Assembly: GCF_039645985.1 (NCBI RefSeq)
Contig: NZ_CP147919.1
Location: forward strand, 620,001-684,000
Source of the DNA: Sulfurimonas sp. HSL3-7
GTDB taxonomy: Bacteria; Campylobacterota; Campylobacteria; Campylobacterales; Sulfurimonadaceae
Length of the DNA: 64,000 nt
Direction of reading: 5' to 3'
Both the position numbers and the translations under genes were made by a program. Shown piece after piece: positions 1 through 64,000 of this stretch. Position 1 is the first letter of the stretch. Every line of letters begins with the position of its first letter. The notes under the pieces were generated by a model, which ran no database searches, had not been told where the DNA came from, and saw only the letters and a program-made list of their open reading frames with translations.

Positions 1-1959
1 TACCATTTTACGGTGGTCGATCTTCCGGGAACGTATGCTTTCACAAACTATACGATCGAAGAGCGTGTCACCCATGACTTCTTGTGTAATGAAGAGTATG
101 ACCTGATCATCAATGTCGTTGATTCGACCAACCTTGAAAAGAACCTTCAGCTGACAGCCGAGCTGATGACGATGAGCAAAAAGATGGTCCTGGCGCTCAA
201 CATGAGCGATGAAGCGAAAAAAGAGGGGATAGAGATCGATGCCCCGTACCTCTCCCAGCTGCTAGACCTGCCGGCTGTCTCTGTCTCCGCTGTTTCCAAA
301 CAGGGGATCGGTGAGCTGATCGATGCGGTGATTCAGGTCTACGAGGCCCCTTTCTGTGAACCTAAGCTGATCTTTTCCGAAGCGGTCGAAGAGGAGATAG
401 GCCATATCCAGAGCTATCTGGACCGTCACGGTTTTCAGGCGACCATCTCCAACCGCAACATTGCGATCAACCTGCTGCAAAAAGAGAAAAAGACCTACCG
501 GGTCCTGCATGACAACCCGCTCTGGACAGAGCTTCAGCCGATGCTTATCGAAGCCGATAAGCATATCGAGCTTCACCACGACAGCGAGGATATCAAAGAG
601 GTCTTTGCCGAGGAGTATGCCGCCTTTAACCGCGGGATCATTGCCGAAGTGGTTAAAGAGAAAAACCTGAGTGTTAAACAGCTGACGATGACAGAACGCA
701 TCGATAACTTTCTGATCCACCCGATGCTGGGGATCCCGATCTTCCTCTTTTTTATGTGGGGCCTTTTTCAGCTCACCTTTGAGATCGGCTCCATCCCGAT
801 GGAGTGGATCGATGCGCTCTTTGGCTGGTTCGGAAACGTAGTCGGCAATACCATCGCCAATGATGCCGTGCGTTCGCTTATCGTAGACGGTCTGATCGCC
901 GGGGTCGGTGCCGTGGTGATGTTCGTACCCAATATTATGATCCTCTTTATCGGCATTGCACTGCTGGAATCGACGGGGTATATGTCGCGAGTCGCATTTC
1001 TGCTTGATGGGTTCTTTCACAAATTCGGGCTGCACGGACAGTCGTTCATTCCTCTCGTTACGGGTTTCGGCTGTTCTATTCCGGCCTATATGTCGGCACG
1101 TATTCTGAAAAATGACCGTGACCGTCTGCTGACGCTCTTTATTATCGGTTTTATGAGCTGCGGTGCGAGACTGCCGGTCTATGTCCTTTTTACCGGTGCT
1201 TTTTTCTCCGAGAGCGTTGCCGGAAATGTACTTTTTGCGATCTATATCACGGGTGCCATCATCGGGTTGATCGCGGCAAAGATACTGAAACTGACCGCTT
1301 TTAAAGGCGCAGATGAACCTTTCGTCATGGAGATGCCGAAATATCGTCTCCCCTCGTTCAAACTGATCTGGCACACCGTGATGACAAAGACCTGGATGTA
1401 CCTGAAGAAGGCGGGTACCTTTATCGCCGCCGCGACGATGCTGGTCTGGTTCTTGAGCACCTACCCGCACCATAACGAGGTGATCGCCTCGTATGAGACG
1501 AAGATCGAGTCTGCGCAGGACGAGCATGTTAAACGTGCGCTCTCGAACGAAATGATGGTGTATGAGCTCGAACACAGCTATCTCGGCAGCATCGGCAAGT
1601 TTATGGAACCGGCGTTCGCGCCGCTGGGGTTTGACTGGAAGATGACCGTGGCGCTTCAGACCGGTCTCGCGGCCAAGGAGGTCGTGGTCTCCACGCTGGG
1701 TGTGCTCTATGCGATGGGTGACGAGGTGGATCAGGAGAGCATTTCGTTGGGCACAGCCATCAGCAAGAACATCCCCTTTGCCTCCGCCATTGCCTTCATT
1801 GTCTTTGTAATGATTTATCTGCCTTGTCTGGCTGCTTCGGTCGTCTTTACCCGTGAAGCCGGCGGGATCAAGTATTTTTTCTATCTCTTCCTCTTTACGA
1901 CTGCAACGGCGTATGTTCTCTCCTTTATCGCGTACCGCGTTACGCTGCTGCTTGCATAG
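1..1959 (+). CDS. feoB: Ferrous iron transport protein B, 5'-truncated by window edge
   Basis: FeoB moves Fe2+ across the inner membrane and carries an N-terminal GTPase domain. The reading frame is open from base 1, so the start codon, the G1 P-loop and part of the G domain lie upstream of the window. Visible are the G3 motif DLPG in the first residues, a G4 motif NMSD, and a G5-like SAV stretch. A helical linker follows, then the membrane part with its Gate-type segments, for example the stretch around LVTGFGCSIPAYMSARIL, and a hydrophobic C-terminus. About 650 residues are present. No FeoA is seen downstream; it may lie upstream. Assignment by family is firm. Confidence 0.95.
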   Translation, partial: YHFTVVDLPGTYAFTNYTIEERVTHDFLCNEEYDLIINVVDSTNLEKNLQLTAELMTMSKKMVLALNMSDEAKKEGIEIDAPYLSQLLDLPAVSVSAVSKQGIGELIDAVIQVYEAPFCEPKLIFSEAVEEEIGHIQSYLDRHGFQATISNRNIAINLLQKEKKTYRVLHDNPLWTELQPMLIEADKHIELHHDSEDIKEVFAEEYAAFNRGIIAEVVKEKNLSVKQLTMTERIDNFLIHPMLGIPIFLFFMWGLFQLTFEIGSIPMEWIDALFGWFGNVVGNTIANDAVRSLIVDGLIAGVGAVVMFVPNIMILFIGIALLESTGYMSRVAFLLDGFFHKFGLHGQSFIPLVTGFGCSIPAYMSARILKNDRDRLLTLFIIGFMSCGARLPVYVLFTGAFFSESVAGNVLFAIYITGAIIGLIAAKILKLTAFKGADEPFVMEMPKYRLPSFKLIWHTVMTKTWMYLKKAGTFIAAATMLVWFLSTYPHHNEVIASYETKIESAQDEHVKRALSNEMMVYELEHSYLGSIGKFMEPAFAPLGFDWKMTVALQTGLAAKEVVVSTLGVLYAMGDEVDQESISLGTAISKNIPFASAIAFIVFVMIYLPCLAASVVFTREAGGIKYFFYLFLFTTATAYVLSFIAYRVTLLLA

Positions 1960-2109
1960 AGGCCGGTTCTATTTTGACCGTCAAGTCGACTGCTGAAAAT
2001 GACAGTAAGCCGGTTTTAAAAAGCTAGGCTGCTCTCTTTCTCCGCATACAAGAGCAAACACTTTCATTTAATTAGCTAAACATTATCCATATTGGGTTAA
2101 AATCGTTTC

Positions 2110-2784
2110 ATGATACGAATATTGATGATAGAAGATGATCTCGAATTAGCGGAGATCCTCACCGAATTTTTGGAACAGTTAAAACAAGAAGAGATACAGG
2201 TGGAGACGGAAGACGATCCGTTCAAAGCTTTGAGTATTTTGAAGCTCAAAGAGTTTGACCTGGTCATCCTTGATCTTACCCTGCCGGGTATGGATGGTCT
2301 GGAGGTGTGCGAAGAGATCCGCAAACGCCAGAACATTCCGATCATCATCTCTTCCGCACGTTCGGACGTGACCGACAAGGTGACAGCCCTGGAACTCGGA
2401 GCCGATGACTACCTGCCTAAACCCTACGATCCTCGTGAACTCGAAGCGCGTATCTACTCGGTACTACGCCGCTATGAAGCAAAAGCGGCAGAAGTGGCGC
2501 AGCAGAGCAGCAGCGATTTCAAGCTCGATGAAGCCGCAATGCAGATTACGTACAAGGGTCGTCCGCTCGATCTGACCAATGCCGAGTACGGCATTTTGGC
2601 CTATATGATCAAGAAAGAGGGGATGGTGGTCTCGCGCGAAGATATTATTCATAATGTGTCGGCGATCAATGAGGACTCTTCGAACAAGAGTATTGATGTG
2701 ATGGTCGGGCGTATTCGCAGCAAACTGGGCGATAAATCTCTGATCGAATCGGCGCGCGGTATCGGTTATAAACTTGTGAAATAG
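2110..2784 (+). CDS. OmpR-family response regulator, ArsR(acid response)-like
   Basis: This 224-residue response regulator has a receiver domain followed by a winged-helix DNA-binding domain. The acidic pocket is DD at residues 9-10, the phospho-acceptor is Asp55 in LVILDLTLPG, and the conserved Lys is K104 in YLPKPYD. The stretch around SSARSD and GADDYLPKPYDP closely resembles the acid-responsive regulator ArsR (HP0166) of Helicobacter pylori and its relatives; that is family knowledge from memory. The adjoining histidine kinase begins within eight bases of the stop, so the two form an operon. The signal and the target genes cannot be read from sequence. Confidence 0.9.
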   Translation: MIRILMIEDDLELAEILTEFLEQLKQEEIQVETEDDPFKALSILKLKEFDLVILDLTLPGMDGLEVCEEIRKRQNIPIIISSARSDVTDKVTALELGADDYLPKPYDPRELEARIYSVLRRYEAKAAEVAQQSSSDFKLDEAAMQITYKGRPLDLTNAEYGILAYMIKKEGMVVSREDIIHNVSAINEDSSNKSIDVMVGRIRSKLGDKSLIESARGIGYKLVK

Positions 2785-2791
2785 ATTGCAA

Positions 2792-4087
2792 ATGGGTCGT
2801 CATGCTGTTTTACTGACTGTTTTATTTGCTTTTACCGTGACGCTCTTTAGTGTCAGTTATATCTTTATCAAGTTTTACAAACTCAACCGCGAACAGTATG
2901 TCAACAACACTTTTTTAAAATATACGGTTATTACCCGTATCTACCGTGAACATATGCAGAACCGGACATCCCAGACGATGCTCGAAGCCAATCTGGCACT
3001 CTATAACCTCTACACTATTCCAGATGCTGTTGCCGCAAAAAAGATCGTCGAAAGTGCGAAGATCTTAAAAAGCGAAAACTTTCAAGCGCTGAACGATCCG
3101 GCCTATCTGCAGATACGTCCCCGTTTTGATCCGCAACGTGTTGTAGAAATACAGATCTCTATGTTGCAGCATAAAGGTTTCATCTATTTCTTTCTGCAAG
3201 GGCCTAACAACGGGGTACTGCTTCTGGATGAGAAGATCAAACCTTATCGTGCATGGAACCTGCTTTATGCCTACCTGGTTATTATCTCAAGTATTACCGT
3301 GTCGTATATCTTGATCTTTGTCCGTCTACATCCCTTGCGTCTTTTACGCAAAAAGATCCGTGACTTTGGTGCGGGTAAGATGCAGACCTCTTTTAAGATG
3401 CGCGGCGAGGATGAGATCGCTGTTATTGCCAATGAACTGGAGAATACACGTCAGAAGATCCGTAATCTGATCGAGTCGCGTACCCTCTTTATGCGCAATA
3501 TCATGCATGAGTTGAAAACGCCTATTGCCAAAGGGCGTATTTCGGCCGAAATGCTGGAAAACGGCAAACAGAAAGAGCGTTTCAATCGCATTTTTTTACG
3601 TATGGAAAGCCTTATTAACGAATTTGCATTGGTAGAAGAGATCTCCACCGGTTTCAGCCATGCACAGCGTGAACCCTACCGCCTGATCGATATTATCGAC
3701 GGTGCGATCGACATGGCAATGGTGGAAAACGAGCGGGTCAGCCAGAATGTGGATGCAGGGTTAAAAGTTATGGCCGACTTCAACCTTTTCTCGACAGCGA
3801 TAAAAAACATGATCGACAATGCGATGAAATATTCTCCGGATAAACATATCAATATCTCAACCCAGGAGGGAGAGATCTGGTTTGAAAGCAAAGGTGAGCG
3901 TCTTAAACACCCTCTTGCCTATTATGTTCAACCTTTTGCAAAAGATGAGAACTCACGCGACAGCTTCGGTTTAGGTCTTTATTTGGTCGATGCGATCTTG
4001 CATGCACATGACATGGCCCTGGCGTATGAGTATATGGAGAAGGGGATAAACCGTTTTATCTTTGAGCCGATTGTCAAAAAGCTTTAG
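2792..4087 (+). CDS. Sensor histidine kinase, ArsS-like
   Basis: This is the partner kinase of the regulator immediately upstream. It has an N-terminal membrane segment, a periplasmic sensor region of about 120 residues, a second membrane segment near residue 165, a HAMP-like linker, and then the kinase core. The H-box is NIMHELKTPIAKGR with His239. The ATP-binding domain has an N-box NMIDNAMKYSPD and a glycine box FGLGLYLVDAI. I chose the ATG at 2792; an in-frame TTG at 2786 is also possible, and neither has a good ribosome-binding site, so translation is probably coupled to the regulator gene. The sensor domain gives no direct clue to its ligand. Confidence 0.88.
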   Translation: MGRHAVLLTVLFAFTVTLFSVSYIFIKFYKLNREQYVNNTFLKYTVITRIYREHMQNRTSQTMLEANLALYNLYTIPDAVAAKKIVESAKILKSENFQALNDPAYLQIRPRFDPQRVVEIQISMLQHKGFIYFFLQGPNNGVLLLDEKIKPYRAWNLLYAYLVIISSITVSYILIFVRLHPLRLLRKKIRDFGAGKMQTSFKMRGEDEIAVIANELENTRQKIRNLIESRTLFMRNIMHELKTPIAKGRISAEMLENGKQKERFNRIFLRMESLINEFALVEEISTGFSHAQREPYRLIDIIDGAIDMAMVENERVSQNVDAGLKVMADFNLFSTAIKNMIDNAMKYSPDKHINISTQEGEIWFESKGERLKHPLAYYVQPFAKDENSRDSFGLGLYLVDAILHAHDMALAYEYMEKGINRFIFEPIVKKL

Positions 4088-4157
4088 AGCCTTTGGCGTA
4101 TTTAAATGCGGTCAATAAAGGTCTGCTTTAGGGAACGAAGGCTCTTGGCTGGCCGTC

Positions 4158-4523
4158 TTATTCGACTGATTTGAAAGATTTGATAAAGCTGTAGGCGATG
4201 AGTGTCAGTAAAATAGCAGCGACCACTTCATACCCGATAGCCCAAATAACGAAAAATGAGCTGAGTTTTACATTGAGAAAGTGCTCAAAACTGGCTTTTG
4301 CGACAAAAAGGTAGAGAAAGGCCAGACCAGTTAGGTAGGGGATAGTCAGGAAGTAGATAATAAACATGAAAGCCTCATACCCTTCCGGGGCAAGAATAAA
4401 TGCTTTGACGTCGATCTCTTTTTGTGCGAATGAGCTGTTTTTACGTTTAGTGGTCGTACGTTTTTGAAAGTTTTTTGCCGCTTCTAAATTACCCTTTGCC
4501 CGGATCGGTTCTTGACTGCTCAT
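4158..4523 (-). CDS. Small membrane protein of unknown function
   Basis: I do not recognise this 121-residue protein. About 45 N-terminal residues are polar and rich in Lys and Thr. Two or three hydrophobic segments follow, near residues 52-75 and 88-112, so it is probably an inner-membrane protein with a basic cytoplasmic tail. It lies alone between the ArsS-like kinase gene and surE, which are both on the opposite strand. Codon use and composition look normal for the window, which supports it being real, but I see no catalytic motif. Confidence 0.6.
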   Translation of the reverse strand: MSSQEPIRAKGNLEAAKNFQKRTTTKRKNSSFAQKEIDVKAFILAPEGYEAFMFIIYFLTIPYLTGLAFLYLFVAKASFEHFLNVKLSSFFVIWAIGYEVVAAILLTLIAYSFIKSFKSVE

Positions 4524-4599
4524 TTTTCTCTGACCTATTGCTTTAATTTATGATTGGTGTTCAATAATACATCATTATAACTTAAATCAATAAAGATAC

Positions 4600-4629
4600 T
4601 GAAAATGCTCTATTGCGTAATGCTATAAT
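4600..4629 (+). promoter_or_regulatory. Promoter of surE with probable leaderless transcript
   Basis: A perfect -10 box TATAAT lies at 4624-4629, with a weak -35 candidate CTGAAA at 4600-4605 (18-bp spacer). The surE ATG begins at 4636, seven bases after the -10 box, which is where transcription should start. No Shine-Dalgarno sequence precedes the ATG. Together these point to a leaderless mRNA. Confidence 0.55.
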
Positions 4630-4635
4630 ACATTT

Positions 4636-5412
4636 ATGAAAACAGATAAACATATATTAGTCACCAATGATGACGGGCATGAGTCGGTTGCGCTGCATGC
4701 TCTTGTTGCCGAGTTGCGCAAGATCGCCAAAGTAACGGTTGTCGCTCCCGCCAATGAGAAGTCAGCCTGCGGCCATTCGCTTACCCTTTCACACCCGCTC
4801 AATTTTGTCAGTCTTGACGATGATTTTTACAAGCTTGAAGACGGTACGCCGAGCGACTGCATCTACCTGGCGCTGCATTCGATGTTCGAAGGGAGCAAGC
4901 CCGATCTCGTGGTCAGCGGCATTAACAAAGGCTCCAACATGGGTGAGGATATCACCTACTCCGGTACGGCAGCCGGTGCGATGGAGGCGGTATTGCAGGG
5001 GGTGCCTGCGATCGCGATCTCCCAGGTGATGGACTTTACCCAGCCTCTTCCAAATTTTGACCTGGCGACCCGGACGATCAGAACATTGGTCGAAAAGATC
5101 TTCAGCGGTGAATTCCCGCTTCCCCACCGCGAGTTTCTGAATGTCAATATCCCCAAAGATGTCAATGAGACGAGTATGAAGGTGACCTATGCGGGATACC
5201 GTTTTTACGGCAATGATGCCCATCTGCATCGCAACCCCCGCGGCATGGAGTACTACTGGCTGGGCCTGCACCCTCTGGAGTTCAAGCCAAGAGAGCGCAA
5301 GGGTATGCTCTCCGACTTTGAAGCGATAGAGCAGGGCTTTGTCTCCGTCACGCCGATCCATCTTGACATGAGTGCGTATGCCTCGATGGAACAGCTGGAG
5401 AGCTGGCTGTGA
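4636..5412 (+). CDS. surE: 5'/3'-nucleotidase SurE
   Basis: SurE removes the phosphate from nucleoside 5'- or 3'-monophosphates in the cytoplasm and is a metal-dependent stationary-phase survival enzyme. The 258-residue protein has the N-terminal metal site NDDG at 11-14, the conserved NEKSACGHSLT stretch near residue 40, GTPSDC near 75, and the signature SGINKGSNMGEDITYSGTA. Length matches the family (about 250-260). The start is fixed because the first beta strand begins at residue 7. Its stop overlaps the GTG start of the next gene by four bases, so surE, tcdA and the thioredoxin/NHL gene form one operon. Confidence 0.96.
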   Translation: MKTDKHILVTNDDGHESVALHALVAELRKIAKVTVVAPANEKSACGHSLTLSHPLNFVSLDDDFYKLEDGTPSDCIYLALHSMFEGSKPDLVVSGINKGSNMGEDITYSGTAAGAMEAVLQGVPAIAISQVMDFTQPLPNFDLATRTIRTLVEKIFSGEFPLPHREFLNVNIPKDVNETSMKVTYAGYRFYGNDAHLHRNPRGMEYYWLGLHPLEFKPRERKGMLSDFEAIEQGFVSVTPIHLDMSAYASMEQLESWL

Positions 5413-6047
5413 GATTTGAGCGTTCCCGGATGCTCTTTGGCGACGACTTCGCCAAGATCGAGGATGCCAAGATCCTTATTTTAGGTGTGGGCGGTGTCGG
5501 TTCGTACTGCCTGGACTGCCTCTACCGTACGGGTGTGCGTGACATCACCATTATCGATTTCGACACCTACGACGAGAGCAACCAGAACCGTCAGATGTGG
5601 TCGGAACACCACTGCGGCGAGTCGAAGGTGTTGAGCCTCAAAGAACATTATCCCGAGATCATCGCCATCGAGAAGAAGATCGATCCTGCATGGATCGAAG
5701 CCTTCGATTTTGAGCCTTATGACCTTGTGCTCGATGCGATAGACGACACCCATGCCAAGCTCGCTCTGGCGCAGAAGTGCTACAAGAAACTGATCTCGGC
5801 GACCGGTTCGGCCAAACGGCTTGATCCGACAAAGATCGAGGTCTCGACCATCTGGAAGACACACGGCGACCGTTTTGCCTCCAAGCTCCGTTATGAGCTC
5901 AAAAAACGCCGCTTCTCTAAAAAGTACCCGGTCATCTTCAGCTCAGAACCGCCCCATACCAAGGTCAAAGGCAGTTTTATGGCGGTGACGGCAGCCTTCG
6001 GTCTGACCATGTGTTCGCTCGCCGTTAAAACGTTGATGAAGAAGTAA
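5409..6047 (+). CDS. tcdA: ThiF/MoeB-type adenylyltransferase, probable tRNA t6A dehydratase TcdA
   Basis: This protein has the E1-like adenylating fold: a Rossmann nucleotide site GVGGVGSYCLDCLYRTGV near residue 20 and the acidic strand IIDFDTYDESNQNRQ that holds the ATP and metal site. Proteins of this type that end without a rhodanese domain are usually TcdA (CsdL), which cyclises N6-threonylcarbamoyladenosine at position 37 of tRNA. At 212 residues it is shorter than the Escherichia coli enzyme (about 268), mainly at the C-terminus, as is common in this phylum. It starts at a GTG that overlaps the surE stop, and its own stop overlaps the next ATG (TAATG). A sulfur-carrier adenylyltransferase role is the alternative. 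Confidence 0.8.
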   Translation: MRFERSRMLFGDDFAKIEDAKILILGVGGVGSYCLDCLYRTGVRDITIIDFDTYDESNQNRQMWSEHHCGESKVLSLKEHYPEIIAIEKKIDPAWIEAFDFEPYDLVLDAIDDTHAKLALAQKCYKKLISATGSAKRLDPTKIEVSTIWKTHGDRFASKLRYELKKRRFSKKYPVIFSSEPPHTKVKGSFMAVTAAFGLTMCSLAVKTLMKK

Positions 6048-7357
6048 TGGCGGTACGGGCACCGGCTTTCGCTGAGGGACTTGACTGGCTGAACAGCGAA
6101 CCCTTACTTATCTCGGCGTTACGAGGCCGGTACATACTACTCGATTTTTTTACCTTCGGCTGTATCAACTGCATCAACAACCTGCAGACCGTCAAGATAC
6201 TGCATGCCCGCTATGGCGGCGAACTCGAGGTCATCGGTGTCCATATGGGGAAATTCACGCATGAGAAAGAGCTCAATGCGCTGCAGGAAGCTTTGTCACG
6301 TTACGGGATCACCTATGCCGTCGTCAATGACCCGAAACACCAGATAGCTGAGGCGTATGCGGCAAAAGGGTGGCCGACGACGATACTGATCGACAATCGG
6401 GGTTACCTTGTCCACCACGCCAGCGGGGAGCAGAAACTGAGTGAATGGGTCGGGCGTCTTAGTGCCTGCGGTTTGACAGCCCGATCCCGGCGACGGGACG
6501 AAAAAATGTCGGGCAAGAAACTGTACTATCCGCAAAAAGTGTTGGCGGCACCAGTGTTCCTGGCGATTGCCAACACTGGCAGCAACGAAGTGTGGCTGAG
6601 TGATTATAGAGGGCATGTGCACACGTTTATCGAAGCAGACAAGCCGACGGGTATGGCCTATAGCGATGAAAAGCTCTATATCTGTGAAAACGAGAAAGGC
6701 AGGATACTTTCGTATGCACTGCAAAACGGAGAGAAGCAGATCGTACTGGAAGGGCTCCGCAACCCTTATGACCTTGTGGTTGAGGACAACAGACTTTATG
6801 TCGCGCTGGCGGGATCACATCTGTTGAACATTTACCGTCTGGACGATCTCTCTCTTTTAGCATCGTACGGCAACCGTTTTGAAGCATTGCGAGACGGTAA
6901 TTCAGACGAATGTCAGCTGGCACAGCCCTCGGGGCTGGCGTTGATGAACGAGATACTCTATTTTGTTGATGCCGAGAGTTCATCGTTGAGAAAAATCGAA
7001 GAGGGGCATGTTTCCACTTTGATAGGTGAAGGGCTTTTTACCTATGGCGACAGTGACAGCGGCGAGATACTGCTGCAGCATCCGCAGGGGATCTGCGCCG
7101 GCATTGTCGGTGACGGCTGCGGCGGCGGGCGCCTCTTTATCGCCGATACCTTTAACAACAAGGTCAAGGTCTATTTTCCCGACGACAATTCGATGATGAC
7201 GCTTCTAAAGGGGCTGAACGAGCCCGGCGGTATCGCGAAAAAAGGGTGCGAGCTTTTTATCGCCGACACCAATGCGCATCAGATCGTCGTCTTCGACCTC
7301 TCGGCGATGCAGAGCAGGGTGATGGCGTTTGATCTTGAACACTCCGTTGGGGCATAG
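6047..7357 (+). CDS. Thioredoxin-like domain protein with C-terminal NHL beta-propeller
   Basis: The N-terminal 150 residues are thioredoxin-like, with FFTFGCINCINNL giving a Cys39-x2-Cys42 pair and a cis-Pro region GWPTTILIDNRG. The C-terminal two thirds contain NHL repeats, seen as recurring stretches like QPSGLALM, HPQGICAG and EPGGIAK, each followed by LFIADTxNxxV. This layout matches the NHLRC2-like family. No signal peptide is visible, so the protein should be cytoplasmic. It is translationally coupled to the tcdA-like gene and ends ten bases from the convergent EAL gene. Its substrate is unknown; a redox or scaffold role is an inference from the domains. Confidence 0.85.
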   Translation: MAVRAPAFAEGLDWLNSEPLLISALRGRYILLDFFTFGCINCINNLQTVKILHARYGGELEVIGVHMGKFTHEKELNALQEALSRYGITYAVVNDPKHQIAEAYAAKGWPTTILIDNRGYLVHHASGEQKLSEWVGRLSACGLTARSRRRDEKMSGKKLYYPQKVLAAPVFLAIANTGSNEVWLSDYRGHVHTFIEADKPTGMAYSDEKLYICENEKGRILSYALQNGEKQIVLEGLRNPYDLVVEDNRLYVALAGSHLLNIYRLDDLSLLASYGNRFEALRDGNSDECQLAQPSGLALMNEILYFVDAESSSLRKIEEGHVSTLIGEGLFTYGDSDSGEILLQHPQGICAGIVGDGCGGGRLFIADTFNNKVKVYFPDDNSMMTLLKGLNEPGGIAKKGCELFIADTNAHQIVVFDLSAMQSRVMAFDLEHSVGA

Positions 7358-7367
7358 TTTTTACGCT

Positions 7368-8552
7368 TCATTCCAGGTGGAGGTCAAGACAGAGGATCAA
7401 CTCCCTGGCGTTACAGATGAATTTTTTTGAAAATGTCCGGCAGAGATTACCCGAGGCGTTCGAGATATAGCGCGGGCTTAGATAGCACCCATTCTGTGAG
7501 CTGCTGCAGATGTAGCAATACTCTTTCAAGGAGTGGTCTTCACCATCCAGAGAAGGTGCATAGAATTTCTTTTTATTCCCTACCAGCAGCGTATCCCCGA
7601 GCTGTCTTGAACTTTCGGCATCTATAAGATAGAGGGCCTCGATCTTTTTTTCATTTTTGGCAGCATTGAAGATCTGAACATCATCAATGCTCTTGATACT
7701 TTTGATGAGGGCAATCAGTTTTTTTGCGATGACAGAGGCATCATTGAAAAGGTTTTCCTTAAAGCATATCAAGGATTTTCGCTGCTCTTTGTACTGAAGA
7801 CCGATTGTCTCAATTTTGTTTACAAGCGTCTCTTTGTCCATGGTCTTTGCGGCAGGGTGGGAGAACCAGTACCCCTGAAAGAGATCAATGTCAAGGTTGA
7901 GCGATTTCAGAACCTCACTCTGACGCTCGACACCTTCTGAGATGACAAGGGCACCGATGTTGTAACAGACCCGTGCAATGGCTTTGACGATCTCTGCATT
8001 GATATAGTGTGTGTCGATATCACGCAAGAGTGTTTTGTCGATCTTGACGATATCGGGTTTGACGATGGATAACCTCTCAAACTGAGACTGCCCCGTTCCA
8101 AAGTCGTCAATCGCAATGTTAAACCCTCTTTCTTTGTAATAGGCCGTAAAGGCTGCCAGTGCGTCGTTGCTGGTAATGGCCTCTTCTTTGATCTCAAGCA
8201 CAATGTTTTCAGCGGGAATATTCAGCTGACGCAGACTGTTTTCAAAGTTTTGTTCTATCGGCTGAAAAGTGTCGATGAAGGAAGGCTCTATATTTAAAAA
8301 GAGCAGTGTTCTTGGGTTCTCGTCAAGATATGTTTTGAAACTTTTTATGGATTCGAGACGTATCAGTTCGTCAAGTTCGGCCGATATACCCAACTTTTTA
8401 GCTTTTGAAAAAAGTGTATGCGGTGCAATATAGCTCGTATTGTTATAGGCTCTTACCAGCGCTTCGTACCCAAAAACAGATTTTTGTTTTATGGTGACAA
8501 TGGGCTGGAAATAGATGTCGAAATGTGTGATGCCAAGGTCATGCAACTGCAT
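7368..8552 (-). CDS. EAL-domain cyclic-di-GMP phosphodiesterase
   Basis: EAL proteins hydrolyse cyclic di-GMP to pGpG. All main catalytic motifs are here: GYEALVR at 28-34, LFLNIEPS, LEIKEEA, AIDDFGTGQS followed by KPDIVKID, and SEGVE, so it is likely active. After the EAL domain (residues 1-245) there is a domain of about 150 residues ending in a Cys-containing segment, which may be a sensor. I place the start at 8552 because GTAGGAGATAAG precedes this ATG with good spacing; an upstream TTG at 8612 has no such site. There is no membrane segment, so the enzyme is cytoplasmic. Confidence 0.88.
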   Translation of the reverse strand: MQLHDLGITHFDIYFQPIVTIKQKSVFGYEALVRAYNNTSYIAPHTLFSKAKKLGISAELDELIRLESIKSFKTYLDENPRTLLFLNIEPSFIDTFQPIEQNFENSLRQLNIPAENIVLEIKEEAITSNDALAAFTAYYKERGFNIAIDDFGTGQSQFERLSIVKPDIVKIDKTLLRDIDTHYINAEIVKAIARVCYNIGALVISEGVERQSEVLKSLNLDIDLFQGYWFSHPAAKTMDKETLVNKIETIGLQYKEQRKSLICFKENLFNDASVIAKKLIALIKSIKSIDDVQIFNAAKNEKKIEALYLIDAESSRQLGDTLLVGNKKKFYAPSLDGEDHSLKEYCYICSSSQNGCYLSPRYISNASGNLCRTFSKKFICNARELILCLDLHLE

Positions 8553-8736
8553 CTTATCTCCTACCCGATGATACTGGAGTATCGGTGTTTTCAAGTTATT
8601 TTTCTGTTGCAATTATAATGAAGAGCGTGGTTGACAAGGACGTTAATGTGGTTATAAAATAACCAATATCTAGTGTATAAAAGAGCTTTAGAATGTGATT
8701 AGTTATACAGTGTTGTTGATGGAGTGTTTTTGTGGT

Positions 8737-8796
8737 TTCCCCCTGAAGGGATTTCCTTTGGTCACGCTCGCTGAAAGCGACAATTTCTTGTCGTTT
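8737..8796. repeat. Intergenic hairpin element, copy B
   Basis: This stretch between the EAL gene and groEL contains a small stem (CCCTGAAGGG, 8741-8750), a linker ending in GCTGAAAGC, and a terminal hairpin of CGACAA and TTGTCG arms around TTTC (8778-8793). On the minus strand it lines up with the element after hypD (27542-27605): both have a hairpin, then GCTTTC, then a GTG..C..AAAG core, then a CCCT..GGGG stem. The hairpin stems differ in sequence but are kept as stems. Function unknown. Confidence 0.45.
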
Positions 8797-8850
8797 TCTT
8801 TTGACTCCGTCGGTCGATGCTTCGCATATCTCCCTATGGTACGAACGCTA

Positions 8851-8874
8851 AAAAAGCCAAGAAATTGGCTTTTT
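8851..8874 (-). terminator. Rho-independent terminator of groESL
   Basis: A perfect 10-bp stem, AAAAAGCCAA and TTGGCTTTTT, encloses a GAAA loop. On the minus strand it is followed by a run of T residues, as expected downstream of groEL. The symmetry means it could also work on the plus strand. Confidence 0.8.
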
Positions 8875-8886
8875 ATTGACGCGTTC

Positions 8887-10524
<1,638 letters not shown>

Positions 10525-10559
10525 GTTGTATCCTTTATCTTTTGATTATCGTGCTGAAA

Positions 10560-10820
10560 TTATTTGATGATACCGAGTAGGTCGTCTACTTCGATGACAA
10601 GATAGCTTTCGCCATCCAATTTGAGTTCATTGCCGGCATATTTTCCAAATACGACGGTGTCGTTGACCTTGACATTCTCAACTTCCGAACTGACAGCGAC
10701 AACCGTTCCCTGTGACGGCTTTTCTGTCGCATTGTCAGGAATAATGATCCCGGATGCGGTTGTCTTAGCTTCTTCTGTACGTGAAACCAGTACGCGTTTT
10801 CCAAGTGGTTCAAAATTCAT
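10560..10820 (-). CDS. groES: Co-chaperonin GroES (10 kDa)
   Basis: GroES caps the GroEL ring during ATP-driven folding. The 86-residue protein begins [14 protein letters not shown], has the mobile-loop stretch [20 protein letters not shown], and ends with a short hydrophobic strand. Length is slightly below the usual 94-97, as in other members of this phylum. It is the first gene of the groESL operon and has a clear promoter upstream with operator-like inverted repeats. Confidence 0.97.
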
Positions 10821-10860
10821 AGTTATCCTTTTAATATGGGTTTAAAATTTAAACGTCGTT

Positions 10861-10889
10861 ATAGTACAAAAAAAATACCAACAAGTCAA
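10861..10889 (-). promoter_or_regulatory. Sigma-70-type promoter of groESL
   Basis: Read on the minus strand, the -35 box is TTGACT (10884-10889) and the -10 box is TACTAT (10861-10866), with a 17-bp spacer that includes a T tract. Transcription would start about 30 bases before the groES ATG. Confidence 0.75.
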
Positions 10890-10894
10890 CAACT

Positions 10895-10911
10895 TTAGTC
10901 ACTATGACTAA
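10895..10911. promoter_or_regulatory. Inverted repeat just upstream of the groESL -35 box
   Basis: TTAGTC-ACTAT-GACTAA is a perfect 6-bp inverted repeat with a 5-bp spacer, ending six bases before the -35 box. It begins and ends like the CIRCE element bound by HrcA (TTAG...CTAA) but is much shorter in arms and spacer, so I do not call it CIRCE. It is a candidate heat-shock operator. Confidence 0.5.
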
Positions 10912-10939
10912 GGGTTTTTTAGTCCTATTCTGATTGGGG

Positions 10940-10952
10940 TTATGAGTCATAA
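10940..10952. promoter_or_regulatory. Second palindrome upstream of groESL
   Basis: TTATGAGTCATAA is a perfect palindrome with 6-bp arms about 30 bases beyond the first inverted repeat. The spacing of about three helical turns between the two centres would suit cooperative binding by one factor. No function can be shown from sequence. Confidence 0.35.
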
Positions 10953-11050
10953 TTTGAAAGAATAGGCGGTTTTCAGTGAAAAAAACTTTTTTTCTCACTT
11001 TTAGCTTTACCTAAGGAGCCTGTGACTATAATTCCAGCCTCTTTAAACAC

Positions 11051-11127
11051 GTCAAGGTAGCTCAGCTGGTTAGAGCACTGGTCTCATAAGCCGGGGGTCG
11101 GGGGTTCAAGTCCCCCCTTTGACACCA
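11051..11127 (+). tRNA. tRNA with anticodon CAT (probably elongator tRNA-Met)
   Basis: A full 77-base cloverleaf is present. The acceptor stem pairs GTCAAGG with CTTTGAC, the D arm has GCTCAGCTGGTTAGAGC, and the anticodon arm CTGGT-CTCATAA-GCCGG gives anticodon CAT at 11085-11087. The T arm is GGGGGTTCAAGTCCCCC and the 3' CCA is encoded. The acceptor begins with a G-C pair, unlike initiator tRNA, so this is an elongator. A tRNA-Ile2 with a modified CAT anticodon cannot be excluded without comparison. Confidence 0.9.
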
Positions 11128-11488
11128 TCCACAAATCATGCAAAATTCACATCTTAACAAATCATCATGCCATTCTGATCGTATTAAACTTTCTATTAAA
11201 TGTCTATTCTTCTTTCGTTTCCACGCATTGTATTTGAATGCAACCGAGAGCACATACTACCAAAAATATTCTCTTGACACCATTTCTAACTAAAAACTCT
11301 CAATAAACTAAAATTACGAACACCTCAATTTACAAAATAAAACCATTTTTGCGATTTCAATTCATCTTTTGTATTTTCTGTATATTTCTAAGGTAAATGA
11401 CTGTTTATTCACTTTGTACAGTATTTAAATCTGTGATAATAGTAAGTAGGATAGTATTAACAAGAATATTGAATTTTATGGGAAAAAA
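11128..11488. other. AT-rich intergenic region before tetR
   Basis: These 361 bases hold no credible gene. The first part is AT-rich sequence of unknown role after the tRNA. The last 100 bases hold the operator (11396-11413) and a promoter candidate for the TetR gene. No duplicated tRNA 3' end or integrase is seen, so there is no direct sign of an integrated element. Confidence 0.6.
11396..11413. promoter_or_regulatory. TetR-type operator site 1 (before tetR and group 2 hydrogenase)
   Basis: AATGACTGTTTATTCACT matches the reverse complement of the perfect palindrome at 14392-14409 at 15 of 18 positions. It ends directly before a -35 candidate TTGTAC (11414-11419), which has a -10 candidate TAATAG at 11437-11442. 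The position fits autoregulation of the TetR gene. Confidence 0.6.
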
Positions 11489-12082
11489 ATGGCACGTATA
11501 TCGAAAGAAGAGCGTAAAAACGGAATTATATCGGCTGCATTGAAACTGTTTTCAGAAAAAGGGTTTTATGTCACTACTATTCCTGATATCGCTGAGAAAG
11601 TCGGTATGAGCGTCGGGAACTTTTATAACTATTTTACATCCAAAGATATCCTGGCCAAAGAACTCGTTATGTATATTTCCGAGTATCTTGGAGAGAAGAT
11701 CCGCGAGATCAATGACAAACCGATATCAACGAAAGAAAAGACAGCAGCGATTGTGTCTATGTACTTTGCCATGGCGAACGAACGCCCCGAGATGATAGAA
11801 TATTTTTTACGCATCTACCTGTCAAACCGTGAAGTCTTTGGCGAGGGGTGTGCAGGTATGGTCTGTGTCTCTCCTTTTGTTACGGAAATGATGATGTTCT
11901 TCAATGACGGCGTCAGCTGCGGCGATTTGCGTGATCAGGACTTTTTCAGTGCATTTGGGCTCTTTATGGGGTATTTAGGCGGTATGGTCTTTCTTTTTGG
12001 AGAGAAAATACTGCCGGAACCTTTGAGCAGTTATGAAGCTTCGATTTCGGAGAATATCTATAATGCATTGCGCGTCAGATAG
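11489..12082 (+). CDS. TetR/AcrR-family transcriptional regulator
   Basis: This 197-residue regulator has the TetR N-terminal helix-turn-helix, with the recognition region [19 protein letters not shown] at 31-49, and a helical ligand domain. The ligand domain has Cys121, Cys126 and Cys144, which could sense redox state or metal; that is an inference. The gene overlaps the start of the group 2 hydrogenase small subunit by 20 bases, so the two are co-translated. Closely similar 18-bp palindromes lie before this gene, before hydA and before the nickel permease gene, which makes it the obvious candidate regulator of the hydrogenase region. TetR proteins are not the usual hydrogenase regulators (HoxA/HupR types are), so this is notable. 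Confidence 0.88.
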
Positions 12083-12971
12083 AGACAGACCCACGCTCAT
12101 CTGGCTCCAAGGTGTTACCTGTAACGGTAACACGCACTCATTTTTAAACCTGCCCTATCTGCCGCAGCTTTTGGCTAAATACGACCTTCTTTATCATCCT
12201 CTGCTGCCGGCCTCATCGACGCTTTCGGAAGTCGTACAGTGCAAGCGGCCTTGCGATGTACTGGTGTTTGAAGGGGCGTATGACCCATTGATGAAGCGGC
12301 ATGAGGTACTGTTGTCGGAACTGTTGGATTATTATGGCATGAGAGCCGGTCATATTATCGGTGTCGGAAGCTGCGCAAGTTTCGGCGGGATGTTTAAGGC
12401 ATCAGCACCGCAGAGGAACTCCGGCTTGATTTTTGACGAGTCGGAATCCTCCGGGCCTCTTCTCGCATTGAAAAACAAAGTGATCAATCTCTCGGGCTGT
12501 CCTGTTCATCCCGAATGGCTGGGCTACACCCTTAGTATGATCGCAGATAATAAAGAGATCAAGGTCGACACATTGCACCGTCCCCTGGAGCTTTACAGCC
12601 ACCTCGTACATCACGGATGCACACGAAACGAATATTTCGAGTGGAAGGTCGATGCCAAGGCCTTCGGTCTTAAAGAGGGGTGCCTCTTTTACCTGCAGGG
12701 ATGCCGGGCCCCTATGACGCATGCCTCCTGCAACAGAATATTGTGGAATGACGTCAGTTCCAAAACGCGCTCAGGCACACCATGTTTTGGTTGTACTGAA
12801 CCGGATTTCCCGCGCAATGATCTTTTTCACACAAAAACGAATATGTCCATTCCCGAGGATGTGCCTCTGGGCGTGCCGAAGCGAAGCTATCTGACCATAA
12901 CGGGGATCGCCAAGGCTTTTCATATTGAACGACTTGAAGGGAAGTTGATAGATGACAAAACAGCTGATTGA
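12063..12971 (+). CDS. [NiFe]-hydrogenase small subunit, cytosolic group 2-like
   Basis: The small subunit carries the iron-sulfur clusters that lead electrons away from the NiFe site. This 302-residue protein lacks a twin-arginine signal, as expected for cytosolic group 2 enzymes. The proximal cluster motif is [15 protein letters not shown], where the second Cys of CxxC is Asn23; group 2 proteins such as cyanobacterial HupS are known to have this CxxN form. Other ligands visible are [45 protein letters not shown] and [12 protein letters not shown] start it at 12063, inside the tetR end; an upstream ATG at 12033 is possible. The next gene overlaps its end by 20 bases. It could be an uptake enzyme or a hydrogen sensor. 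Confidence 0.85.
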
Positions 12972-14250
12972 CCAGATAGAGGGCGAAGCGTCCATCCGCT
13001 TTGATATGAAAGAGAATATGGTTGATTTTGCCACGATCGCCTTTCCCCATTTTAGGGGCATGGAGGCTATCTTGGAGGGCAAACCCGCTTTGGATGCATT
13101 GGTCGTCACGCCGAGGGTTTGCGGTATCTGCGGTCATGCGCACCTGATGGCCAGCGTGCGGGCTATGGAATCGGCTTATGCCGATGCAAACGAACCTGTG
13201 CAACTCACGGCAAAAGCAGATACGATTCGGGAAGTGACGTTGGTCCTGGAGATGATACAAAATCACTTTAAGTGGATCTATCTTGTCATCATGCCGGAAC
13301 TTGCGAAGTTAAGGCCCGAGAAAATAGCGTTAACCCCGTTAAAAGGTGCCTACGCGGCGTCGCTGGCAAGCAAGGCATTAGCATCATTTGCAGGACAGTG
13401 GCCGCACTCTTCCTATATGCTGCCCGGCGGTGTAAGCTGTGACCCGACACATCTGGAACGTATCAAAGCGCAAAGCCTTGTCGATGAATTGATATCTTTT
13501 TTTGAAAAAGAGTGTGCCGGTACAGCACTGGATGATTTTTTGGCGTTTGACTCTTGCCATGATTTTAATGCACTCGAAAGTGATATCGGTGAAATAGAGA
13601 GAGCGTTGACAGCTGCAGGGATGCACAAAAAGGGGTTTGCGTATGATCGCTTTATGGTACTGGGCGAGCATCGGTTTACGAATCCTGCCAAAGTGATGCA
13701 GACGCGCCTTCTTCAGGCGGACGAAAAACATGTAAAGACCCATAGCGCCTATAGCCCGTCTGAAAAAACGTTCGCCAAAAATGCCTGTTACAAAGATGAG
13801 TTTTACGAATGCGGACCGCTTTCACGGGCGATGGCCTCGAATGTCGAATTGATCAAAAGTATGCATCGCCGCTTCAAAGACAGTGCCTATAGCCGTGTGA
13901 TGGCACGTATTTTTGAAACAGCGCGGCTTTTGGATCATGCCAGGGATATGCTTGGTTCACTGGCATTGAACGAAGACTCCCTGATCCCGCCGAAACCCAT
14001 TACCGGTATCAGCGGCTGCGGTGTCGGTGTTGTCGAAGCCCCGAGAGGACCGTTGATACACCGTGTAGAGATTGAAGAAGGTATCATTAAGAGCTATGAG
14101 ATTGTCACACCGACGCAGTGGAATATCGGAAGCTCTGTCAAAGAAAATCCTACGCCGGCGCAATTAGCCATGATGGGTAATGTTACGATGGAAGAAGCCC
14201 TGTTCATTTTCAGAACCTTTGACGTCTGCTCTGTCTGCACAACACATTAG
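12952..14250 (+). CDS. [NiFe]-hydrogenase large subunit, group 2-like, no C-terminal processing peptide
   Basis: The large subunit holds the NiFe active site. The N-terminal ligand motif is RVCGICGHAH at 55-64 and the C-terminal motif is DVCSVCTTH at 424-432, with Val in place of the usual Pro. The conserved stretch PRGPLIHRVEIEEG and PTQWNIGSS are present. The protein stops exactly at the last His of the motif, so there is no peptide for a maturation protease to remove. This is typical of regulatory hydrogenases such as HupV and HoxC. At 432 residues it is short (usual group 2: about 480 or more). It overlaps the small subunit gene and probably forms a heterodimer with it. A role as hydrogen sensor for the adjacent TetR protein is an inference. 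Confidence 0.86.
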   Translation: MTKQLIDQIEGEASIRFDMKENMVDFATIAFPHFRGMEAILEGKPALDALVVTPRVCGICGHAHLMASVRAMESAYADANEPVQLTAKADTIREVTLVLEMIQNHFKWIYLVIMPELAKLRPEKIALTPLKGAYAASLASKALASFAGQWPHSSYMLPGGVSCDPTHLERIKAQSLVDELISFFEKECAGTALDDFLAFDSCHDFNALESDIGEIERALTAAGMHKKGFAYDRFMVLGEHRFTNPAKVMQTRLLQADEKHVKTHSAYSPSEKTFAKNACYKDEFYECGPLSRAMASNVELIKSMHRRFKDSAYSRVMARIFETARLLDHARDMLGSLALNEDSLIPPKPITGISGCGVGVVEAPRGPLIHRVEIEEGIIKSYEIVTPTQWNIGSSVKENPTPAQLAMMGNVTMEEALFIFRTFDVCSVCTTH

Positions 14251-14391
14251 ATCGCACATTTTATCCCAGTCCTGAAAGCAGACAAGAAAAAAACTGCTCC
14301 GGTTTGTTGGTCCTAAAATCAGATAAGAAAGCAGCAGTTTAATATTGAATTAATTAATATAATATTCGTTTAAGTTATCCTGGACTAGCAT

Positions 14392-14409
14392 AGTGAATAA
14401 TCATTCACT
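14392..14409. promoter_or_regulatory. TetR-type operator site 2 (before hydABC)
   Basis: AGTGAATAATCATTCACT is a perfect inverted repeat with 7-bp arms and a 4-bp centre, 17 bases before the hydA start. A -10 candidate TATAAT lies upstream at 14358-14363, which would place the operator about 22 bases into the transcript. Confidence 0.7.
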
Positions 14410-14425
14410 TTCAGAGGAGTTGAGG

Positions 14426-15658
14426 ATGTCAGATAAAATCGAAGGGGTAAAAAAGCTTTTTACATCGAAAAGCGCCCGTGTGGAAACCAACAGAGGTGAG
14501 TCATATTATAATAATCTGTTCGAGAGATGTCAGGCGAGGCTTGATGAACTTCGGGCTCAGGAGCCTGTGAACAGGTTGGACTTCAGCGAACTGTTGAGTG
14601 AACACGGGACAGACCGGCGCGACTTCATGAAATGGGTCAGTGCGACAACGGCGATGCTGATGCTGCCCCCAATGTTCGCTCCGCTGGTTGCTGAAGCGGC
14701 CGAACTCATGAACCGGGCACCGGTGATCTGGCTGGAGCTCCAGGATTGTGCAGGCAACTCGGAAGCTCTCTTGCGTTCAGACGGTCCGAAGATCGACGAG
14801 ATCGTGCTGGACATCATCTCGTTGGAATTTCATGAAACCTTGATGGCGCCGTCGGGTCATCAGGCTGAGAAACAGCTTGATGGCGCGATGGGACATTTTA
14901 ATGGGAAGTACCTTCTGTTTGTTGAAGGATCGATCCCTGTCGGTGCCGGAAAAGAGTGGTGTACTATCGGGGCCTCCGGAGAAAATTTTCTTGATCACCT
15001 GACGCGCGTCGCCGAGGGTGCAGCGGCGGTCGTCGCGGTCGGATCATGTGCGACATACGGCGGTATCCCGGCTGCCGCGCCGAACCCCACCGGTGCGGTC
15101 GGCGTCATGGATGTCATCAAAGGAAAACCGGTGATCAACATTCCGGCCTGTCCGGCGAATCCGGCCAATATGGTCGGGGTGGTACTGCACTATGTCCTGA
15201 CAGGGCAGGTGCCTGAACTCGACTCGCTGCTTCGCCCGAAATTTGCGTTCGGGTATCGCATCCACGACAATTGTGAACGCCGCGCACACTTTGATGCGGG
15301 CGAGTATGTTGAGTCCTGGGGAGACGAGGGGGCCAAGAACAACTTCTGTCTCTACAAAATGGGCTGTAAGGGACCGATGACGTTCAACAACTGTTCGATC
15401 GTACGTTATAACGAAGGCGTGAACTGGCCTATCGGTGTCGGACGGGGGTGTATCGGCTGTTCCGAGCCGGACTTCTGGGATAAATACGCCTATGAACGTC
15501 CAATGGCCGATGCAAAACTCAAAGCGCCGACCGGCGGGGTTGAAAAGTCAGTGGATGAATTTGGTCTGGGTCTCTTGACGGCAGCGGGTATCGGGATCGG
15601 TATTCATGCCGCCGCGAGCGCGATCGCAGGTAAAAAAGAAGACGGAGGGGAAGCATAA
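14426..15658 (+). CDS. hydA: [NiFe]-hydrogenase small subunit, membrane-bound uptake type
   Basis: This is the exported electron-transfer subunit of the respiratory hydrogenase. A long N-terminal extension leads to the twin-arginine motif DRRDFMKW (Arg64-Arg65), a hydrophobic stretch and an AEAAE cleavage region near residue 90. The proximal cluster motif is LQDCAGNSEALL, with Asn111 where most group 1 enzymes have the second Cys. Later ligands are GSCATYGG, PACPANPAN, HDNCERR, YKMGCKGP and GCIGCSEPDFWD. A hydrophobic helix near residues 375-400 is the C-terminal membrane anchor. Start chosen at 14426 because AGAGGAG precedes it; an earlier ATG at 14393 lies inside the operator. The stop overlaps hydB (TAATG). 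Confidence 0.95.
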   Translation: MSDKIEGVKKLFTSKSARVETNRGESYYNNLFERCQARLDELRAQEPVNRLDFSELLSEHGTDRRDFMKWVSATTAMLMLPPMFAPLVAEAAELMNRAPVIWLELQDCAGNSEALLRSDGPKIDEIVLDIISLEFHETLMAPSGHQAEKQLDGAMGHFNGKYLLFVEGSIPVGAGKEWCTIGASGENFLDHLTRVAEGAAAVVAVGSCATYGGIPAAAPNPTGAVGVMDVIKGKPVINIPACPANPANMVGVVLHYVLTGQVPELDSLLRPKFAFGYRIHDNCERRAHFDAGEYVESWGDEGAKNNFCLYKMGCKGPMTFNNCSIVRYNEGVNWPIGVGRGCIGCSEPDFWDKYAYERPMADAKLKAPTGGVEKSVDEFGLGLLTAAGIGIGIHAAASAIAGKKEDGGEA

Positions 15659-17436
15659 TGAGCAAAAAACATATCGTAGTCGACCCGATAACACGGATCG
15701 AAGGTCATCTGAGGATTGAAGCGGTTATTGACGAAAACAACAGGATCGTCGACGCCTATAGCGCATCAACAATGTTCCGTGGAATTGAGACAATCCTGCA
15801 AGGACGCGATCCAAGAGACTGCGGTCTTTTAGCCATGCGTATCTGCGGCGTCTGTACGGGTACCCACTACCAGCGTTCCATCGAAGCGGTTGAAGATGCC
15901 TTTGATATCACGATTCCGAAAAATGCGCGCATTGTGCGGAATCTTATTCAGGGTGCGCTCTACATTCATGATCACCTGGTCCACTTCTACCACCTTCATG
16001 CACTGGACTTTGTCGATGTTGTGTCCGCACTCTCGGCCGATCCGGCCAAAGCAGCAGAAGAAGCCAGAAAATGGGCATCTGTTGCCGGCGAGGCTCCCTA
16101 TACGGACGGTCAAGGCGAATTTAAAGAGATACAAGACCGGGTAACAAAATTCGTAAAACAGGGACGTTTGGGTATCTTCGGTAACGGTTATTGGGGAAAC
16201 AAGCACTACAAATTGACCCCGGAACAAAATCTGATCGGTGTGGCACACTATCTCAAAGCACTCGATATTCAGCGCGATCTTGCAAAAATGCAGGCGATCT
16301 TCGGGGGTAAAAACCCGCATCCGCAATCCATCGTCGTCGGTGGGGTCACCTGTGTTCAGGATATTCAGAACCCGGCACGTATCGCACTGTTCAAACAGCT
16401 GTTGAAAGACGGGACCAAGTTTATCAAACAGGCGTATCTGCCGGATGTCTATATGGCGGGAACCATGTATGCCGATGAAGCGACGGATTCCAAGGCGACT
16501 TTTACGGAACTGATCGAAGGCAAAGGGGTCGGCGGCACCGGCGGCGGTTTGCTGAACTACATGAGTTATGGCGATTTTCGGTTGGATGATACCGGTTTCT
16601 ATAAGGCAAAAACACTCTTTCCAAGCGGCATTGTTTACGGCGGCGATCTCTCAAAGGTGGAGGATGTCGATCCGGAGAAAATTGCTGAAGATGTTACACA
16701 CTCATGGTATGAAGGAAGTGAACCGCTCCACCCGTATGACGGGCAGACAATTCCTGATTATACCGGACTGGATAAACGCGAGGACGGTATTGCCTATCTT
16801 AAAACAGACGAGAAATACAGCTGGATCAAGTCACCGATCTACAATGACACCCGTGTTGAGGTCGGACCGCTTGCCCGTATGATCGTCGGTGTGGCGCGTA
16901 AAGATGAACGTATTACGAAATATGTGATGAACTTCTTAAAACGCGGAAACCTCCCTGTCGGTGTACTCTTCAGTACTGTCGGACGAACAGCGGGGCGTGC
17001 TATTGAGACCGAGTTGATGGCAGACGCCATGGTAGAATGGGTAGATGAATTGGCAGCAAATGTGCTCAGCGGTGATCTGAGCACCTGGACAGAGTTTGAT
17101 TTTGAGAGTGTCAGTGTTGAAACAAAAGGGATGGGACTCGCTGAAGCACCGCGCGGTTCGCTGGGTCATTGGGTCCGTGTAGAAAACGGAAAAGTCGCCA
17201 ATTACCAGGCCGTGGTGCCGTCAACATGGAATGCATCGCCCCGAGACTACAAAGGACGTATGGGGGCCTATGAAGCGAGCTTGATCGGTACCATCGTTGC
17301 CGACCCTGAACAGCCTTTGGAAATCATACGCACTATCCACAGTTTCGATCCGTGTATTGCCTGTGCCGTGCACGTCGTCGATACCAAGGGTAAAGAGCTA
17401 GGTGTCTATAAAATAGATACTCAGTGCAGTATCTAA
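15658..17436 (+). CDS. hydB: [NiFe]-hydrogenase large subunit, membrane-bound uptake type
   Basis: HydB splits H2 at its NiFe site on the periplasmic side. The 592-residue precursor has the N-terminal ligand motif RICGVCTGTH (Cys63, Cys66) and the C-terminal motif DPCIACAVH ending at His572. A 20-residue tail follows the His and should be removed by a maturation protease after nickel insertion. It has no signal of its own and travels with HydA through the Tat pathway. The conserved PRGSLGHWVRVENGK and PSTWNASPRD stretches are present. It sits between hydA and hydC in the same operon. Group 1b is the likely class in this phylum. Confidence 0.97.
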   Translation: MSKKHIVVDPITRIEGHLRIEAVIDENNRIVDAYSASTMFRGIETILQGRDPRDCGLLAMRICGVCTGTHYQRSIEAVEDAFDITIPKNARIVRNLIQGALYIHDHLVHFYHLHALDFVDVVSALSADPAKAAEEARKWASVAGEAPYTDGQGEFKEIQDRVTKFVKQGRLGIFGNGYWGNKHYKLTPEQNLIGVAHYLKALDIQRDLAKMQAIFGGKNPHPQSIVVGGVTCVQDIQNPARIALFKQLLKDGTKFIKQAYLPDVYMAGTMYADEATDSKATFTELIEGKGVGGTGGGLLNYMSYGDFRLDDTGFYKAKTLFPSGIVYGGDLSKVEDVDPEKIAEDVTHSWYEGSEPLHPYDGQTIPDYTGLDKREDGIAYLKTDEKYSWIKSPIYNDTRVEVGPLARMIVGVARKDERITKYVMNFLKRGNLPVGVLFSTVGRTAGRAIETELMADAMVEWVDELAANVLSGDLSTWTEFDFESVSVETKGMGLAEAPRGSLGHWVRVENGKVANYQAVVPSTWNASPRDYKGRMGAYEASLIGTIVADPEQPLEIIRTIHSFDPCIACAVHVVDTKGKELGVYKIDTQCSI

Positions 17437-17446
17437 GGAGGCTGTT

Positions 17447-18154
17447 ATGAGCTCAGGACACAAACAAGTCAAGCGGATGACCGCTTTTATGCGGATCAAC
17501 CACTGGACGGTCGCGATCTGTATGGTTGCCGCCGTTCTGACGGGCCTCTATATCGGTCATCCCTATTATCAAAGTTTTATGGCCGACCCGGCCGTCACAA
17601 AGTATGTGATGGCATGGAACCGATGGATCCACTTCATGTCTGCAATCATTTTCGATGTCAGCAGTGTCGTAGTCGCCTATCTCTATTTCTTCTCAAGATT
17701 TGAAAAGCCTTATAAGAAGTTGATCCCTTCCGGCGGGAATATCAAAGAGTTTTTGGCGGTTTTCATCAATCTTTTAACCCTTAACAGGGTGAAAAAGTTC
17801 GATTCGTCGCATGCGGACAGCTTTAACGCCGTCTTCTTTTTTATCTTTCACCTGATGCTGGTATGGATGCTGCTAAGCGGACTTCAGATGTACGTGCACG
17901 GACTGGCATCGGGCATCAGTTCTATCGGCGGGTGGTGGCCGGCACTGCTGCATTTTGCTACCGACTGGACGGTGAGCGTATGCGGCGGATCGCTTATGGA
18001 TGTCAGAATATGCCATCACTACAGCATGTATGCCATTATCGCCTGGGTCATGTTCCATGTCTACTACCAGATCTGGCGCACGATCTTCTGGAAAGAGGGC
18101 GACATCGCCATCGTCATAGGCGGCTCAAAATTTGTCAGGGATGAGAAGCGTTAA
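17447..18154 (+). CDS. hydC: Hydrogenase cytochrome b subunit
   Basis: HydC is the integral membrane di-haem cytochrome b that passes electrons from HydA to the quinone pool. Four hydrophobic segments can be seen, with haem-ligand candidates HWTVAICMV near residue 21, WIHFMSA, FHLMLVWML and HHYSMYAIIAWVMFHVYYQIW near the C-terminus. At 235 residues it has the usual size. A strong ribosome-binding site AAGGAGG lies seven bases before the ATG. The last two sense codons and the stop lie inside the first copy of an 83-bp tandem repeat. Confidence 0.93.
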   Translation: MSSGHKQVKRMTAFMRINHWTVAICMVAAVLTGLYIGHPYYQSFMADPAVTKYVMAWNRWIHFMSAIIFDVSSVVVAYLYFFSRFEKPYKKLIPSGGNIKEFLAVFINLLTLNRVKKFDSSHADSFNAVFFFIFHLMLVWMLLSGLQMYVHGLASGISSIGGWWPALLHFATDWTVSVCGGSLMDVRICHHYSMYAIIAWVMFHVYYQIWRTIFWKEGDIAIVIGGSKFVRDEKR

Positions 18155-18390
18155 GCAGAGGCAAACTGCTTTGCCTCTGTAGCTTCGGAACCGGAGCCGA
18201 TGTGCCGTAGGCACCGGCGAAGGCTAAAAAGCGTTAAGCAGAGGCAAACTGCTTTGCCTCTGTAGCTTCGGAACCGGAGCCGATGTGCCGTAGGCACCGG
18301 CGAAGGCTAAAAAGCGTTAAGCAGAGGCAAACTGCTTTGCCTCTGTAGCTTCGGAACCGGAGCCGATGTGCCGTAGGCTAAAATAACGTC
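18146..18390. repeat. Three tandem copies of an 83-bp hairpin unit
   Basis: Copies begin at 18146, 18229 and 18312, exactly 83 bases apart. The first two look identical. The third lacks 12 bases near its end, and a weak fourth start follows it. Each unit has a perfect 10-bp hairpin (CAGAGGCAAA and TTTGCCTCTG around CTGC) and a second longer hairpin closed by TAGCTTCG and CGAAGGCTA around an inner GTGCC-GTA-GGCAC stem. The array fills the gap between hydC and hydE. Confidence 0.9.
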
Positions 18391-18456
18391 AAGCAAGGCA
18401 AAAATCTAAGGTATACTGTTTTCGGCTAAACAGGCCTGAAACACCAAAGGACCTCA

Positions 18457-20379
18457 ATGGCATTCGTGCTCGAACTAAAGACCGCATCGTCACAACCCTA
18501 TATTAAAAACTATGTCATCAGCATTGTGCGCGAGTTCGGTATCAACGCGCTTGTGCATCAGCAAAACGGAAAGGTCATCGCTGCTTTCGCATCGGAACAT
18601 CCGAAACTCCGGCAGTGTCTTGAAGCCATCGCCGAGAGGCTGCCGGCATCGTGTTTTTTAACGGGCAGCAACCATTATGAGATCGAGGGTGAACCGGACG
18701 CGTTGCCGGAATACAGACCCGAGTACCCTTTAGGACTCGGTCTCTGCCCGTCATGTCAAAAGGAGATGTTTGATCCCTCGTCACGCCGTTACTATTACCC
18801 TTTCACCTCCTGCAGCCACTGCGGCGGACAGTATGGTTTTTTCACCGCTTTTCCCTATGAACGTGCCAACACCTCATTCAGTTTTTTTCGTCCGTGCACC
18901 ACGTGCGAAGAGGAGACCAAAAGAGCCGGTCTTCGCGAGCATCACCGCATCAACAGCTGTCATGAATGCGGTGTACCCGTTCGTTTGATGAACAAAGAGA
19001 ATGAACGTTATGCCAATGATGCCGGCAGTTTCAGAACAATGTTCGAGGTTGCCGCGAAGGCGTTGAAAGACAACAAGCGGGTATTGGTCAAAACGACGAT
19101 GGGATACAGGCTTTTTTATACGATCGATCAGGTACATAATGATTCCATTTTGATGATGATCAAGGCTGAAAATATTACAAATCATCTCTCGTTGATCGAA
19201 GCGGAGTTTAATGCCCTGCTAAGCATCGAACGGCCGATTTTGCATGTGGCCGTAAAAGACAAGACATTAAAAGAGAAGCTTGGAAATACGATTGATGTCA
19301 AATACCCGGATGACGGTTTCAGTATCCTTCTGGCAAAAGAGCTGCAGAGATTAGGCGAAGACTTTGTCGCTTATGAAGCGGCTGATGTTGATACGAAGGC
19401 GGATATTTTGATGGATTATGACCTCGAAGTAGCCGCGCAGGAAGATCTTCGGCTTTTTATCAACAAAGATTCCATGTTCTTCGCGGAAGGCGAACGTGTC
19501 AGTTTCCCCTCGAAACTTGCACCGTCGGTCAATACCTTGAGTGTTGCACACGGCCTGGTCGGTATCGTGGATGATGATGTGATGCTGTTCGACAAGATGG
19601 AGCATTTCGATTCGGTAGAGGTGGAGAGGTCGGTCGTCTTACATGGGGATGGCAGGCAATGGCATAGCAATCAGCGTGAAATGGAACAAGACGAAGCCTC
19701 ATTTATGTCGGTGATCGCCGAACACCACCGTTTCGGTACAAAATGCATCGGTGTCCACTTTGATGAAGAGCCATCATTTTTGTATTATGACGGAAAAAAA
19801 GTGATCCGTTTGGTGCCGCCGAAAGCGTTCCATCCTGCCGAACTATTGGAAAATATGGCAACACTGAGAGAGGGGTCGGACCGTTTGGTCATGAACCTGA
19901 AAGATAAGATGCCGGACGTATATGCAAAACTTGAAGCGCTGCAAATGCGTGACGGCGTCACTCTCTTCGAAGCAACGGCAATCATTTTGGGACTTGAAGA
20001 CGAGAGTATGCGCGGTGTTACCAAAGAGGCATTGAAGTTCATCGGAAAGGGCGGTTTGCAGATGGATACACGTGTCAAAGACAACCGTTTTGACCATACG
20101 GCATTTTTATCCAGTATAGTCAGTTATCAATTGGCAGGTGTCGATACGCCACTGTTGAGTTATTCTATCTTTGAGTCTTTCGGCGACTATTTCAGCGAAC
20201 TTCTCCAGGAGATCAGAGGTAAAACGAAAGCCGAGACGATTGTTCTTTGCGGGAGCCATTTTGCCAATCAATCGCTTTTCAGCCGGATGCAGCGCAATCT
20301 AAAACAGACACCTCCGCTGATGAATATCAATTATCCTATAGGTAAGGAGAATGCCGTTGTCGGTGGCGTCTACCTTTAG
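18457..20379 (+). CDS. hydE: HydE-type hydrogenase accessory protein, HypF paralogue
   Basis: This 640-residue protein is a diverged relative of HypF, encoded next door. It keeps the zinc-finger region, with CxxC pairs at Cys97/100, 119/122, 147/150 and 168/171, and the C-terminal HypF-like domain (IVLCGSHFANQSLF matches IVLSGGVFQNRSLV of HypF). It lacks the acylphosphatase motif and the HHYAHA metal motif of HypF, so it is unlikely to make the carbamoyl donor itself. Wolinella and Helicobacter HydE occupy the same place after hydABC(D) and are needed for hydrogenase function; the exact role is not known to me. A ribosome-binding site AAAGGA lies before the ATG. Confidence 0.82.
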   Translation: MAFVLELKTASSQPYIKNYVISIVREFGINALVHQQNGKVIAAFASEHPKLRQCLEAIAERLPASCFLTGSNHYEIEGEPDALPEYRPEYPLGLGLCPSCQKEMFDPSSRRYYYPFTSCSHCGGQYGFFTAFPYERANTSFSFFRPCTTCEEETKRAGLREHHRINSCHECGVPVRLMNKENERYANDAGSFRTMFEVAAKALKDNKRVLVKTTMGYRLFYTIDQVHNDSILMMIKAENITNHLSLIEAEFNALLSIERPILHVAVKDKTLKEKLGNTIDVKYPDDGFSILLAKELQRLGEDFVAYEAADVDTKADILMDYDLEVAAQEDLRLFINKDSMFFAEGERVSFPSKLAPSVNTLSVAHGLVGIVDDDVMLFDKMEHFDSVEVERSVVLHGDGRQWHSNQREMEQDEASFMSVIAEHHRFGTKCIGVHFDEEPSFLYYDGKKVIRLVPPKAFHPAELLENMATLREGSDRLVMNLKDKMPDVYAKLEALQMRDGVTLFEATAIILGLEDESMRGVTKEALKFIGKGGLQMDTRVKDNRFDHTAFLSSIVSYQLAGVDTPLLSYSIFESFGDYFSELLQEIRGKTKAETIVLCGSHFANQSLFSRMQRNLKQTPPLMNINYPIGKENAVVGGVYL

Positions 20380-22636
20380 AAGAACACGACTTATGGTCAC
20401 AGGGATCGTACAGGGTGTGGGGTTCCGCCCTTTCGTCTATCAGCTGGCACAGCGACTGTCGCTAAGCGGCTTTGTCCTCAATGACGGCGATGGTGTGATG
20501 ATCGAGATCGAAGGCGATGCGGCCGATCACAAAGCCTTTATCGACACACTGACCCAGACACCGCCCCCGCTTGCCCGTATCGATTCGATCAGCCAAGACG
20601 AGATACCCTACACGAAGGCGAGAGGTTTCTCTATCCGCCGCTCACATCAGAGCAGTGCCAGTACCATGGTCTCTCCCGATATCGCGATCTGTGACGCCTG
20701 CGCCGCCGAAATGCAAGATCCATCCAATCGCCGTTACGGTTACGCTTTCATCAACTGCACTGATTGCGGACCGCGCTACTCCATTATCAAGGCACTTCCA
20801 TATGACAGGCCCAACACCTCTATGGCCCATTTTACGATGTGCAAAGCATGCGGCGGCGAATATGCGGACCCTATGGACCGGCGTTATCACGCGCAACCGA
20901 TAAGCTGTTACGACTGCGGTCCGACCATTGCACTGTTAGATCTTGACGGAGCCGTCACTGCGCAAGGCAACGAGGCAATCAGTCGTGTCTGCACCCTGAT
21001 ATTGCAGGGCAAAACAGTCGCGATCAAGGGGCTTGGCGGTTTTCATCTGGTCTGTGATGCAAGCAGCGAGGAGGCTGTTGCGGCACTGCGACGCAATAAA
21101 CGCCGGCCTTCGAAGCCGCTGGCCGTGATGTTCAAGGATATGGCGAGCCTCAAAGAGGCGGCCGATGTCACTGAAGAAGAGGAGCGGCAGATTCTCTCTA
21201 AAGAGAGGCCTATCGTTATTGCAGATAAAAGCAGCAGGTCTGCGCTTGCCCCGTCCATCGCACCAAACATAGATAGAATCGGCGTTTTTCTGGCTTACAC
21301 GCCTTTACATCTGTTGCTGCTTGAAAAGCTGGACCGTCCTGTTGTTGCGACAAGTGCCAACATAAGCGATGAACCGATCATTACCGATGCAGATAGTGTA
21401 CTCAAAAAACTTGACAAGGTGGTGTATGCTGTTTTGGACTATGACAGGGCGATCGTAAACGCTTGCGATGACAGTGTGGCCATGATGGCGGGCGGACAGA
21501 GACTGCTGATGCGCATGGCCCGCGGGTTTGGACCGAAAAGTCTGCCGCTTCGGCAGAAAACGCCAAAAAAGATCCTGGCGGTCGGTGCCAATCAAAAAAA
21601 CAGTATTGCCCTGGCTTTTGGCGAACATCTTGTTCTTTCACCGCACATCGGAGATCTGGTTTCTCTGGAGGCTTTTGAGTATTTTGAGCGTACGCTTGAG
21701 ACCTTTAAGCGGTTTTACGGATTTCAGCCGGATGTGGTGGTCTGTGACACACACCCCGGCTACGAGACAACAAAATGGGCGAAACAGCTGGCAAAAGAGA
21801 GACTGTCGGTCGAATTGATAGCGGTGCAGCACCATTATGCGCATGCATTGGCCTGCATGGCCGAGTATGAATTGCAGGAGCAGGTACTGGCCTTTTGTTT
21901 CGATGGAACGGGTTACGGTGCGGACGGCACGTTATGGGGCGGAGAAGTTCTTGTAGCCGATCCGATGCAATATGAACGCGTGAACCATATTCGTCCTTTT
22001 CGTCTGCTCGGCGGTGAAAAAGCGGTTAAAGAGCCCCGAAGAGTCGCCTTGGCGCTGTTGTTCGAATGTTTCAGCCTTGAAGAGGTGATGGCATTGGAGA
22101 ATCCTGCGGTGCGCAGCTTTACCCAAGCGCAGTTAAAGACCATGCATAAAATGTGGGAGCAGGGCATAAACGCACCCTTGAGCAGTTCGGCAGGCAGGTT
22201 GTTTGATGCCGTAGCGTCGCTGAGCGGGATCGCTCAAGAACTCGGATATGAGGGTGAAAGCGGGCTACTTATAGAGGCAGCCGCTAAAAAAACCGATGGT
22301 GAAGCATTTACCTGTGTGATGGGGAATGGAGAGATCGATTGCAGACCGATGATCAAGGAGATAGTGGCGATCTCCTCAAAAAACGAGATAGCTTCCAGGT
22401 TTATCTCTATGCTGAGTGGCGTTATTTTAGAGACAGCGGAGCAGTACCCGCAATTGCCTATTGTGTTGAGCGGCGGGGTGTTTCAGAACCGTTCGCTGGT
22501 CGTTGCGGTGACAGAAGCGATGAAAGCCCGCGGCCGACGCTGTTATATACAGCAGGATACGCCGGTCAATGACGGCGGGATCGCACTGGGGCAACTCTAC
22601 CATGCGCTGCATAAATCAGGGAGGAACAATGGGTAA
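20351..22636 (+). CDS. hypF: Carbamoyltransferase HypF
   Basis: HypF makes thiocarbamate on HypE from carbamoyl phosphate, the source of the CN ligands of the NiFe site. Domains in order are: acylphosphatase (GIVQGVGFRPFVYQLA, residues 18-33), two zinc fingers (CDACAAEM, NCTDCGPRYS, MCKACGGEY, SCYDCGPT), a YrdC-like domain (LGGFHLVCDAS, KRRPSKPLAVM), and the Kae1-like C-terminal domain with HHYAHALAC and DGTGYGADGTLWGGE. Length 761 matches the family. It overlaps hydE by 29 bases. The ATG at 20351 is very close to AAGGAG; a TTG at 20357 would have better spacing. Confidence 0.96.
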   Translation: MPLSVASTFRRTRLMVTGIVQGVGFRPFVYQLAQRLSLSGFVLNDGDGVMIEIEGDAADHKAFIDTLTQTPPPLARIDSISQDEIPYTKARGFSIRRSHQSSASTMVSPDIAICDACAAEMQDPSNRRYGYAFINCTDCGPRYSIIKALPYDRPNTSMAHFTMCKACGGEYADPMDRRYHAQPISCYDCGPTIALLDLDGAVTAQGNEAISRVCTLILQGKTVAIKGLGGFHLVCDASSEEAVAALRRNKRRPSKPLAVMFKDMASLKEAADVTEEEERQILSKERPIVIADKSSRSALAPSIAPNIDRIGVFLAYTPLHLLLLEKLDRPVVATSANISDEPIITDADSVLKKLDKVVYAVLDYDRAIVNACDDSVAMMAGGQRLLMRMARGFGPKSLPLRQKTPKKILAVGANQKNSIALAFGEHLVLSPHIGDLVSLEAFEYFERTLETFKRFYGFQPDVVVCDTHPGYETTKWAKQLAKERLSVELIAVQHHYAHALACMAEYELQEQVLAFCFDGTGYGADGTLWGGEVLVADPMQYERVNHIRPFRLLGGEKAVKEPRRVALALLFECFSLEEVMALENPAVRSFTQAQLKTMHKMWEQGINAPLSSSAGRLFDAVASLSGIAQELGYEGESGLLIEAAAKKTDGEAFTCVMGNGEIDCRPMIKEIVAISSKNEIASRFISMLSGVILETAEQYPQLPIVLSGGVFQNRSLVVAVTEAMKARGRRCYIQQDTPVNDGGIALGQLYHALHKSGRNNG

Positions 22637-23186
22637 AAGAATCGCGCTGATCGGCTCAGGAAACGCTTTTTTTAAAGATGAGGGCATCGGGCTCTATGCT
22701 GCAAAATACTTGAAAGAAAATTATGAATTTACGCCAAATATTTCGATTGTAGACGGAGGTACGCTGGGGTTTAGGCTCATGCCTTTGCTGCAGGAACATG
22801 ATGAAGTGATCATCGTCAACACCGCTTCGGAAGAGGCTACTATAGCCGGCGTGATCTCGGTCAAAAGCTGTGACGACTTTCTTGAGGGCTCTTTGATCAA
22901 AAAGACAGCAAATGAAGTTGAGATCGCCGAGATGCTGCAGATCTGCGCTTTATCGGAGCATATGGCCGATACGACGATTATCAGTATTGTTCCCGAAGAC
23001 ATCATAAGCGTAGAGGTCGGTTTGACGGACCATCTTGTTGCGGCCTGGCCGAAGTATATCGATACAGTTTTACAGGTATTGGGAAAATGCGGTGTAGAGG
23101 CAAGGAAAAAGTCTAAGACAATGCCGTTAGAAGAGGTACTGCATACCTTCTCCTCCCCGAGCATCGAACACGGTAGAGGGTTCTGA
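22629..23186 (+). CDS. hydD: HydD-like M52 hydrogenase maturation protease with altered nickel ligands
   Basis: M52 proteases cut the C-terminal tail from the nickel-loaded large subunit. This 185-residue protein aligns with Escherichia coli HybD without gaps through the active region, but only the first ligand is kept: HybD Glu16, Asp62 and His93 correspond here to Glu18, Asn64 (IIVNTAS) and Asn95 (KKTANEVEIAEML). Other family features, GSGNAFFKDEGIG, DGGTLGF and a SIVPEDIISVEVGLTD stretch, are intact. It may be inactive or use a different recognition mode. Start chosen at 22629, preceded by GGGAGG and overlapping hypF by eight bases; an upstream in-frame ATG at 22569 lies deep in hypF. Confidence 0.8.
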   Translation: MGKRIALIGSGNAFFKDEGIGLYAAKYLKENYEFTPNISIVDGGTLGFRLMPLLQEHDEVIIVNTASEEATIAGVISVKSCDDFLEGSLIKKTANEVEIAEMLQICALSEHMADTTIISIVPEDIISVEVGLTDHLVAAWPKYIDTVLQVLGKCGVEARKKSKTMPLEEVLHTFSSPSIEHGRGF

Positions 23187-23253
23187 TATCACTGCGGGCG
23201 AAACAAAATGCCCGGCTTGGGAACTTTTCTCTATTGTTGAGACCGTATAGGGA

Positions 23254-23820
23254 CTATAGCGCTCTCTTCACCTCTGTATCATCCCTCGGGTTTTCAAAGC
23301 GGGAGATGATCGTCTGCAGAGTGACCTCTTTCGCACTCTTCTTTACAACGATGTTCTCATTTTCAAGTATCGTAATGATCGCATTGATATAGGTCGGAAA
23401 CCGTTCCAGCAAAAGCGGGGTAAGCCCTATATGCACGTCAACAGTTTTGGGGACAATGCCGAGAACACTTGAGTCAGGCAGAGACCTGCCGATCAGTTCA
23501 AGCATGTCGATGCACTGCATAACTCCGATCTCATGGGCACCGCCGCTGCTAAGCCCGTAGCCTGTCAGCTCATGCGAGGGAATATGATAGATGCTGCCCG
23601 GTTCATCGTCAATATCAATGGCATCAAGTATTAGAATCCGATCATACTCCATAAACACATTCAAAAGATTGATCCCTTCGACCCCGCCGTTGATGATCTC
23701 GATAGAGGGCTCGAAGGTGTAGTTCTGCTCGAGATAGGCGGTTGCATAAACGGCAATCCCGTCATCTTTTTCCAAAATATTTCCGACCCCCAAGATGCTA
23801 AAACGGCGCTGCTTCATCAT
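23254..23820 (-). CDS. M52 hydrogenase maturation protease, canonical ligands
   Basis: This is the second M52-type protease of the region, 188 residues long. Its metal ligands are conserved: Asp20 in GNILEKDDGIAVYA, Asp66 in ILILDAIDI and His96 in SSGGAHEIGVMQCIDML. It therefore looks able to process HydB. It is the second gene of a two-gene minus-strand operon, overlapping the transposase-derived gene by four bases (ATGA). Two proteases but only one large subunit with a cleavable tail is an odd count; this one is the better candidate for the HydB protease. Confidence 0.88.
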   Translation of the reverse strand: MMKQRRFSILGVGNILEKDDGIAVYATAYLEQNYTFEPSIEIINGGVEGINLLNVFMEYDRILILDAIDIDDEPGSIYHIPSHELTGYGLSSGGAHEIGVMQCIDMLELIGRSLPDSSVLGIVPKTVDVHIGLTPLLLERFPTYINAIITILENENIVVKKSAKEVTLQTIISRFENPRDDTEVKRAL

Positions 23821-24497
23821 CTGCTCCTAAAATAGTATTGTTGTAAAAGCGCTTTTCGGGCAGCCGCATCATGGTTGAACTTGAACTCGATCTCTTTGAG
23901 GTACAAGGGGAAATTTTCTGCGGAAACCCCCTTGTAGGTAAGGATAGCTTTTTCAAGGTAGTCCCAGAAGCGTACGATCTTATTGAGATGCTTCGAGACT
24001 TTTATAAGACGGCTTTTGCGTTTGAAACGGATAAACTCACTGGCATAGACATCTTCGAGATTGTCATCGATGAACTGTTGCCGGTACTTTTTCAGTGTCG
24101 GCATGACAATGGTGTAGAGATGCCCTTCGTAATCAAAGGTTATGAAGTTATGGGCATCGAAGATCGCTTCACTTCGCTGACGTTTGGAACGCTCAAGGTA
24201 AAAATACTCCTCATATTCACAAGGCTTATGCCGCAAGGTTTCGTACTCATCCTCGCATATCCTGGCCGAGTGTTTTCGAAACTCTTCATAATAACGATGT
24301 ACCGAGACATAGGATAACCTGAGACGTTTGGATGCTTGCAGGGCGTTTTCGTTTTCGCAAAACGAATCGATGAGCGTAACGACCTTGTTGACCCGCTCCG
24401 GACTGTATTTCGCCTTGCACCGGCTGCATTTCAACATGCCGTCGTTCAGATGATAGACGTGATGGTGACAATAAATACATTCTTTATACCATTGCAT
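23817..24497 (-). CDS. Domesticated IS1595-type transposase relative (zinc ribbon + helix-turn-helix)
   Basis: The N-terminus has a zinc ribbon (Cys7, Cys10, Cys24, Cys27) followed by a helix-turn-helix like ASKRLRLSYVSVHRYYEEF. This is the layout of IS1595-family transposases. The C-terminus (HLNKIVRFWDYLEK, then ENFPLYLKEIEFKFNH) matches the end of the same transposases, where the usual motif is HxNGIExFW; here the catalytic Glu is Val. At 226 residues it is shorter than the usual 280-320. No terminal inverted repeats are visible. It is translationally coupled to a hydrogenase protease and shares a promoter region with the nickel permease gene, so a regulatory role after domestication is likely. 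That role is inference. Confidence 0.7.
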   Translation of the reverse strand: MQWYKECIYCHHHVYHLNDGMLKCSRCKAKYSPERVNKVVTLIDSFCENENALQASKRLRLSYVSVHRYYEEFRKHSARICEDEYETLRHKPCEYEEYFYLERSKRQRSEAIFDAHNFITFDYEGHLYTIVMPTLKKYRQQFIDDNLEDVYASEFIRFKRKSRLIKVSKHLNKIVRFWDYLEKAILTYKGVSAENFPLYLKEIEFKFNHDAAARKALLQQYYFRSR

Positions 24498-24584
24498 GTT
24501 CTATTGTACGCTTCCCGTCATTAAATTTTGTCCCAAATATAAACAAGAAATTGGAAGTTTTAGTTTTCTTTTACAAAAAGATAC

Positions 24585-24590
24585 TATAAT
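24585..24590 (+). promoter_or_regulatory. -10 box before nickel permease operon
   Basis: A perfect TATAAT lies 45 bases before the ATG. No good -35 box is visible at the expected distance, which suggests an activator may be needed. The TetR-type operator begins ten bases downstream, over the likely transcription start. Confidence 0.5.
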
Positions 24591-24599
24591 TTTTTTAAA

Positions 24600-24617
24600 A
24601 CTGAATAAACATTCACT
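24600..24617. promoter_or_regulatory. TetR-type operator site 3 (before nickel permease/hypBCDEA)
   Basis: ACTGAATAAACATTCACT matches the perfect palindrome at 14392-14409 at 16 of 18 positions. It lies between the divergent transposase-derived gene and the nickel permease gene and covers the probable transcription start of the latter. Confidence 0.65.
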
Positions 24618-24635
24618 TAAAATCCGGAGTCCGAT

Positions 24636-25277
24636 ATGGAAATAGGTTTTATTTTGATATTCTGGTACGGCGTACTGCATGCGTTCGGGCCTGACCATCT
24701 CACGGCGATCGCTGATTTTTCGATCGGAAAGTCCATGAAAAAGACGATGCTGATAACGGTTATGTTCGCGTTCGGGCACGGGTTGATGTTGTTTATTTTC
24801 GCAAAAGTGATGCAGCTTTATGCGCTTAGCGATACCATTACAGGCTACGGCGATATGATCTCTTCTACGGTGATCATCGCCATGGGCGGCTATCTGCTTT
24901 ATATGGCGATGGCGGATCGTATTCAGTTGAATCGGCACGGGCATGAGGGCAAAGAACACACCCATATCTATTTTGGAAAGAGACACACGCATTCTGATGC
25001 ATCGGTTTCCGCTTCTGCGTGGACAATGGGGGCGTTGATGGGCATGGGCGGTGTACGGGGCATGCTGGTTACACTGGGCATGCTTAACGGTGCCGATGTG
25101 GAGTGGACAATGGTACTGGCTTTTGTTGCCGGCGTATCGCTTGTCTTTATGGGTTTCGGTGTTATCATACTCTATCTCAACCGCCATCTTTTAACAAACC
25201 TGAAAAATATCCGCAGGACATTTGTAGCTGCCGGGGTGATCTCCATTGCAGTCGGAAGCCAAATGCTGATAGCATGA
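24636..25277 (+). CDS. Nickel/cobalt permease-like membrane protein (HX4DH type)
   Basis: This 213-residue protein has about six hydrophobic segments and the nickel/cobalt transporter signature HAFGPDH at residues 15-21, with a second GHG in the following helix. A His-rich loop (HGHEGKEHTHIYFGKRHTH) lies between the two halves near residues 100-115. It belongs with the NicO/RcnA/UreH-like group rather than to an ABC system. Placed directly before hypB, it most likely imports Ni2+ for hydrogenase maturation; export cannot be excluded from sequence alone. Translation should follow an AATCCGGAG site. Confidence 0.8.
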   Translation: MEIGFILIFWYGVLHAFGPDHLTAIADFSIGKSMKKTMLITVMFAFGHGLMLFIFAKVMQLYALSDTITGYGDMISSTVIIAMGGYLLYMAMADRIQLNRHGHEGKEHTHIYFGKRHTHSDASVSASAWTMGALMGMGGVRGMLVTLGMLNGADVEWTMVLAFVAGVSLVFMGFGVIILYLNRHLLTNLKNIRRTFVAAGVISIAVGSQMLIA

Positions 25278-25343
25278 GATAGCGTTATGAAGGGGGACCC
25301 TGTTCCTTTCACGCGTAAAATAAATCAAAAAGAAGGAAGCTTT

Positions 25344-26123
25344 ATGTGTCAAGACTGCGGCTGTTCAATTACGGATCATGTCCATACGCATGATCACAAT
25401 CATGACCACGACCACTCCCACGACCATCAGGCGGCGCATGAGACGCTGCACCATAACCCCCAGCTTAATGATAAGAAGACCGTCGATGTCATCACAAAGA
25501 TACTTGATAAGAACAATCACGAAGCGGCGCACAACAGGGCCCATTTCGACAGTCACGGCGTACTGGCCATAAACCTGATGAGCAGTCCGGGCAGCGGCAA
25601 GACGACCCTGCTGGAGCATATGGCTGCATTGGCACCTTTTACGTTCGGTGTTGTTGAAGGCGACCTTGAGACCAGCCGCGACGCGGAGCGCATAAAGGCA
25701 AAAGGCATTCCGGCCTTCCAGATACAGACAGGAAGCGCCTGCCATCTCGATGCGTTCATGGTGCATAAAGGCTTGCATGCTATGCCGATGGATGCGATCG
25801 ATGTCTGCTTTATCGAAAATGTCGGCAACCTTGTCTGCCCGGCAAGTTACGACGTGGGTTCGCATCTCAACATCGTTTTGGTCTCCGTCCCCGAGGGGAG
25901 CGACAAGATCGAGAAATACCCGGTGATGTTCCGCCAGGCCGATCTGGTACTGATCACAAAGACGGACCTGCTGCCATACTTCGATTATGACGTCGAACAT
26001 GAAAAGAGCGAGGCGCGCAAGCTCAAGCCCGGCGTCGATATCCTGGAAGTCAATATTAAAGATGAGGCCTCCGTTAAACGTGTGATCGAGTGGATCGAGT
26101 TCAAACGAAAGATGAGGGGTTGA
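25344..26123 (+). CDS. hypB: Hydrogenase nickel incorporation GTPase HypB
   Basis: HypB is the GTPase that delivers nickel with HypA into the large subunit. The 259-residue protein begins MCQDCGCS, the high-affinity nickel motif, followed by a His/Asp-rich storage stretch (HVHTHDHNHDHDHSHDHQ). The G domain has the P-loop SSPGSGKTTLL, the metal-binding switch GSACHLDA, and TKTDLL as base-recognition motif. Start at 25344 is preceded by AAGGAAG and gives the correct N-terminal motif; an earlier ATG at 25287 would bury it. It is followed directly by hypC. Confidence 0.97.
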   Translation: MCQDCGCSITDHVHTHDHNHDHDHSHDHQAAHETLHHNPQLNDKKTVDVITKILDKNNHEAAHNRAHFDSHGVLAINLMSSPGSGKTTLLEHMAALAPFTFGVVEGDLETSRDAERIKAKGIPAFQIQTGSACHLDAFMVHKGLHAMPMDAIDVCFIENVGNLVCPASYDVGSHLNIVLVSVPEGSDKIEKYPVMFRQADLVLITKTDLLPYFDYDVEHEKSEARKLKPGVDILEVNIKDEASVKRVIEWIEFKRKMRG

Positions 26124-26124
26124 T

Positions 26125-26415
26125 ATGTGTCTCTCCATCCCATCAAAAGTGGTCAAGATCGATAAAGAGAACAATACGGCTGTCGTAGACACTATGGGTG
26201 TCACCCGCAAAGCAGGCCTGGAGCTTATCGAGGAGGGCACAGTCGAGGTCGGCGACTATGTGCTGATCCATATCGGTTTTGTGATGAACAAGATCGATGA
26301 AGAGGATGCCCTGGAGTCCCTGAAGGTCTATAACGAGATCCTTGAAAAGATGGATGAGCAAGAACGCGAAAACCTGGTTTTGGAAGATGACAACTGCGGC
26401 ACCAGAGGGTCCTGA
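26125..26415 (+). CDS. hypC: Hydrogenase assembly chaperone HypC
   Basis: HypC binds the large-subunit precursor and shuttles the Fe(CN)2CO group with HypD. The N-terminal MCLSIPSKVV contains the essential Cys2. At 96 residues it is slightly longer than the usual 75-90, due to an acidic C-terminal tail ending CGTRGS. It starts two bases after the hypB stop and overlaps hypD (TGATG), so expression is tightly coupled. Confidence 0.97.
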   Translation: MCLSIPSKVVKIDKENNTAVVDTMGVTRKAGLELIEEGTVEVGDYVLIHIGFVMNKIDEEDALESLKVYNEILEKMDEQERENLVLEDDNCGTRGS

Positions 26416-27536
26416 TGAGTGAACTACAGCTCAAAGACCTTTATGACGGTTTTCGCAACCCGGATACGATCCGCTCTTTGGCAAAGCAGATCGCACGGGA
26501 GGCCGAGAAGCTCGAGGCACCTTTGCGTATTATGGAGGTATGCGGAGGGCATACCCACACCATCATGAAGTACGGACTGCCGCAGCTGCTTCCCGATTCG
26601 ATCTCTTTTATTCACGGTCCCGGCTGCCCTGTCTGTATTATGCCCAAAGAGCGCATCGACCACGCCATTGCCCTGGCAAAAATGGAAAACACGATCCTGG
26701 TGACGCTCGGCGATATGATCCGGGTACCCGGTTCCAAGACCTCTTTGGCTCAGGAGCGTGCGGCCGGCTATGACATACGGCCGCTCTATACACCGGCGGA
26801 CGCGCTGAAGATCGCGAAAGAGAACCCCGACAAAAAAGTGATCTTCTTTGCTATAGGTTTTGAGACGACGACCCCCATGACGACGGCCGTTATAAAAGCG
26901 ACGGTGGAGCAAAAGATCAAAAACCTCTTTTTCCATATCAACCATGTGCTTGTACCGCCGGCGGTCGATGCCATTATGGCAGACGGAAAGGCCCGGATCA
27001 ATGCCTTTATCGGCCCCTCCCACGTCAGTGTCATAGCCGGTGCCAAGATCTATCAGCCGATCCCGCTTGCCTACAGAACCCCTGTCGTCGTTTCAGGATT
27101 TGAGCCGGTCGATGTGCTGCAGGGGATCCTGATGACCGTACGCCAGCAGGTGCAGAACAGGGCGGAACTCGAGATCGAATATACCCGATCGGTGACGATG
27201 GAGGGCAATACAAAAGCCCAGAAGCTGATAGAGACCTACCTGCAGCCGCGTCCGCACTTCCGCTGGCGGGGCATCGGCGACATTGAGCGCAGTGCGTTGG
27301 AGCTGAGGCCTGAATTTGCCTATCTGGATGCTGAAAAACTCTTTGGCGATGTGCTGCCGAACGAGCCCATCGATGACCACAAGCTCTGTATCTGCGGGAC
27401 GATCTTGAAGGGGCTTGCCAAACCGATGGACTGCAAGGTCTTCGGCAAAGCCTGCACCCCGAACACGCCGCTCGGCAGCTGTATGGTCAGTTCGGAAGGA
27501 GCCTGTAATGCGTACTACCGTTATCAAGGTGTGTGA
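26415..27536 (+). CDS. hypD: Hydrogenase formation protein HypD
   Basis: HypD carries a [4Fe-4S] cluster and is the scaffold on which the Fe(CN)2CO group is built with HypC and HypE. Motifs seen are VCGGHTHTIMKYG, GPGCPVCIMP, FFAIGFETTTPMT, PVVVSGFEP and a C-terminal Cys-rich stretch (LCICGTILKG, CKVFGKACTP, GSCMVSSEGACNAYYRY). The 373 residues make a complete protein. Its stop at 27534-27536 is followed by a hairpin element and then a second copy of the last 17 codons, so the gene no longer overlaps hypE. Confidence 0.96.
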   Translation: MSELQLKDLYDGFRNPDTIRSLAKQIAREAEKLEAPLRIMEVCGGHTHTIMKYGLPQLLPDSISFIHGPGCPVCIMPKERIDHAIALAKMENTILVTLGDMIRVPGSKTSLAQERAAGYDIRPLYTPADALKIAKENPDKKVIFFAIGFETTTPMTTAVIKATVEQKIKNLFFHINHVLVPPAVDAIMADGKARINAFIGPSHVSVIAGAKIYQPIPLAYRTPVVVSGFEPVDVLQGILMTVRQQVQNRAELEIEYTRSVTMEGNTKAQKLIETYLQPRPHFRWRGIGDIERSALELRPEFAYLDAEKLFGDVLPNEPIDDHKLCICGTILKGLAKPMDCKVFGKACTPNTPLGSCMVSSEGACNAYYRYQGV

Positions 27537-27541
27537 CTTCT

Positions 27542-27605
27542 GCCCCGTAGGGGCTAGCTTTAGTGCCACAGCGGCCAGCGAAAGCAAACGGGCTTTTGCC
27601 CGTTT
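27542..27605. repeat. Intergenic hairpin element, copy C, between hypD and hypD-tail remnant
   Basis: The element has a 5-bp stem GCCCC-GTA-GGGGC (27542-27554), a linker ending CAGCGAAAGC, and a perfect 8-bp hairpin AAACGGGC-TTTT-GCCCGTTT (27586-27605). Its layout matches the element at 8737-8796. It separates the hypD stop from the duplicated hypD 3' end. Confidence 0.5.
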
Positions 27606-27624
27606 GGTGTGTCAAAATGGTGTC

Positions 27625-27684
27625 ATGGTCAGCAGCGAGGGGGCTTGCAACGCCTATTACCGTTATGCAGGGGTGCAGGCATGA
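27625..27684 (+). pseudogene. Detached second copy of the hypD 3' end
   Basis: These 60 bases encode MVSSEGACNAYYRYAGVQA and a stop that overlaps the hypE start as ATGA, the junction expected for an intact hypD-hypE pair. The peptide equals the hypD C-terminus at 16 of 17 shared residues, but ten of those codons differ only by synonymous changes (for example AGT TCG GAA GGA against AGC AGC GAG GGG). It is a remnant of a different hypD allele, not a recent local copy. No start codon or gene body precedes it. Confidence 0.75.
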
Positions 27685-28679
27685 AAGTCGTACAGCTCAG
27701 CCACGGCGGCGGCGGTGAAGAGACCAATACGCTTATCCGTGATCTTTTCTACAAACACTTCAGTAACGATATCCTCATCAAAGCCGAAGACGCCGCCGTA
27801 TTGGAGGTCAATAAAAAGATCGCCTTTACGACCGACAGCTTTACCGTCAGCCCCATCTTTTTCAACGGCGGCGATATCGGAAAGCTTGCTGTTGCCGGAA
27901 CGGTCAATGACCTCGCGATGATGGGTGCGCGGCCGCTTTATCTGAGTGCCGCTTTTATGGTCGAGGAGGGGTTTTCCTTCGGTGACCTTGAGCAGATCGT
28001 GGAGAGTATGGCCAAAGAGCTGGTCAAGTCCGGTGCCAGGATCGTCTGCGGCGATACCAAAGTGGTACCGCGGGGAAGCGTCGACAAGCTTTTCATCAAC
28101 ACGGCGGGCATCGGTGAGATTGAAAAAGAGGGTATCTCTACGCTTAATCTTAAAGAAGAGGATGTCATCATCGCCTCGCGGGATATCGGCCGTCACGGTG
28201 CTACCGTACTTATGGCGAGGGAAAATCTTGATGTGAGTGCCGATCTTCAAAGCGACTGTGAGACGCTCTGGCCTGCAGTCGAGGCGCTCATCGGGGGGAA
28301 TATCGCCATACATGCCATGCGCGATGCGACCCGCGGCGGCCTCTCTGCCGTGCTGAACGAGTGGGCCCAAAGCAGCCGTGTCTGCCTCGAGATCGAAGAG
28401 GATGGTGTGGCGATCTGTGATGAGGTACGCGGTATCTGTGAGATGTTCGGCTTCGAAGCGATGGACTTTGCCAATGAGGGGAGCTTTGTGCTTGCGGTGG
28501 CACCGGCGGACGCCGATGCCGCGATCGAGATCTTGCGCAGGTTCGATTTTTGTGAAAACGCTTCGATCATCGGTCGTGTCACACAAAAATATCCTGCCAA
28601 AGTCGTTCTCCGCTCGAACTATGGCAGCAGCCGTTTTCTCGATCTGCCAAAAGGCGAGCTTTTGCCGAGGATCTGCTGA
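27681..28679 (+). CDS. hypE: Carbamoyl phosphate-dependent hydrogenase maturation protein HypE
   Basis: HypE accepts the carbamoyl group from HypF on its C-terminal Cys and dehydrates it to thiocyanate with ATP. The 332-residue protein has the N-terminal LSHGGGGEETNTLI, the PurM-like core (FTTDSFTVSPIFF, GDIGKLAVAGTVNDLAMMGA, DATRGGLSAVLNEWA), and ends in PRIC with the reactive Cys as last residue. The start at 27681 lies on the hypD-tail remnant as ATGA; longer frames upstream run through the remnant and are not credible. The stop overlaps hypA (TGATG). Confidence 0.97.
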   Translation: MKVVQLSHGGGGEETNTLIRDLFYKHFSNDILIKAEDAAVLEVNKKIAFTTDSFTVSPIFFNGGDIGKLAVAGTVNDLAMMGARPLYLSAAFMVEEGFSFGDLEQIVESMAKELVKSGARIVCGDTKVVPRGSVDKLFINTAGIGEIEKEGISTLNLKEEDVIIASRDIGRHGATVLMARENLDVSADLQSDCETLWPAVEALIGGNIAIHAMRDATRGGLSAVLNEWAQSSRVCLEIEEDGVAICDEVRGICEMFGFEAMDFANEGSFVLAVAPADADAAIEILRRFDFCENASIIGRVTQKYPAKVVLRSNYGSSRFLDLPKGELLPRIC

Positions 28680-29020
28680 TGCACGAATATTCTGTTGTCC
28701 AGGCACTTATGGAGCAGGTTGAGAGGCTCGCTGTTGAGCACAGTGCCCAAAAGGTGACCAAGGTGATCGTCAAGATCGGTGTGATGAGCGGGGTGGAACC
28801 GCATCTGCTAGAGATCGCGTTCAATACATTCAAAGAGAAGAGTATCTGTGACGCGGCGGAGTTTGTCATGAATATACAGCCACTGGCGATTGTGTGCAGA
28901 GCGTGTCACGTGAGGAGCGAACTCAATGCCGTTCACTACTGCTGCCCGGCATGCGGGAGTATCGATGTCGAGGTCGTTGACGGGGAAGATATGTTCCTCA
29001 TGAGCCTGGAGATGGAATAA
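28679..29020 (+). CDS. hypA: Hydrogenase/urease nickel chaperone HypA
   Basis: HypA hands nickel to the hydrogenase large subunit together with HypB. The 113-residue protein starts MHEYS with the nickel-binding His2, and has the zinc site formed by CRACHV and CCPACGS (one CxxC pair each) near residues 74-98. Length is typical. It overlaps hypE and is the last canonical hyp gene of this operon. Confidence 0.97.
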   Translation: MHEYSVVQALMEQVERLAVEHSAQKVTKVIVKIGVMSGVEPHLLEIAFNTFKEKSICDAAEFVMNIQPLAIVCRACHVRSELNAVHYCCPACGSIDVEVVDGEDMFLMSLEME

Positions 29021-29032
29021 AGGGAGTAGAGA

Positions 29033-29782
29033 ATGCAAGACTATTGGGAAGCGTATATGAAACCCATGGAAGGTCATCCGGCTATGGTCTCTTTCAATGC
29101 GGGGGTTTCGGCTGACGTGCCGGATAGAGCGTTCGGCTACGTCGGCTTTGTGAAAGTACCGTTAAAGATCCCCGGGGCAGAAGGCCTTATAGCACCGAAG
29201 GAAGAAGATGATATAAGTTTCATCGAGGACCGTTTGGAAATGGAGTCTTTACGTTACCGCGCCGGTAAATATATCGGCCGGATCATCACACAGGGTGAAG
29301 TCAATTTTATCTACTGTTTAAAGCTTGATTTTGAGTGGGGCGATACTGTCAATGCCGCAATGCGAAATTTCGAAACATACACTTTCACGTTCGGTTCCCG
29401 CGTTGATACGGAATGGGAAGTGTATCAAAAGCTTCTCTTCCCGACACCTAAAGAGTGGCAGATCATTCAGAACCATCACGCCTGTGACCGGCTAAAGGAA
29501 GCCGGGGACAACCTTTTTCTTACCCGGGCCATCGAGCACAAAACCTATTTTGATCTTTCTGAAAACCGTGAGCTGTTCAAAAAACAGATAGAGGCAGAAG
29601 GATTTCATATTCAAAAAGAGATAGAACCTTCAGACGATATTGCCCTATGCGGCCTGATCTTCTATAGGCGTGACCGGCCCTACTATTACGATATCGACGC
29701 ACTGACACTTTCGCTAATCGATCTGACGGAAGCGTTGGGTGGTCAATATGATGGCTGGGAAACGAGTCTGGTCAAAAGTTGA
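29033..29782 (+). CDS. DUF695 / RraB-like two-domain protein
   Basis: The N-terminal 130 residues resemble DUF695 (FETYTFTFGSRVDTEWEVY). The C-terminal 110 residues resemble RraB, the RNase E inhibitor family: AGDNLFLTRAIEHKTYFDL, then a Glu-rich helix, then EALGGQYDGWETSL at the end. Both assignments are by recognition of conserved stretches. The gene begins 12 bases after hypA with a GGGAG site, so it is transcribed with the hyp genes. A link to RNA turnover or to hydrogenase expression is not shown by the sequence. Confidence 0.7.
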   Translation: MQDYWEAYMKPMEGHPAMVSFNAGVSADVPDRAFGYVGFVKVPLKIPGAEGLIAPKEEDDISFIEDRLEMESLRYRAGKYIGRIITQGEVNFIYCLKLDFEWGDTVNAAMRNFETYTFTFGSRVDTEWEVYQKLLFPTPKEWQIIQNHHACDRLKEAGDNLFLTRAIEHKTYFDLSENRELFKKQIEAEGFHIQKEIEPSDDIALCGLIFYRRDRPYYYDIDALTLSLIDLTEALGGQYDGWETSLVKS

Positions 29783-30079
29783 GATAGAGGAGTATCCTCT
29801 TTACACAGGGTAAATGAGCGATCGTTTGTATGGCTGTCATTGGGAAAATTGAGTCTACCCGGCCGGCATTAGTATCGAACAAGCTCCGGGAATATGTTTT
29901 TGCTGTATCTGCGTTTAACTTTGTCAACTTAAAAGGTGTTCAATCAACTGTACGAACAGACACTGTTACTCTGCAAAGTCAACAGAATATTACGCTGTGT
30001 TTTTCCTCTGTCTGCTCTTCGTGGATCCTTTTGGAAGTTGTTCTGGCCTCTTATATGGTTGCGTCGTGATTATGTCGTT
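29783..30079. other. Gene-free stretch after the hyp operon
   Basis: About 300 bases contain no convincing gene. A short hairpin (AGAGGA-GTA-TCCTCT, 29786-29800) just after the stop may be a weak terminator for the hyp operon, though its T tract is only three bases. A 79-codon open frame at 29830 has no ribosome-binding site or recognisable domain and is probably chance. Confidence 0.45.
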
Positions 30080-30544
30080 TCAGTCGCTGATCGGGATGTA
30101 GGCAAACCCTTCATTCTGCTTGTCGATCAGGCCGATCGCGGCATTGGGTACCATCGTCACAAAATCATAGATCTCTTTTTTCTGGAGCTTATTGCTGACG
30201 CGGCCCGAGTCGCACATCAGAAATTTTACTTCGTAGGTATCGGCCATTGCCGCAATCCGTTTTTCAAGTTCGGGCTGGGCTTTGACCAGCTCCTTCTCCT
30301 TACTGAAAGGGGAATGCCCCGGATCTTTGAGAAAGAACTTGTATGCGCCGCCGTGAATGACTACGGCGACGTCGAGCTCTTTGAGCGATCCTTCGTAATG
30401 CGCCTTATGGGCGGCAATACCTTTGAGGACTTTTTTTTCAAATGTCTGCAGTTTGCCCGCTGTCAGGTCAAAAACGACTTTGACGGCATCTTCATCGGCT
30501 TGCAGCAGCCCGATCAATGTCAGCAGTAAAACAATCTTTCGCAT
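30080..30544 (-). CDS. Secreted DsrE/F-like protein
   Basis: A signal peptide (MRKIVLLLTLIGLLQA) precedes a 135-residue domain with the DsrE-type fold pattern: KVVFDLTAGK, then DVAVVIHGGAYKFFLKD, MADTYEVKFLMCDSG and MVPNAAIGLIDKQNEGFAYIPI. A single Cys in LMCDSG sits where DsrE proteins place an active Cys. Periplasmic proteins of this kind are common in sulfur-oxidising Campylobacterota, but the sulfur substrate is not known. It stands alone, divergent from the DUF2202 gene. Confidence 0.72.
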   Translation of the reverse strand: MRKIVLLLTLIGLLQADEDAVKVVFDLTAGKLQTFEKKVLKGIAAHKAHYEGSLKELDVAVVIHGGAYKFFLKDPGHSPFSKEKELVKAQPELEKRIAAMADTYEVKFLMCDSGRVSNKLQKKEIYDFVTMVPNAAIGLIDKQNEGFAYIPISD

Positions 30545-30753
30545 CGTGTCTCCTTGGATAGTGTAGGGATATGATATCTATGAAATGTAAAAGCAGTATA
30601 AATTTTTATAGAAAGCAGCATTTTCACTTGCCGGGCGGAGTCGAAAGGGGATTGCAATCGAAAAATGTATAATAAAAAATAATATAAATTTCATGATTTT
30701 TTCATTCCGCGTCTGTACAATAGCCTCGAAATAAAAATCAAGGAGTACATAAC

Positions 30754-31293
30754 ATGGTAAGAAAAGTGGTAATGGCCGGATTGGCCGCAGCAGTGATGAC
30801 AACGGGGGCCTTCGCCGCAAAAACTGTGACAACGACAGTGACGTTGACGGAGGAACAGTTGGACACGCTGGTCTTCGTCTATCAGGAGGAGAAAGTGGCA
30901 CGCGATACCTATATCACACTGGGCGATATCTATTCCAATCAGACGGTCTTTGCCAATATTCAGTCATCGGAACAGGAACACATCGATAAAGCCGAGGGAC
31001 TCTGCGATACATACGGTGCCGATACGTCAGCCATAAACGAGCAGGAAGTCGGTGAGTTCGTTGTTCCGGTACTCCAGGAGCTTTACGATACGCTGGTCGC
31101 GCAGGGAAGCCAGTCGGAGTTGAGTGCGCTGATGGTGGGCGAATATATCGAGATCACAGACATTGATGATCTGGAAGAGGCGGAAGTCGGTATGCCTAGC
31201 GATGTCGTCAGTACCTATGAAAATCTCAAAGAGGGATCATTGAGCCATCTGGCCGCGTTCCGCGATGCGATCGATGCCTATAGCAACCGCTAA
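30754..31293 (+). CDS. Secreted DUF2202 ferritin-like protein
   Basis: The protein has a signal peptide ending AFAAK near residue 23 and a helical domain of the DUF2202 type. Conserved Glu and His residues typical of ferritin-like iron sites are seen in FVYQEEKVARDTYI, QSSEQEHIDKAEGL and LKEGSLSHLAAFRDAI. Such proteins are thought to bind a di-metal centre; the reaction is unknown. A good ribosome-binding site (AAGGAG) precedes the ATG, and its stop overlaps the next gene (TAATG). Confidence 0.82.
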   Translation: MVRKVVMAGLAAAVMTTGAFAAKTVTTTVTLTEEQLDTLVFVYQEEKVARDTYITLGDIYSNQTVFANIQSSEQEHIDKAEGLCDTYGADTSAINEQEVGEFVVPVLQELYDTLVAQGSQSELSALMVGEYIEITDIDDLEEAEVGMPSDVVSTYENLKEGSLSHLAAFRDAIDAYSNR

Positions 31294-31745
31294 TGGTGAA
31301 GACCGCTCTTGCACTCTACTTCCTCGTTGCTGCATCGCTTGGCAATGAAGTTAACCTGCATTCGCCGACGGCTGCGGTCGCTTCATATTATGCCGCGATG
31401 AACGAAGGTAATCTTACAGCTTTGGAACAGACGATGGTCCGGGACTCTTATGATCTGGATGTTCAGGTCTATGCCCTCTCCATCGCATTTCAGGACAAGA
31501 CCTTTCGTACGATCCTGAAGCAGTATAAAGAGAGCCCTGAGGCAAGGGAGATTGTCAAAAAAGAGGTCGAAAAAAAACTTCGCAATCGCCCCGATAAAAC
31601 GCCGGCGTCTTTACGTGTCATGGCGACAGACGATGCCCGTGCTCTCGTACGGTTCACGGAAGAGGGAAAGCCGAAACAGCTCTATCTCTCCCGACATAAC
31701 GGGTTCTGGAAGATCGACTACAAAGCGGGCCGAAAACGCCATTAA
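31293..31745 (+). CDS. Secreted NTF2-like protein of unknown function
   Basis: This 150-residue protein begins with a signal peptide (ALALYFLVAASLG). The pattern PTAAVASYYAAMNEGNLTALEQ and the later strands (ARALVRFTEEGKPKQLYL, GFWKIDYK) suggest an NTF2-like (DUF4878-type) fold. No catalytic residue is apparent. It is translationally coupled to the DUF2202 gene, so the two probably act together in the periplasm. Confidence 0.6.
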   Translation: MVKTALALYFLVAASLGNEVNLHSPTAAVASYYAAMNEGNLTALEQTMVRDSYDLDVQVYALSIAFQDKTFRTILKQYKESPEAREIVKKEVEKKLRNRPDKTPASLRVMATDDARALVRFTEEGKPKQLYLSRHNGFWKIDYKAGRKRH

Positions 31746-31773
31746 AGTACACGACTGTATACTGAAGGGTTGA

Positions 31774-32004
31774 CTACTTTTCGCAGTAGAGCGCAGCCCT
31801 TGTTTCATATGAGGCCAGGGTCGCTCTTGCGTAGTCGTCGTCGCGCATTTTGGCCTTGTAGTCGGCTATCTTCTTTTTAAAAAGTTTACATAGCTCTTCA
31901 TTTTTGGTTATGGGGGTCTTTTCGACTTTTGCGAACGAGACCGTATCGGCCGCCATGAGCTCCATTGTAAGACAGACCACTGCTGTCAAGATCATTTTTC
32001 TCAT
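31774..32004 (-). CDS. Small secreted protein of unknown function
   Basis: This 76-residue protein has a signal peptide (MILTAVVCLTMELMA) and a mature part of about 55 charged residues with two Cys (ELCKLF and ALYCEK) that could form a disulfide. I chose the ATG at 32004 because AAGGA lies seven bases upstream; a GTG sits one codon earlier. I do not recognise the family. It is convergent with the NTF2-like gene. Confidence 0.55.
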   Translation of the reverse strand: MRKMILTAVVCLTMELMAADTVSFAKVEKTPITKNEELCKLFKKKIADYKAKMRDDDYARATLASYETRAALYCEK

Positions 32005-32143
32005 CACTCTATCCTTGCTATATGCTTCGCATTATATAATTCTATCTAAATATGGTATTTAATAGATGCATAAAAAGAGATTATTTACATCATAGCGCAA
32101 AAAGGGCAGCGGATTGATTCCGGTCTCAGAGGAGGCCGTGGCT

Positions 32144-34627
32144 TTAGCTGCGACTGCCGTGGCAAAAGGCCTTCAATGCATCGATGCCGAGAGGTTTTGA
32201 GTAAAAATAACCCTGGACTTCATCACACTGTTCCTGTTTCAGGAGGGCTACCTGCGAGGCTGTTTCGACACCTTCGGCTGTAATCTCGAGATCGAAGGTC
32301 TTGGCGAGAGCGATGATCGCCTTTGTAATGGCAATATGTTCCGTGGAATCCGGCAGACCGTCGGTAAAGGATTTGTCGATCTTTAGGCGTGTGACCGGCA
32401 GTTTCTGCAGGTAGCTCATCGACGAATAGCCGGTGCCGAAATCATCGATAGCAAGGTTGACGCCCATTGCGCGGATCTCCTGCAGCGTCTGCATCATTTT
32501 CTGGGTATTTGTCGCGATATAGCTTTCGGTTATCTCAAGCTCTATCTGGTTAGCCGCGATACCTGTTGCCGCGATAACGCGTTTGAGCGTTGCTGTCATA
32601 TCGCTGTGTATCAACTGGATGCTGGAGACGTTGATACTGATATATTCAAGTGCATAGCCTTCCTCGAGCAGTTTGACAAAATCGCTACAGGCCTGCCTCA
32701 GGACCCATTCGCCGACAGGGATGATGAGATGGGTCTCTTCCGCAAGGGCGATAAAATGCTCTGTCGGGACAAAGCCGAGTTTCGGACTATGCCATCTTAT
32801 CAGCGCTTCGACGGCAGTGGTTCTACCGTTGTGCAGGGAGACCTTCGGCTGGTAAAGCAGGGTGAACTCGTCGCTCTTCTCTACGGCAGATGTCAAAGCC
32901 CGGGTCTGCATGGTCCGCTCTTCCAGAAAATCAGACAGTTTTTTGGAGAAAAAGGTGTGGCGGTTTCGTCCTTTCTCTTTGGACTTGTACATTGCCAGGT
33001 CGGCATTTTTAATGAGTGTCATACTGTTACGCCCGTCGTCCGGGTAGAGTGCGATACCGATACTGGCGGTGATGCTGATCTTGTGTTCTCCACAGAGGAA
33101 GGGGGTTTTGAAATCGTCGTGTATCTTCTTTACCACCGTATTGATCTCGTCGATATCGTTAACCTCTTCGATCAAAACGGTAAACTCGTCACCGCCGATG
33201 CGTGCAAGTGTGTCTGTCTTCCGCAGACCCTCTTCCAGGCGTTCGGAGACGGCCTTGAGCAGTTCGTCGCCGATATTGTGCCCGAGGGTGTCGTTGGTCT
33301 GTTTGAAGTGGTCGCAGTCGAGAAACAGGACCGCCGCTTTTGTGCCGTTTCGCTTGGAGAGTTCGATGGCATGGTCAAGGCGCTGTCTGAAGAGCCTTCG
33401 GTTAGGAAGGTCGGTCAGGGCATCGTGATAGGAGAGGTACTCGAGGTCCTCCTGTGATGTCTGCAGGGCAGATTCACGTTCACGAACAGTCATGGCAAGT
33501 TGACGCATGTTTGTGGAAATGGTCTCAAGTTCATCGCCCGTATTGACCAGTTTGGAGCGGGAATAATCCCCATTTTCGATCTTTCTGATCTGTTCCATCA
33601 GTGTCTCCATAGGTCTTGAGAGGGTGCGTGCAAAGAGAAAACGCAGCATCAGCAGTACAGTAACAGTGCCAAAGAGCAGAAAGAATACAAGCTTCTTTCT
33701 GTTTTCGTCGAGTGCATTTTTGAGCAGTGCTTTATTCAGGGTGGCGATGAGATAGACCGGACCGTTTTCGGTCTGAAGACTTGCTGCACCGTAGTACGCT
33801 TCGTCCGTCTGGCTGATATGCATCTGCTCAAGTACCTTGTCCTCGAGCAGCGGGCTGGCATAGCGGGCATATCTCTGGTCCTGGCTGGCCGCTACTATCA
33901 TGTCAAGATCCTCCGACAGGGCGTTCAGATACGTCTTGCCGAACTGACAGGCTATCTCAATATGGGCCAGGACCTCTTTGCTGGCACTCGAAAAGATGCT
34001 CCGATGGGATCGGACAGAGATCTCGTCCTGAAAAAAGTGGTAGGTGATGAGGGCGTGATGGGCAAGCTGGTCGTTGCGGTAATAGGAGATATGTTTGAAC
34101 GGTATCTGCGGGTGTTCCTGAAAAGGTTTTTTTATGTAGAGGGGCTGATGCTCGTGTTTGCAGTAGAGAACTCTTGAACCGTTTTGATAAGAGATGAAGT
34201 TGAGACAGTAGCCGTCGGCTTCCTTTACGACATAAGCAATCAGCTCTTCATTTTTGTCATAGAGCGCGATATCGTGCTTGAGCGAAAGTTTTACCTTGGT
34301 CAGCAGCAGCTGGGCAATGTTTTTCTTCTCTTCGTCGAGCAGGATGGTGTTGTAGTGCATTTTGTCCTGATAGTTGTTGATCAGGTCGATCGATGCAAGG
34401 ATACTTTCATCGCTCTGGATGAAAACAGTTCCCTTTGAAAGGTCATCGGTGATTTTGGACAGGTCGGATGACATACGGTGAAAGCCGTGATACATCCGTT
34501 TCTGCGTGGTCTGAAAATAGTTTTCTTTTAAAAAGGTGTCAAAATAGAAGCCGAGTGCGGCGGAAGAGAGAACAATGATCACAATAAGAAGCAGTGAAAG
34601 CTTGTTTGTCAGGCTGAAATTTTTCAT
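32144..34627 (-). CDS. Membrane GGDEF-EAL cyclic-di-GMP enzyme with periplasmic sensor
   Basis: Domain order is: membrane segment (residues 8-28), periplasmic sensor of about 270 residues, second membrane segment near 305-325, HAMP, GGDEF (RIGGDEF near 477, intact) and EAL (VEALIRW near 606, with DDFGTGYSSMSYL and TAEGVE). Both catalytic sites look intact, so it could make or break cyclic di-GMP. It follows a periplasmic binding protein gene by two bases. I use the ATG at 34627; a TTG at 34633 overlaps the upstream stop. The pairing suggests that the binding protein presents a ligand to the sensor domain. Confidence 0.88.
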   Translation of the reverse strand: MKNFSLTNKLSLLLIVIIVLSSAALGFYFDTFLKENYFQTTQKRMYHGFHRMSSDLSKITDDLSKGTVFIQSDESILASIDLINNYQDKMHYNTILLDEEKKNIAQLLLTKVKLSLKHDIALYDKNEELIAYVVKEADGYCLNFISYQNGSRVLYCKHEHQPLYIKKPFQEHPQIPFKHISYYRNDQLAHHALITYHFFQDEISVRSHRSIFSSASKEVLAHIEIACQFGKTYLNALSEDLDMIVAASQDQRYARYASPLLEDKVLEQMHISQTDEAYYGAASLQTENGPVYLIATLNKALLKNALDENRKKLVFFLLFGTVTVLLMLRFLFARTLSRPMETLMEQIRKIENGDYSRSKLVNTGDELETISTNMRQLAMTVRERESALQTSQEDLEYLSYHDALTDLPNRRLFRQRLDHAIELSKRNGTKAAVLFLDCDHFKQTNDTLGHNIGDELLKAVSERLEEGLRKTDTLARIGGDEFTVLIEEVNDIDEINTVVKKIHDDFKTPFLCGEHKISITASIGIALYPDDGRNSMTLIKNADLAMYKSKEKGRNRHTFFSKKLSDFLEERTMQTRALTSAVEKSDEFTLLYQPKVSLHNGRTTAVEALIRWHSPKLGFVPTEHFIALAEETHLIIPVGEWVLRQACSDFVKLLEEGYALEYISINVSSIQLIHSDMTATLKRVIAATGIAANQIELEITESYIATNTQKMMQTLQEIRAMGVNLAIDDFGTGYSSMSYLQKLPVTRLKIDKSFTDGLPDSTEHIAITKAIIALAKTFDLEITAEGVETASQVALLKQEQCDEVQGYFYSKPLGIDALKAFCHGSRS

Positions 34628-34629
34628 GG

Positions 34630-35550
34630 TCAAAAGATCGGGTCAATCCTATCGGCATTGTCCATGGTGATCAGTTTGACAGGAATGGAGATATGCTTGG
34701 GTACCTTCTCCTTTGCAAGGATCTTCAGGGCAACGTCAACGGACGCTTTTCCGCCCAGCGGGAAGAGAATGGAGGCTGACTGCTCTCCTTCGAGGATTGC
34801 TTTTCTGGCTTCGCTTGTATAGTCGCATCCGACCGTAACAATGGAGGCGGGGTCAATGTTATACCGATGCAAAACGGAACGCACGCCGCTGAGCATGCTG
34901 TCGCTCTCCGAAAAGATGGCGTTGATGCGGATCCCTTCTTTGATCAGCTTCTCGGTTTCGATGATGGCATCTTTGCGCAGATAGTTCCCGGTCCTTCTGA
35001 TGACTTTGATCTCTTTGTATTTGGCGATCTCATCAAGAAACCCTTTGCTCCGAAGCTGTGTCACATCGGCCTCCTGCAGCCCCTCGAAAAGAAGCACGGT
35101 TCCTTTGCCGTTTAAGCGTTTGGCAATGTAGTCGGCTCCCATCGTACCGATCCTGATGTTGTCCGAGTTGATAAAAGTGGTGTAGTCAAGGCTGTTGATA
35201 CCGCGGTCAAGGATGATGACGGGGATCCCCATCCGGTGGGCTTTGGCGACGACCGGTACCACCGCATCGGCATGGTTCGTACCGACGATAAGCAGGTCGA
35301 CCCCGGCAGCGATAAACTGCTCGATCTGGCGGATCAGCAGGGATGTCTGCCCTTTTGCATCAGAGTAGATGAAGGCAAGGTCCGGATGTTCAGCAAGGGC
35401 GTCGCGCACCTCGAAGACTTGCGCCCGGCGGAAATCGTTGGCCATCATATCCTGCGCAAAAGCGACCGTTCTAAGAGGCTGGGCCGATGCATTGAGCATT
35501 GCCCCGAGAAACAAGAGTAAAACGACGATAGCAGTTTTTATAGAGCGCAT
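34630..35550 (-). CDS. Periplasmic sugar-binding-type protein (RbsB/LuxP-like)
   Basis: This 306-residue protein has a signal peptide ending near ASA (residue 23) and the type I periplasmic binding fold. Landmarks are AGVDLLIVGTNHADAVVPVV, the segment GIPVIILDRGI, TMGADYIAKRLNGKGTVLLF, and a long hinge region. It resembles ribose/allose-binding proteins and LuxP. No ABC permease or ATPase lies nearby; the next gene is a membrane GGDEF-EAL enzyme. The ligand cannot be told from sequence. Confidence 0.82.
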   Translation of the reverse strand: MRSIKTAIVVLLLFLGAMLNASAQPLRTVAFAQDMMANDFRRAQVFEVRDALAEHPDLAFIYSDAKGQTSLLIRQIEQFIAAGVDLLIVGTNHADAVVPVVAKAHRMGIPVIILDRGINSLDYTTFINSDNIRIGTMGADYIAKRLNGKGTVLLFEGLQEADVTQLRSKGFLDEIAKYKEIKVIRRTGNYLRKDAIIETEKLIKEGIRINAIFSESDSMLSGVRSVLHRYNIDPASIVTVGCDYTSEARKAILEGEQSASILFPLGGKASVDVALKILAKEKVPKHISIPVKLITMDNADRIDPIF

Positions 35551-35718
35551 TTTTGTTCTTTCGGATCAACATATTAATGGTTTATAATTTTCTAAAGTAA
35601 AAGTGTACATTTAATAGTGTTAAAAGCTTATTGAAAAGAGAGAGGTAAAAGCGGAGAAACGGTGTGACGGTATGGACGCTTTCACATCCATACCCGGTGC
35701 TTATTCGAAAGCTGTTAT

Positions 35719-38700
35719 TCAGGATCTCTGCGTCTGTCCGGTCTCGACGCGACGGTAGAGGATCGGAAGGATGAGCAGGGTGAGCAGCGTCGAGCTGATC
35801 AGGCCGAAGATGACGACGATCGCCAGCGGCTTCTGGATCTCGGAGCCCGGTCCGGTGGCAAAAAGCATCGGCACGAGCCCGAAGGCGGCGATAAGTGCCG
35901 TCATGATGACCGGGCGCAGACGACGCTTCGCCCCCTCGATGACCGCTTCTTCGAGCGGCATCGTCTTGACAAGCTCGTTGAAGTAGCTCACCATCACGAC
36001 GCCGTTGAGCACGGCGATACCGAGCAGGGCAATGAATCCCACCGATGCCGGTACTGAGAGATAGTTGTTCGTAATGAAGAGCCCCAATACCCCGCCGGTC
36101 AACGCCAGCGGGATAGTTGCAAAGACTGCGGCGGCCTGGCGCATTGATCGGAAAGTGAAGAAGAGGATCATAAAGATGACGGCCAGGGCGATAGGGACGA
36201 CAACGACAAGGCGCGCCATTGTACGCTGCTGGTTCTTGAATTCGCCGCCATACTCCAGACGGTAGCCTGTCGGCAGGGAGACGTTGGTGTTGATATTCTC
36301 CTGTATCTGTTCGACAAAGGTGTTGAGGTCCGTTCCGCTGACGTTGGTCTGGATGGAAACGAAACGCTGTGCCTGCTCATGCTTGATCTCGACACTGCCG
36401 TCGACACGTTCGACATGGGCGATGTTGGCAAGCGTGATGCGTACGCCTGTCGGGGAGGTTAAATAGATCTGTTCCAGCGGCAGGTTGTTGAGGGTGTAGT
36501 CACCGCGGATCAGGATGTCGAACTGCTTCATCCCCTCGTAGATCTTACCGCTTTGTGCTCCCATGACAGCGATGTTCAGTATATGCGCCGCCTCGTCGAG
36601 GCTCATGCCATATTTTGCAAGCTGCTTTTTGTCAAAGACAACCTGGCTGTAGGTGACACCCCCGTTCTGGCGCATGTAGACATCTTCGCTCCCCTCACTG
36701 TTACGGATGATCGCTGCAATGGATTCTCCGAGCGTGTTGAGTGTTTCGGTCTCATCGCCGAAGAGCTTTACGACGACGTCGCCGCGCGCACCGGTGAGCA
36801 TCTCCGAGGTACGCATCTCGATCGGCTGGGTGAAGCCGAACTCGATACCGGAGATATCCTCAAGCACTTCGCGCATCCGGGCTCTGAGCCATTCCGTATC
36901 CTCCTGACGCCATTCGGATTTGGGTTTGAGCACCAGGAAGGTGTCGGTGTCGTTGAGCCCCATCGGGTCGAGTCCGATCTCGTCCGAACCGCTGCGTGAG
37001 ATGATAGAGTCGATCTCCGGTACTTCGGCCATCAGCTGCTGCTGGATCTGCGTATTGAGCGCGATGCCCGCCGGGATGTTGATGGAGGGATTGGATTCGA
37101 TGCCGATGACGATGTTCCCTTCATCCATGGTAGGCATGAAGGTTTTGCCGATATTGTTGAACATCACGACGGTAAGCGGAACGGTCAGTAGCAGGAAAAG
37201 ATAGATCCACTTCTCGTAGGCAAAGGCCTTTCTCAGGCTCGGCACATAGATCTTGGTAAGGTTGCGTACCAGCCAGGTCGGCTCTTCGGAGGGATTCTTG
37301 ATAAGCCATTCCGAGATCACCGGGATCAGGAAAAGGGCGAAGATGATCGACGCACCGAGACTGAAGACGATGCTCAGCGCCACCGGGGCGAAGAGTTTGC
37401 CCTCCAGCCCCTGCAGCATCAGCAGCGGGGAAAAGATGGTGATGATGATGACGACGCCGGAGATGACCGGCAGGCTCACCTCTTTGGCGGCCATATAGAC
37501 CAGGCGGACGCGGGTCTCATTCTTGTATTTCGGATGGGCGAGCCAGGCGACGATGTTCTCGACCATCACCACGGCGGAGTCGACGATCATCCCGATGGCA
37601 ATGGCAAGCCCGCCGAGGCTCATCAGGTTGGCGCTGATACCGAAAAACTGCATCAGGATAAAGGTGGTAAGGATCGCCATCGGCAGGATCAGGGCGACGG
37701 TGAGGGCCGAGATGAAGCTGCCGAGCATCAGCAGCAGGATCACGATGATCAGTATCACGGCCTCGATGAGCGCTTTCTGTACGGTGGAGACCGCTTTGCC
37801 TACCAGGTGGCTGCGGTCGTAAAAGATGGAGAGCTTCGTCCCCTCCGGCAAGCTCTTCTCGATCTCGGAAAGTCGGGTCTTGAGCGCGGCGACGGTCTGT
37901 GAAGAGTCAGCCCCTTTGAGACCCAGCACCAGCCCTTCGACCGCTTCGCCTTTGCCGTCTTTGGTGACATAGCCGTAGCGGGTGATCGCGCCGACCGATA
38001 TATCGGCGACATCTTTGACATAGATGGTGCTACTGCCGCGCTGTGCCAGAACAAGCTCTTCAATGGCATTGATACTGTTGAGTTTGCCGACGACCCTGAC
38101 GATCAGGGCTTCGTCACCCCTTTCGATCCGCCCGGCGCCATAGTTGGCGTTGTTCTGTTCTAGCACCCGCTGTAGCTCTTCGACGGAAATGCCGAAGAGG
38201 GCAAGTTTGGCAAAGTCGGGTTTGACGATAAAGCTTTTGACCTCGCCGCCGAGGGCGTTGACGTCGGCGACCCCGTTGACACTGCGCAGTGCGGGCCGGA
38301 CGACCCAGTCAAGCAGCGTGCGTTTCTCCATCAGGCTCAGCGTATCGGACTCGATGGTGAACATCAGTATCTCGCCGAGCGGTGTGGTGATCGGGGCGAT
38401 ACCGCCGCTGATATTGCCCGGCAGCTCCTCTTTGATGGCGCTGAAGCGCTGGTAGACGCGGTCGCGCGCCCAGTAGAGGTCGGTTCCTTCATCAAAGTCG
38501 ATGGTGATGTCGGCCAGTGCGTATTTGGAGATGGAACGCACCATGGTTTGGTACGGGATACCTTTCATCTCGAGTTCGATCGGGATGGTGATCTGCTGTT
38601 CGACCTCCGAAGGGGTCATTCCGGGCGCTTTGATGATGATCTTGACCTGCGTCGAGGAGACATCCGGAAAGGCGTCGATCACCAGCTTGCTGTAGGAGAT

Positions 38701-38784
38701 GACGCCGTAGACAGCGATTGCGAGGGCGAAGAGGATGACAAGGTAGCGTTGTGAAAGCGCAAAGCCCAGTAGTTTATCGATCAT
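35719..38784 (-). CDS. CzcA/CusA-type heavy-metal efflux RND pump
   Basis: This is the inner-membrane proton-driven pump of a tripartite metal exporter, 1021 residues with twelve membrane helices and two large periplasmic loops. The helix 4 motif reads AIGMIVDSAVVMVEN. It is closest to HME-class signatures of the Cu/Ag kind, while the periplasmic stretch QPIEMRTSEMLTGARGD is CzcA-like, so I leave the metal open. The gene overlaps the adaptor gene by four bases (ATGA) and is third in the operon after the outer-membrane and adaptor genes. Confidence 0.93.
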   Translation of the reverse strand: MIDKLLGFALSQRYLVILFALAIAVYGVISYSKLVIDAFPDVSSTQVKIIIKAPGMTPSEVEQQITIPIELEMKGIPYQTMVRSISKYALADITIDFDEGTDLYWARDRVYQRFSAIKEELPGNISGGIAPITTPLGEILMFTIESDTLSLMEKRTLLDWVVRPALRSVNGVADVNALGGEVKSFIVKPDFAKLALFGISVEELQRVLEQNNANYGAGRIERGDEALIVRVVGKLNSINAIEELVLAQRGSSTIYVKDVADISVGAITRYGYVTKDGKGEAVEGLVLGLKGADSSQTVAALKTRLSEIEKSLPEGTKLSIFYDRSHLVGKAVSTVQKALIEAVILIIVILLLMLGSFISALTVALILPMAILTTFILMQFFGISANLMSLGGLAIAIGMIVDSAVVMVENIVAWLAHPKYKNETRVRLVYMAAKEVSLPVISGVVIIITIFSPLLMLQGLEGKLFAPVALSIVFSLGASIIFALFLIPVISEWLIKNPSEEPTWLVRNLTKIYVPSLRKAFAYEKWIYLFLLLTVPLTVVMFNNIGKTFMPTMDEGNIVIGIESNPSINIPAGIALNTQIQQQLMAEVPEIDSIISRSGSDEIGLDPMGLNDTDTFLVLKPKSEWRQEDTEWLRARMREVLEDISGIEFGFTQPIEMRTSEMLTGARGDVVVKLFGDETETLNTLGESIAAIIRNSEGSEDVYMRQNGGVTYSQVVFDKKQLAKYGMSLDEAAHILNIAVMGAQSGKIYEGMKQFDILIRGDYTLNNLPLEQIYLTSPTGVRITLANIAHVERVDGSVEIKHEQAQRFVSIQTNVSGTDLNTFVEQIQENINTNVSLPTGYRLEYGGEFKNQQRTMARLVVVVPIALAVIFMILFFTFRSMRQAAAVFATIPLALTGGVLGLFITNNYLSVPASVGFIALLGIAVLNGVVMVSYFNELVKTMPLEEAVIEGAKRRLRPVIMTALIAAFGLVPMLFATGPGSEIQKPLAIVVIFGLISSTLLTLLILPILYRRVETGQTQRS

Positions 38785-39833
38785 TCCTCTGCTCCTTCCG
38801 CGGCACTCTTGAGTGCCAGGACCGAAGAGACGGCGATGCGGTCGCTCTCGTTCAACGGTGCGCTGATAAAGTTTTTGCCTTCAAGCTGTGCGAGAAGGGT
38901 TACGGGGACACTGCGGAAACCGCCCTCTGCGGCGACAAAGACGGCATACCCGTTCTCCGTGCCGACAAGAGCGGAGGAAGGCACCATCCATGCCTCTGTT
39001 TTTCGATAGAAGGTGACATTGACGCTGGCACCGCCCTGTGCGTTGCAGGACTCTTTCTCATGCAGATCGATGCTGCGTGTCTGGGAGACGGCGTCGATCT
39101 CAGGCGACATGGCAAAGATACTGAAAGAGCTGTTGTGCGAATAGAGCATATCGCCCTGTTTCAGTGTCGCGGCCAGCTGCCACGGCAGATCGATCTCGAA
39201 ATGGCACTCTGTCGTGTCGACCAGTTTGGCCAGCGTCGCACCCTGGTGGATAAAAGTGCCGACCTGCACTTCGATGCTGCTGACCGTCGCATTGGCCGGG
39301 GCATTGATGACCAGGCTCGGGTAGGCTTTGTGCTGCGAGGTGACCTTGTTGAGTGCGGCCTGCGAGAGACCGTATGAGCGCAGAAGGTTCTGTTTCAGAC
39401 GGACTGATGCTTTCAGCTGGTCGTACATGTTTTTGGCTTCGGTGTAGCGTTTGGAGGCGACGACACCTTTTTCTGCAAGGGGTTTGAGACGGTCGATCTC
39501 CTTCTGGTGGAATTCCAGCTCGATCAGTGTGGCGATGTAGTCCGATTGCAGGTCAAGCAGTTTCGGGCTCTGGATCACAAAGAGTTTCTGGCCTTTTTTG
39601 ACGTTGGCAAACGGTTTGACGGCGATCTCGGAGATGAAACCGTCTACATAGGCGCTGATTGTAAAACGGTGTGCCGCGGGGTAGGTGTAGGTACCGAGGT
39701 AACTTCCCATCGGTACTTTTTCGACCTTTTTCGGCGCAGCAAGCGTGACATTGAGGGAGCCTGCCTGGATCAGTTCGGCGGCATAGAGGTTGATTGACAA
39801 TAGAAAGCTCAGCGTAAGAAAAAATAGTTTCAT
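38781..39833 (-). CDS. Efflux periplasmic adaptor (CzcB/CusB-type membrane fusion protein)
   Basis: The adaptor links the RND pump to the outer-membrane channel. It has a signal peptide (first 18 residues), a lipoyl-like domain (KPFANVKKGQKLFVIQSPKLLDLQ), an alpha-hairpin of coiled-coil type near residues 105-160 and a beta-barrel domain with VNAPANATVSSIEV-like strands. At 350 residues it is a compact member. Overlaps of four bases with both neighbours show a single transcript. Confidence 0.9.
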   Translation of the reverse strand: MKLFFLTLSFLLSINLYAAELIQAGSLNVTLAAPKKVEKVPMGSYLGTYTYPAAHRFTISAYVDGFISEIAVKPFANVKKGQKLFVIQSPKLLDLQSDYIATLIELEFHQKEIDRLKPLAEKGVVASKRYTEAKNMYDQLKASVRLKQNLLRSYGLSQAALNKVTSQHKAYPSLVINAPANATVSSIEVQVGTFIHQGATLAKLVDTTECHFEIDLPWQLAATLKQGDMLYSHNSSFSIFAMSPEIDAVSQTRSIDLHEKESCNAQGGASVNVTFYRKTEAWMVPSSALVGTENGYAVFVAAEGGFRSVPVTLLAQLEGKNFISAPLNESDRIAVSSVLALKSAAEGAEE

Positions 39834-41005
39834 TTGATGTCCTTTTGCGGGTCGATGCCCAGAGTTCGGTAAAGTTTTGCCTGCGCAAGCAGGGTGTCGG
39901 CACGGGTGTCGATGCCTCTGATCAGAAGGTCGAAGAGCGTTTTCTGGCTATCGATATAGGCCAGGTAGCTCCCTTCTGAACCCATAAAACGCTCCAGTAG
40001 CAGGACACTGGTCTCATAGGCTGTCGGGATAAGGATATCGTTGAGGCGCTGATAGGCCTTTTGACGGGTCTGCTGTGCCGTTTTGTAGCTGCGGATCTGC
40101 GCCTGCATCTCCGCCTTTGCGAAGAGCAGCTGCTGTTGCGCGGCCAGTTTCGACTGGGCCGCAGCCTCGCGTTCGCTTTCGCGGCGGCTTCCCTGGGTCA
40201 GGGGAATCTGCATGAAGACGATGCCGCGGGAGAGGTCCATCTCGTTGTCGTAGCCCACGCCGACGGAGACCTCTTTGATGGCAGTGGCGTGAAACGCTTT
40301 GAGCGCCGAGCTTGCCGTTATCTCGCTCTCGAGATAGCGGTAGAGCAGGGAGTCTGCTTCCAGATCATCCTGAAGAGTGACGGCAAAAGGGAGGTCCTGG
40401 CAGAGCGGCTCTTCATCTGTTTGTGTATAGAGCTGCAGGGTCTGCAGCGCCTCATAATAGCGGCTTTCGAGGTCGCGGATACGCAGCTGAAGTTCGTCGA
40501 CGATCAGTTCGCTGCGAAGTAGGGCGCTACGGTCGAATTCGCCTCCCTTTACCCCTTCGTCGATCAGTTTCGTCAGTTCGATATTGCGATCCTGGGCATC
40601 TTTTAACAGTCCGGCCTTCTCCTGCAGTGCGCAGGCGTTGACATAGTGTTCATAGACGACCGTGCGCAGCCGGTTGAGCTGCAGGGTCTGCTGCGTTTCG
40701 GAGGAGAGCCTGAGCGCATCGGCATAGGCGCCGCTGTTACCGAAAAAGAGTCGTTTCTCGACAGAAAGATGGTATTCTAGGGCATCGCGGTCGCTCTGTT
40801 TTTCGGCGGCGTAGCCCAGCTCGCCGTTAAGCAGAAACCCCTCCGACTGCACCTGCGAGCGCTGCAACGCGGCCTCTGCAGCGCTCTGTGCATTAAAGGC
40901 ACCGATTGCGTTGGATGATTCGACTGCCGTAAGATAGGATGCCAGTGGCATCGAGCCTGCACTCAGGCCTGCCAGTGACAGCAAAAGTAGTACTAATATT
41001 TTCAT
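39830..41005 (-). CDS. Outer-membrane efflux channel (TolC/CzcC family)
   Basis: This 391-residue protein has a signal peptide (LLLLSLAGLSAGS) and long helical repeats rich in Gln and Ala, as in TolC-family channels. Typical stretches are ALRLSSETQQTLQLNRLRT and KLAAQQQLLFAKAEMQAQIR. It should form the trimeric outer-membrane duct for the adjacent pump and adaptor. It is followed within four bases by the adaptor gene. Confidence 0.88.
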   Translation of the reverse strand: MKILVLLLLSLAGLSAGSMPLASYLTAVESSNAIGAFNAQSAAEAALQRSQVQSEGFLLNGELGYAAEKQSDRDALEYHLSVEKRLFFGNSGAYADALRLSSETQQTLQLNRLRTVVYEHYVNACALQEKAGLLKDAQDRNIELTKLIDEGVKGGEFDRSALLRSELIVDELQLRIRDLESRYYEALQTLQLYTQTDEEPLCQDLPFAVTLQDDLEADSLLYRYLESEITASSALKAFHATAIKEVSVGVGYDNEMDLSRGIVFMQIPLTQGSRRESEREAAAQSKLAAQQQLLFAKAEMQAQIRSYKTAQQTRQKAYQRLNDILIPTAYETSVLLLERFMGSEGSYLAYIDSQKTLFDLLIRGIDTRADTLLAQAKLYRTLGIDPQKDIK

Positions 41006-41078
41006 GGATAACCTTTTTATAGACGCCGGTGGAGGCGGTGTTTGTGACAGTAAAAACTGCGAAAATGGGATAAAAAGG

Positions 41079-41384
41079 TTAGGCCAGCGGCGGACGCTGA
41101 GGGACGGAAAGGGTGTTGGAGTTGAATGCTGCTGATAGATACAGCGGTTTAGGCGAAACTAAAAAAGAAGGCGCCAATGATTTTTCTATGTCCGGTGCGG
41201 CCAGTAAAACGTGTATGTGGTCGTGGATCTGCGAAGGAAGGTCCAAAGCGCTGTTGTCGGACTGTGCATAACAGAGCTCGTACTGGGTATCGGCATCGAC
41301 ATCGACCATAACATAGTCATGGATGATGAAGAAGCTGAAAGCAAACAGTAGAACCGACAACATTGTTAATCGTACGCTTTTCAT
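41079..41384 (-). CDS. Small membrane-anchored protein upstream of metal efflux operon
   Basis: The 101-residue protein has one hydrophobic N-terminal segment (LTMLSVLLFAFSFFIIHDYV) and a periplasmic tail containing a possible metal site HDHIHVLL and one Cys. I do not recognise the family. It is the first gene of the efflux operon, 73 bases before the outer-membrane channel gene, so a role in metal sensing or binding in the periplasm is plausible but unproven. Confidence 0.6.
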   Translation of the reverse strand: MKSVRLTMLSVLLFAFSFFIIHDYVMVDVDADTQYELCYAQSDNSALDLPSQIHDHIHVLLAAPDIEKSLAPSFLVSPKPLYLSAAFNSNTLSVPQRPPLA

Positions 41385-41417
41385 AATGGCGGAATTCTAA
41401 CGAAAAAACCATTTGCC

Positions 41418-41453
41418 AAACTGATAATATAAGTTACATTTTTTTATCAGTTT
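41418..41453. promoter_or_regulatory. Inverted repeat in the czc-like / lon-like divergent region
   Basis: Perfect 10-bp arms AAACTGATAA and TTATCAGTTT are separated by 16 bases. It lies 34 bases upstream of the first efflux gene, where that operon's promoter should be. It is followed by a T run on the plus strand, but no plus-strand gene ends here, so an operator is more likely than a terminator. Confidence 0.45.
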
Positions 41454-41600
41454 TTTTTAAAGTTACGCTTCTATCTCAGACAAGTGAAAAAACGTGTACA
41501 TCTTCATCTATCGGTGCTGGAAGGCGGGGTAAGATAGTCTTAATGGAATTCATCTATCTTTACGCTATACTTTTTTAAAGATCTTTAAAGGAGGCAGTAC

Positions 41601-44036
41601 ATGCGTACTCCCTTGGACATTTCGGCACTCTACCACAGATGCGATCCTTCATTGTTCACATTTAAAACAACCGATGAGCTTGAATCGATCGAACAGCCGA
41701 TCGGGCAGAAAAATGCACTTGAAGCTGTTGATTTCGGTACCAATATCCAGCAGGACGGTTATAACCTGTTTGCGATGGGTCCTTCGGGAAGCGGCAAGCA
41801 CTCTACCGTGATGGCGCTTCTGGAGACGAAGGCGAAGAGCGAAGCCGTGCCGAATGACTGGTGTTACGTCAACAACTTCAAAGACACGCGCAAGCCTATC
41901 GCCATCGAACTGCCGCCGGGAAAAGCAGCCCCGTTCCAAAGTGATATTGCCGAGCTTGTGGAACTGCTGAAAGCGATGCTTCCTGCTGTTTTTGAAAGTA
42001 ATAACTACCGTAACGAAAAGGAGATGATCAACCAGAAATATATCGAAGCACAGTCGAATATTTTTCAGCATCTGCAGGAAGAGGCACAGAAGCATGATGT
42101 CTCGATGAGCGCCTCTTCGACCAGTCGCGTCACCTTTGTGCCTGTCGTTGACGGGAAAATACTCTCCGCAGAAGAGTTCAAGGCGATAGAAGGGGAGCAG
42201 AAAGAAGAGATCACGCGCAAGATGACCGAGTTTGAGAAGATCGTCAAAGAGGGTCTTCGCAGGGTGAGTGAACTCAACAAAGCCCAGCAGAAAGAGTTTA
42301 AAGCGCTGGACCGCAAGATCACACAGGAATCTGTCGAAACGGTTATTGATGAGGTTCGCCGAAAGTATGCCGGTGTCCAGAAGATCGTCGATTATCTTGA
42401 CGGGCTCCAAAGCGATGTTGTCCGCCATGTGCAGGATTTCCTGGTAAAACCTGAAGAGATGGGGATGCCGCCGTTTATGCAGGAGTTTTACACCCCCTCT
42501 TTTACCCGCTACAAAGTCAATCTTTTCATAGCACACAACGGGAACAAGACGGCGCCGGTCATCTATGAGGACAACCCGATTCATCAGAACCTGATCGGTA
42601 GAATCGAACATGTCTCCCAGGTCGGTACGCTGGTGACCGATTTCAGCATGATCAAGCCCGGTGCGCTGCATAAAGCCAACGGCGGCTACCTGGTTCTGGA
42701 CGCCAGAAAACTGCTCATGCAGCCTTTCGCCTATGAAGGGCTTAAACGCGTTTTGCGGGCCAAGGAGATACGGATCGAATCGCTGGCGCAGCAGTACTCT
42801 CTTGTCAGCACCACTTCGCTTGAACCCGAACCGATCCCGGTCAATGTCAAGGTCATTCTGATCGGCGAACGCATCCTCTACTATCTTCTGCACCACTACG
42901 ACCCCGATTTCAGAGAACTCTTCAAAGTGAGTGCCGATTTTGAGGATGATATGCCGCGAAGCGATGAGAATATTGATCTTTATGCCCGTATGATCGGTAC
43001 GATCGCAAAACAGCACGAGCTTTTGGCACTGACGCCCGAAGCGGTTGCGAGGGTCATCGAACAGAGTTCGCGCGAGGTCTCGCATGCCGCGAAGTTCTCG
43101 ACCCATATCCGCACACTTTCCGATCTTCTGAAAGAAGCGGATTACTGGTCGAGAAAGTATACGCACGCATCCATAGAAAAAAGCGATATCGAAAAAGCGC
43201 TCACTGCCCAGACAGAACGGCTTAACCGTATCCAGAGGAAACTCTATGAACAGATCGAGGAGGGGACGATCATGATCAATATCAGCGGCAGTGCCGTTGG
43301 TCAGATCAATGCACTTACCTATATCTCTATAGGCGGCCATAATTTCGGCCTTCCTTCACGTATTACCGCCAGAACCCGTATCGGCAAAGGTGAGATCATC
43401 GACATCGAGCGCAAAGTGGAGCTCAGCGGTCCCATCCACTCCAAAGGGGTGATGATACTGAGTGCTTACCTCGGATCGAAATACGCCTCCGATCTACCGC
43501 TTAGTCTCTCCGCCTCTTTGGTGTTTGAACAGTCCTACGGCAAGATCGAAGGCGACAGCGCCTCATCGACCGAGCTCTACGCGCTCCTCTCTTCCCTTTC
43601 GGAAGTGCCGATCAAGCAGAACATTGCCGTCACCGGTTCGGTAAACCAGTTTGGCGAGATCCAGCCTATCGGCGGTGTCAACGAGAAGATCGAAGGATTT
43701 TTCGATATCTGCATGCGTAAAGATGCAGACGCTTCCTACGGGGTCATCATCCCGGAGGCCAATGTCAAACACCTTATGCTGAAAACGGAAGTGCTCGAAG
43801 CGGTAGAGAACGGGACCTTTTCCATCTATGCCGTCAAGACAATCGATGAGGGCATTGCTATTTTGACAGGCGTTGATGCCGGCGAAGCAGACGAAAAAGG
43901 CGATTTTCCGAAAGCGTCTATCAACGGCAAGGTTGTTGCCCGTCTGAAGATACTTTCCGAAACAATCCGCCAGTTTAGTCATCCAAGACCGGCTGCAAAG
44001 CGAAAAACAGCGACCAAAAAAAAGAGTAAAGAGTAG
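41601..44036 (+). CDS. Lon-like ATP-dependent protease (LonH/YcbZ type)
   Basis: This 811-residue protein has an N-terminal AAA+ region with Walker A GPSGSGKHST (60-69), a coiled-coil insertion near residues 130-270, and a C-terminal Lon-type peptidase domain. The Ser-Lys dyad is in GDSASSTELY near residue 651 and NEKIEG near residue 696. This layout is that of the YcbZ-like Lon family, not of classical LonA, which has an N-terminal substrate domain. A GGAGG site precedes the ATG. Its substrates are unknown. It ends four bases from a convergent gene. Confidence 0.88.
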   Translation: MRTPLDISALYHRCDPSLFTFKTTDELESIEQPIGQKNALEAVDFGTNIQQDGYNLFAMGPSGSGKHSTVMALLETKAKSEAVPNDWCYVNNFKDTRKPIAIELPPGKAAPFQSDIAELVELLKAMLPAVFESNNYRNEKEMINQKYIEAQSNIFQHLQEEAQKHDVSMSASSTSRVTFVPVVDGKILSAEEFKAIEGEQKEEITRKMTEFEKIVKEGLRRVSELNKAQQKEFKALDRKITQESVETVIDEVRRKYAGVQKIVDYLDGLQSDVVRHVQDFLVKPEEMGMPPFMQEFYTPSFTRYKVNLFIAHNGNKTAPVIYEDNPIHQNLIGRIEHVSQVGTLVTDFSMIKPGALHKANGGYLVLDARKLLMQPFAYEGLKRVLRAKEIRIESLAQQYSLVSTTSLEPEPIPVNVKVILIGERILYYLLHHYDPDFRELFKVSADFEDDMPRSDENIDLYARMIGTIAKQHELLALTPEAVARVIEQSSREVSHAAKFSTHIRTLSDLLKEADYWSRKYTHASIEKSDIEKALTAQTERLNRIQRKLYEQIEEGTIMINISGSAVGQINALTYISIGGHNFGLPSRITARTRIGKGEIIDIERKVELSGPIHSKGVMILSAYLGSKYASDLPLSLSASLVFEQSYGKIEGDSASSTELYALLSSLSEVPIKQNIAVTGSVNQFGEIQPIGGVNEKIEGFFDICMRKDADASYGVIIPEANVKHLMLKTEVLEAVENGTFSIYAVKTIDEGIAILTGVDAGEADEKGDFPKASINGKVVARLKILSETIRQFSHPRPAAKRKTATKKKSKE

Positions 44037-44040
44037 AACA

Positions 44041-44496
44041 CTAATCCTCTAACACACTGTCAAGGAACCGCTGCATACGGCGGTAGTGGTCGCCGTGCCA
44101 GTAGACACGGTCGCAATGCGGACAGTACTCAAAGTGGGAAAATGTGCGTTGGATCTTCTGCGGAAGTTTGTGCCGTATCTTCTCTTTTTCGACCACTTGA
44201 AGCGGGGTGTTGCAGACGATGCAGCGGCTGAACGGTGCAGGATGCTCTTTGAGGCGGTAATGGCTGATCAGGGTTTGAAGCTGTGCTTTGGTCTCCATCG
44301 AATCCAACAGAAGTACAGGAATGTTTTTGCGCTCGGACAAGAGTTTGTCGCGGGTAAGGATGATGCGGTTCTGCTCCAAAGCAAGGCTGGCGAGGTCATC
44401 GTCATCGATCTGTGAAAAATAGAGGGTGTCAAACCCCATCAACCGGAGATACTTGGCAAGTTTTCCCAGATGACAGTCGGCGATGAATGCCGGCAT
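44041..44496 (-). CDS. Mut7-C-type RNase domain protein with zinc ribbon
   Basis: The 151-residue protein starts MPAFIADCHLGKLAKYLRLMGFDT, the signature of the Mut7-C family (PIN-like nuclease fold), with acidic residues Asp7 and DDDDLASLA. A C-terminal zinc ribbon is formed by CIVCNTP and YCPHCDRVYW. Start at 44496 is chosen because the Mut7-C domain begins there; a longer frame to 44673 would run into the permease gene end and adds low-complexity sequence. A nuclease role is known for related folds, not proven for this family. Confidence 0.8.
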   Translation of the reverse strand: MPAFIADCHLGKLAKYLRLMGFDTLYFSQIDDDDLASLALEQNRIILTRDKLLSERKNIPVLLLDSMETKAQLQTLISHYRLKEHPAPFSRCIVCNTPLQVVEKEKIRHKLPQKIQRTFSHFEYCPHCDRVYWHGDHYRRMQRFLDSVLED

Positions 44497-44606
44497 CTTT
44501 GTATCATTCTCTTCTCTTTTCGGCAACCGGTCTCCTTTTTTATGTGTTGCGGTATCTCTTATTCTAACACAGCTTTGTACTGCAGGCGACAGGAAGAGTA
44601 GAGCGC

Positions 44607-45824
44607 TTAAAGCGAAAAGAGTTGCAGGGTCAAAAAGAGCAGATTGACGACAACCCCGGCAACCGGAATCCAAAAGGGGATAAGATAGATCCCTTTCGGA
44701 GTCGGAGCCCGTAGTTTAATGCGGATCAGGGCTATATTGACCACGGTAAAGACGATCAGGATCAGGAAGCTGGTCAGATTGGCCAGCGTGACCAGCGGCA
44801 GCCAGAGGGCAAAAACCAGGGTGACCCCACTGACCAGAAATGTCGAGACAACCGGTGTCTTTGTCCTGGCGCTGATGTATGATAAAGGCGATGGCGGCCA
44901 CCACTTTTTACTGATGCCGTAGAGCATACGCGAGGCCATGATAATCTGTATCAGTGCCCCGTTGATAATGGCAAAGATGCTGATAACCGTAATGAGGGTC
45001 GTCTCATTGCCGGTGGCCTGTTCGTAGATGGTTGCAAAAGGCGCATCGGTCGAAGAGAGCTGCTCAGGGGAGAGAAGAAGGACACTGACCAGCGATACGC
45101 TCAAATAGAACAGTGAGGCGATGAGCAAAGAGAAAATTATAGCTCTGGGGTAGGCCTTGGCGGGTGCCTTGACCTCCTCGGCGATATTGGCCATATCTTC
45201 GAACCCCAAAAAGGCATAAAAGGCCAGAAAACCGCCTAAAGAGATGGCGTACCATGTATCCCACTGAAGAGGGGGTATTAGTTCAGGCACCCTTTCTGCC
45301 ATAGACGGGATTGCCGGCAGGCCGATCCACAAGATGAGCAGCAGCCCGCCGATCTCAATAAAGGTCAAGGCGACGGCGATGGCAACGGACTCGCCTATGC
45401 CCCAGATGGCGATGAGGCAAAGGATCCCAATCAGCCCTGCCAGCGCGATCCACTCGGGCAAGAGAGGGGTGAACTCCGCAAGATAACCGGCAAATCCTCT
45501 TGCTATGGTTGCGGCTGAGATCAGAGCGGCCAGGGCGATAATCAAACCGGTGATGATGGAGAGCCTGGTTGAACCGATCCCCTCTTTTATGTAGAGGGCT
45601 ACGCCGGCTGCATCAGGATACCGCGAGGCTAGTTCACCGTAACTCAATGCGGTAAACGAGACAATGACAAGTGCCACCAGAAAGGAAAACGGCGCGTACA
45701 TCCCGGCGGTGTTGGCCACTTCGGCAATGAGGACATAGATGCCCGCACCCAAAATGTTCCCCAGCCCGTAAAAAAGCAGCATCGGCATTGTTATTTTACG
45801 GAGAAGGTGCGGGGGTTGGGTCAT
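44607..45824 (-). CDS. APC-superfamily amino acid permease
   Basis: The 405-residue protein has about eleven or twelve hydrophobic segments. The N-terminal GLGNILGAGIYVLIAEVA is the substrate-binding unwound helix of the APC family, and FYAFLGFEDMANIAEEVKAP is the conserved helix 6 region. It likely imports an amino acid or polyamine. It lies seven bases after the slipin gene, so it may be transcribed with nfeD and slipin. Substrate cannot be assigned. Confidence 0.85.
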   Translation of the reverse strand: MTQPPHLLRKITMPMLLFYGLGNILGAGIYVLIAEVANTAGMYAPFSFLVALVIVSFTALSYGELASRYPDAAGVALYIKEGIGSTRLSIITGLIIALAALISAATIARGFAGYLAEFTPLLPEWIALAGLIGILCLIAIWGIGESVAIAVALTFIEIGGLLLILWIGLPAIPSMAERVPELIPPLQWDTWYAISLGGFLAFYAFLGFEDMANIAEEVKAPAKAYPRAIIFSLLIASLFYLSVSLVSVLLLSPEQLSSTDAPFATIYEQATGNETTLITVISIFAIINGALIQIIMASRMLYGISKKWWPPSPLSYISARTKTPVVSTFLVSGVTLVFALWLPLVTLANLTSFLILIVFTVVNIALIRIKLRAPTPKGIYLIPFWIPVAGVVVNLLFLTLQLFSL

Positions 45825-45830
45825 GGCCGA

Positions 45831-46592
45831 TTACTCTTTCGAGCTTCCTTTAAAAAACTTGCTCAGCTCCGTCGGGAAGGGGAAGATGAGAGTGTTGGTC
45901 TTGTCGTTGGAGATATCGCTCATGGTCTGGAGGTAACGCAGCTGTATCCCGAGGTCATTTTCGCTGAGCTTTTGGGCTGCAGCAAGCAGGTTCTCGCTGG
46001 CTTCAAGCTCCCCTTTTGCGTTGATCACCTTGGCACGGCGTTCGCGCTCGGCTTCGGCCTGTTTTGCAATGGCACGGACCATGCTCTCGTCAAGATCGAT
46101 ATGCTTGATCTCGACGTTCGATATCTTGATCCCCCAGGCATCGGTCTGTTTGTCGAGGATCTCCTGGATGTCGTAGTTGAGCCGTTCGCGTTCGGCCAGC
46201 ATCTCGTCGAGTTCATGCCCGCCCAGGACCGAGCGCAGCGTTGTCTGTGCAAGCTGGCTGGTCGCGGCATTGAAATTTTCCACCTGGATAATCGCTTTTT
46301 GGGGATCAAGCACACGGTAGTAGACGACGGCATTGACATGGACCGAGACATTGTCGTGGGAGATGACATCCTGCGTCGGTACATCAAGCACGATGATGCG
46401 GAGGTCTACGCGCACCATTTGCTGGATAAAGGGGATCAGTATGATGAGCCCCGGCCCTTTTACGCCCGTGAAACGTCCGAGGGTGAAGACGACGCCGCGC
46501 TCATACTCGCGTAAAATACGGATGGCCATCGCCAATAATAGGATGATCAGGATGGCGGAATAGACAATAATCATAGGTAGGTCGAAAAACAT
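45831..46592 (-). CDS. Slipin (stomatin/SPFH-domain membrane protein)
   Basis: One N-terminal membrane segment (MIIVYSAILIILLLAMAI) is followed by the SPFH domain: EYERGVVFTLGRFTGVKGPG, DVPTQDVISHDNVSVHVNAV and the coiled-coil stretch EAERERRAKVINAKGELEAS. The 253 residues match bacterial slipins. It is encoded directly after the NfeD-type protease gene, the usual partner, with an AAGGAG site. Slipin probably serves as the partner or substrate of that protease in the membrane. Confidence 0.93.
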   Translation of the reverse strand: MFFDLPMIIVYSAILIILLLAMAIRILREYERGVVFTLGRFTGVKGPGLIILIPFIQQMVRVDLRIIVLDVPTQDVISHDNVSVHVNAVVYYRVLDPQKAIIQVENFNAATSQLAQTTLRSVLGGHELDEMLAERERLNYDIQEILDKQTDAWGIKISNVEIKHIDLDESMVRAIAKQAEAERERRAKVINAKGELEASENLLAAAQKLSENDLGIQLRYLQTMSDISNDKTNTLIFPFPTELSKFFKGSSKE

Positions 46593-46594
46593 GG

Positions 46595-47881
46595 TTACTC
46601 CTTGACTTTTAAGATGAGGCCGTCGCGTCCGGTAACCTGAACTTTCTGGCCGACTTTTAACGTCTTCTCACTCATTGCTTGCCATGTTTCGCCATGACAG
46701 CGGACATAGTAGCCGTTCTCTGTAATTTCCAGCACTTCAGCGGAAGCACCGACCATCTCTTCGGCTCCGGTGACCACCTTGGCCGATCGCGAACGTACAA
46801 AGAGCCGCATCACGATGATGAAAAAGCCCAGACTGACCAGACTGAAGGCGATGATCAGCGGCAATGAGATGTCGTGCCCAAGCGTTTCGGCGTCGAAGAG
46901 CAGCAGCGAACCAAAGGCGAAAGCGACGGCCCCGCCTATGCCTAAAACACCGAAACCGGCAACAAAGACCTCGGCGATCATAAAGGCGATACCAATGAAA
47001 ATGAGCAGCAGTCCGGCATAATTAAAAGGGATCATGTTCAATGCATAGAGTGCGATAATACCGGCGATGACGCCAATGACCCCCGGCACGATAGCACCGG
47101 GGTTCATCAGTTCAAAAAAGATGCCGTACATGGCGATGAGCAGCAGTATATAGGCGATGTTCGGGTCGGTGATGACGCCAAGAAAACGGCTCTTCCAGTC
47201 CGCTTCAAAGGGGACGATCATGCTCCCTTCTGTGTGCATGCGGACGCTCTTCTCCAACAGCTTGACTGTCCGTCCGTCGACTTTCTGCAGCAGCGTTTGG
47301 GTATCACCGGCGATGAGGTCAATGACGCCCATACGAAGCGCATCTTCGGCAGAGAGACTTTCGGCTGAGGCCACGGCATTGACGGCCCAGCTCACATTGC
47401 GATCGTTCATCTGGGCCAGGCTGGTGATGTAGGCAACGGCATCGTTAATCGCTTTCTTCTCAGCCGTGGTAGGTGAACTGGTGTTTATATCCAACTGCTT
47501 TGGCGGCTGCATCAGGCTGATGGGTGTTGCCGCGCCGAGATTGGTCCCGGGAGACATCGCTGCCACATGCGAAGCATAGAGCAGGTAGGTCCCCGCGCTT
47601 GCGGCACGTGCTCCTCTCGGCGCGACATAGGTGATGACGGGAACAGGACTGTTGGTGATGGCCTGGATCATTTCCCGCATCGACGTCGACAGACCGCCGG
47701 GGGTGTCAAGCTCTATCAGCAGGGCTTCGGCATTCTGCACTTGCGCCGCATCTAACGCCTCCTGCAGCACAGAAGAGCTGGCCGGTCCTATCGCCCCTTT
47801 GATGGCCACTTTCATGACAATAGATTCGGCTGTAAAAAGGGGGGAGAGTAACAGTAGAAACAGAACCAGTAACCGTTTCAT
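46595..47881 (-). CDS. NfeD-type membrane-bound serine protease
   Basis: This 428-residue protein has a signal peptide, a ClpP-like domain with the catalytic Ser region APRGARAASAGTYLLYASH and PGTNLGAATPI, a four-helix membrane part near residues 235-345, and a C-terminal OB-fold NfeD domain (EMVGASAEVLEITENGYYVR). It is the long NfeD form that cleaves slipin-type proteins in archaea and bacteria. Gene order nfeD-slipin is conserved and matches that function. Divergent from the DUF2459 lipoprotein gene. Confidence 0.93.
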   Translation of the reverse strand: MKRLLVLFLLLLSPLFTAESIVMKVAIKGAIGPASSSVLQEALDAAQVQNAEALLIELDTPGGLSTSMREMIQAITNSPVPVITYVAPRGARAASAGTYLLYASHVAAMSPGTNLGAATPISLMQPPKQLDINTSSPTTAEKKAINDAVAYITSLAQMNDRNVSWAVNAVASAESLSAEDALRMGVIDLIAGDTQTLLQKVDGRTVKLLEKSVRMHTEGSMIVPFEADWKSRFLGVITDPNIAYILLLIAMYGIFFELMNPGAIVPGVIGVIAGIIALYALNMIPFNYAGLLLIFIGIAFMIAEVFVAGFGVLGIGGAVAFAFGSLLLFDAETLGHDISLPLIIAFSLVSLGFFIIVMRLFVRSRSAKVVTGAEEMVGASAEVLEITENGYYVRCHGETWQAMSEKTLKVGQKVQVTGRDGLILKVKE

Positions 47882-47969
47882 CTTAGCAACCTGTCGCGCT
47901 GAAGTAATTACGAATCATGATAGCTCAGAAGCCGATGCAAAGTCAAGCAAAACGCTTTTCCGGACAAGG

Positions 47970-47975
47970 TATAAT
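47970..47975 (+). promoter_or_regulatory. -10 box of the DUF2459 lipoprotein gene
   Basis: TATAAT lies 19 bases before the chosen ATG, which leaves a leader of about 13 bases with AAAGG as ribosome-binding site. It also argues against the longer reading frame from 47917, which would start upstream of this promoter. Confidence 0.5.
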
Positions 47976-47994
47976 AGTTGATCAAAGGTCTCTT

Positions 47995-48657
47995 ATGGAA
48001 TCCAGCCGTTATCTGCAAGGTATGCTTATTATGTTGGTTGCCTTTTCTACTATCCTGCTGACCGGGTGTGCAAAAACTGTTCGTACGTTGTACCCGCCGA
48101 ATCCGGATCGAAACGATAATAAAACGGTCTACGTCGTCAACAACTATGGATGGCATACCGGGATTGTTTTATCCAGAAAAGATGCAGCGCCTTATCTGCA
48201 TGCATTTGATGATTTTAAAAGTGCCCGCTATCTGGAGATAGGATGGGGAGATGAACTCTATTATCAGGCGAAGAAGATAACGTTTTGGATGAGTATCAGA
48301 GCTGCATTCTGGCCTACGGACTCGGTTCTTCATGTCGTGGCACTTCAGGATGAACCGTTAGCACACTTTTCAGATAGCGACGTGGTTGCATTGGAACTTT
48401 CAAACAGAGGTTTTATCAGACTGGTCGAGTTCATCGATAACAGTTTTGCTTTGGACGAGAAAGGCGAGATCATTACGTTGGGAAGCGGTCTTTACGGCAC
48501 AAGCAGGTTCTACCGTGCAGAAGGGACATTCCATCTGTTTAACAACTGCAATACCTGGAGTGCCGACGCCATTCGTTCTTCAGGATTCCCAATAAGCACC
48601 TTTTATGTATTTTCGTCCGACAATATGATGTATCAATTGAAACAGGGGATGCAGTGA
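47995..48657 (+). CDS. DUF2459 family lipoprotein
   Basis: The 220-residue protein has a lipoprotein signal with lipobox LLTGC (Cys near residue 24) and the DUF2459 (TIGR02117) landmarks NNYGWHTGIVL, YLEIGWGDELYYQ, GLYGTSRFYRAEG and FNNCNTW. The conserved His and Cys suggest a papain-like catalytic site, an idea from the fold, not proven. Start chosen downstream of the promoter. It stands alone between the nfeD and aspartate dehydrogenase genes, both on the other strand. Confidence 0.8.
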   Translation: MESSRYLQGMLIMLVAFSTILLTGCAKTVRTLYPPNPDRNDNKTVYVVNNYGWHTGIVLSRKDAAPYLHAFDDFKSARYLEIGWGDELYYQAKKITFWMSIRAAFWPTDSVLHVVALQDEPLAHFSDSDVVALELSNRGFIRLVEFIDNSFALDEKGEIITLGSGLYGTSRFYRAEGTFHLFNNCNTWSADAIRSSGFPISTFYVFSSDNMMYQLKQGMQ

Positions 48658-48706
48658 CCTGTTGATTTAAGAAGACAAATCTCTATTGCATTTATCCCAA
48701 AAACCT

Positions 48707-49465
48707 TTATGTTCCGACGACAAGCGTATTATCAAGCGTGTTGATCATCGCTACAAGCGAGAGTGCGGCCAGATAACTGGTGGAGGGGTTATGCGGGCTG
48801 GGCCTGTTTTCAATCTTTATAAATGTTTCTCCGAATGATCCGCTGACATGCACTTCATGCGTGTTCGTCGTAATGGAGGGGTCTGCCCAGAGTTCTATCT
48901 GTACCTCTTTCTGTGCGGCTATCGAGAGGGCGACGGCTGCATTGACATTGCGGGGATAATACTTGATACACTCTGCCGCGCTCCCTTTAAAAAGACATTC
49001 GCGTTTATCTGTCTGCAGGCCGAACGATCTCGGCGGTTTGGTGCTCCGCATTGTCAGCCTGTCCACTTCGCCGCATCGGGCGATTTTCGCATTGTCCAGG
49101 CCGAAAAGCGCACCGCTTGGGATCAATATGCGTCGGTTATTCTCCTTTGCTGTAGAGACGATCCGCTCTTTGAACTGCTCGTCGGCCAGCGCACCGGCGC
49201 TCAATACCATCAGGTCACACTTTTTTTGCAGTACGGCATCCGCATAGTCTTTGACGGCTCCGATCGAAGCGACCTCGATGACGAGATCAAAAGGCTCGTT
49301 GATAAAGTGCTCAAACTCTGTGAATGCTTTGGCAGAACATCTTTTTGCTATTTTGTCCGCACGGTCGCTGTGGCGGTCAAATACCGCTGTGATATCGTCT
49401 TTTGGCGAAAACTCGGTGATGATTTCCGCAATGTTGCCGCACCCTATCAACCCTATGCGTCGCAT
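48707..49465 (-). CDS. nadX: L-aspartate dehydrogenase-like protein
   Basis: The protein has an N-terminal Rossmann motif GLIGCGNIAEII and the aspartate dehydrogenase landmarks DLVIEVASIGAVKDYADAVL, VLSAGALADEQF and ILIPSGALFGLDN, followed by KYYPRNVNAAVALSIAA and a conserved His in SPHNPSTSY. It would convert aspartate to iminoaspartate with NAD(P), the first step of NAD synthesis when L-aspartate oxidase is absent. At 252 residues it is of family length. No other nad gene is nearby. Confidence 0.83.
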   Translation of the reverse strand: MRRIGLIGCGNIAEIITEFSPKDDITAVFDRHSDRADKIAKRCSAKAFTEFEHFINEPFDLVIEVASIGAVKDYADAVLQKKCDLMVLSAGALADEQFKERIVSTAKENNRRILIPSGALFGLDNAKIARCGEVDRLTMRSTKPPRSFGLQTDKRECLFKGSAAECIKYYPRNVNAAVALSIAAQKEVQIELWADPSITTNTHEVHVSGSFGETFIKIENRPSPHNPSTSYLAALSLVAMINTLDNTLVVGT

Positions 49466-49520
49466 CGGTTTCCTGTCGGCTTTGCTCCTATAGGCTCTAT
49501 CGTATTATCATTCAAAACGG

Positions 49521-50381
49521 CTACTTTTCCAACGGTACATAGATCAATACGTCCGAGGGAACGGTTTTCATTAGATAAGAGGCTGTTGAACCGTAAAGCA
49601 CAGTGTCCGAGACCTTTATGCCGTGTGCACCCAGAAGCACCAGGTCGCATTTCTGCTTCTTTGCCGTTTCAAGCAGCATTTCGCTGACAGGATCGAACCC
49701 TTCGATCACCTCGGTGTTGTCAAGCGAGAGACTCTTTTGAAACGCTTCGACATCCTCTTCCACCTGCGCTCTCAGCTGTTCCTTGTAAAGCTCTCTCTCG
49801 CTTTCAAGGTTGTAAAAATCGACACTCAGTTCGCTCATCTGTTGGTAGGCATAAGAGACGTTGATCGTCGCATCTTCAAAAAGCTCTTGTGCAAAGCGTA
49901 TATTTTTTTTAGAGGCTTCCGAGAGGTCGGTAAGTGCCAGGATATTCTTGTAGTCATCTTTGGCGGGCGTCTTGACGATCAGCACCGGCAAATGGCTTTT
50001 CTGCGTTACATTGTGGGCGGTGGATCCGAAAAATGTATCTCTGATGCTCTGTCTGCCGTGCGCACCTATGATGATCAGGTCGCTTTGGAGCCGATTGGCT
50101 TCATAGACGATCTCATCGGAAGGATTGCCCCGCGTGATCGTCACAAAATAATCCACTTTCGCTTCGGAGTTTAATGCATCCATCTTTTCTGCTATCTTGC
50201 CTTTGATATTCGCTTCATCGTCAACATTGCCAAAAGGCTTGTCAAACAGGGGTATATCGATGCTGTGAAGCACCGTAATCTGTGCATTTTCTTTTTTTGC
50301 CAAAAGGATGGCTCTTTTTAAGACTTCATCCGCCATCACCGAAGTGTCTATCGCTGCGACTATATTGTTTAAGATTCCCAT
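49521..50381 (-). CDS. Tandem universal stress protein (two UspA domains)
   Basis: Two UspA domains are fused. The first starts NNIVAAIDTSVMADEVLKRA and has the ATP-binding motif GAHGRQSIRDTFFGSTAHNV; the second starts NILALTDLSEASKKN and has GAHGIKVSDTVLYGSTASYL. Both keep the G-2x-G-9x-G(S/T) nucleotide pattern. The start at 50381 is preceded by AAGGAGAGG; an earlier ATG at 50411 lacks this. The neighbours, a CBS-containing protease and a CBS protein, also bind adenosine nucleotides in known relatives. Confidence 0.9.
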   Translation of the reverse strand: MGILNNIVAAIDTSVMADEVLKRAILLAKKENAQITVLHSIDIPLFDKPFGNVDDEANIKGKIAEKMDALNSEAKVDYFVTITRGNPSDEIVYEANRLQSDLIIIGAHGRQSIRDTFFGSTAHNVTQKSHLPVLIVKTPAKDDYKNILALTDLSEASKKNIRFAQELFEDATINVSYAYQQMSELSVDFYNLESERELYKEQLRAQVEEDVEAFQKSLSLDNTEVIEGFDPVSEMLLETAKKQKCDLVLLGAHGIKVSDTVLYGSTASYLMKTVPSDVLIYVPLEK

Positions 50382-50513
50382 TTCCCTCTCCTTGACAGAA
50401 TAAATAAGCACTAATCCTCATTAATGATACTATCCGCTTTCTAAAAGATTTATTATCATCCAAAGATTGCCGATAATAACGATATGGGTCCGCACTCTGT
50501 TTTGCAGTATGCT

Positions 50514-51641
50514 TTACGTCTCCAACTCCATTTTGAGTGCCAGAAACTCGAGCAGGTCTTTGAGTGTGACGATCCCTGCCATCCTGCCGTGTTCTATCAC
50601 CAGCAGCCGGCTTATACCCGATACACTCATCCGGTTCAGGGCCTCCTTGACCGGTGTTTCCGGATCAATAGAGTTTTCCTGGGTCACAGGCTGTATCAAG
50701 CCGGCGACAGAAAGAGCGCGCCACTGCTCACGAGGGACTTTTTTAAGGTCGCTGACCGTGATGATCCCTTCGAGTCTGCCGCTCTCAACGACAGGGAACA
50801 TCTTGTAATGATAATGGTAAAGGTACGTTTCGACAAATTCCTCCAGCGTGATCTGCGGAGGGACGGTAACGGGTTCGGGGTTCATAAAATAGCGCACGGT
50901 CTTGCCCCTGAAGGAACGCTCCGTCAACAGATGCTGATACGAAGCACCGGCGGCATTGAAGAGAAAAGAGCCTATCAGGATCCACCATAGACCACCGATA
51001 AAGTTCCCGCCGATAAGCCCGATAAACCCTATGAAGATAATGACCATGGCAAACAGCAGGCTGATGCGTGAAGCCAAACGGGTCGCCCAGTAGATATCGC
51101 CTTTCAGCCACCATAGGGTTGAACGGAGTATCCGTCCACCGTCGGTCGGGAAGGCCGGTACCATATTGAAGACGACAAGCAGCATATTGATGCCGCTAAG
51201 ATAGCCCAGGATCCCTGTAGCCGGCACCGGCCATTCGAGGAGAGCTGCGATCAGGTAAAGAGCGCCGAAGAGAAGCGAGAGTATCAGGCTGGCTATGGGG
51301 CCTGCTATGGCCATAAAGAACTCCGTTTTTGGACTCTTCGGCTCTTCTGCCATCTCGGCCACGCCGCCGAAGATAAAGAGGGTGATGCCGCGGATGGCCA
51401 GGCCGTGCCTGCGGGCGACCATAGAGTGGGAGAACTCATGGATGATGATGGAGGCAAAGAGCCCGACCGCTCCGGCCAGCCCCATCAGCCAGTAGGTCAG
51501 ATCACTGAGATCGGGATAATAGGTAGGGAAAAGACCCTTGGCCAGGGACCAGACCACTAAAAAGAGGATAACGACCCAGCTTGCATCGATCGAGACGCTG
51601 AAACCAAACAGTTTGAAAAGTTGTATCTTGTTTCTAAGCAT
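50514..51641 (-). CDS. Site-2 protease family protein (M50) with CBS domains
   Basis: This intramembrane metalloprotease has zinc motif HEFSH (68-72) and the third ligand in FNMVPAFPTDGG near residue 165, with about six membrane segments. The C-terminal 135 residues hold two CBS motifs (FMNPEPVTVPPQITLEEF and LIQPVTQENSIDPETP), which usually bind adenine nucleotides and gate activity. The 375 residues match the M50-CBS type. The substrate is unknown. A CBS-only protein is encoded immediately upstream on the same strand. Confidence 0.92.
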   Translation of the reverse strand: MLRNKIQLFKLFGFSVSIDASWVVILFLVVWSLAKGLFPTYYPDLSDLTYWLMGLAGAVGLFASIIIHEFSHSMVARRHGLAIRGITLFIFGGVAEMAEEPKSPKTEFFMAIAGPIASLILSLLFGALYLIAALLEWPVPATGILGYLSGINMLLVVFNMVPAFPTDGGRILRSTLWWLKGDIYWATRLASRISLLFAMVIIFIGFIGLIGGNFIGGLWWILIGSFLFNAAGASYQHLLTERSFRGKTVRYFMNPEPVTVPPQITLEEFVETYLYHYHYKMFPVVESGRLEGIITVSDLKKVPREQWRALSVAGLIQPVTQENSIDPETPVKEALNRMSVSGISRLLVIEHGRMAGIVTLKDLLEFLALKMELET

Positions 51642-51685
51642 CTGAGAGGCTCCTCACTCTATGACCTTCAGTCGGTCCTGCCGGT

Positions 51686-52117
51686 TTAGGCGTGCTGTTC
51701 TTTGTAAACAAGCCCTATCAGACCATTGACCTCTTCGCCTAAAAATTCCAGCAGGTCATCGACCGATAGGATACCGGCAAGGCAGCCCTCTTTGTCGACG
51801 ACAGGCAGGCGTCTGACACCATGCCTGCGCATGTTTTCGATACTTTCATATACGCCGTCCTCTTCTTTGGCGGTCACCAGTTGGTCGCTCATGATATCAG
51901 CAACCGTAAGGCTTTGCGGATCACTGTTCTCAGCGACTGCTTTCATAACGATGTCGCGATCGGTCAGAATACCGATCGGCGTGTTGCCCTTTTTGCCGGT
52001 GGATACGACGATGAGGTCGCCGACATTAAAAACCCGCATCAGCTTGGCAGCCTCCACGATATTTTCTTCTTTCTGGACAATAAACGTATCACGATTACAG
52101 AGTTCACCAATAGTCAT
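51686..52117 (-). CDS. CBS-domain pair protein
   Basis: The 143-residue protein consists of two CBS motifs: TIGELCNRDTFIVQKEENIV and later VADIMSDQLVTAKEEDGVYE. Such stand-alone pairs bind AMP/ATP or S-adenosylmethionine and act as regulators. Start at 52117 fits an AAAGGA site six bases upstream; two earlier ATG codons lie within 40 bases but overlap or precede this site. It is encoded 44 bases before the site-2 protease gene. Confidence 0.85.
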   Translation of the reverse strand: MTIGELCNRDTFIVQKEENIVEAAKLMRVFNVGDLIVVSTGKKGNTPIGILTDRDIVMKAVAENSDPQSLTVADIMSDQLVTAKEEDGVYESIENMRRHGVRRLPVVDKEGCLAGILSVDDLLEFLGEEVNGLIGLVYKEQHA

Positions 52118-52174
52118 CACCATTCCTTTTATAGACATAAGAACCATTGTATACCGCATTGATTGAATAAAGCC

Positions 52175-54583
52175 TTATGCGCGCCGCAGGGGAAAGGAGA
52201 GGTAGGCGCTCAGGTAAAAAAGCAGTGCCATGGCCATGACGGCTGTGAAGCCGAAATGGATCGCAAAAAGGGTTGCGGCAACGGCACTGATGACGGAAGC
52301 GCACCCGTTGACGGCCCATGCCCAGGGGATCAGCGTTTCAGAGTGGCCGCCAAGTTCGGAAAGCCCCATCGCAAAAGGGATCCCCATCGCAAAGGCGAGG
52401 GGGGCGATGAGCACTATGGCGGCTACTGCTTTTATAGCCTCTGTCCGGGGCAGGAGGAATGCGAAAAGCTGCTCAAGGGTCAACAGATAGAAAAGGCCCA
52501 GCAGCAAAATGGCGTAGATAGCGTATCGGGCTGTTGCAGGGTAGCCCCTGCGTTGGGCAAGATGTTTGGAATAGCTGCTGCCGAGCCCGGCAAAGATCAG
52601 AAATGCGCTCAGAACGATTGTGGCCGTATAGATGGGGTGGCTGAGAAAAAGGATAAAACGCTGCAGGAAATAGATCTCCAGAAAGAGAAATCCGAGCCCC
52701 AAAACAAAGAAGTAGAGGAACACCTTTGTCCTGCTTGCTGCGACGGTGCTTTTCTCGGCTCTTCGGTAGCGCAGAAGCGGCAGAAGTATCAGGACGATAC
52801 TGGCAATGAGAGCCTGAAAAAGCGACGCGGCGAGCACAAGGTAGCCCCACTCCAGAAGATGCAGCCCGCCGCTTCCGCGCAGCGCGAAGATCTCGCCGAG
52901 TGTCTCCCATTTGAAAAAGTGGTAAAAATAGGGCCGGTCATCGGAAGCGGGCCGGATATCGAACTTGTAGTCGCGGTAAAACTGCTCTCTGTTTTGCAGA
53001 AGGGCCTGCGCCCCCTCGAAAAAATAGGGCCTGTCCAGAATGCTGTAACGGTTCGTTCCCGGGAGGGTGAGGCCGTCGTAGTAGGCGGTGTCAAAAAAGC
53101 GTTTTTCGCAGAACTTTCCGGCCGCTTCGATCTCTTCGGCGCTGAAAATGCCGTTCTTGATGATGAGGGTACTGGTCTGCCACCCCCTGATCAGAAGAAG
53201 CTGCTTTCTCGGCTCTTTTGTGCCGCTCTGCTCGAGTGCTTCGAGTGCTGTTGCGAAGAGTTTGAGGGTATCTCGGGGCGGAAGTTTCAGCCATCGCGTG
53301 AGCGAGAGGTAGCCGTCAGGTTCGAGATGCTGCAGATAGAGCTGAAGCGCTTCGACAGTATAGAGATAGTTTTCGTTCAGGGACTGAAGCCCTGCCGATG
53401 AGGCCCCGAAGGAGTCCACCATCGCCATCTGGATCAGGTCGTATCTGTCGGCCGATGCGGCGATAAAACCTCTTGCCTCTGCGGTATGGATATTTACGTT
53501 CTCCCTGTTATAGATGCCGCCGGCAAAAACAGCGTACTTTTCGCCGACAAGATCGACCATCTCGGGATCGATCTCGACGGCATCGATCCGGTTTGTTCGA
53601 TGGTAGAGCGCCTGGAGCACCTCTGAACCTCCTCCGGCACCGAGGATCAGTACCTTTTTGGGAGAGCCCAGATGGTAGGCAAGGGCGGAGGTCTGATAGT
53701 CAAGATAGCCCAGCTTTTCCATTTTGTCGGGATATCGGGTGATGGCACTCATGCCGTCGCCGTTGGTAAAGACGCCGAGCTGCTGCGGCGGTTCCAGATC
53801 GGAGGCCATACTCAGCCCCGGGGCATACCGGAAAGGGACCTCCGTGCTCTCCACAACGGAGAGCAGCCCGAGCGGCGAGGAGCGCTCCTCAACGATCTTC
53901 GCTCCGGAGATCCGCAGGGTCTGGCTCAGGTCCTTGTACTCGTTGCTATTGAGGGTGGTCTCTCTACCGGCCATGAGAACAGAGAAAAAGGAGAGTGCAA
54001 AGAACAGCAGTGTTTTTCTCCCCGGTTTGAGGGCGAGCTCTTTGACGGCGATCAGCGCCGCCAGCAGTGCGGTAAAGGCAATAAGCTGAAGGATGAAGAG
54101 CGGAAAGAAGAGATAGAGCAGTCCAAGGATCGCGAGACTGCCGAGACCCGCACCGAGCAGGTCGGCGCCGTAGATGGGGGAGATCTCTCTCTTGTAGTAG
54201 ATCAGGGCGAGGCCGATCGCATTGGCCGCAAAAAAGAAGGGAAGGGAGAGAAGCAGGTAGAGGCCGGAGAGCAAGAAGAGCTGCTTTGTCTCCCACGAAA
54301 GGGGGTTGAAAGGGATCTGCTGGGCAAAAAGAAAACAGACTGTCGAGGCGACTCCGAAAAGTGCGATATTGCCGACAAAGGCGTAGGGGAAATGTCGGAG
54401 CAGCCGTTCTCGGGCAAGGGCGAGAAAGGTGCCGCTCACCCCGTATCCGAGCAGGGCAAGGCTGATGATCATATAGGCAAAATGGTGCCACTGGATGATG
54501 GAAAAGAGCTTCATCAGGAGGATCTCATAGGCGAGTGCCGAGGCCGATACCAGGGCGATAGAGAGGCGCGGCACTTTTCTCAT
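52175..54583 (-). CDS. Spermidine synthase-like membrane protein
   Basis: An N-terminal membrane domain of about seven helices is followed by a soluble Rossmann methyltransferase-like domain of spermidine synthase type: VLILGAGGGSEVLQALYH, DAVEIDPEMVDLVGEKY and DLIQMAMVDSFGASSAG. A second membrane domain of about six helices closes the 802-residue protein. The acidic residue pair of true spermidine synthases is not obvious, so the substrate is open. The start at 54583 is five bases after the isoaspartyl methyltransferase stop; an in-frame start further upstream would overlap it heavily. Confidence 0.78.
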   Translation of the reverse strand: MRKVPRLSIALVSASALAYEILLMKLFSIIQWHHFAYMIISLALLGYGVSGTFLALARERLLRHFPYAFVGNIALFGVASTVCFLFAQQIPFNPLSWETKQLFLLSGLYLLLSLPFFFAANAIGLALIYYKREISPIYGADLLGAGLGSLAILGLLYLFFPLFILQLIAFTALLAALIAVKELALKPGRKTLLFFALSFFSVLMAGRETTLNSNEYKDLSQTLRISGAKIVEERSSPLGLLSVVESTEVPFRYAPGLSMASDLEPPQQLGVFTNGDGMSAITRYPDKMEKLGYLDYQTSALAYHLGSPKKVLILGAGGGSEVLQALYHRTNRIDAVEIDPEMVDLVGEKYAVFAGGIYNRENVNIHTAEARGFIAASADRYDLIQMAMVDSFGASSAGLQSLNENYLYTVEALQLYLQHLEPDGYLSLTRWLKLPPRDTLKLFATALEALEQSGTKEPRKQLLLIRGWQTSTLIIKNGIFSAEEIEAAGKFCEKRFFDTAYYDGLTLPGTNRYSILDRPYFFEGAQALLQNREQFYRDYKFDIRPASDDRPYFYHFFKWETLGEIFALRGSGGLHLLEWGYLVLAASLFQALIASIVLILLPLLRYRRAEKSTVAASRTKVFLYFFVLGLGFLFLEIYFLQRFILFLSHPIYTATIVLSAFLIFAGLGSSYSKHLAQRRGYPATARYAIYAILLLGLFYLLTLEQLFAFLLPRTEAIKAVAAIVLIAPLAFAMGIPFAMGLSELGGHSETLIPWAWAVNGCASVISAVAATLFAIHFGFTAVMAMALLFYLSAYLSFPLRRA

Positions 54584-54587
54584 GATC

Positions 54588-55325
54588 TCAGTGCTTTCCT
54601 GTAAGCGGTACAAACATGACCGGAAGGGTCTGACGGGTGGTGATGGCCCCTTTTTCGTCTTTGGAGACAAGGATAAGATACTGGACATAGTAAAAGCTTT
54701 TGACGGGGATGATCATCTTGCCGCCCGGTTTCAGCTGCTTGAGAAGCGGCGGCGGGATCTGGCCTGCGGCGGCGGTGACGATGATGGCGTCATAGGGGGC
54801 GTGTTCCTCCCAGCCGTAATAGCCGTCGCCGATCTTTGTCTTAATATTGTTGTAGCCGAGCCGATCAAGCCTTTTCTCTGCCGCAAGACCCAGCTTTCTG
54901 ATCACCTCGACAGTGTAGACCTCATTGACGATCTCGGCAAGCACGGCGGCTTGATATCCCGAACCGGTACCGATTTCCAGGACCCTGTCGGTCGGATTAA
55001 GGTCAAGAAGATCGGTCATGACGGCGACAATGTAGGGCTGCGAGATTGTCTGACCGTAGCCGATAGGCAACGGCCTGTTCTCATAGGCTTTAAAACGGTA
55101 AAGAACAGGTACAAATTCATGCCTTTTTACCCTTTCCATCGCATCGATCGTCGTTTTGGCAAGCCTTCTTTTTCCCAGATATCCTCTTGTCTCTTCTACC
55201 TCTTTTTCTATAGTCTCGACCAAGCTTTTTCTGGCCTTTTCGTACGGGTCTACGAAATTCCCGGAATACAGCAGGGTGCTGGTCATCAGTAAGACAAATA
55301 TCATGCCTATAGGATCTCTTCTCAT
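54588..55325 (-). CDS. pcm: Secreted protein-L-isoaspartate O-methyltransferase
   Basis: The enzyme repairs damaged proteins by methylating L-isoaspartyl residues with S-adenosylmethionine. Motifs are LPIGYGQTISQPYIVAVMT, VLEIGTGSGYQAAVLAEI, YDAIIVTAAAGQIPPPLL and LKPGGKMIIPV. An N-terminal hydrophobic segment (MIFVLLMTSTLLYSG) indicates export, which is unusual for this normally cytosolic enzyme and raises the question of its methyl donor. Start at 55325 has AGGAG six bases upstream and overlaps the DUF72 stop by four bases (ATGA). Confidence 0.9.
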   Translation of the reverse strand: MRRDPIGMIFVLLMTSTLLYSGNFVDPYEKARKSLVETIEKEVEETRGYLGKRRLAKTTIDAMERVKRHEFVPVLYRFKAYENRPLPIGYGQTISQPYIVAVMTDLLDLNPTDRVLEIGTGSGYQAAVLAEIVNEVYTVEVIRKLGLAAEKRLDRLGYNNIKTKIGDGYYGWEEHAPYDAIIVTAAAGQIPPPLLKQLKPGGKMIIPVKSFYYVQYLILVSKDEKGAITTRQTLPVMFVPLTGKH

Positions 55326-56053
55326 CGGCTGCTCCTGCAAAGTGCTACAAGCTCCTGTGCATTCTGCCAGGCAAACCCTTCCATATCGTTGTTGAAATAG
55401 CAGAAGACCTCTCTGCCTTCCTTGACAAAACCGTGGATGGTTTCACACAGAGCACGGATGCTCTGCGCATCATACTTCCCGCGGTACCGCCCCTGAGGAC
55501 CGTGCATCCTGATGTAGGCAAAGGGGGCGGTTGCGATCCGAGGGGTCTGTCTCTGCTCGAAATCATTGATGCAAAAACCGATGCCGTGCAGTTCCATCAG
55601 CTCAAAGACCACATCGTCCATCCAGGAGACGTCCCTGAACTCGATGGCATATTTGTACCCCTTGGGCAGTTGCGAAATAAAGGCGTCGAGCAGTCCGATA
55701 TCGAGTTTGAGATAGGGCGGAAGCTGGAAGAGGATCACTCCGAGTTTCTTTTTTAACGGCTTTATCAGGTGGATAAATATCATTACCTCTTTAAGTGCGG
55801 CGTCGAGCCTTCTGCGATGGGTGATGCTCCGGTTGGCCTTCAGGGTAAAGATAAAGTCGTCGGGTGTTGTTTCAAGCCAGTGCTCGATCGTGCTGCGCCT
55901 GGGAAGATGGTAAAATGTACTGTTGATCTCGACGGTTTTGAAGTGCTGTGCGAAAAAAGGCAGCAGATCATGTTTCGAGATAGTGTCCGGGTAGCATCTG
56001 CCTATCCAGTGGTCATAATAAAATCCCGATGTTCCGATATGTATCTTTTGCAT
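55322..56053 (-). CDS. DUF72 family protein
   Basis: The 243-residue protein begins IHIGTSGFYYDHW, the DUF72 signature, and contains FKTVEINSTFYHLP, LKANRSITHRRRL, YAIEFRDVSWMDD and CYFNNDMEGFAWQNAQEL. The fold is a TIM barrel; the biochemical function is not established. It is the first gene of a minus-strand operon with the isoaspartyl methyltransferase and the spermidine synthase-like protein, and is divergent from polX. Confidence 0.9.
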   Translation of the reverse strand: MQKIHIGTSGFYYDHWIGRCYPDTISKHDLLPFFAQHFKTVEINSTFYHLPRRSTIEHWLETTPDDFIFTLKANRSITHRRRLDAALKEVMIFIHLIKPLKKKLGVILFQLPPYLKLDIGLLDAFISQLPKGYKYAIEFRDVSWMDDVVFELMELHGIGFCINDFEQRQTPRIATAPFAYIRMHGPQGRYRGKYDAQSIRALCETIHGFVKEGREVFCYFNNDMEGFAWQNAQELVALCRSSR

Positions 56054-56096
56054 AAATATATAATATCATTAAGCGGGCGAGAGCACAAGGAGTACC

Positions 56097-57815
56097 ATGA
56101 ACGTCACCAACCGGGATATTGCATCCATCTTCATGGAGATAGCCGATCTTCTGGACATTGAAGAGGCAAACCCCTTCAGGGTCAGAGCCTACCGGAATGC
56201 GGCACGGAACATCACCGCCTCGTCAAAAAGCATGGCCGAGCTGGTGGCGGAGGGGTTTGATCTGACCACGCTACAGGGGATCGGGATAGATCTTTCCGAA
56301 AAGATCATCGAGATCGTCCAAACCGGTGAGCTCGCCTTTTTGAAAGAGCTGAAAAAATCGGTCTCTTCCGAGCTTGAACCGCTGCTCAAGATCCCCGGAC
56401 TGGGGCCGAAGAGGGTACGCTTTCTGCATGAGAAGCTTCAGATAGACTCCTTGCATGACCTCAAAGATGCGCTCCAAAAGGGCAAGCTGGAGAAACTGCG
56501 GGGTTTCGGCTCGAAGCTGATCGAGAGCATCGCTGCCGGTGTGGAGAAAAAACTCTATGAGGAGAAACGGTACCGTCTTTTTGACGTCCTGCCTGTTGCG
56601 CAAGCGATCAGAGAAGAGCTGCGAAAGTGCCAAGGCGTCATAGCGATCGAGATAGCCGGCAGTCTCCGCAGAAGAAAAGAGACGGTCCACGACATCGATA
56701 TCGTCGCGTCATGCGAAGTCGGCAACGATATCATGGCGCGCTTTAGAGCGCTTGAGGGGGTGGACAAAATAGTGATGGAGGGGACAACACGCTCCTCCGT
56801 CGTCCTGAAAAGCGGTCTCCATGTCGACCTCAGGGTTGTTCCGAAAAATGCATTCGGTGCGGCCCTGCACCACTTTACCGGTTCAAAAGCCCACAATATC
56901 GCGTTGCGGACGATGGCCCTCAAAAGGGGGATGAAGATCAACGAGTACGGCATCTTCAAAGCAGAGAGAAGGATCGCCGGAAGCAGGGAGAACGATGTAT
57001 TTGAGACTCTCGGACTGGCCTATGTGGAGCCGGAGATGCGGGAGAACCGGGGCGAGATCGCTCTGGCCCGGGAGCATAGGCTGCCCAAGCTGATCGAAGC
57101 AAAAGAGATCAAAGGGGACCTGCACATCCATACGGACTATTCGGACGGTGCGAACACCATCTTGGAGATGGCGCTCTCGGCTAAAGCGAGGGGGTACGAG
57201 TACATTGCCGTGACCGACCATACGAAACATCTCACCATCGCCCACGGCCTCGATGAGAAGAGGGTGCGCCGGCAGCTTGAGGAGATCGACCGCATCAATG
57301 AAGAGCTCGGGGGGATCACCGTCTTGAAATCTGCCGAGGTCGATATCCTCGCAAACGGGAAACTGGACCTTCCGGACAGCGTCTTGAAAGAGCTCGACCT
57401 CGCCGTATGCGCGGTCCATTACAAGCTTAACATCTCCAAAAAAGAGCAGACGGCGCGCATCCTCAAAGCGATGGAAAACCCCTATTTTTCGATCCTATCG
57501 CATCCGACGGGAAGGCTGATCGGCCTTAGGGATGCCTATGAAGTCGACATTGAGGCGGTCATAGAGGCGTGCTCGCAGAGAGGCTGCATCCTCGAACTCA
57601 ATGCCCAGCCGGACCGGCTCGATCTCAACGACATCCACTGCAAGATGGCCAAAGAGGCGGGGGTGCCGATAGCCATTTCGACCGATGCCCACTCCGTCAG
57701 GGACCTTGATCTGATGGAACTCGGCATCGGACAGGCAAGGCGGGGCTGGCTTGAAAAAGAGGATGTCGTCAATACCAGGAGCCTGAAAGTGCTGATGAAG
57801 ATGCTGAAGCGCTGA
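56097..57815 (+). CDS. polX: DNA polymerase X with PHP exonuclease domain
   Basis: PolX fills gaps during base-excision repair. In order there are helix-hairpin-helix motifs (LQGIGIDLSEKI, IPGLGPKRVRFL), the nucleotidyltransferase palm with GSLRRRKETVHDIDIVAS giving the two catalytic Asp residues, and a C-terminal PHP domain (GDLHIHTDYSDGANT, VTDHTKHL, SHPTGRLIG, STDAHSVRDL) that supplies 3'-5' exonuclease activity. The 572 residues match the family. An AAGGAG site precedes the ATG. Confidence 0.96.
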   Translation: MNVTNRDIASIFMEIADLLDIEEANPFRVRAYRNAARNITASSKSMAELVAEGFDLTTLQGIGIDLSEKIIEIVQTGELAFLKELKKSVSSELEPLLKIPGLGPKRVRFLHEKLQIDSLHDLKDALQKGKLEKLRGFGSKLIESIAAGVEKKLYEEKRYRLFDVLPVAQAIREELRKCQGVIAIEIAGSLRRRKETVHDIDIVASCEVGNDIMARFRALEGVDKIVMEGTTRSSVVLKSGLHVDLRVVPKNAFGAALHHFTGSKAHNIALRTMALKRGMKINEYGIFKAERRIAGSRENDVFETLGLAYVEPEMRENRGEIALAREHRLPKLIEAKEIKGDLHIHTDYSDGANTILEMALSAKARGYEYIAVTDHTKHLTIAHGLDEKRVRRQLEEIDRINEELGGITVLKSAEVDILANGKLDLPDSVLKELDLAVCAVHYKLNISKKEQTARILKAMENPYFSILSHPTGRLIGLRDAYEVDIEAVIEACSQRGCILELNAQPDRLDLNDIHCKMAKEAGVPIAISTDAHSVRDLDLMELGIGQARRGWLEKEDVVNTRSLKVLMKMLKR

Positions 57816-57836
57816 CGCTTCTTTCAGGCCGGAAGC

Positions 57837-58880
57837 TTATAAGGTATTCATCTCCGCATTGTCAAAGTTGCGGTGATAATATTTCATATAGCGTACCTTT
57901 TTTTCCAGCGCCTCTATGACCGCTCCGGTAAAATTCACCCCTTCAAACCTTTCGGAACTGTCCAGCCCTCCGGGACTAAAGACGTTGACCTCCAAAAGCT
58001 TGTTCCCGACGATGTCGAGTCCGGCAAAAAAGATACCGTCCTGGACCAGTTTGGGACGCACGATCTCGGCAAGTTCAAGCATCTCATCGGTGACGGTTAC
58101 CGGCTTGGGTATGCCGCCCGCATGGAGGTTCGAGCGGATATCTTCGCCGCTCCTGGTGCGTCTGTACGCGGCATATTTTCCATCGGCTTTGAGCGGCCGC
58201 CCATTAATCAGGATCATCCGCGTATCGCCTTCAAGCGCCTGAGGTGAAAACGCTTCTGCAATCACATAGCCGTCGCGTGAGATCGCATCGATCATCTGGT
58301 TGAGATTGGCAGCATCATCAGGCTGGACCATAAAAACACCGCGACCGGCTGATCCCATCAGCGGCTTAAGTATGATCCGTTTTGCATGTTGATCATAGAA
58401 GTGGCGGATATCGTCACGGTTGCGCGAGACGAGTGACTGCAGGCGTACCGATTCGGGAAAATATTGAAAATACATCTTGTTGATCGCTTTGCTGAGCCCG
58501 TTGGGATCATTGCAGACGATCACACCGTGGCGCATCGCGGTCCGCCCGAATACGACAGAGGCATGCTGCGCCCAGGAACACTGGTAATCGGCAGCCGGGT
58601 CATTGCGCAACATCAGCACATCCAGATCATCGACTGTTATCCGCTCTGATTTTGCCTGCTCACTGCAGAGGCTGTGGTAATAGAGTTCCGGTGTCTCATA
58701 GCCGGTGTCGGGAACCGAGCGTGACCTTGCATGGACAAGTTCGTCGGAATCGTACGAAAAATCCCCGACTCCCATCAGCCAGACCTCGTGTCCCATATTG
58801 GTCGCAACCATCGCCATACGGATCGTCGAACTGGGCAGACGTTCGGTCAACAGGTCATTTAAAACAAAACCGATCCTCAT
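57837..58880 (-). CDS. Glutathione synthetase-like ATP-grasp ligase
   Basis: The protein has the GshB-type order: N-terminal domain (MRIGFVLNDL), then ATP-grasp motifs RIILKPLMGSAGRGVFMVQ, YVIAEAFSPQALEGDTRMIL and the metal site GLDIVGNKLLEVNVFSPGG. It would join an amino acid or peptide to a carboxylate with ATP. No glutamate-cysteine ligase gene lies nearby. The gene is last in a three-gene operon after an N-formylglutamate amidohydrolase-like gene and a DUF1704 gene, overlapping the latter by four bases. That context suggests a peptide or amino-acid conjugate other than glutathione. Confidence 0.8.
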   Translation of the reverse strand: MRIGFVLNDLLTERLPSSTIRMAMVATNMGHEVWLMGVGDFSYDSDELVHARSRSVPDTGYETPELYYHSLCSEQAKSERITVDDLDVLMLRNDPAADYQCSWAQHASVVFGRTAMRHGVIVCNDPNGLSKAINKMYFQYFPESVRLQSLVSRNRDDIRHFYDQHAKRIILKPLMGSAGRGVFMVQPDDAANLNQMIDAISRDGYVIAEAFSPQALEGDTRMILINGRPLKADGKYAAYRRTRSGEDIRSNLHAGGIPKPVTVTDEMLELAEIVRPKLVQDGIFFAGLDIVGNKLLEVNVFSPGGLDSSERFEGVNFTGAVIEALEKKVRYMKYYHRNFDNAEMNTL

Positions 58881-60805
58881 GGCTGACTCCTTTTGACCAG
58901 ATCCAGAATATTCAAACCCTTCTCTTCTATCTCGCCGAGCCGTTTTTTCGCATCGGGCTGCTCCAAATATCGGGGGAAAAGCGGCGGCTTACACAGAACC
59001 TCACGCCACTGCAGCTCTTCGATGAGCGGGATGTGCTTTGCCGAGAGCTTCCCCACCAACAGCGGCTCTATCGCCCCGCCGCCCGCGATATAGTCCAGTA
59101 TCCCGATGAGCCCCCTGAGGTAGACCGCATCCTTGGTCAGACCGCCACCCCTGAAGATGCGTGTCGTAACGGTAAAAGCGGTTTTCGGCATAAAGCCGTA
59201 CTGTTCGTGCAGGATCTCGAATGTTTCGATAAAGGATGCCCCGTCGATCAGGCATTTCGCTGCAACGACCCTGCCGGCAAGTATCCGAAGCCGTTCAATA
59301 CTGAGACCGCCGCAGAGGTATTCGGCGAGTACGGCGATCCCCTCCTGCATCTCATCATATCCCGAAAGGCCCGTATGCAGCTGTTGAAAGGGCTGGGAAA
59401 AGCCGTTGGTATAGGTCAATATATGGGTGCCGATCTCATGATGCAGGAGCGCTTCAACACGGTTTTTCGGGAAATGGGCCCATTTTGAAACGAGGAAATC
59501 CCCTCCCGAGACCATCGCACCTGAGACGATATCTTCGCGAAGCTCCACCCTGGAGTGAAGCGACGGATAGCGCTCCCTGTAGAAATCGAGCTCCGCTTCG
59601 GCAAGACGTGCAAATATTTCTGCCGAAACGGTATCGGTGTCACTGTCCGCTCCGATGTTCTCGAGATCTTTGGCCGGCATCAGGGAGAGCATCTGCCGTG
59701 CCGTCTCCAGCAGGTTCTCTTCGACCGTACCGTATGTCTGGATACTTCCGTGCAAAAAGTTGGGGGTATCCCGGTCGCCGAGCATCGTCAGTTTTCTGTC
59801 GAGTTCATCCCTCTTTTCGCTGAAGAGGTGCAGCAGTGTCGGATCCTCGATCTTTTCGACGGGAATCGCATAAAGGCGGCGTTTGACCGCAGCCGGGTCA
59901 AAGGGCACGGGCCGGTAATAGAAATCGGGTCCCTTTCTGTAGCCGCTCTCTTTGAACGCCTCCCAGGCCGTCTCGGTATTGACCGGTGTCACCTGAAGCA
60001 GAAAATCAAACGAATCATCAATTTCAGAAAGTGCCCGGTCTATTTTCCAGACCGCTTTGGTGACATTTCGTCGGCCCAAAACCTGATAGTGGGCCGGGGA
60101 GACGGTGGTCTGATTGTGCATGAAGGTAAAAAAACTTTTTTTCAGCGCTGTGCCTATGCCGTGGTGGAGGTTTCGAAGCACAGAAGGGTAGAGAATCCTG
60201 CCCTCGGGGTCGTGATAGACCGGCTTGATGCCCAGACCGACGGTGTAGCATCGCATCTTTTCGAGCAGCTCCTGCGAAAGCAGAGGCGGGAGTCCGGCAG
60301 GGGCTATTGACTCGGAAAACTGCGGATCGACCTCTCCGTGCTGACGGCTGAGCGAAATGTCTGAGAGACTGTTTGTAAGCGTTTGGACTGTCGGCGTCAG
60401 GAGGCCGAGCTGCGGCGAAAAGAGTGTAAATCCGGGCTTTCGGGCTTGTGCTGCCGCACTTTCGTCCGCTGTTGTGCTCTGAAGCGACCACAGTTCAACC
60501 AGCAAAAAAGCCCCGAAACGCGCACTCATCGCTGCGGCGATCTGTTTGACAAGCTGTGCCAGCCCCTCCTGATAATCGGGGTCACTGGGTGCAATGATGT
60601 AGGATGCTTCGCCGTAGACCAGATTCTTCGTTCCGACATCGCTCCGATCGGCAGGACGCCTGTAGAGGCATAAAAAAGGGAGCTGACGGTCGATATGGAT
60701 GCGTCCCCAGCCGGGTAGTTCCTTGCGCACTGCCTTGTTGTCGAGCAGCCTGTTAATGAGCGAATCGATCAGTTTTTCCGTGATGAGCAGATTCGCCTGT
60801 TTCAT
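58877..60805 (-). CDS. DUF1704 (QEGLA-motif) metallopeptidase-like protein
   Basis: This 642-residue protein has the zinc-peptidase motif HHEIGTHILTY near residue 455, followed by DEMQEGIAVLAEYLCGG near 485, the QEGLA motif that names the family. Bacterial members are annotated as flavohemoglobin expression-modulating proteins; eukaryotic relatives (MATCAP type) are tubulin tyrosine carboxypeptidases. This is family knowledge. It overlaps the amidohydrolase gene upstream and the ATP-grasp gene downstream by four bases each. A carboxypeptidase that acts on a product of the adjacent ligase is a reasonable inference. Confidence 0.82.
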   Translation of the reverse strand: MKQANLLITEKLIDSLINRLLDNKAVRKELPGWGRIHIDRQLPFLCLYRRPADRSDVGTKNLVYGEASYIIAPSDPDYQEGLAQLVKQIAAAMSARFGAFLLVELWSLQSTTADESAAAQARKPGFTLFSPQLGLLTPTVQTLTNSLSDISLSRQHGEVDPQFSESIAPAGLPPLLSQELLEKMRCYTVGLGIKPVYHDPEGRILYPSVLRNLHHGIGTALKKSFFTFMHNQTTVSPAHYQVLGRRNVTKAVWKIDRALSEIDDSFDFLLQVTPVNTETAWEAFKESGYRKGPDFYYRPVPFDPAAVKRRLYAIPVEKIEDPTLLHLFSEKRDELDRKLTMLGDRDTPNFLHGSIQTYGTVEENLLETARQMLSLMPAKDLENIGADSDTDTVSAEIFARLAEAELDFYRERYPSLHSRVELREDIVSGAMVSGGDFLVSKWAHFPKNRVEALLHHEIGTHILTYTNGFSQPFQQLHTGLSGYDEMQEGIAVLAEYLCGGLSIERLRILAGRVVAAKCLIDGASFIETFEILHEQYGFMPKTAFTVTTRIFRGGGLTKDAVYLRGLIGILDYIAGGGAIEPLLVGKLSAKHIPLIEELQWREVLCKPPLFPRYLEQPDAKKRLGEIEEKGLNILDLVKRSQP

Positions 60806-61599
60806 AGCTTCGCCCCTATTTTTTTCAACTCTTCAAGCAGGCCCGGAACGGTTGATTCCAATACCTTGCGGATCATGTCCACTTTTTTACTGTCTGCCAT
60901 CCCGCTCCACTCATCCATAAAGAACTTTTTAAATTCGACGGAGAGGACGCAGGCATTTTTTCCGAATGTCTGATGGATCCATAATGGAAAATGGCCCCCC
61001 TTGAATTTGACATTTTCGCGGATGTCCAGAGAATGCCCCAGAAAATCAAACTGCTGAATATCATACCTGAAACGGTCGATAAGCGGTTCCCAATGTTTAT
61101 GGTCTTCGATCGTTCCCGTGCCGAGGTTGACATCAGGGTTGAACCTTGGATCGGCTTCGCCGCCTTCCGGACCCTCTCTTCGGAAGTTATAGGTGTGCAG
61201 GTCCAACACGACAAAATAGCCAAAGCGTTTTTTGACATGCGAAAAGAGCTGATAAACGTCGTCATAAAAAGCATCATATTCCGCCAGCGACGTTTTGATC
61301 ATTGCAGGGGTCGGTTTTTTCTTCCAGACCTTAAGGCCCCATGCCTCTTCGGGTTTAAGATAGACGGCATGTTCCCTCGGTCGGTTCAGATCGACTTCGA
61401 ATCGTGACGTCAGTACGATGGTACGGTTGGGCACGACGGTGGTCCAGATAGCGGTATAGGGGTCCTCTTCTCTGAGCCTCTCGTTCTCATCGATGGCAAA
61501 CAGCCTTTCGAGTTCACGGCGGACTTTATGGCCGTTATGAATAGCTGTTGCTATGATGGGGACATCAGCCTCTTCGATGACCCAGTGTCTCTCTTTCAT
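60802..61599 (-). CDS. N-formylglutamate amidohydrolase-like protein
   Basis: The 265-residue protein contains AIHNGHKVRREL, then DLHTYNFRREGPEGG, NPDVNLGTG and a late ACVLSVEFKKFFMDEW, which carry the His, Asp and Glu zinc ligands of the N-formylglutamate amidohydrolase fold. No histidine-degradation genes are nearby, so the classical role is unlikely here. The start at 61599 has AGGAG five bases upstream and a promoter just before; an earlier start at 61659 lies upstream of the promoter. It is first in the operon with the DUF1704 and ATP-grasp genes. Confidence 0.84.
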   Translation of the reverse strand: MKERHWVIEEADVPIIATAIHNGHKVRRELERLFAIDENERLREEDPYTAIWTTVVPNRTIVLTSRFEVDLNRPREHAVYLKPEEAWGLKVWKKKPTPAMIKTSLAEYDAFYDDVYQLFSHVKKRFGYFVVLDLHTYNFRREGPEGGEADPRFNPDVNLGTGTIEDHKHWEPLIDRFRYDIQQFDFLGHSLDIRENVKFKGGHFPLWIHQTFGKNACVLSVEFKKFFMDEWSGMADSKKVDMIRKVLESTVPGLLEELKKIGAKL

Positions 61600-61638
61600 C
61601 TTTGCTCCTAATGTGTAAGCAAAAGCACCTTTACAACG

Positions 61639-61668
61639 ATTATACAACAAATCAAACATTCTCGTAAA
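61639..61668 (-). promoter_or_regulatory. Promoter of the amidohydrolase/DUF1704/ATP-grasp operon
   Basis: On the minus strand TTTACG (61663-61668) and TATAAT (61639-61644) are 18 bases apart. Transcription would start about 33 bases before the ATG at 61599. Confidence 0.6.
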
Positions 61669-61786
61669 CAGACCCGTCGATAAGGTGTATGAAACAGAGC
61701 GTTTTTCATTTAAGTAATGCTCTTGCGCCGTTATCCTTCAAAAAAGGCGAGGTGCTGTACAACCTTCGTTTTCAAAAAGTTCTCTC

Positions 61787-62351
61787 TCAACCCTTTTCGG
61801 GAGCCGTCGCAGGTGCGGCATACCACTCTTCGCGGGCATAGCGGCTGAAATTGGTTGTCGTTACCGAGAGTAGTACCGCATTGGGAATCGTGACTTCCTC
61901 ATTGTACAGGGTCTTTATCTTGGTCGAGAGGACGCCTATCTCCAGGATATTGCCCTCACAGGTTGATGCCGGCAACCTCTTGCGTATACTGCTCAAAGCT
62001 CTTCCCCTCTTCGGGCTCAAAATCCTCTTCCATGATGCCGAAAATCTGACGGTCATTGACCGTAACCCAGACCCCTTTGACATTGCCGAGCGTCGAAGGC
62101 ACTGCTTTGACCTCGTAACGCTTCTACCCGACGGGGATCGCCTTGATCTTCTTTGTGGCTTCGTCGATACGGTCGCCGACACTGTGACTGCGGTAGGGAA
62201 TCTGAAAGGTGACGATGGTGTCACCCCAGATAGTGAGCGGCTGCGGTGTATGTTCCTCGGTCGCAGAAAAAAGCGGTAAGACAAAGGCCAAAGAGAAAAT
62301 GAACGGTAGGATGAGGTAGCGAAATAGAGGATTAAAAAAACATGTAAACAC
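61787..62351 (-). pseudogene. Decayed MscS-family mechanosensitive channel gene
   Basis: An N-terminal signal and domain (from 62351, including TIWGDTIVTFQIPYRSHSVG) runs to an in-frame TAG near 62124. The same frame continues beyond it with sensible sequence (KRYEVKAVPSTLGNVKGVW) to a TGA near 61965. The typical MscS core end (ILEIGVLSTKIKTLYNEEVT, IPNAVLLSVTTTNFSR) follows in another frame. The pore helices between the two parts are missing, and the C-terminal domain is also absent. At least one stop, one frameshift and a deletion show that it is broken. Confidence 0.75.
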
Positions 62352-62440
62352 TCCGCACTGGTGTCACCTATTGTATCGCTGACGACGACACTTTGTCAAC
62401 CGTTCCATAGTGCAACTGCAGGCTGAACCAGAAGCCTATA

Positions 62441-62469
62441 TTCCAATTTTTACCTCCAAAGGGTATAAT
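62441..62469 (+). promoter_or_regulatory. Promoter of greA
   Basis: TTCCAA (62441-62446) and TATAAT (62464-62469) are separated by 17 bases. The leader of about 38 bases contains a perfect 12-bp palindrome GCAGCATGCTGC (62492-62503). Confidence 0.55.
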
Positions 62470-62513
62470 ACATCTTATTACGATGTACAGCGCAGCATGC
62501 TGCAGCGATAAAA

Positions 62514-63029
62514 ATGGAGAATCTTTTGGAAAATAATGTAGAACCGATGACAAAATTCGGGTATGAGCGTCTTCAGGCGGAGGCGAACCACCTGAAACTG
62601 GAGGTACGTCCTGCGGTGATCAAGGCGATCGAAGAGGCAGCTGATATGGGTGACCTGAAAGAGAATGCCGAGTATCACGCGGGCAAAGAGCAGCAGGCCA
62701 ACATCGACCGCCGTCTTCAGGAGATCAGCGATCTGCTGAGCAATGCTCAGATCGTTGACCCGAGTACGCTGGAACATGCCCGTGTCAGTTTCGGTTCGAC
62801 GGTGATCCTTGAAGATATCAACAGCGGCGAGGAGGTGACCTACACCATCGTCGGCGGCTGTGAGAGTAACCCGGAAATGGGACTGATCTCGTTCAACTCG
62901 CCGCTGGCCAAACAGATCCTCGGCAAAGAGGAGGGCGACGAGGTCAAAGTCCGTCTACCGGGCGGTGTCAAAGAGTTTGAAGTAGCCGAGGTGAAATACC
63001 AGGAGATCGTCTTTGAGTGCCATGATTAA
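62514..63029 (+). CDS. greA: Transcription elongation factor GreA
   Basis: GreA stimulates RNA cleavage by stalled RNA polymerase. The N-terminal coiled coil contains DMGDLKENAEYHAGKEQQ with the acidic tip, and the C-terminal FKBP-like domain contains FGSTVILEDINSGEEVTYTI and FNSPLAKQILGKEEGDEV. The frame from 62514 gives 171 residues. A TTG at 62526 with GGAG six bases upstream would give 167 residues and an N-terminus closer to relatives, so it may be the true start. It overlaps argC by eight bases. Confidence 0.95.
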   Translation: MENLLENNVEPMTKFGYERLQAEANHLKLEVRPAVIKAIEEAADMGDLKENAEYHAGKEQQANIDRRLQEISDLLSNAQIVDPSTLEHARVSFGSTVILEDINSGEEVTYTIVGGCESNPEMGLISFNSPLAKQILGKEEGDEVKVRLPGGVKEFEVAEVKYQEIVFECHD

Positions 63030-64000
63030 TGTCGCCGTTATCGGGGCGAGCGGGTACACCGGCCTCGAACTTATCAAGATGATCGTCAAACACCCTGTTT
63101 TCAATCTTGCCTATGTCGCGACGAGCGAAGGGAACATCAGGCTTAGCGAACTGCATCCCTCGTTGCTGGGGGTGGCCGAGTGTGATGTCGAGAAGGCGGA
63201 TGCCGCCGAGGTTGCCAAAAGCTGCGAGCTTGCCTTTCTGGCCCTGCCGCACAAGACGGCGATGGGCTTTGTCAAGGAGCTGATAGCGCGAAATGTCAAG
63301 GTGGTCGACCTCTCTGCAGACTACCGTCTTGAACAGGCGCGCTACGAGCAGCACTATGTCCCGCACATCGATACCGAAAATCTTAAACATGCCGTTTACG
63401 GCCTGCCGGAACTCAACCACGAGGCGATCAAAAAGGCCAAGCTGGTGGCAAACCCGGGCTGTTATCCGACCGCTTCGATCCTGGCGGCGTTGCCGTTTCT
63501 GAAGTACCAAGTCAAGGGTTCGGCACTGATCGTCGATGCCAAGAGCGGGGTGAGCGGTGCGGGCAAGAAGCTCTCAGAGACAACACACTATGTGACGATC
63601 AACGACAACGCCTTTGCCTACAACCCTCTGTTGCACCGCCACGGTCCCGAGATTGCCGAGAAGCTTCAGCTTGATGAGAGTTCGGTCAACTTCGTGCCGC
63701 ACCTTCTGCCGCTGACAAGAGGAATGCTCTCATCAGTTTACATGCAGGTCGAGGGCGATTTCGATGTGATGGAAGTGCTTAAAACGTACTACAAGGATGA
63801 ACCGTATGTCCGCGTCCGGGAGAACCCGGTCGACATAAAAAGCGTTGCCGGCACCAACTTCTGCGACATCTTTGCACGACGCAACGGTTCGACGCTCTTT
63901 ATCAATGCAGCCATTGACAACCTGATGCGGGGTGCAAGTTCGCAGGCGATCGTCAATGCCAACCTGATGATGGGTCTCGCTATGGAAACCGGAGTCCCCG
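63022..64000 (+). CDS. argC: N-acetyl-gamma-glutamyl-phosphate reductase, 3'-truncated by window edge
   Basis: ArgC reduces N-acetylglutamyl phosphate to the semialdehyde in arginine synthesis. The ATG at 63022 lies inside the greA end. The protein starts MINVAVIGASGYTGLELI, has VVDLSADYRL, the active-site Cys in NPGCYPTA, and HHxxE-like and NLMRGASSQAIVNANLMMG stretches near the end. About 326 codons are open to the last base, so only the last few residues are missing. Confidence 0.97.
   Translation, partial: MINVAVIGASGYTGLELIKMIVKHPVFNLAYVATSEGNIRLSELHPSLLGVAECDVEKADAAEVAKSCELAFLALPHKTAMGFVKELIARNVKVVDLSADYRLEQARYEQHYVPHIDTENLKHAVYGLPELNHEAIKKAKLVANPGCYPTASILAALPFLKYQVKGSALIVDAKSGVSGAGKKLSETTHYVTINDNAFAYNPLLHRHGPEIAEKLQLDESSVNFVPHLLPLTRGMLSSVYMQVEGDFDVMEVLKTYYKDEPYVRVRENPVDIKSVAGTNFCDIFARRNGSTLFINAAIDNLMRGASSQAIVNANLMMGLAMETGVP

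Follow-up and report, generated by a model that had tools for sequence, protein, structure and literature searches.

The hypD–hypE junction

The hypD gene in the window (the whole stretch of 64,000 nucleotides of Sulfurimonas sp. HSL3-7 DNA that was analysed) is followed by a second version of its own 3' end, which raises the question of what separates the two ends and how both came to stand before hypE. The features of the junction, in window coordinates, are as follows:

26415..27536, + strand: complete hypD, with copy 1 as its last codons and the TGA at 27534-27536 as its own stop; Pfam HypD 7.5e-150
27483..27533, + strand: copy 1 of the hypD 3' end, in frame with hypD (repeat search; 38/51 positions as in the sister species)
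27537..27624, + strand: inserted segment, nearly all of it element E (covariance model R1, 71 bits, match 27535-27621)
27625..27675, + strand: copy 2 of the hypD 3' end, out of frame with hypD (47/51 positions as in the sister species)
27676..27684, + strand: relic, the native hypD stop with its ATGA overlap to hypE (from the sequence; relatives are arranged alike)
27681..28679, + strand: hypE, open reading frame from the ATG at 27681 reading MKVVQLSHGGGGEE, collinear with relatives

The doubled hypD end is confirmed as a real feature. The two copies form a direct repeat of 51 nt, identical at 37/51 positions, whose offset of 142 puts copy 2 in a different frame. Copy 1 translates as MVSSEGACNAYYRYQGV and copy 2 as MVSSEGACNAYYRYAGVQA, each followed by a stop, and 16 of the 17 residues are identical, while among the 17 codons ten differ by synonymous changes, one by a replacement and only six are the same. 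Under neutral drift, a synonymous excess of this size has a P of about 2e-5. The description in the earlier note, namely that hypD ends twice with 16 of 17 residues kept and ten codons synonymously recoded, was thus borne out, except that the first copy starts one base earlier (27483); the second copy also keeps the ATGA junction with hypE (hypE ATG at 27681), as had been stated there.

The comparison of junctions with those of relatives showed that the structure is absent from them, so it does not represent the deep ancestral state that had been considered as an alternative: a single hypD end was present in 28/28 relatives whose hypD end was read. Without bases 27483-27624, the window is collinear with the hypD–hypE junction of the sister species (206/236 identical). 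The hypD stop now lies 144 bases upstream of the hypE start, and the native ATGA overlap and the sequence preceding it survive in copy 2. A pattern search for a terminator or promoter at the 88-base insert found none. An assembly artefact is scarcely credible as the source of the doubled end, as the genome is a single contig, the copies differ at 14/51 bases and the structure recurs in separate assemblies.

Element E

The segment between the two ends belongs to a dispersed stem-loop repeat of ~75-90 bp with three hairpins, called here element E. Its parts at hypD and a further match in the window are as follows:

27542..27554, + strand: hairpin 1 of E, GCCCCGTAGGGGC (sequence, predicted fold)
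27563..27580, + strand: conserved core of E, GTGCCACAGCGGCCAGCG, nearly invariant in 41 aligned copies
27586..27605, + strand: hairpin 2 of E, AAACGGGCTTTTGCCCGTTT (fold; compensatory changes on both sides at 8 pairs across the family)
25243..25325, + strand: second, weak match to E upstream of hypB (model R1, 16.2 bits, E-value 0.0037), a probable remnant

The covariance model R1, built from 41 family copies with the window copy among them, gave 25 matches in the window genome and 10-35 per genome in five relatives. The core GTGCCACAGCGGCCAGCG, with at most one mismatch, occurs in 63/228 family genomes, and the reversed control pattern in none. Besides scattered copies, the window genome contains an E-like tandem array of six 74-bp units (C1:2636063-2636512). 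The claim that E is structured is based on covariation and not on the fold energy of the insert: two-sided changes were found at 8/16 consensus pairs, all eight of them in hairpin 2, while the predicted fold of the insert alone is unexceptional (z -1.35).

A stop codon directly precedes many E copies. Most copies carry a GCGTAGC tag directly before hairpin 2, the hypD copy and the tandem array having GCGAAAG or GCGAAG. By inspection, the 41-copy consensus has internal hairpins without a terminal inverted repeat, and the alignment, likewise inspected, shows no site at the 5' end complementary to the 3' end of E (GCGTTCAAA). A conserved TGG at the right end of E, apparent in the repeat-flanked cases described below, failed across all copies. 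Rfam models compared with E gave nothing near the gathering score.

The weak match at 25243-25325 is situated between the gene ending at 25277 and hypB, where the sister species is different. Translation of hypB probably starts at the ATG reading MCQDCGC, not at the start of the longer open reading frame from 25287. In another genus, the hypD–hypE spacer carries an apparent half E (hairpin 2 with GTTCAAA) and no second hypD end (L097, L012).

Several observations concern the wider family. At L358 (G000:C1:1487148-1487209, the window genome), L059, L063, L168 and L265, E apparently lies inside the RNase P RNA gene (rnpB), a placement judged from the flanks ACAGAGAGTAGACCGCC ... GGTAAGGGTGAAAC in the window genome and in relatives of several genera. 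A related subfamily, with CAGCGTTAGCGTAGCC as its core and hairpin 2 laid out in the same way, is present in the window genome as tandem pairs and triples (L361, L363, L364, L365). At L071, L228, L245, L248 and L265, a further small hairpin (e.g., GTACCCTCACTTTTGGGTA) stands inside the hairpin 2 loop, as if nested. The window also holds a perfect tandem array at 18146-18378, made up of 2.8 units of 83 bp that contain two hairpins and a GTAG; it gave no R1 match and may represent another family of repeats of this kind.

Direct repeats flanking E at other loci

E copies with their flanks were taken from many genomes, flanks holding another E were excluded, and repeats with a score of at least 20 were counted. 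Strong flanking direct repeats (29-84 bp matched) were present at 7/123 E copies, hypD not being counted among the seven, and at none of the controls (0/492 displaced and 0/122 swapped, 0/614 in total). Two of the seven cases, L261 and L266, are one orthologous site in two species. The hypD locus is an eighth repeat-flanked case, its score being lower as the copies have diverged. The repeats abut E within 9 bases on both sides, with the exception of the tRNA case, which has a 33-base spacer on the left. With gene names read from the translations, the repeated targets are the ends of smpB and of a heptosyltransferase-like gene, the end of the gene before a metG-like gene, a tRNA-Leu, a gene start and the stretch between two E copies. 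Moreover, an exact 13-bp flanking repeat was found at 163503 in the window genome, and repeat lengths vary among loci from 13 to ~100 bp. Most E copies have no detectable flanking repeat, which may be due either to their age or to an origin of those copies in another way. At L070 (G002), apparently a whole tRNA-Leu gene together with E is duplicated in tandem, with 84 identical bases.

Because repeats flanking E recur at unrelated loci with varying length, long target duplications of variable size are their best reading, rather than cargo specific to hypD. The earlier note had allowed for an inserted element that had brought along a replacement end of the gene. The inserted element was recognised, since the 88 bases are a dispersed repeat of mobile type, but the carried gene end was not upheld, as target repeats flank E at unrelated loci. 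A related explanation sees in the locus what is left of an integrative element, comparable to e14 in icd, that took the place of the gene end and later shrank by deletion to 142 bp. A replacement end followed by a displaced native end is indeed the layout that such elements leave. However, there is neither an integrase nor room for one, and the same E is found at numerous unrelated genes, where the repeats differ in length, which makes this origin very improbable.

Origin of the two hypD ends

Copy 2 differs from the sister species (G003) at four of the 51 positions, all four changed codons are synonymous, and its residues are exactly those of the sister species. Copy 1 is identical to the sister species at 38/51 positions. 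Both distances lie within the range of 51-nt hypD windows, in the 12% tail for copy 1 and the 3% tail for copy 2. With 14 differences between the copies, compared with the 4 between copy 2 and the sister species, the tails fail to group together as a local duplication of recent date would, a grouping that had been proposed as a counter-argument to recombination. The hypD body is uniformly ~84% identical to that of the sister species, and import of the whole gene was rejected on this ground. The sequences lean at most slightly towards copy 1 as the foreign copy.

The recombination of two hypD alleles suggested in the earlier note found support, in that both ends behave as alleles that evolved as coding sequence, and its combination of an inserted element with two alleles holds up for the most part. 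No donor of copy 1 was found in the GTDB scan or in 399 genomes of the order, the best match being 84% over the end and the sequence upstream. The missing donor is one of the points against a one-step import, in which a relative's hypD end together with E would have been joined by homology at hypD and illegitimately at the end of E, the repeat being a scar of uptake. Such an import would also place two alleles side by side, and the right junction does lie at the end of E. It leaves unexplained, however, why that junction coincides with the E terminus every time and why exact repeats stand at other, unrelated loci, among them a gene start and a tRNA; we regard it as quite improbable.

The smpB sites offer a comparison. 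In the genus g10, the smpB repeat measures ~100 bp and includes the terminator hairpin (G016, G250 and G032), and the empty site without E is present in G249 and G245. The smpB gene body of G250 groups with G245 and G016. Its terminator in copy 1 matches that of G245 (score 23 vs 12), while its terminator in copy 2 matches that of G249, which belongs to the other clade (23 vs 8). Judged by these matches, smpB of G250 is a separate case in which alleles of two lineages stand on either side of E. Likewise, the repeat pair at the heptosyltransferase-like gene is a mosaic, nearly identical on the left and diverged beside E.

In the window's own genus, E at smpB is common to several species and the second smpB end is partly decayed, so function does not preserve second ends over long periods. 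A functional second end reached by frameshift or bypass is unlikely, in view of this decay and of the frame of copy 2, which varies among the cases.

In the pool of four gene-end pairs, two of which come from the smpB site in a single genus and do not count as independent insertions, 27 codons differ synonymously and 2 by replacement. Neutral drift is excluded for these pairs (P 1e-13), and constraint on one copy only is disfavoured (P 3e-4).

These results bear on the simplest explanation, that E made a target duplication whose two ends then diverged in place, with no second allele. Identical or nearly identical repeats at other loci are what young duplications would be expected to show, and the distance of copy 1 from the sister species, equalled by 12% of windows, is not abnormal by itself. 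Divergence in place nevertheless requires that the translated copy took up nearly all the changes and that the untranslated one, which codes for exactly the sister-species residues, received hardly any, each of them synonymous; moreover, recombination is evident from the mosaic pairs at smpB and at the heptosyltransferase-like gene. We therefore hold divergence in place to be unlikely, though less so than a one-step import.

It is probable that E inserted at the hypD end with a target duplication of ~51 bp, and that exchange between diverged alleles through the duplicated ends followed. In this view, insertion of a non-autonomous E would have produced a staggered duplication of the target, giving the order body, end, stop, E, end, hypE. 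Neither hypD nor hypE would be broken, because the left repeat would complete hypD and the right repeat would retain the native end and the hypE start region. The homology offered by the duplicated ends would then allow exchange with alleles from other lineages, whether E-plus or E-minus, and the present pair of ends would thus come from two different hypD alleles, each under protein-level selection. Two steps in this account are inferences: that E is mobilised in a transposition-like manner and makes long target duplications of variable length, and that alleles were exchanged at hypD much as at smpB.

Candidate mobilising enzymes

Y1 transposases (RAYT-type) occur in the window genome (G000) and in the sister species. 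The Y1_Tnp domain is absent from the E-rich genomes G016, G249 and G250 and only marginal in G032, and the nine Y1 loci had one weak E match and no strong E nearby. Similarly, RVT_1 was not found in the four g10 genomes (G016, G032, G249 and G250), and one was present in each of G000 and G003. Neither RAYT nor a reverse transcriptase, as the mobiliser of a target-primed element, is thus consistently present in E-carrying genomes. An earlier reverse transcriptase, since lost, may have mobilised E.

Significance of the proposed long target duplications

E is a small palindromic element of a known kind, and what is unusual is the length of its target duplications. Bacterial transposons usually duplicate just a few target bases. 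Duplications of 13 to ~100 bp by a short element would point to an unusual insertion mechanism. The recurring layout suggests that the element duplicates long target stretches and thereby spares host genes, and such duplications would explain how E can build up directly after stop codons, next to tRNAs and within the RNase P RNA gene while function is retained. We tentatively propose, as a possibility, a so far undescribed form of E mobility that duplicates up to ~100 bp of target, which would make insertion at gene ends and starts harmless and would also create local points of allele swapping. E would also account for structures in which a gene ends twice, otherwise annotated as pseudogene fragments. 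As the two ends can preserve two alleles, the ends that flank E would form a natural record of exchange between species.

Comparison with known systems

The literature searched, with subscription journals largely outside the search, yielded nothing on such repeats in this bacterial group. E resembles MITEs, being short, non-coding, dispersed and flanked by target duplications. MITEs are defined by terminal inverted repeats and a short target duplication of fixed length, whereas the E consensus is without terminal inverted repeats and its duplications are long and variable. The attC sites of integrons have paired RYYYAAC / GTTRRRY core sites; the E end GCGTTCAAA has, on inspection, no complementary 5' site, which speaks against an attC identity. 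Prophage e14 in icd is an integrative element that provides a replacement gene end and displaces the native one, an arrangement also seen at hypD. Elements of this type, however, have an integrase and one target, whereas E is a dispersed repeat at many genes.

GTAG-tagged REP repeats have been reported from Sulfurovum NBC37-1 too (PMC3733652). E shares with them a GTAG-like tag in most copies, covarying stems, an extragenic place and tandem clusters that include flanking DNA. Unlike the REPs, which are single hairpins of 20-40 bp, E is a three-hairpin unit; its hypD copy is without GTAG, and no strong E lies beside Y1 transposase genes. Because the link to Y1 transposases was tested and did not hold, E is not filed under the GTAG REPs, nor is it filed under YPAL.

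As far as the account in PMC2229807 (citing De Gregorio 2006) goes, YPAL, or RU-2, of Yersinia is a palindromic element of 168 bp with internal inverted repeats and variable target duplications of 3-26 bp. E, too, is short, non-coding and palindromic; it has inverted repeats within the element, and the size of its target duplications varies. By the same account, the two differ in size, E having ~75-90 bp and duplications of 13 to ~100 bp. Likened by description and not by sequence, YPAL appears to be the nearest precedent for E in its behaviour.
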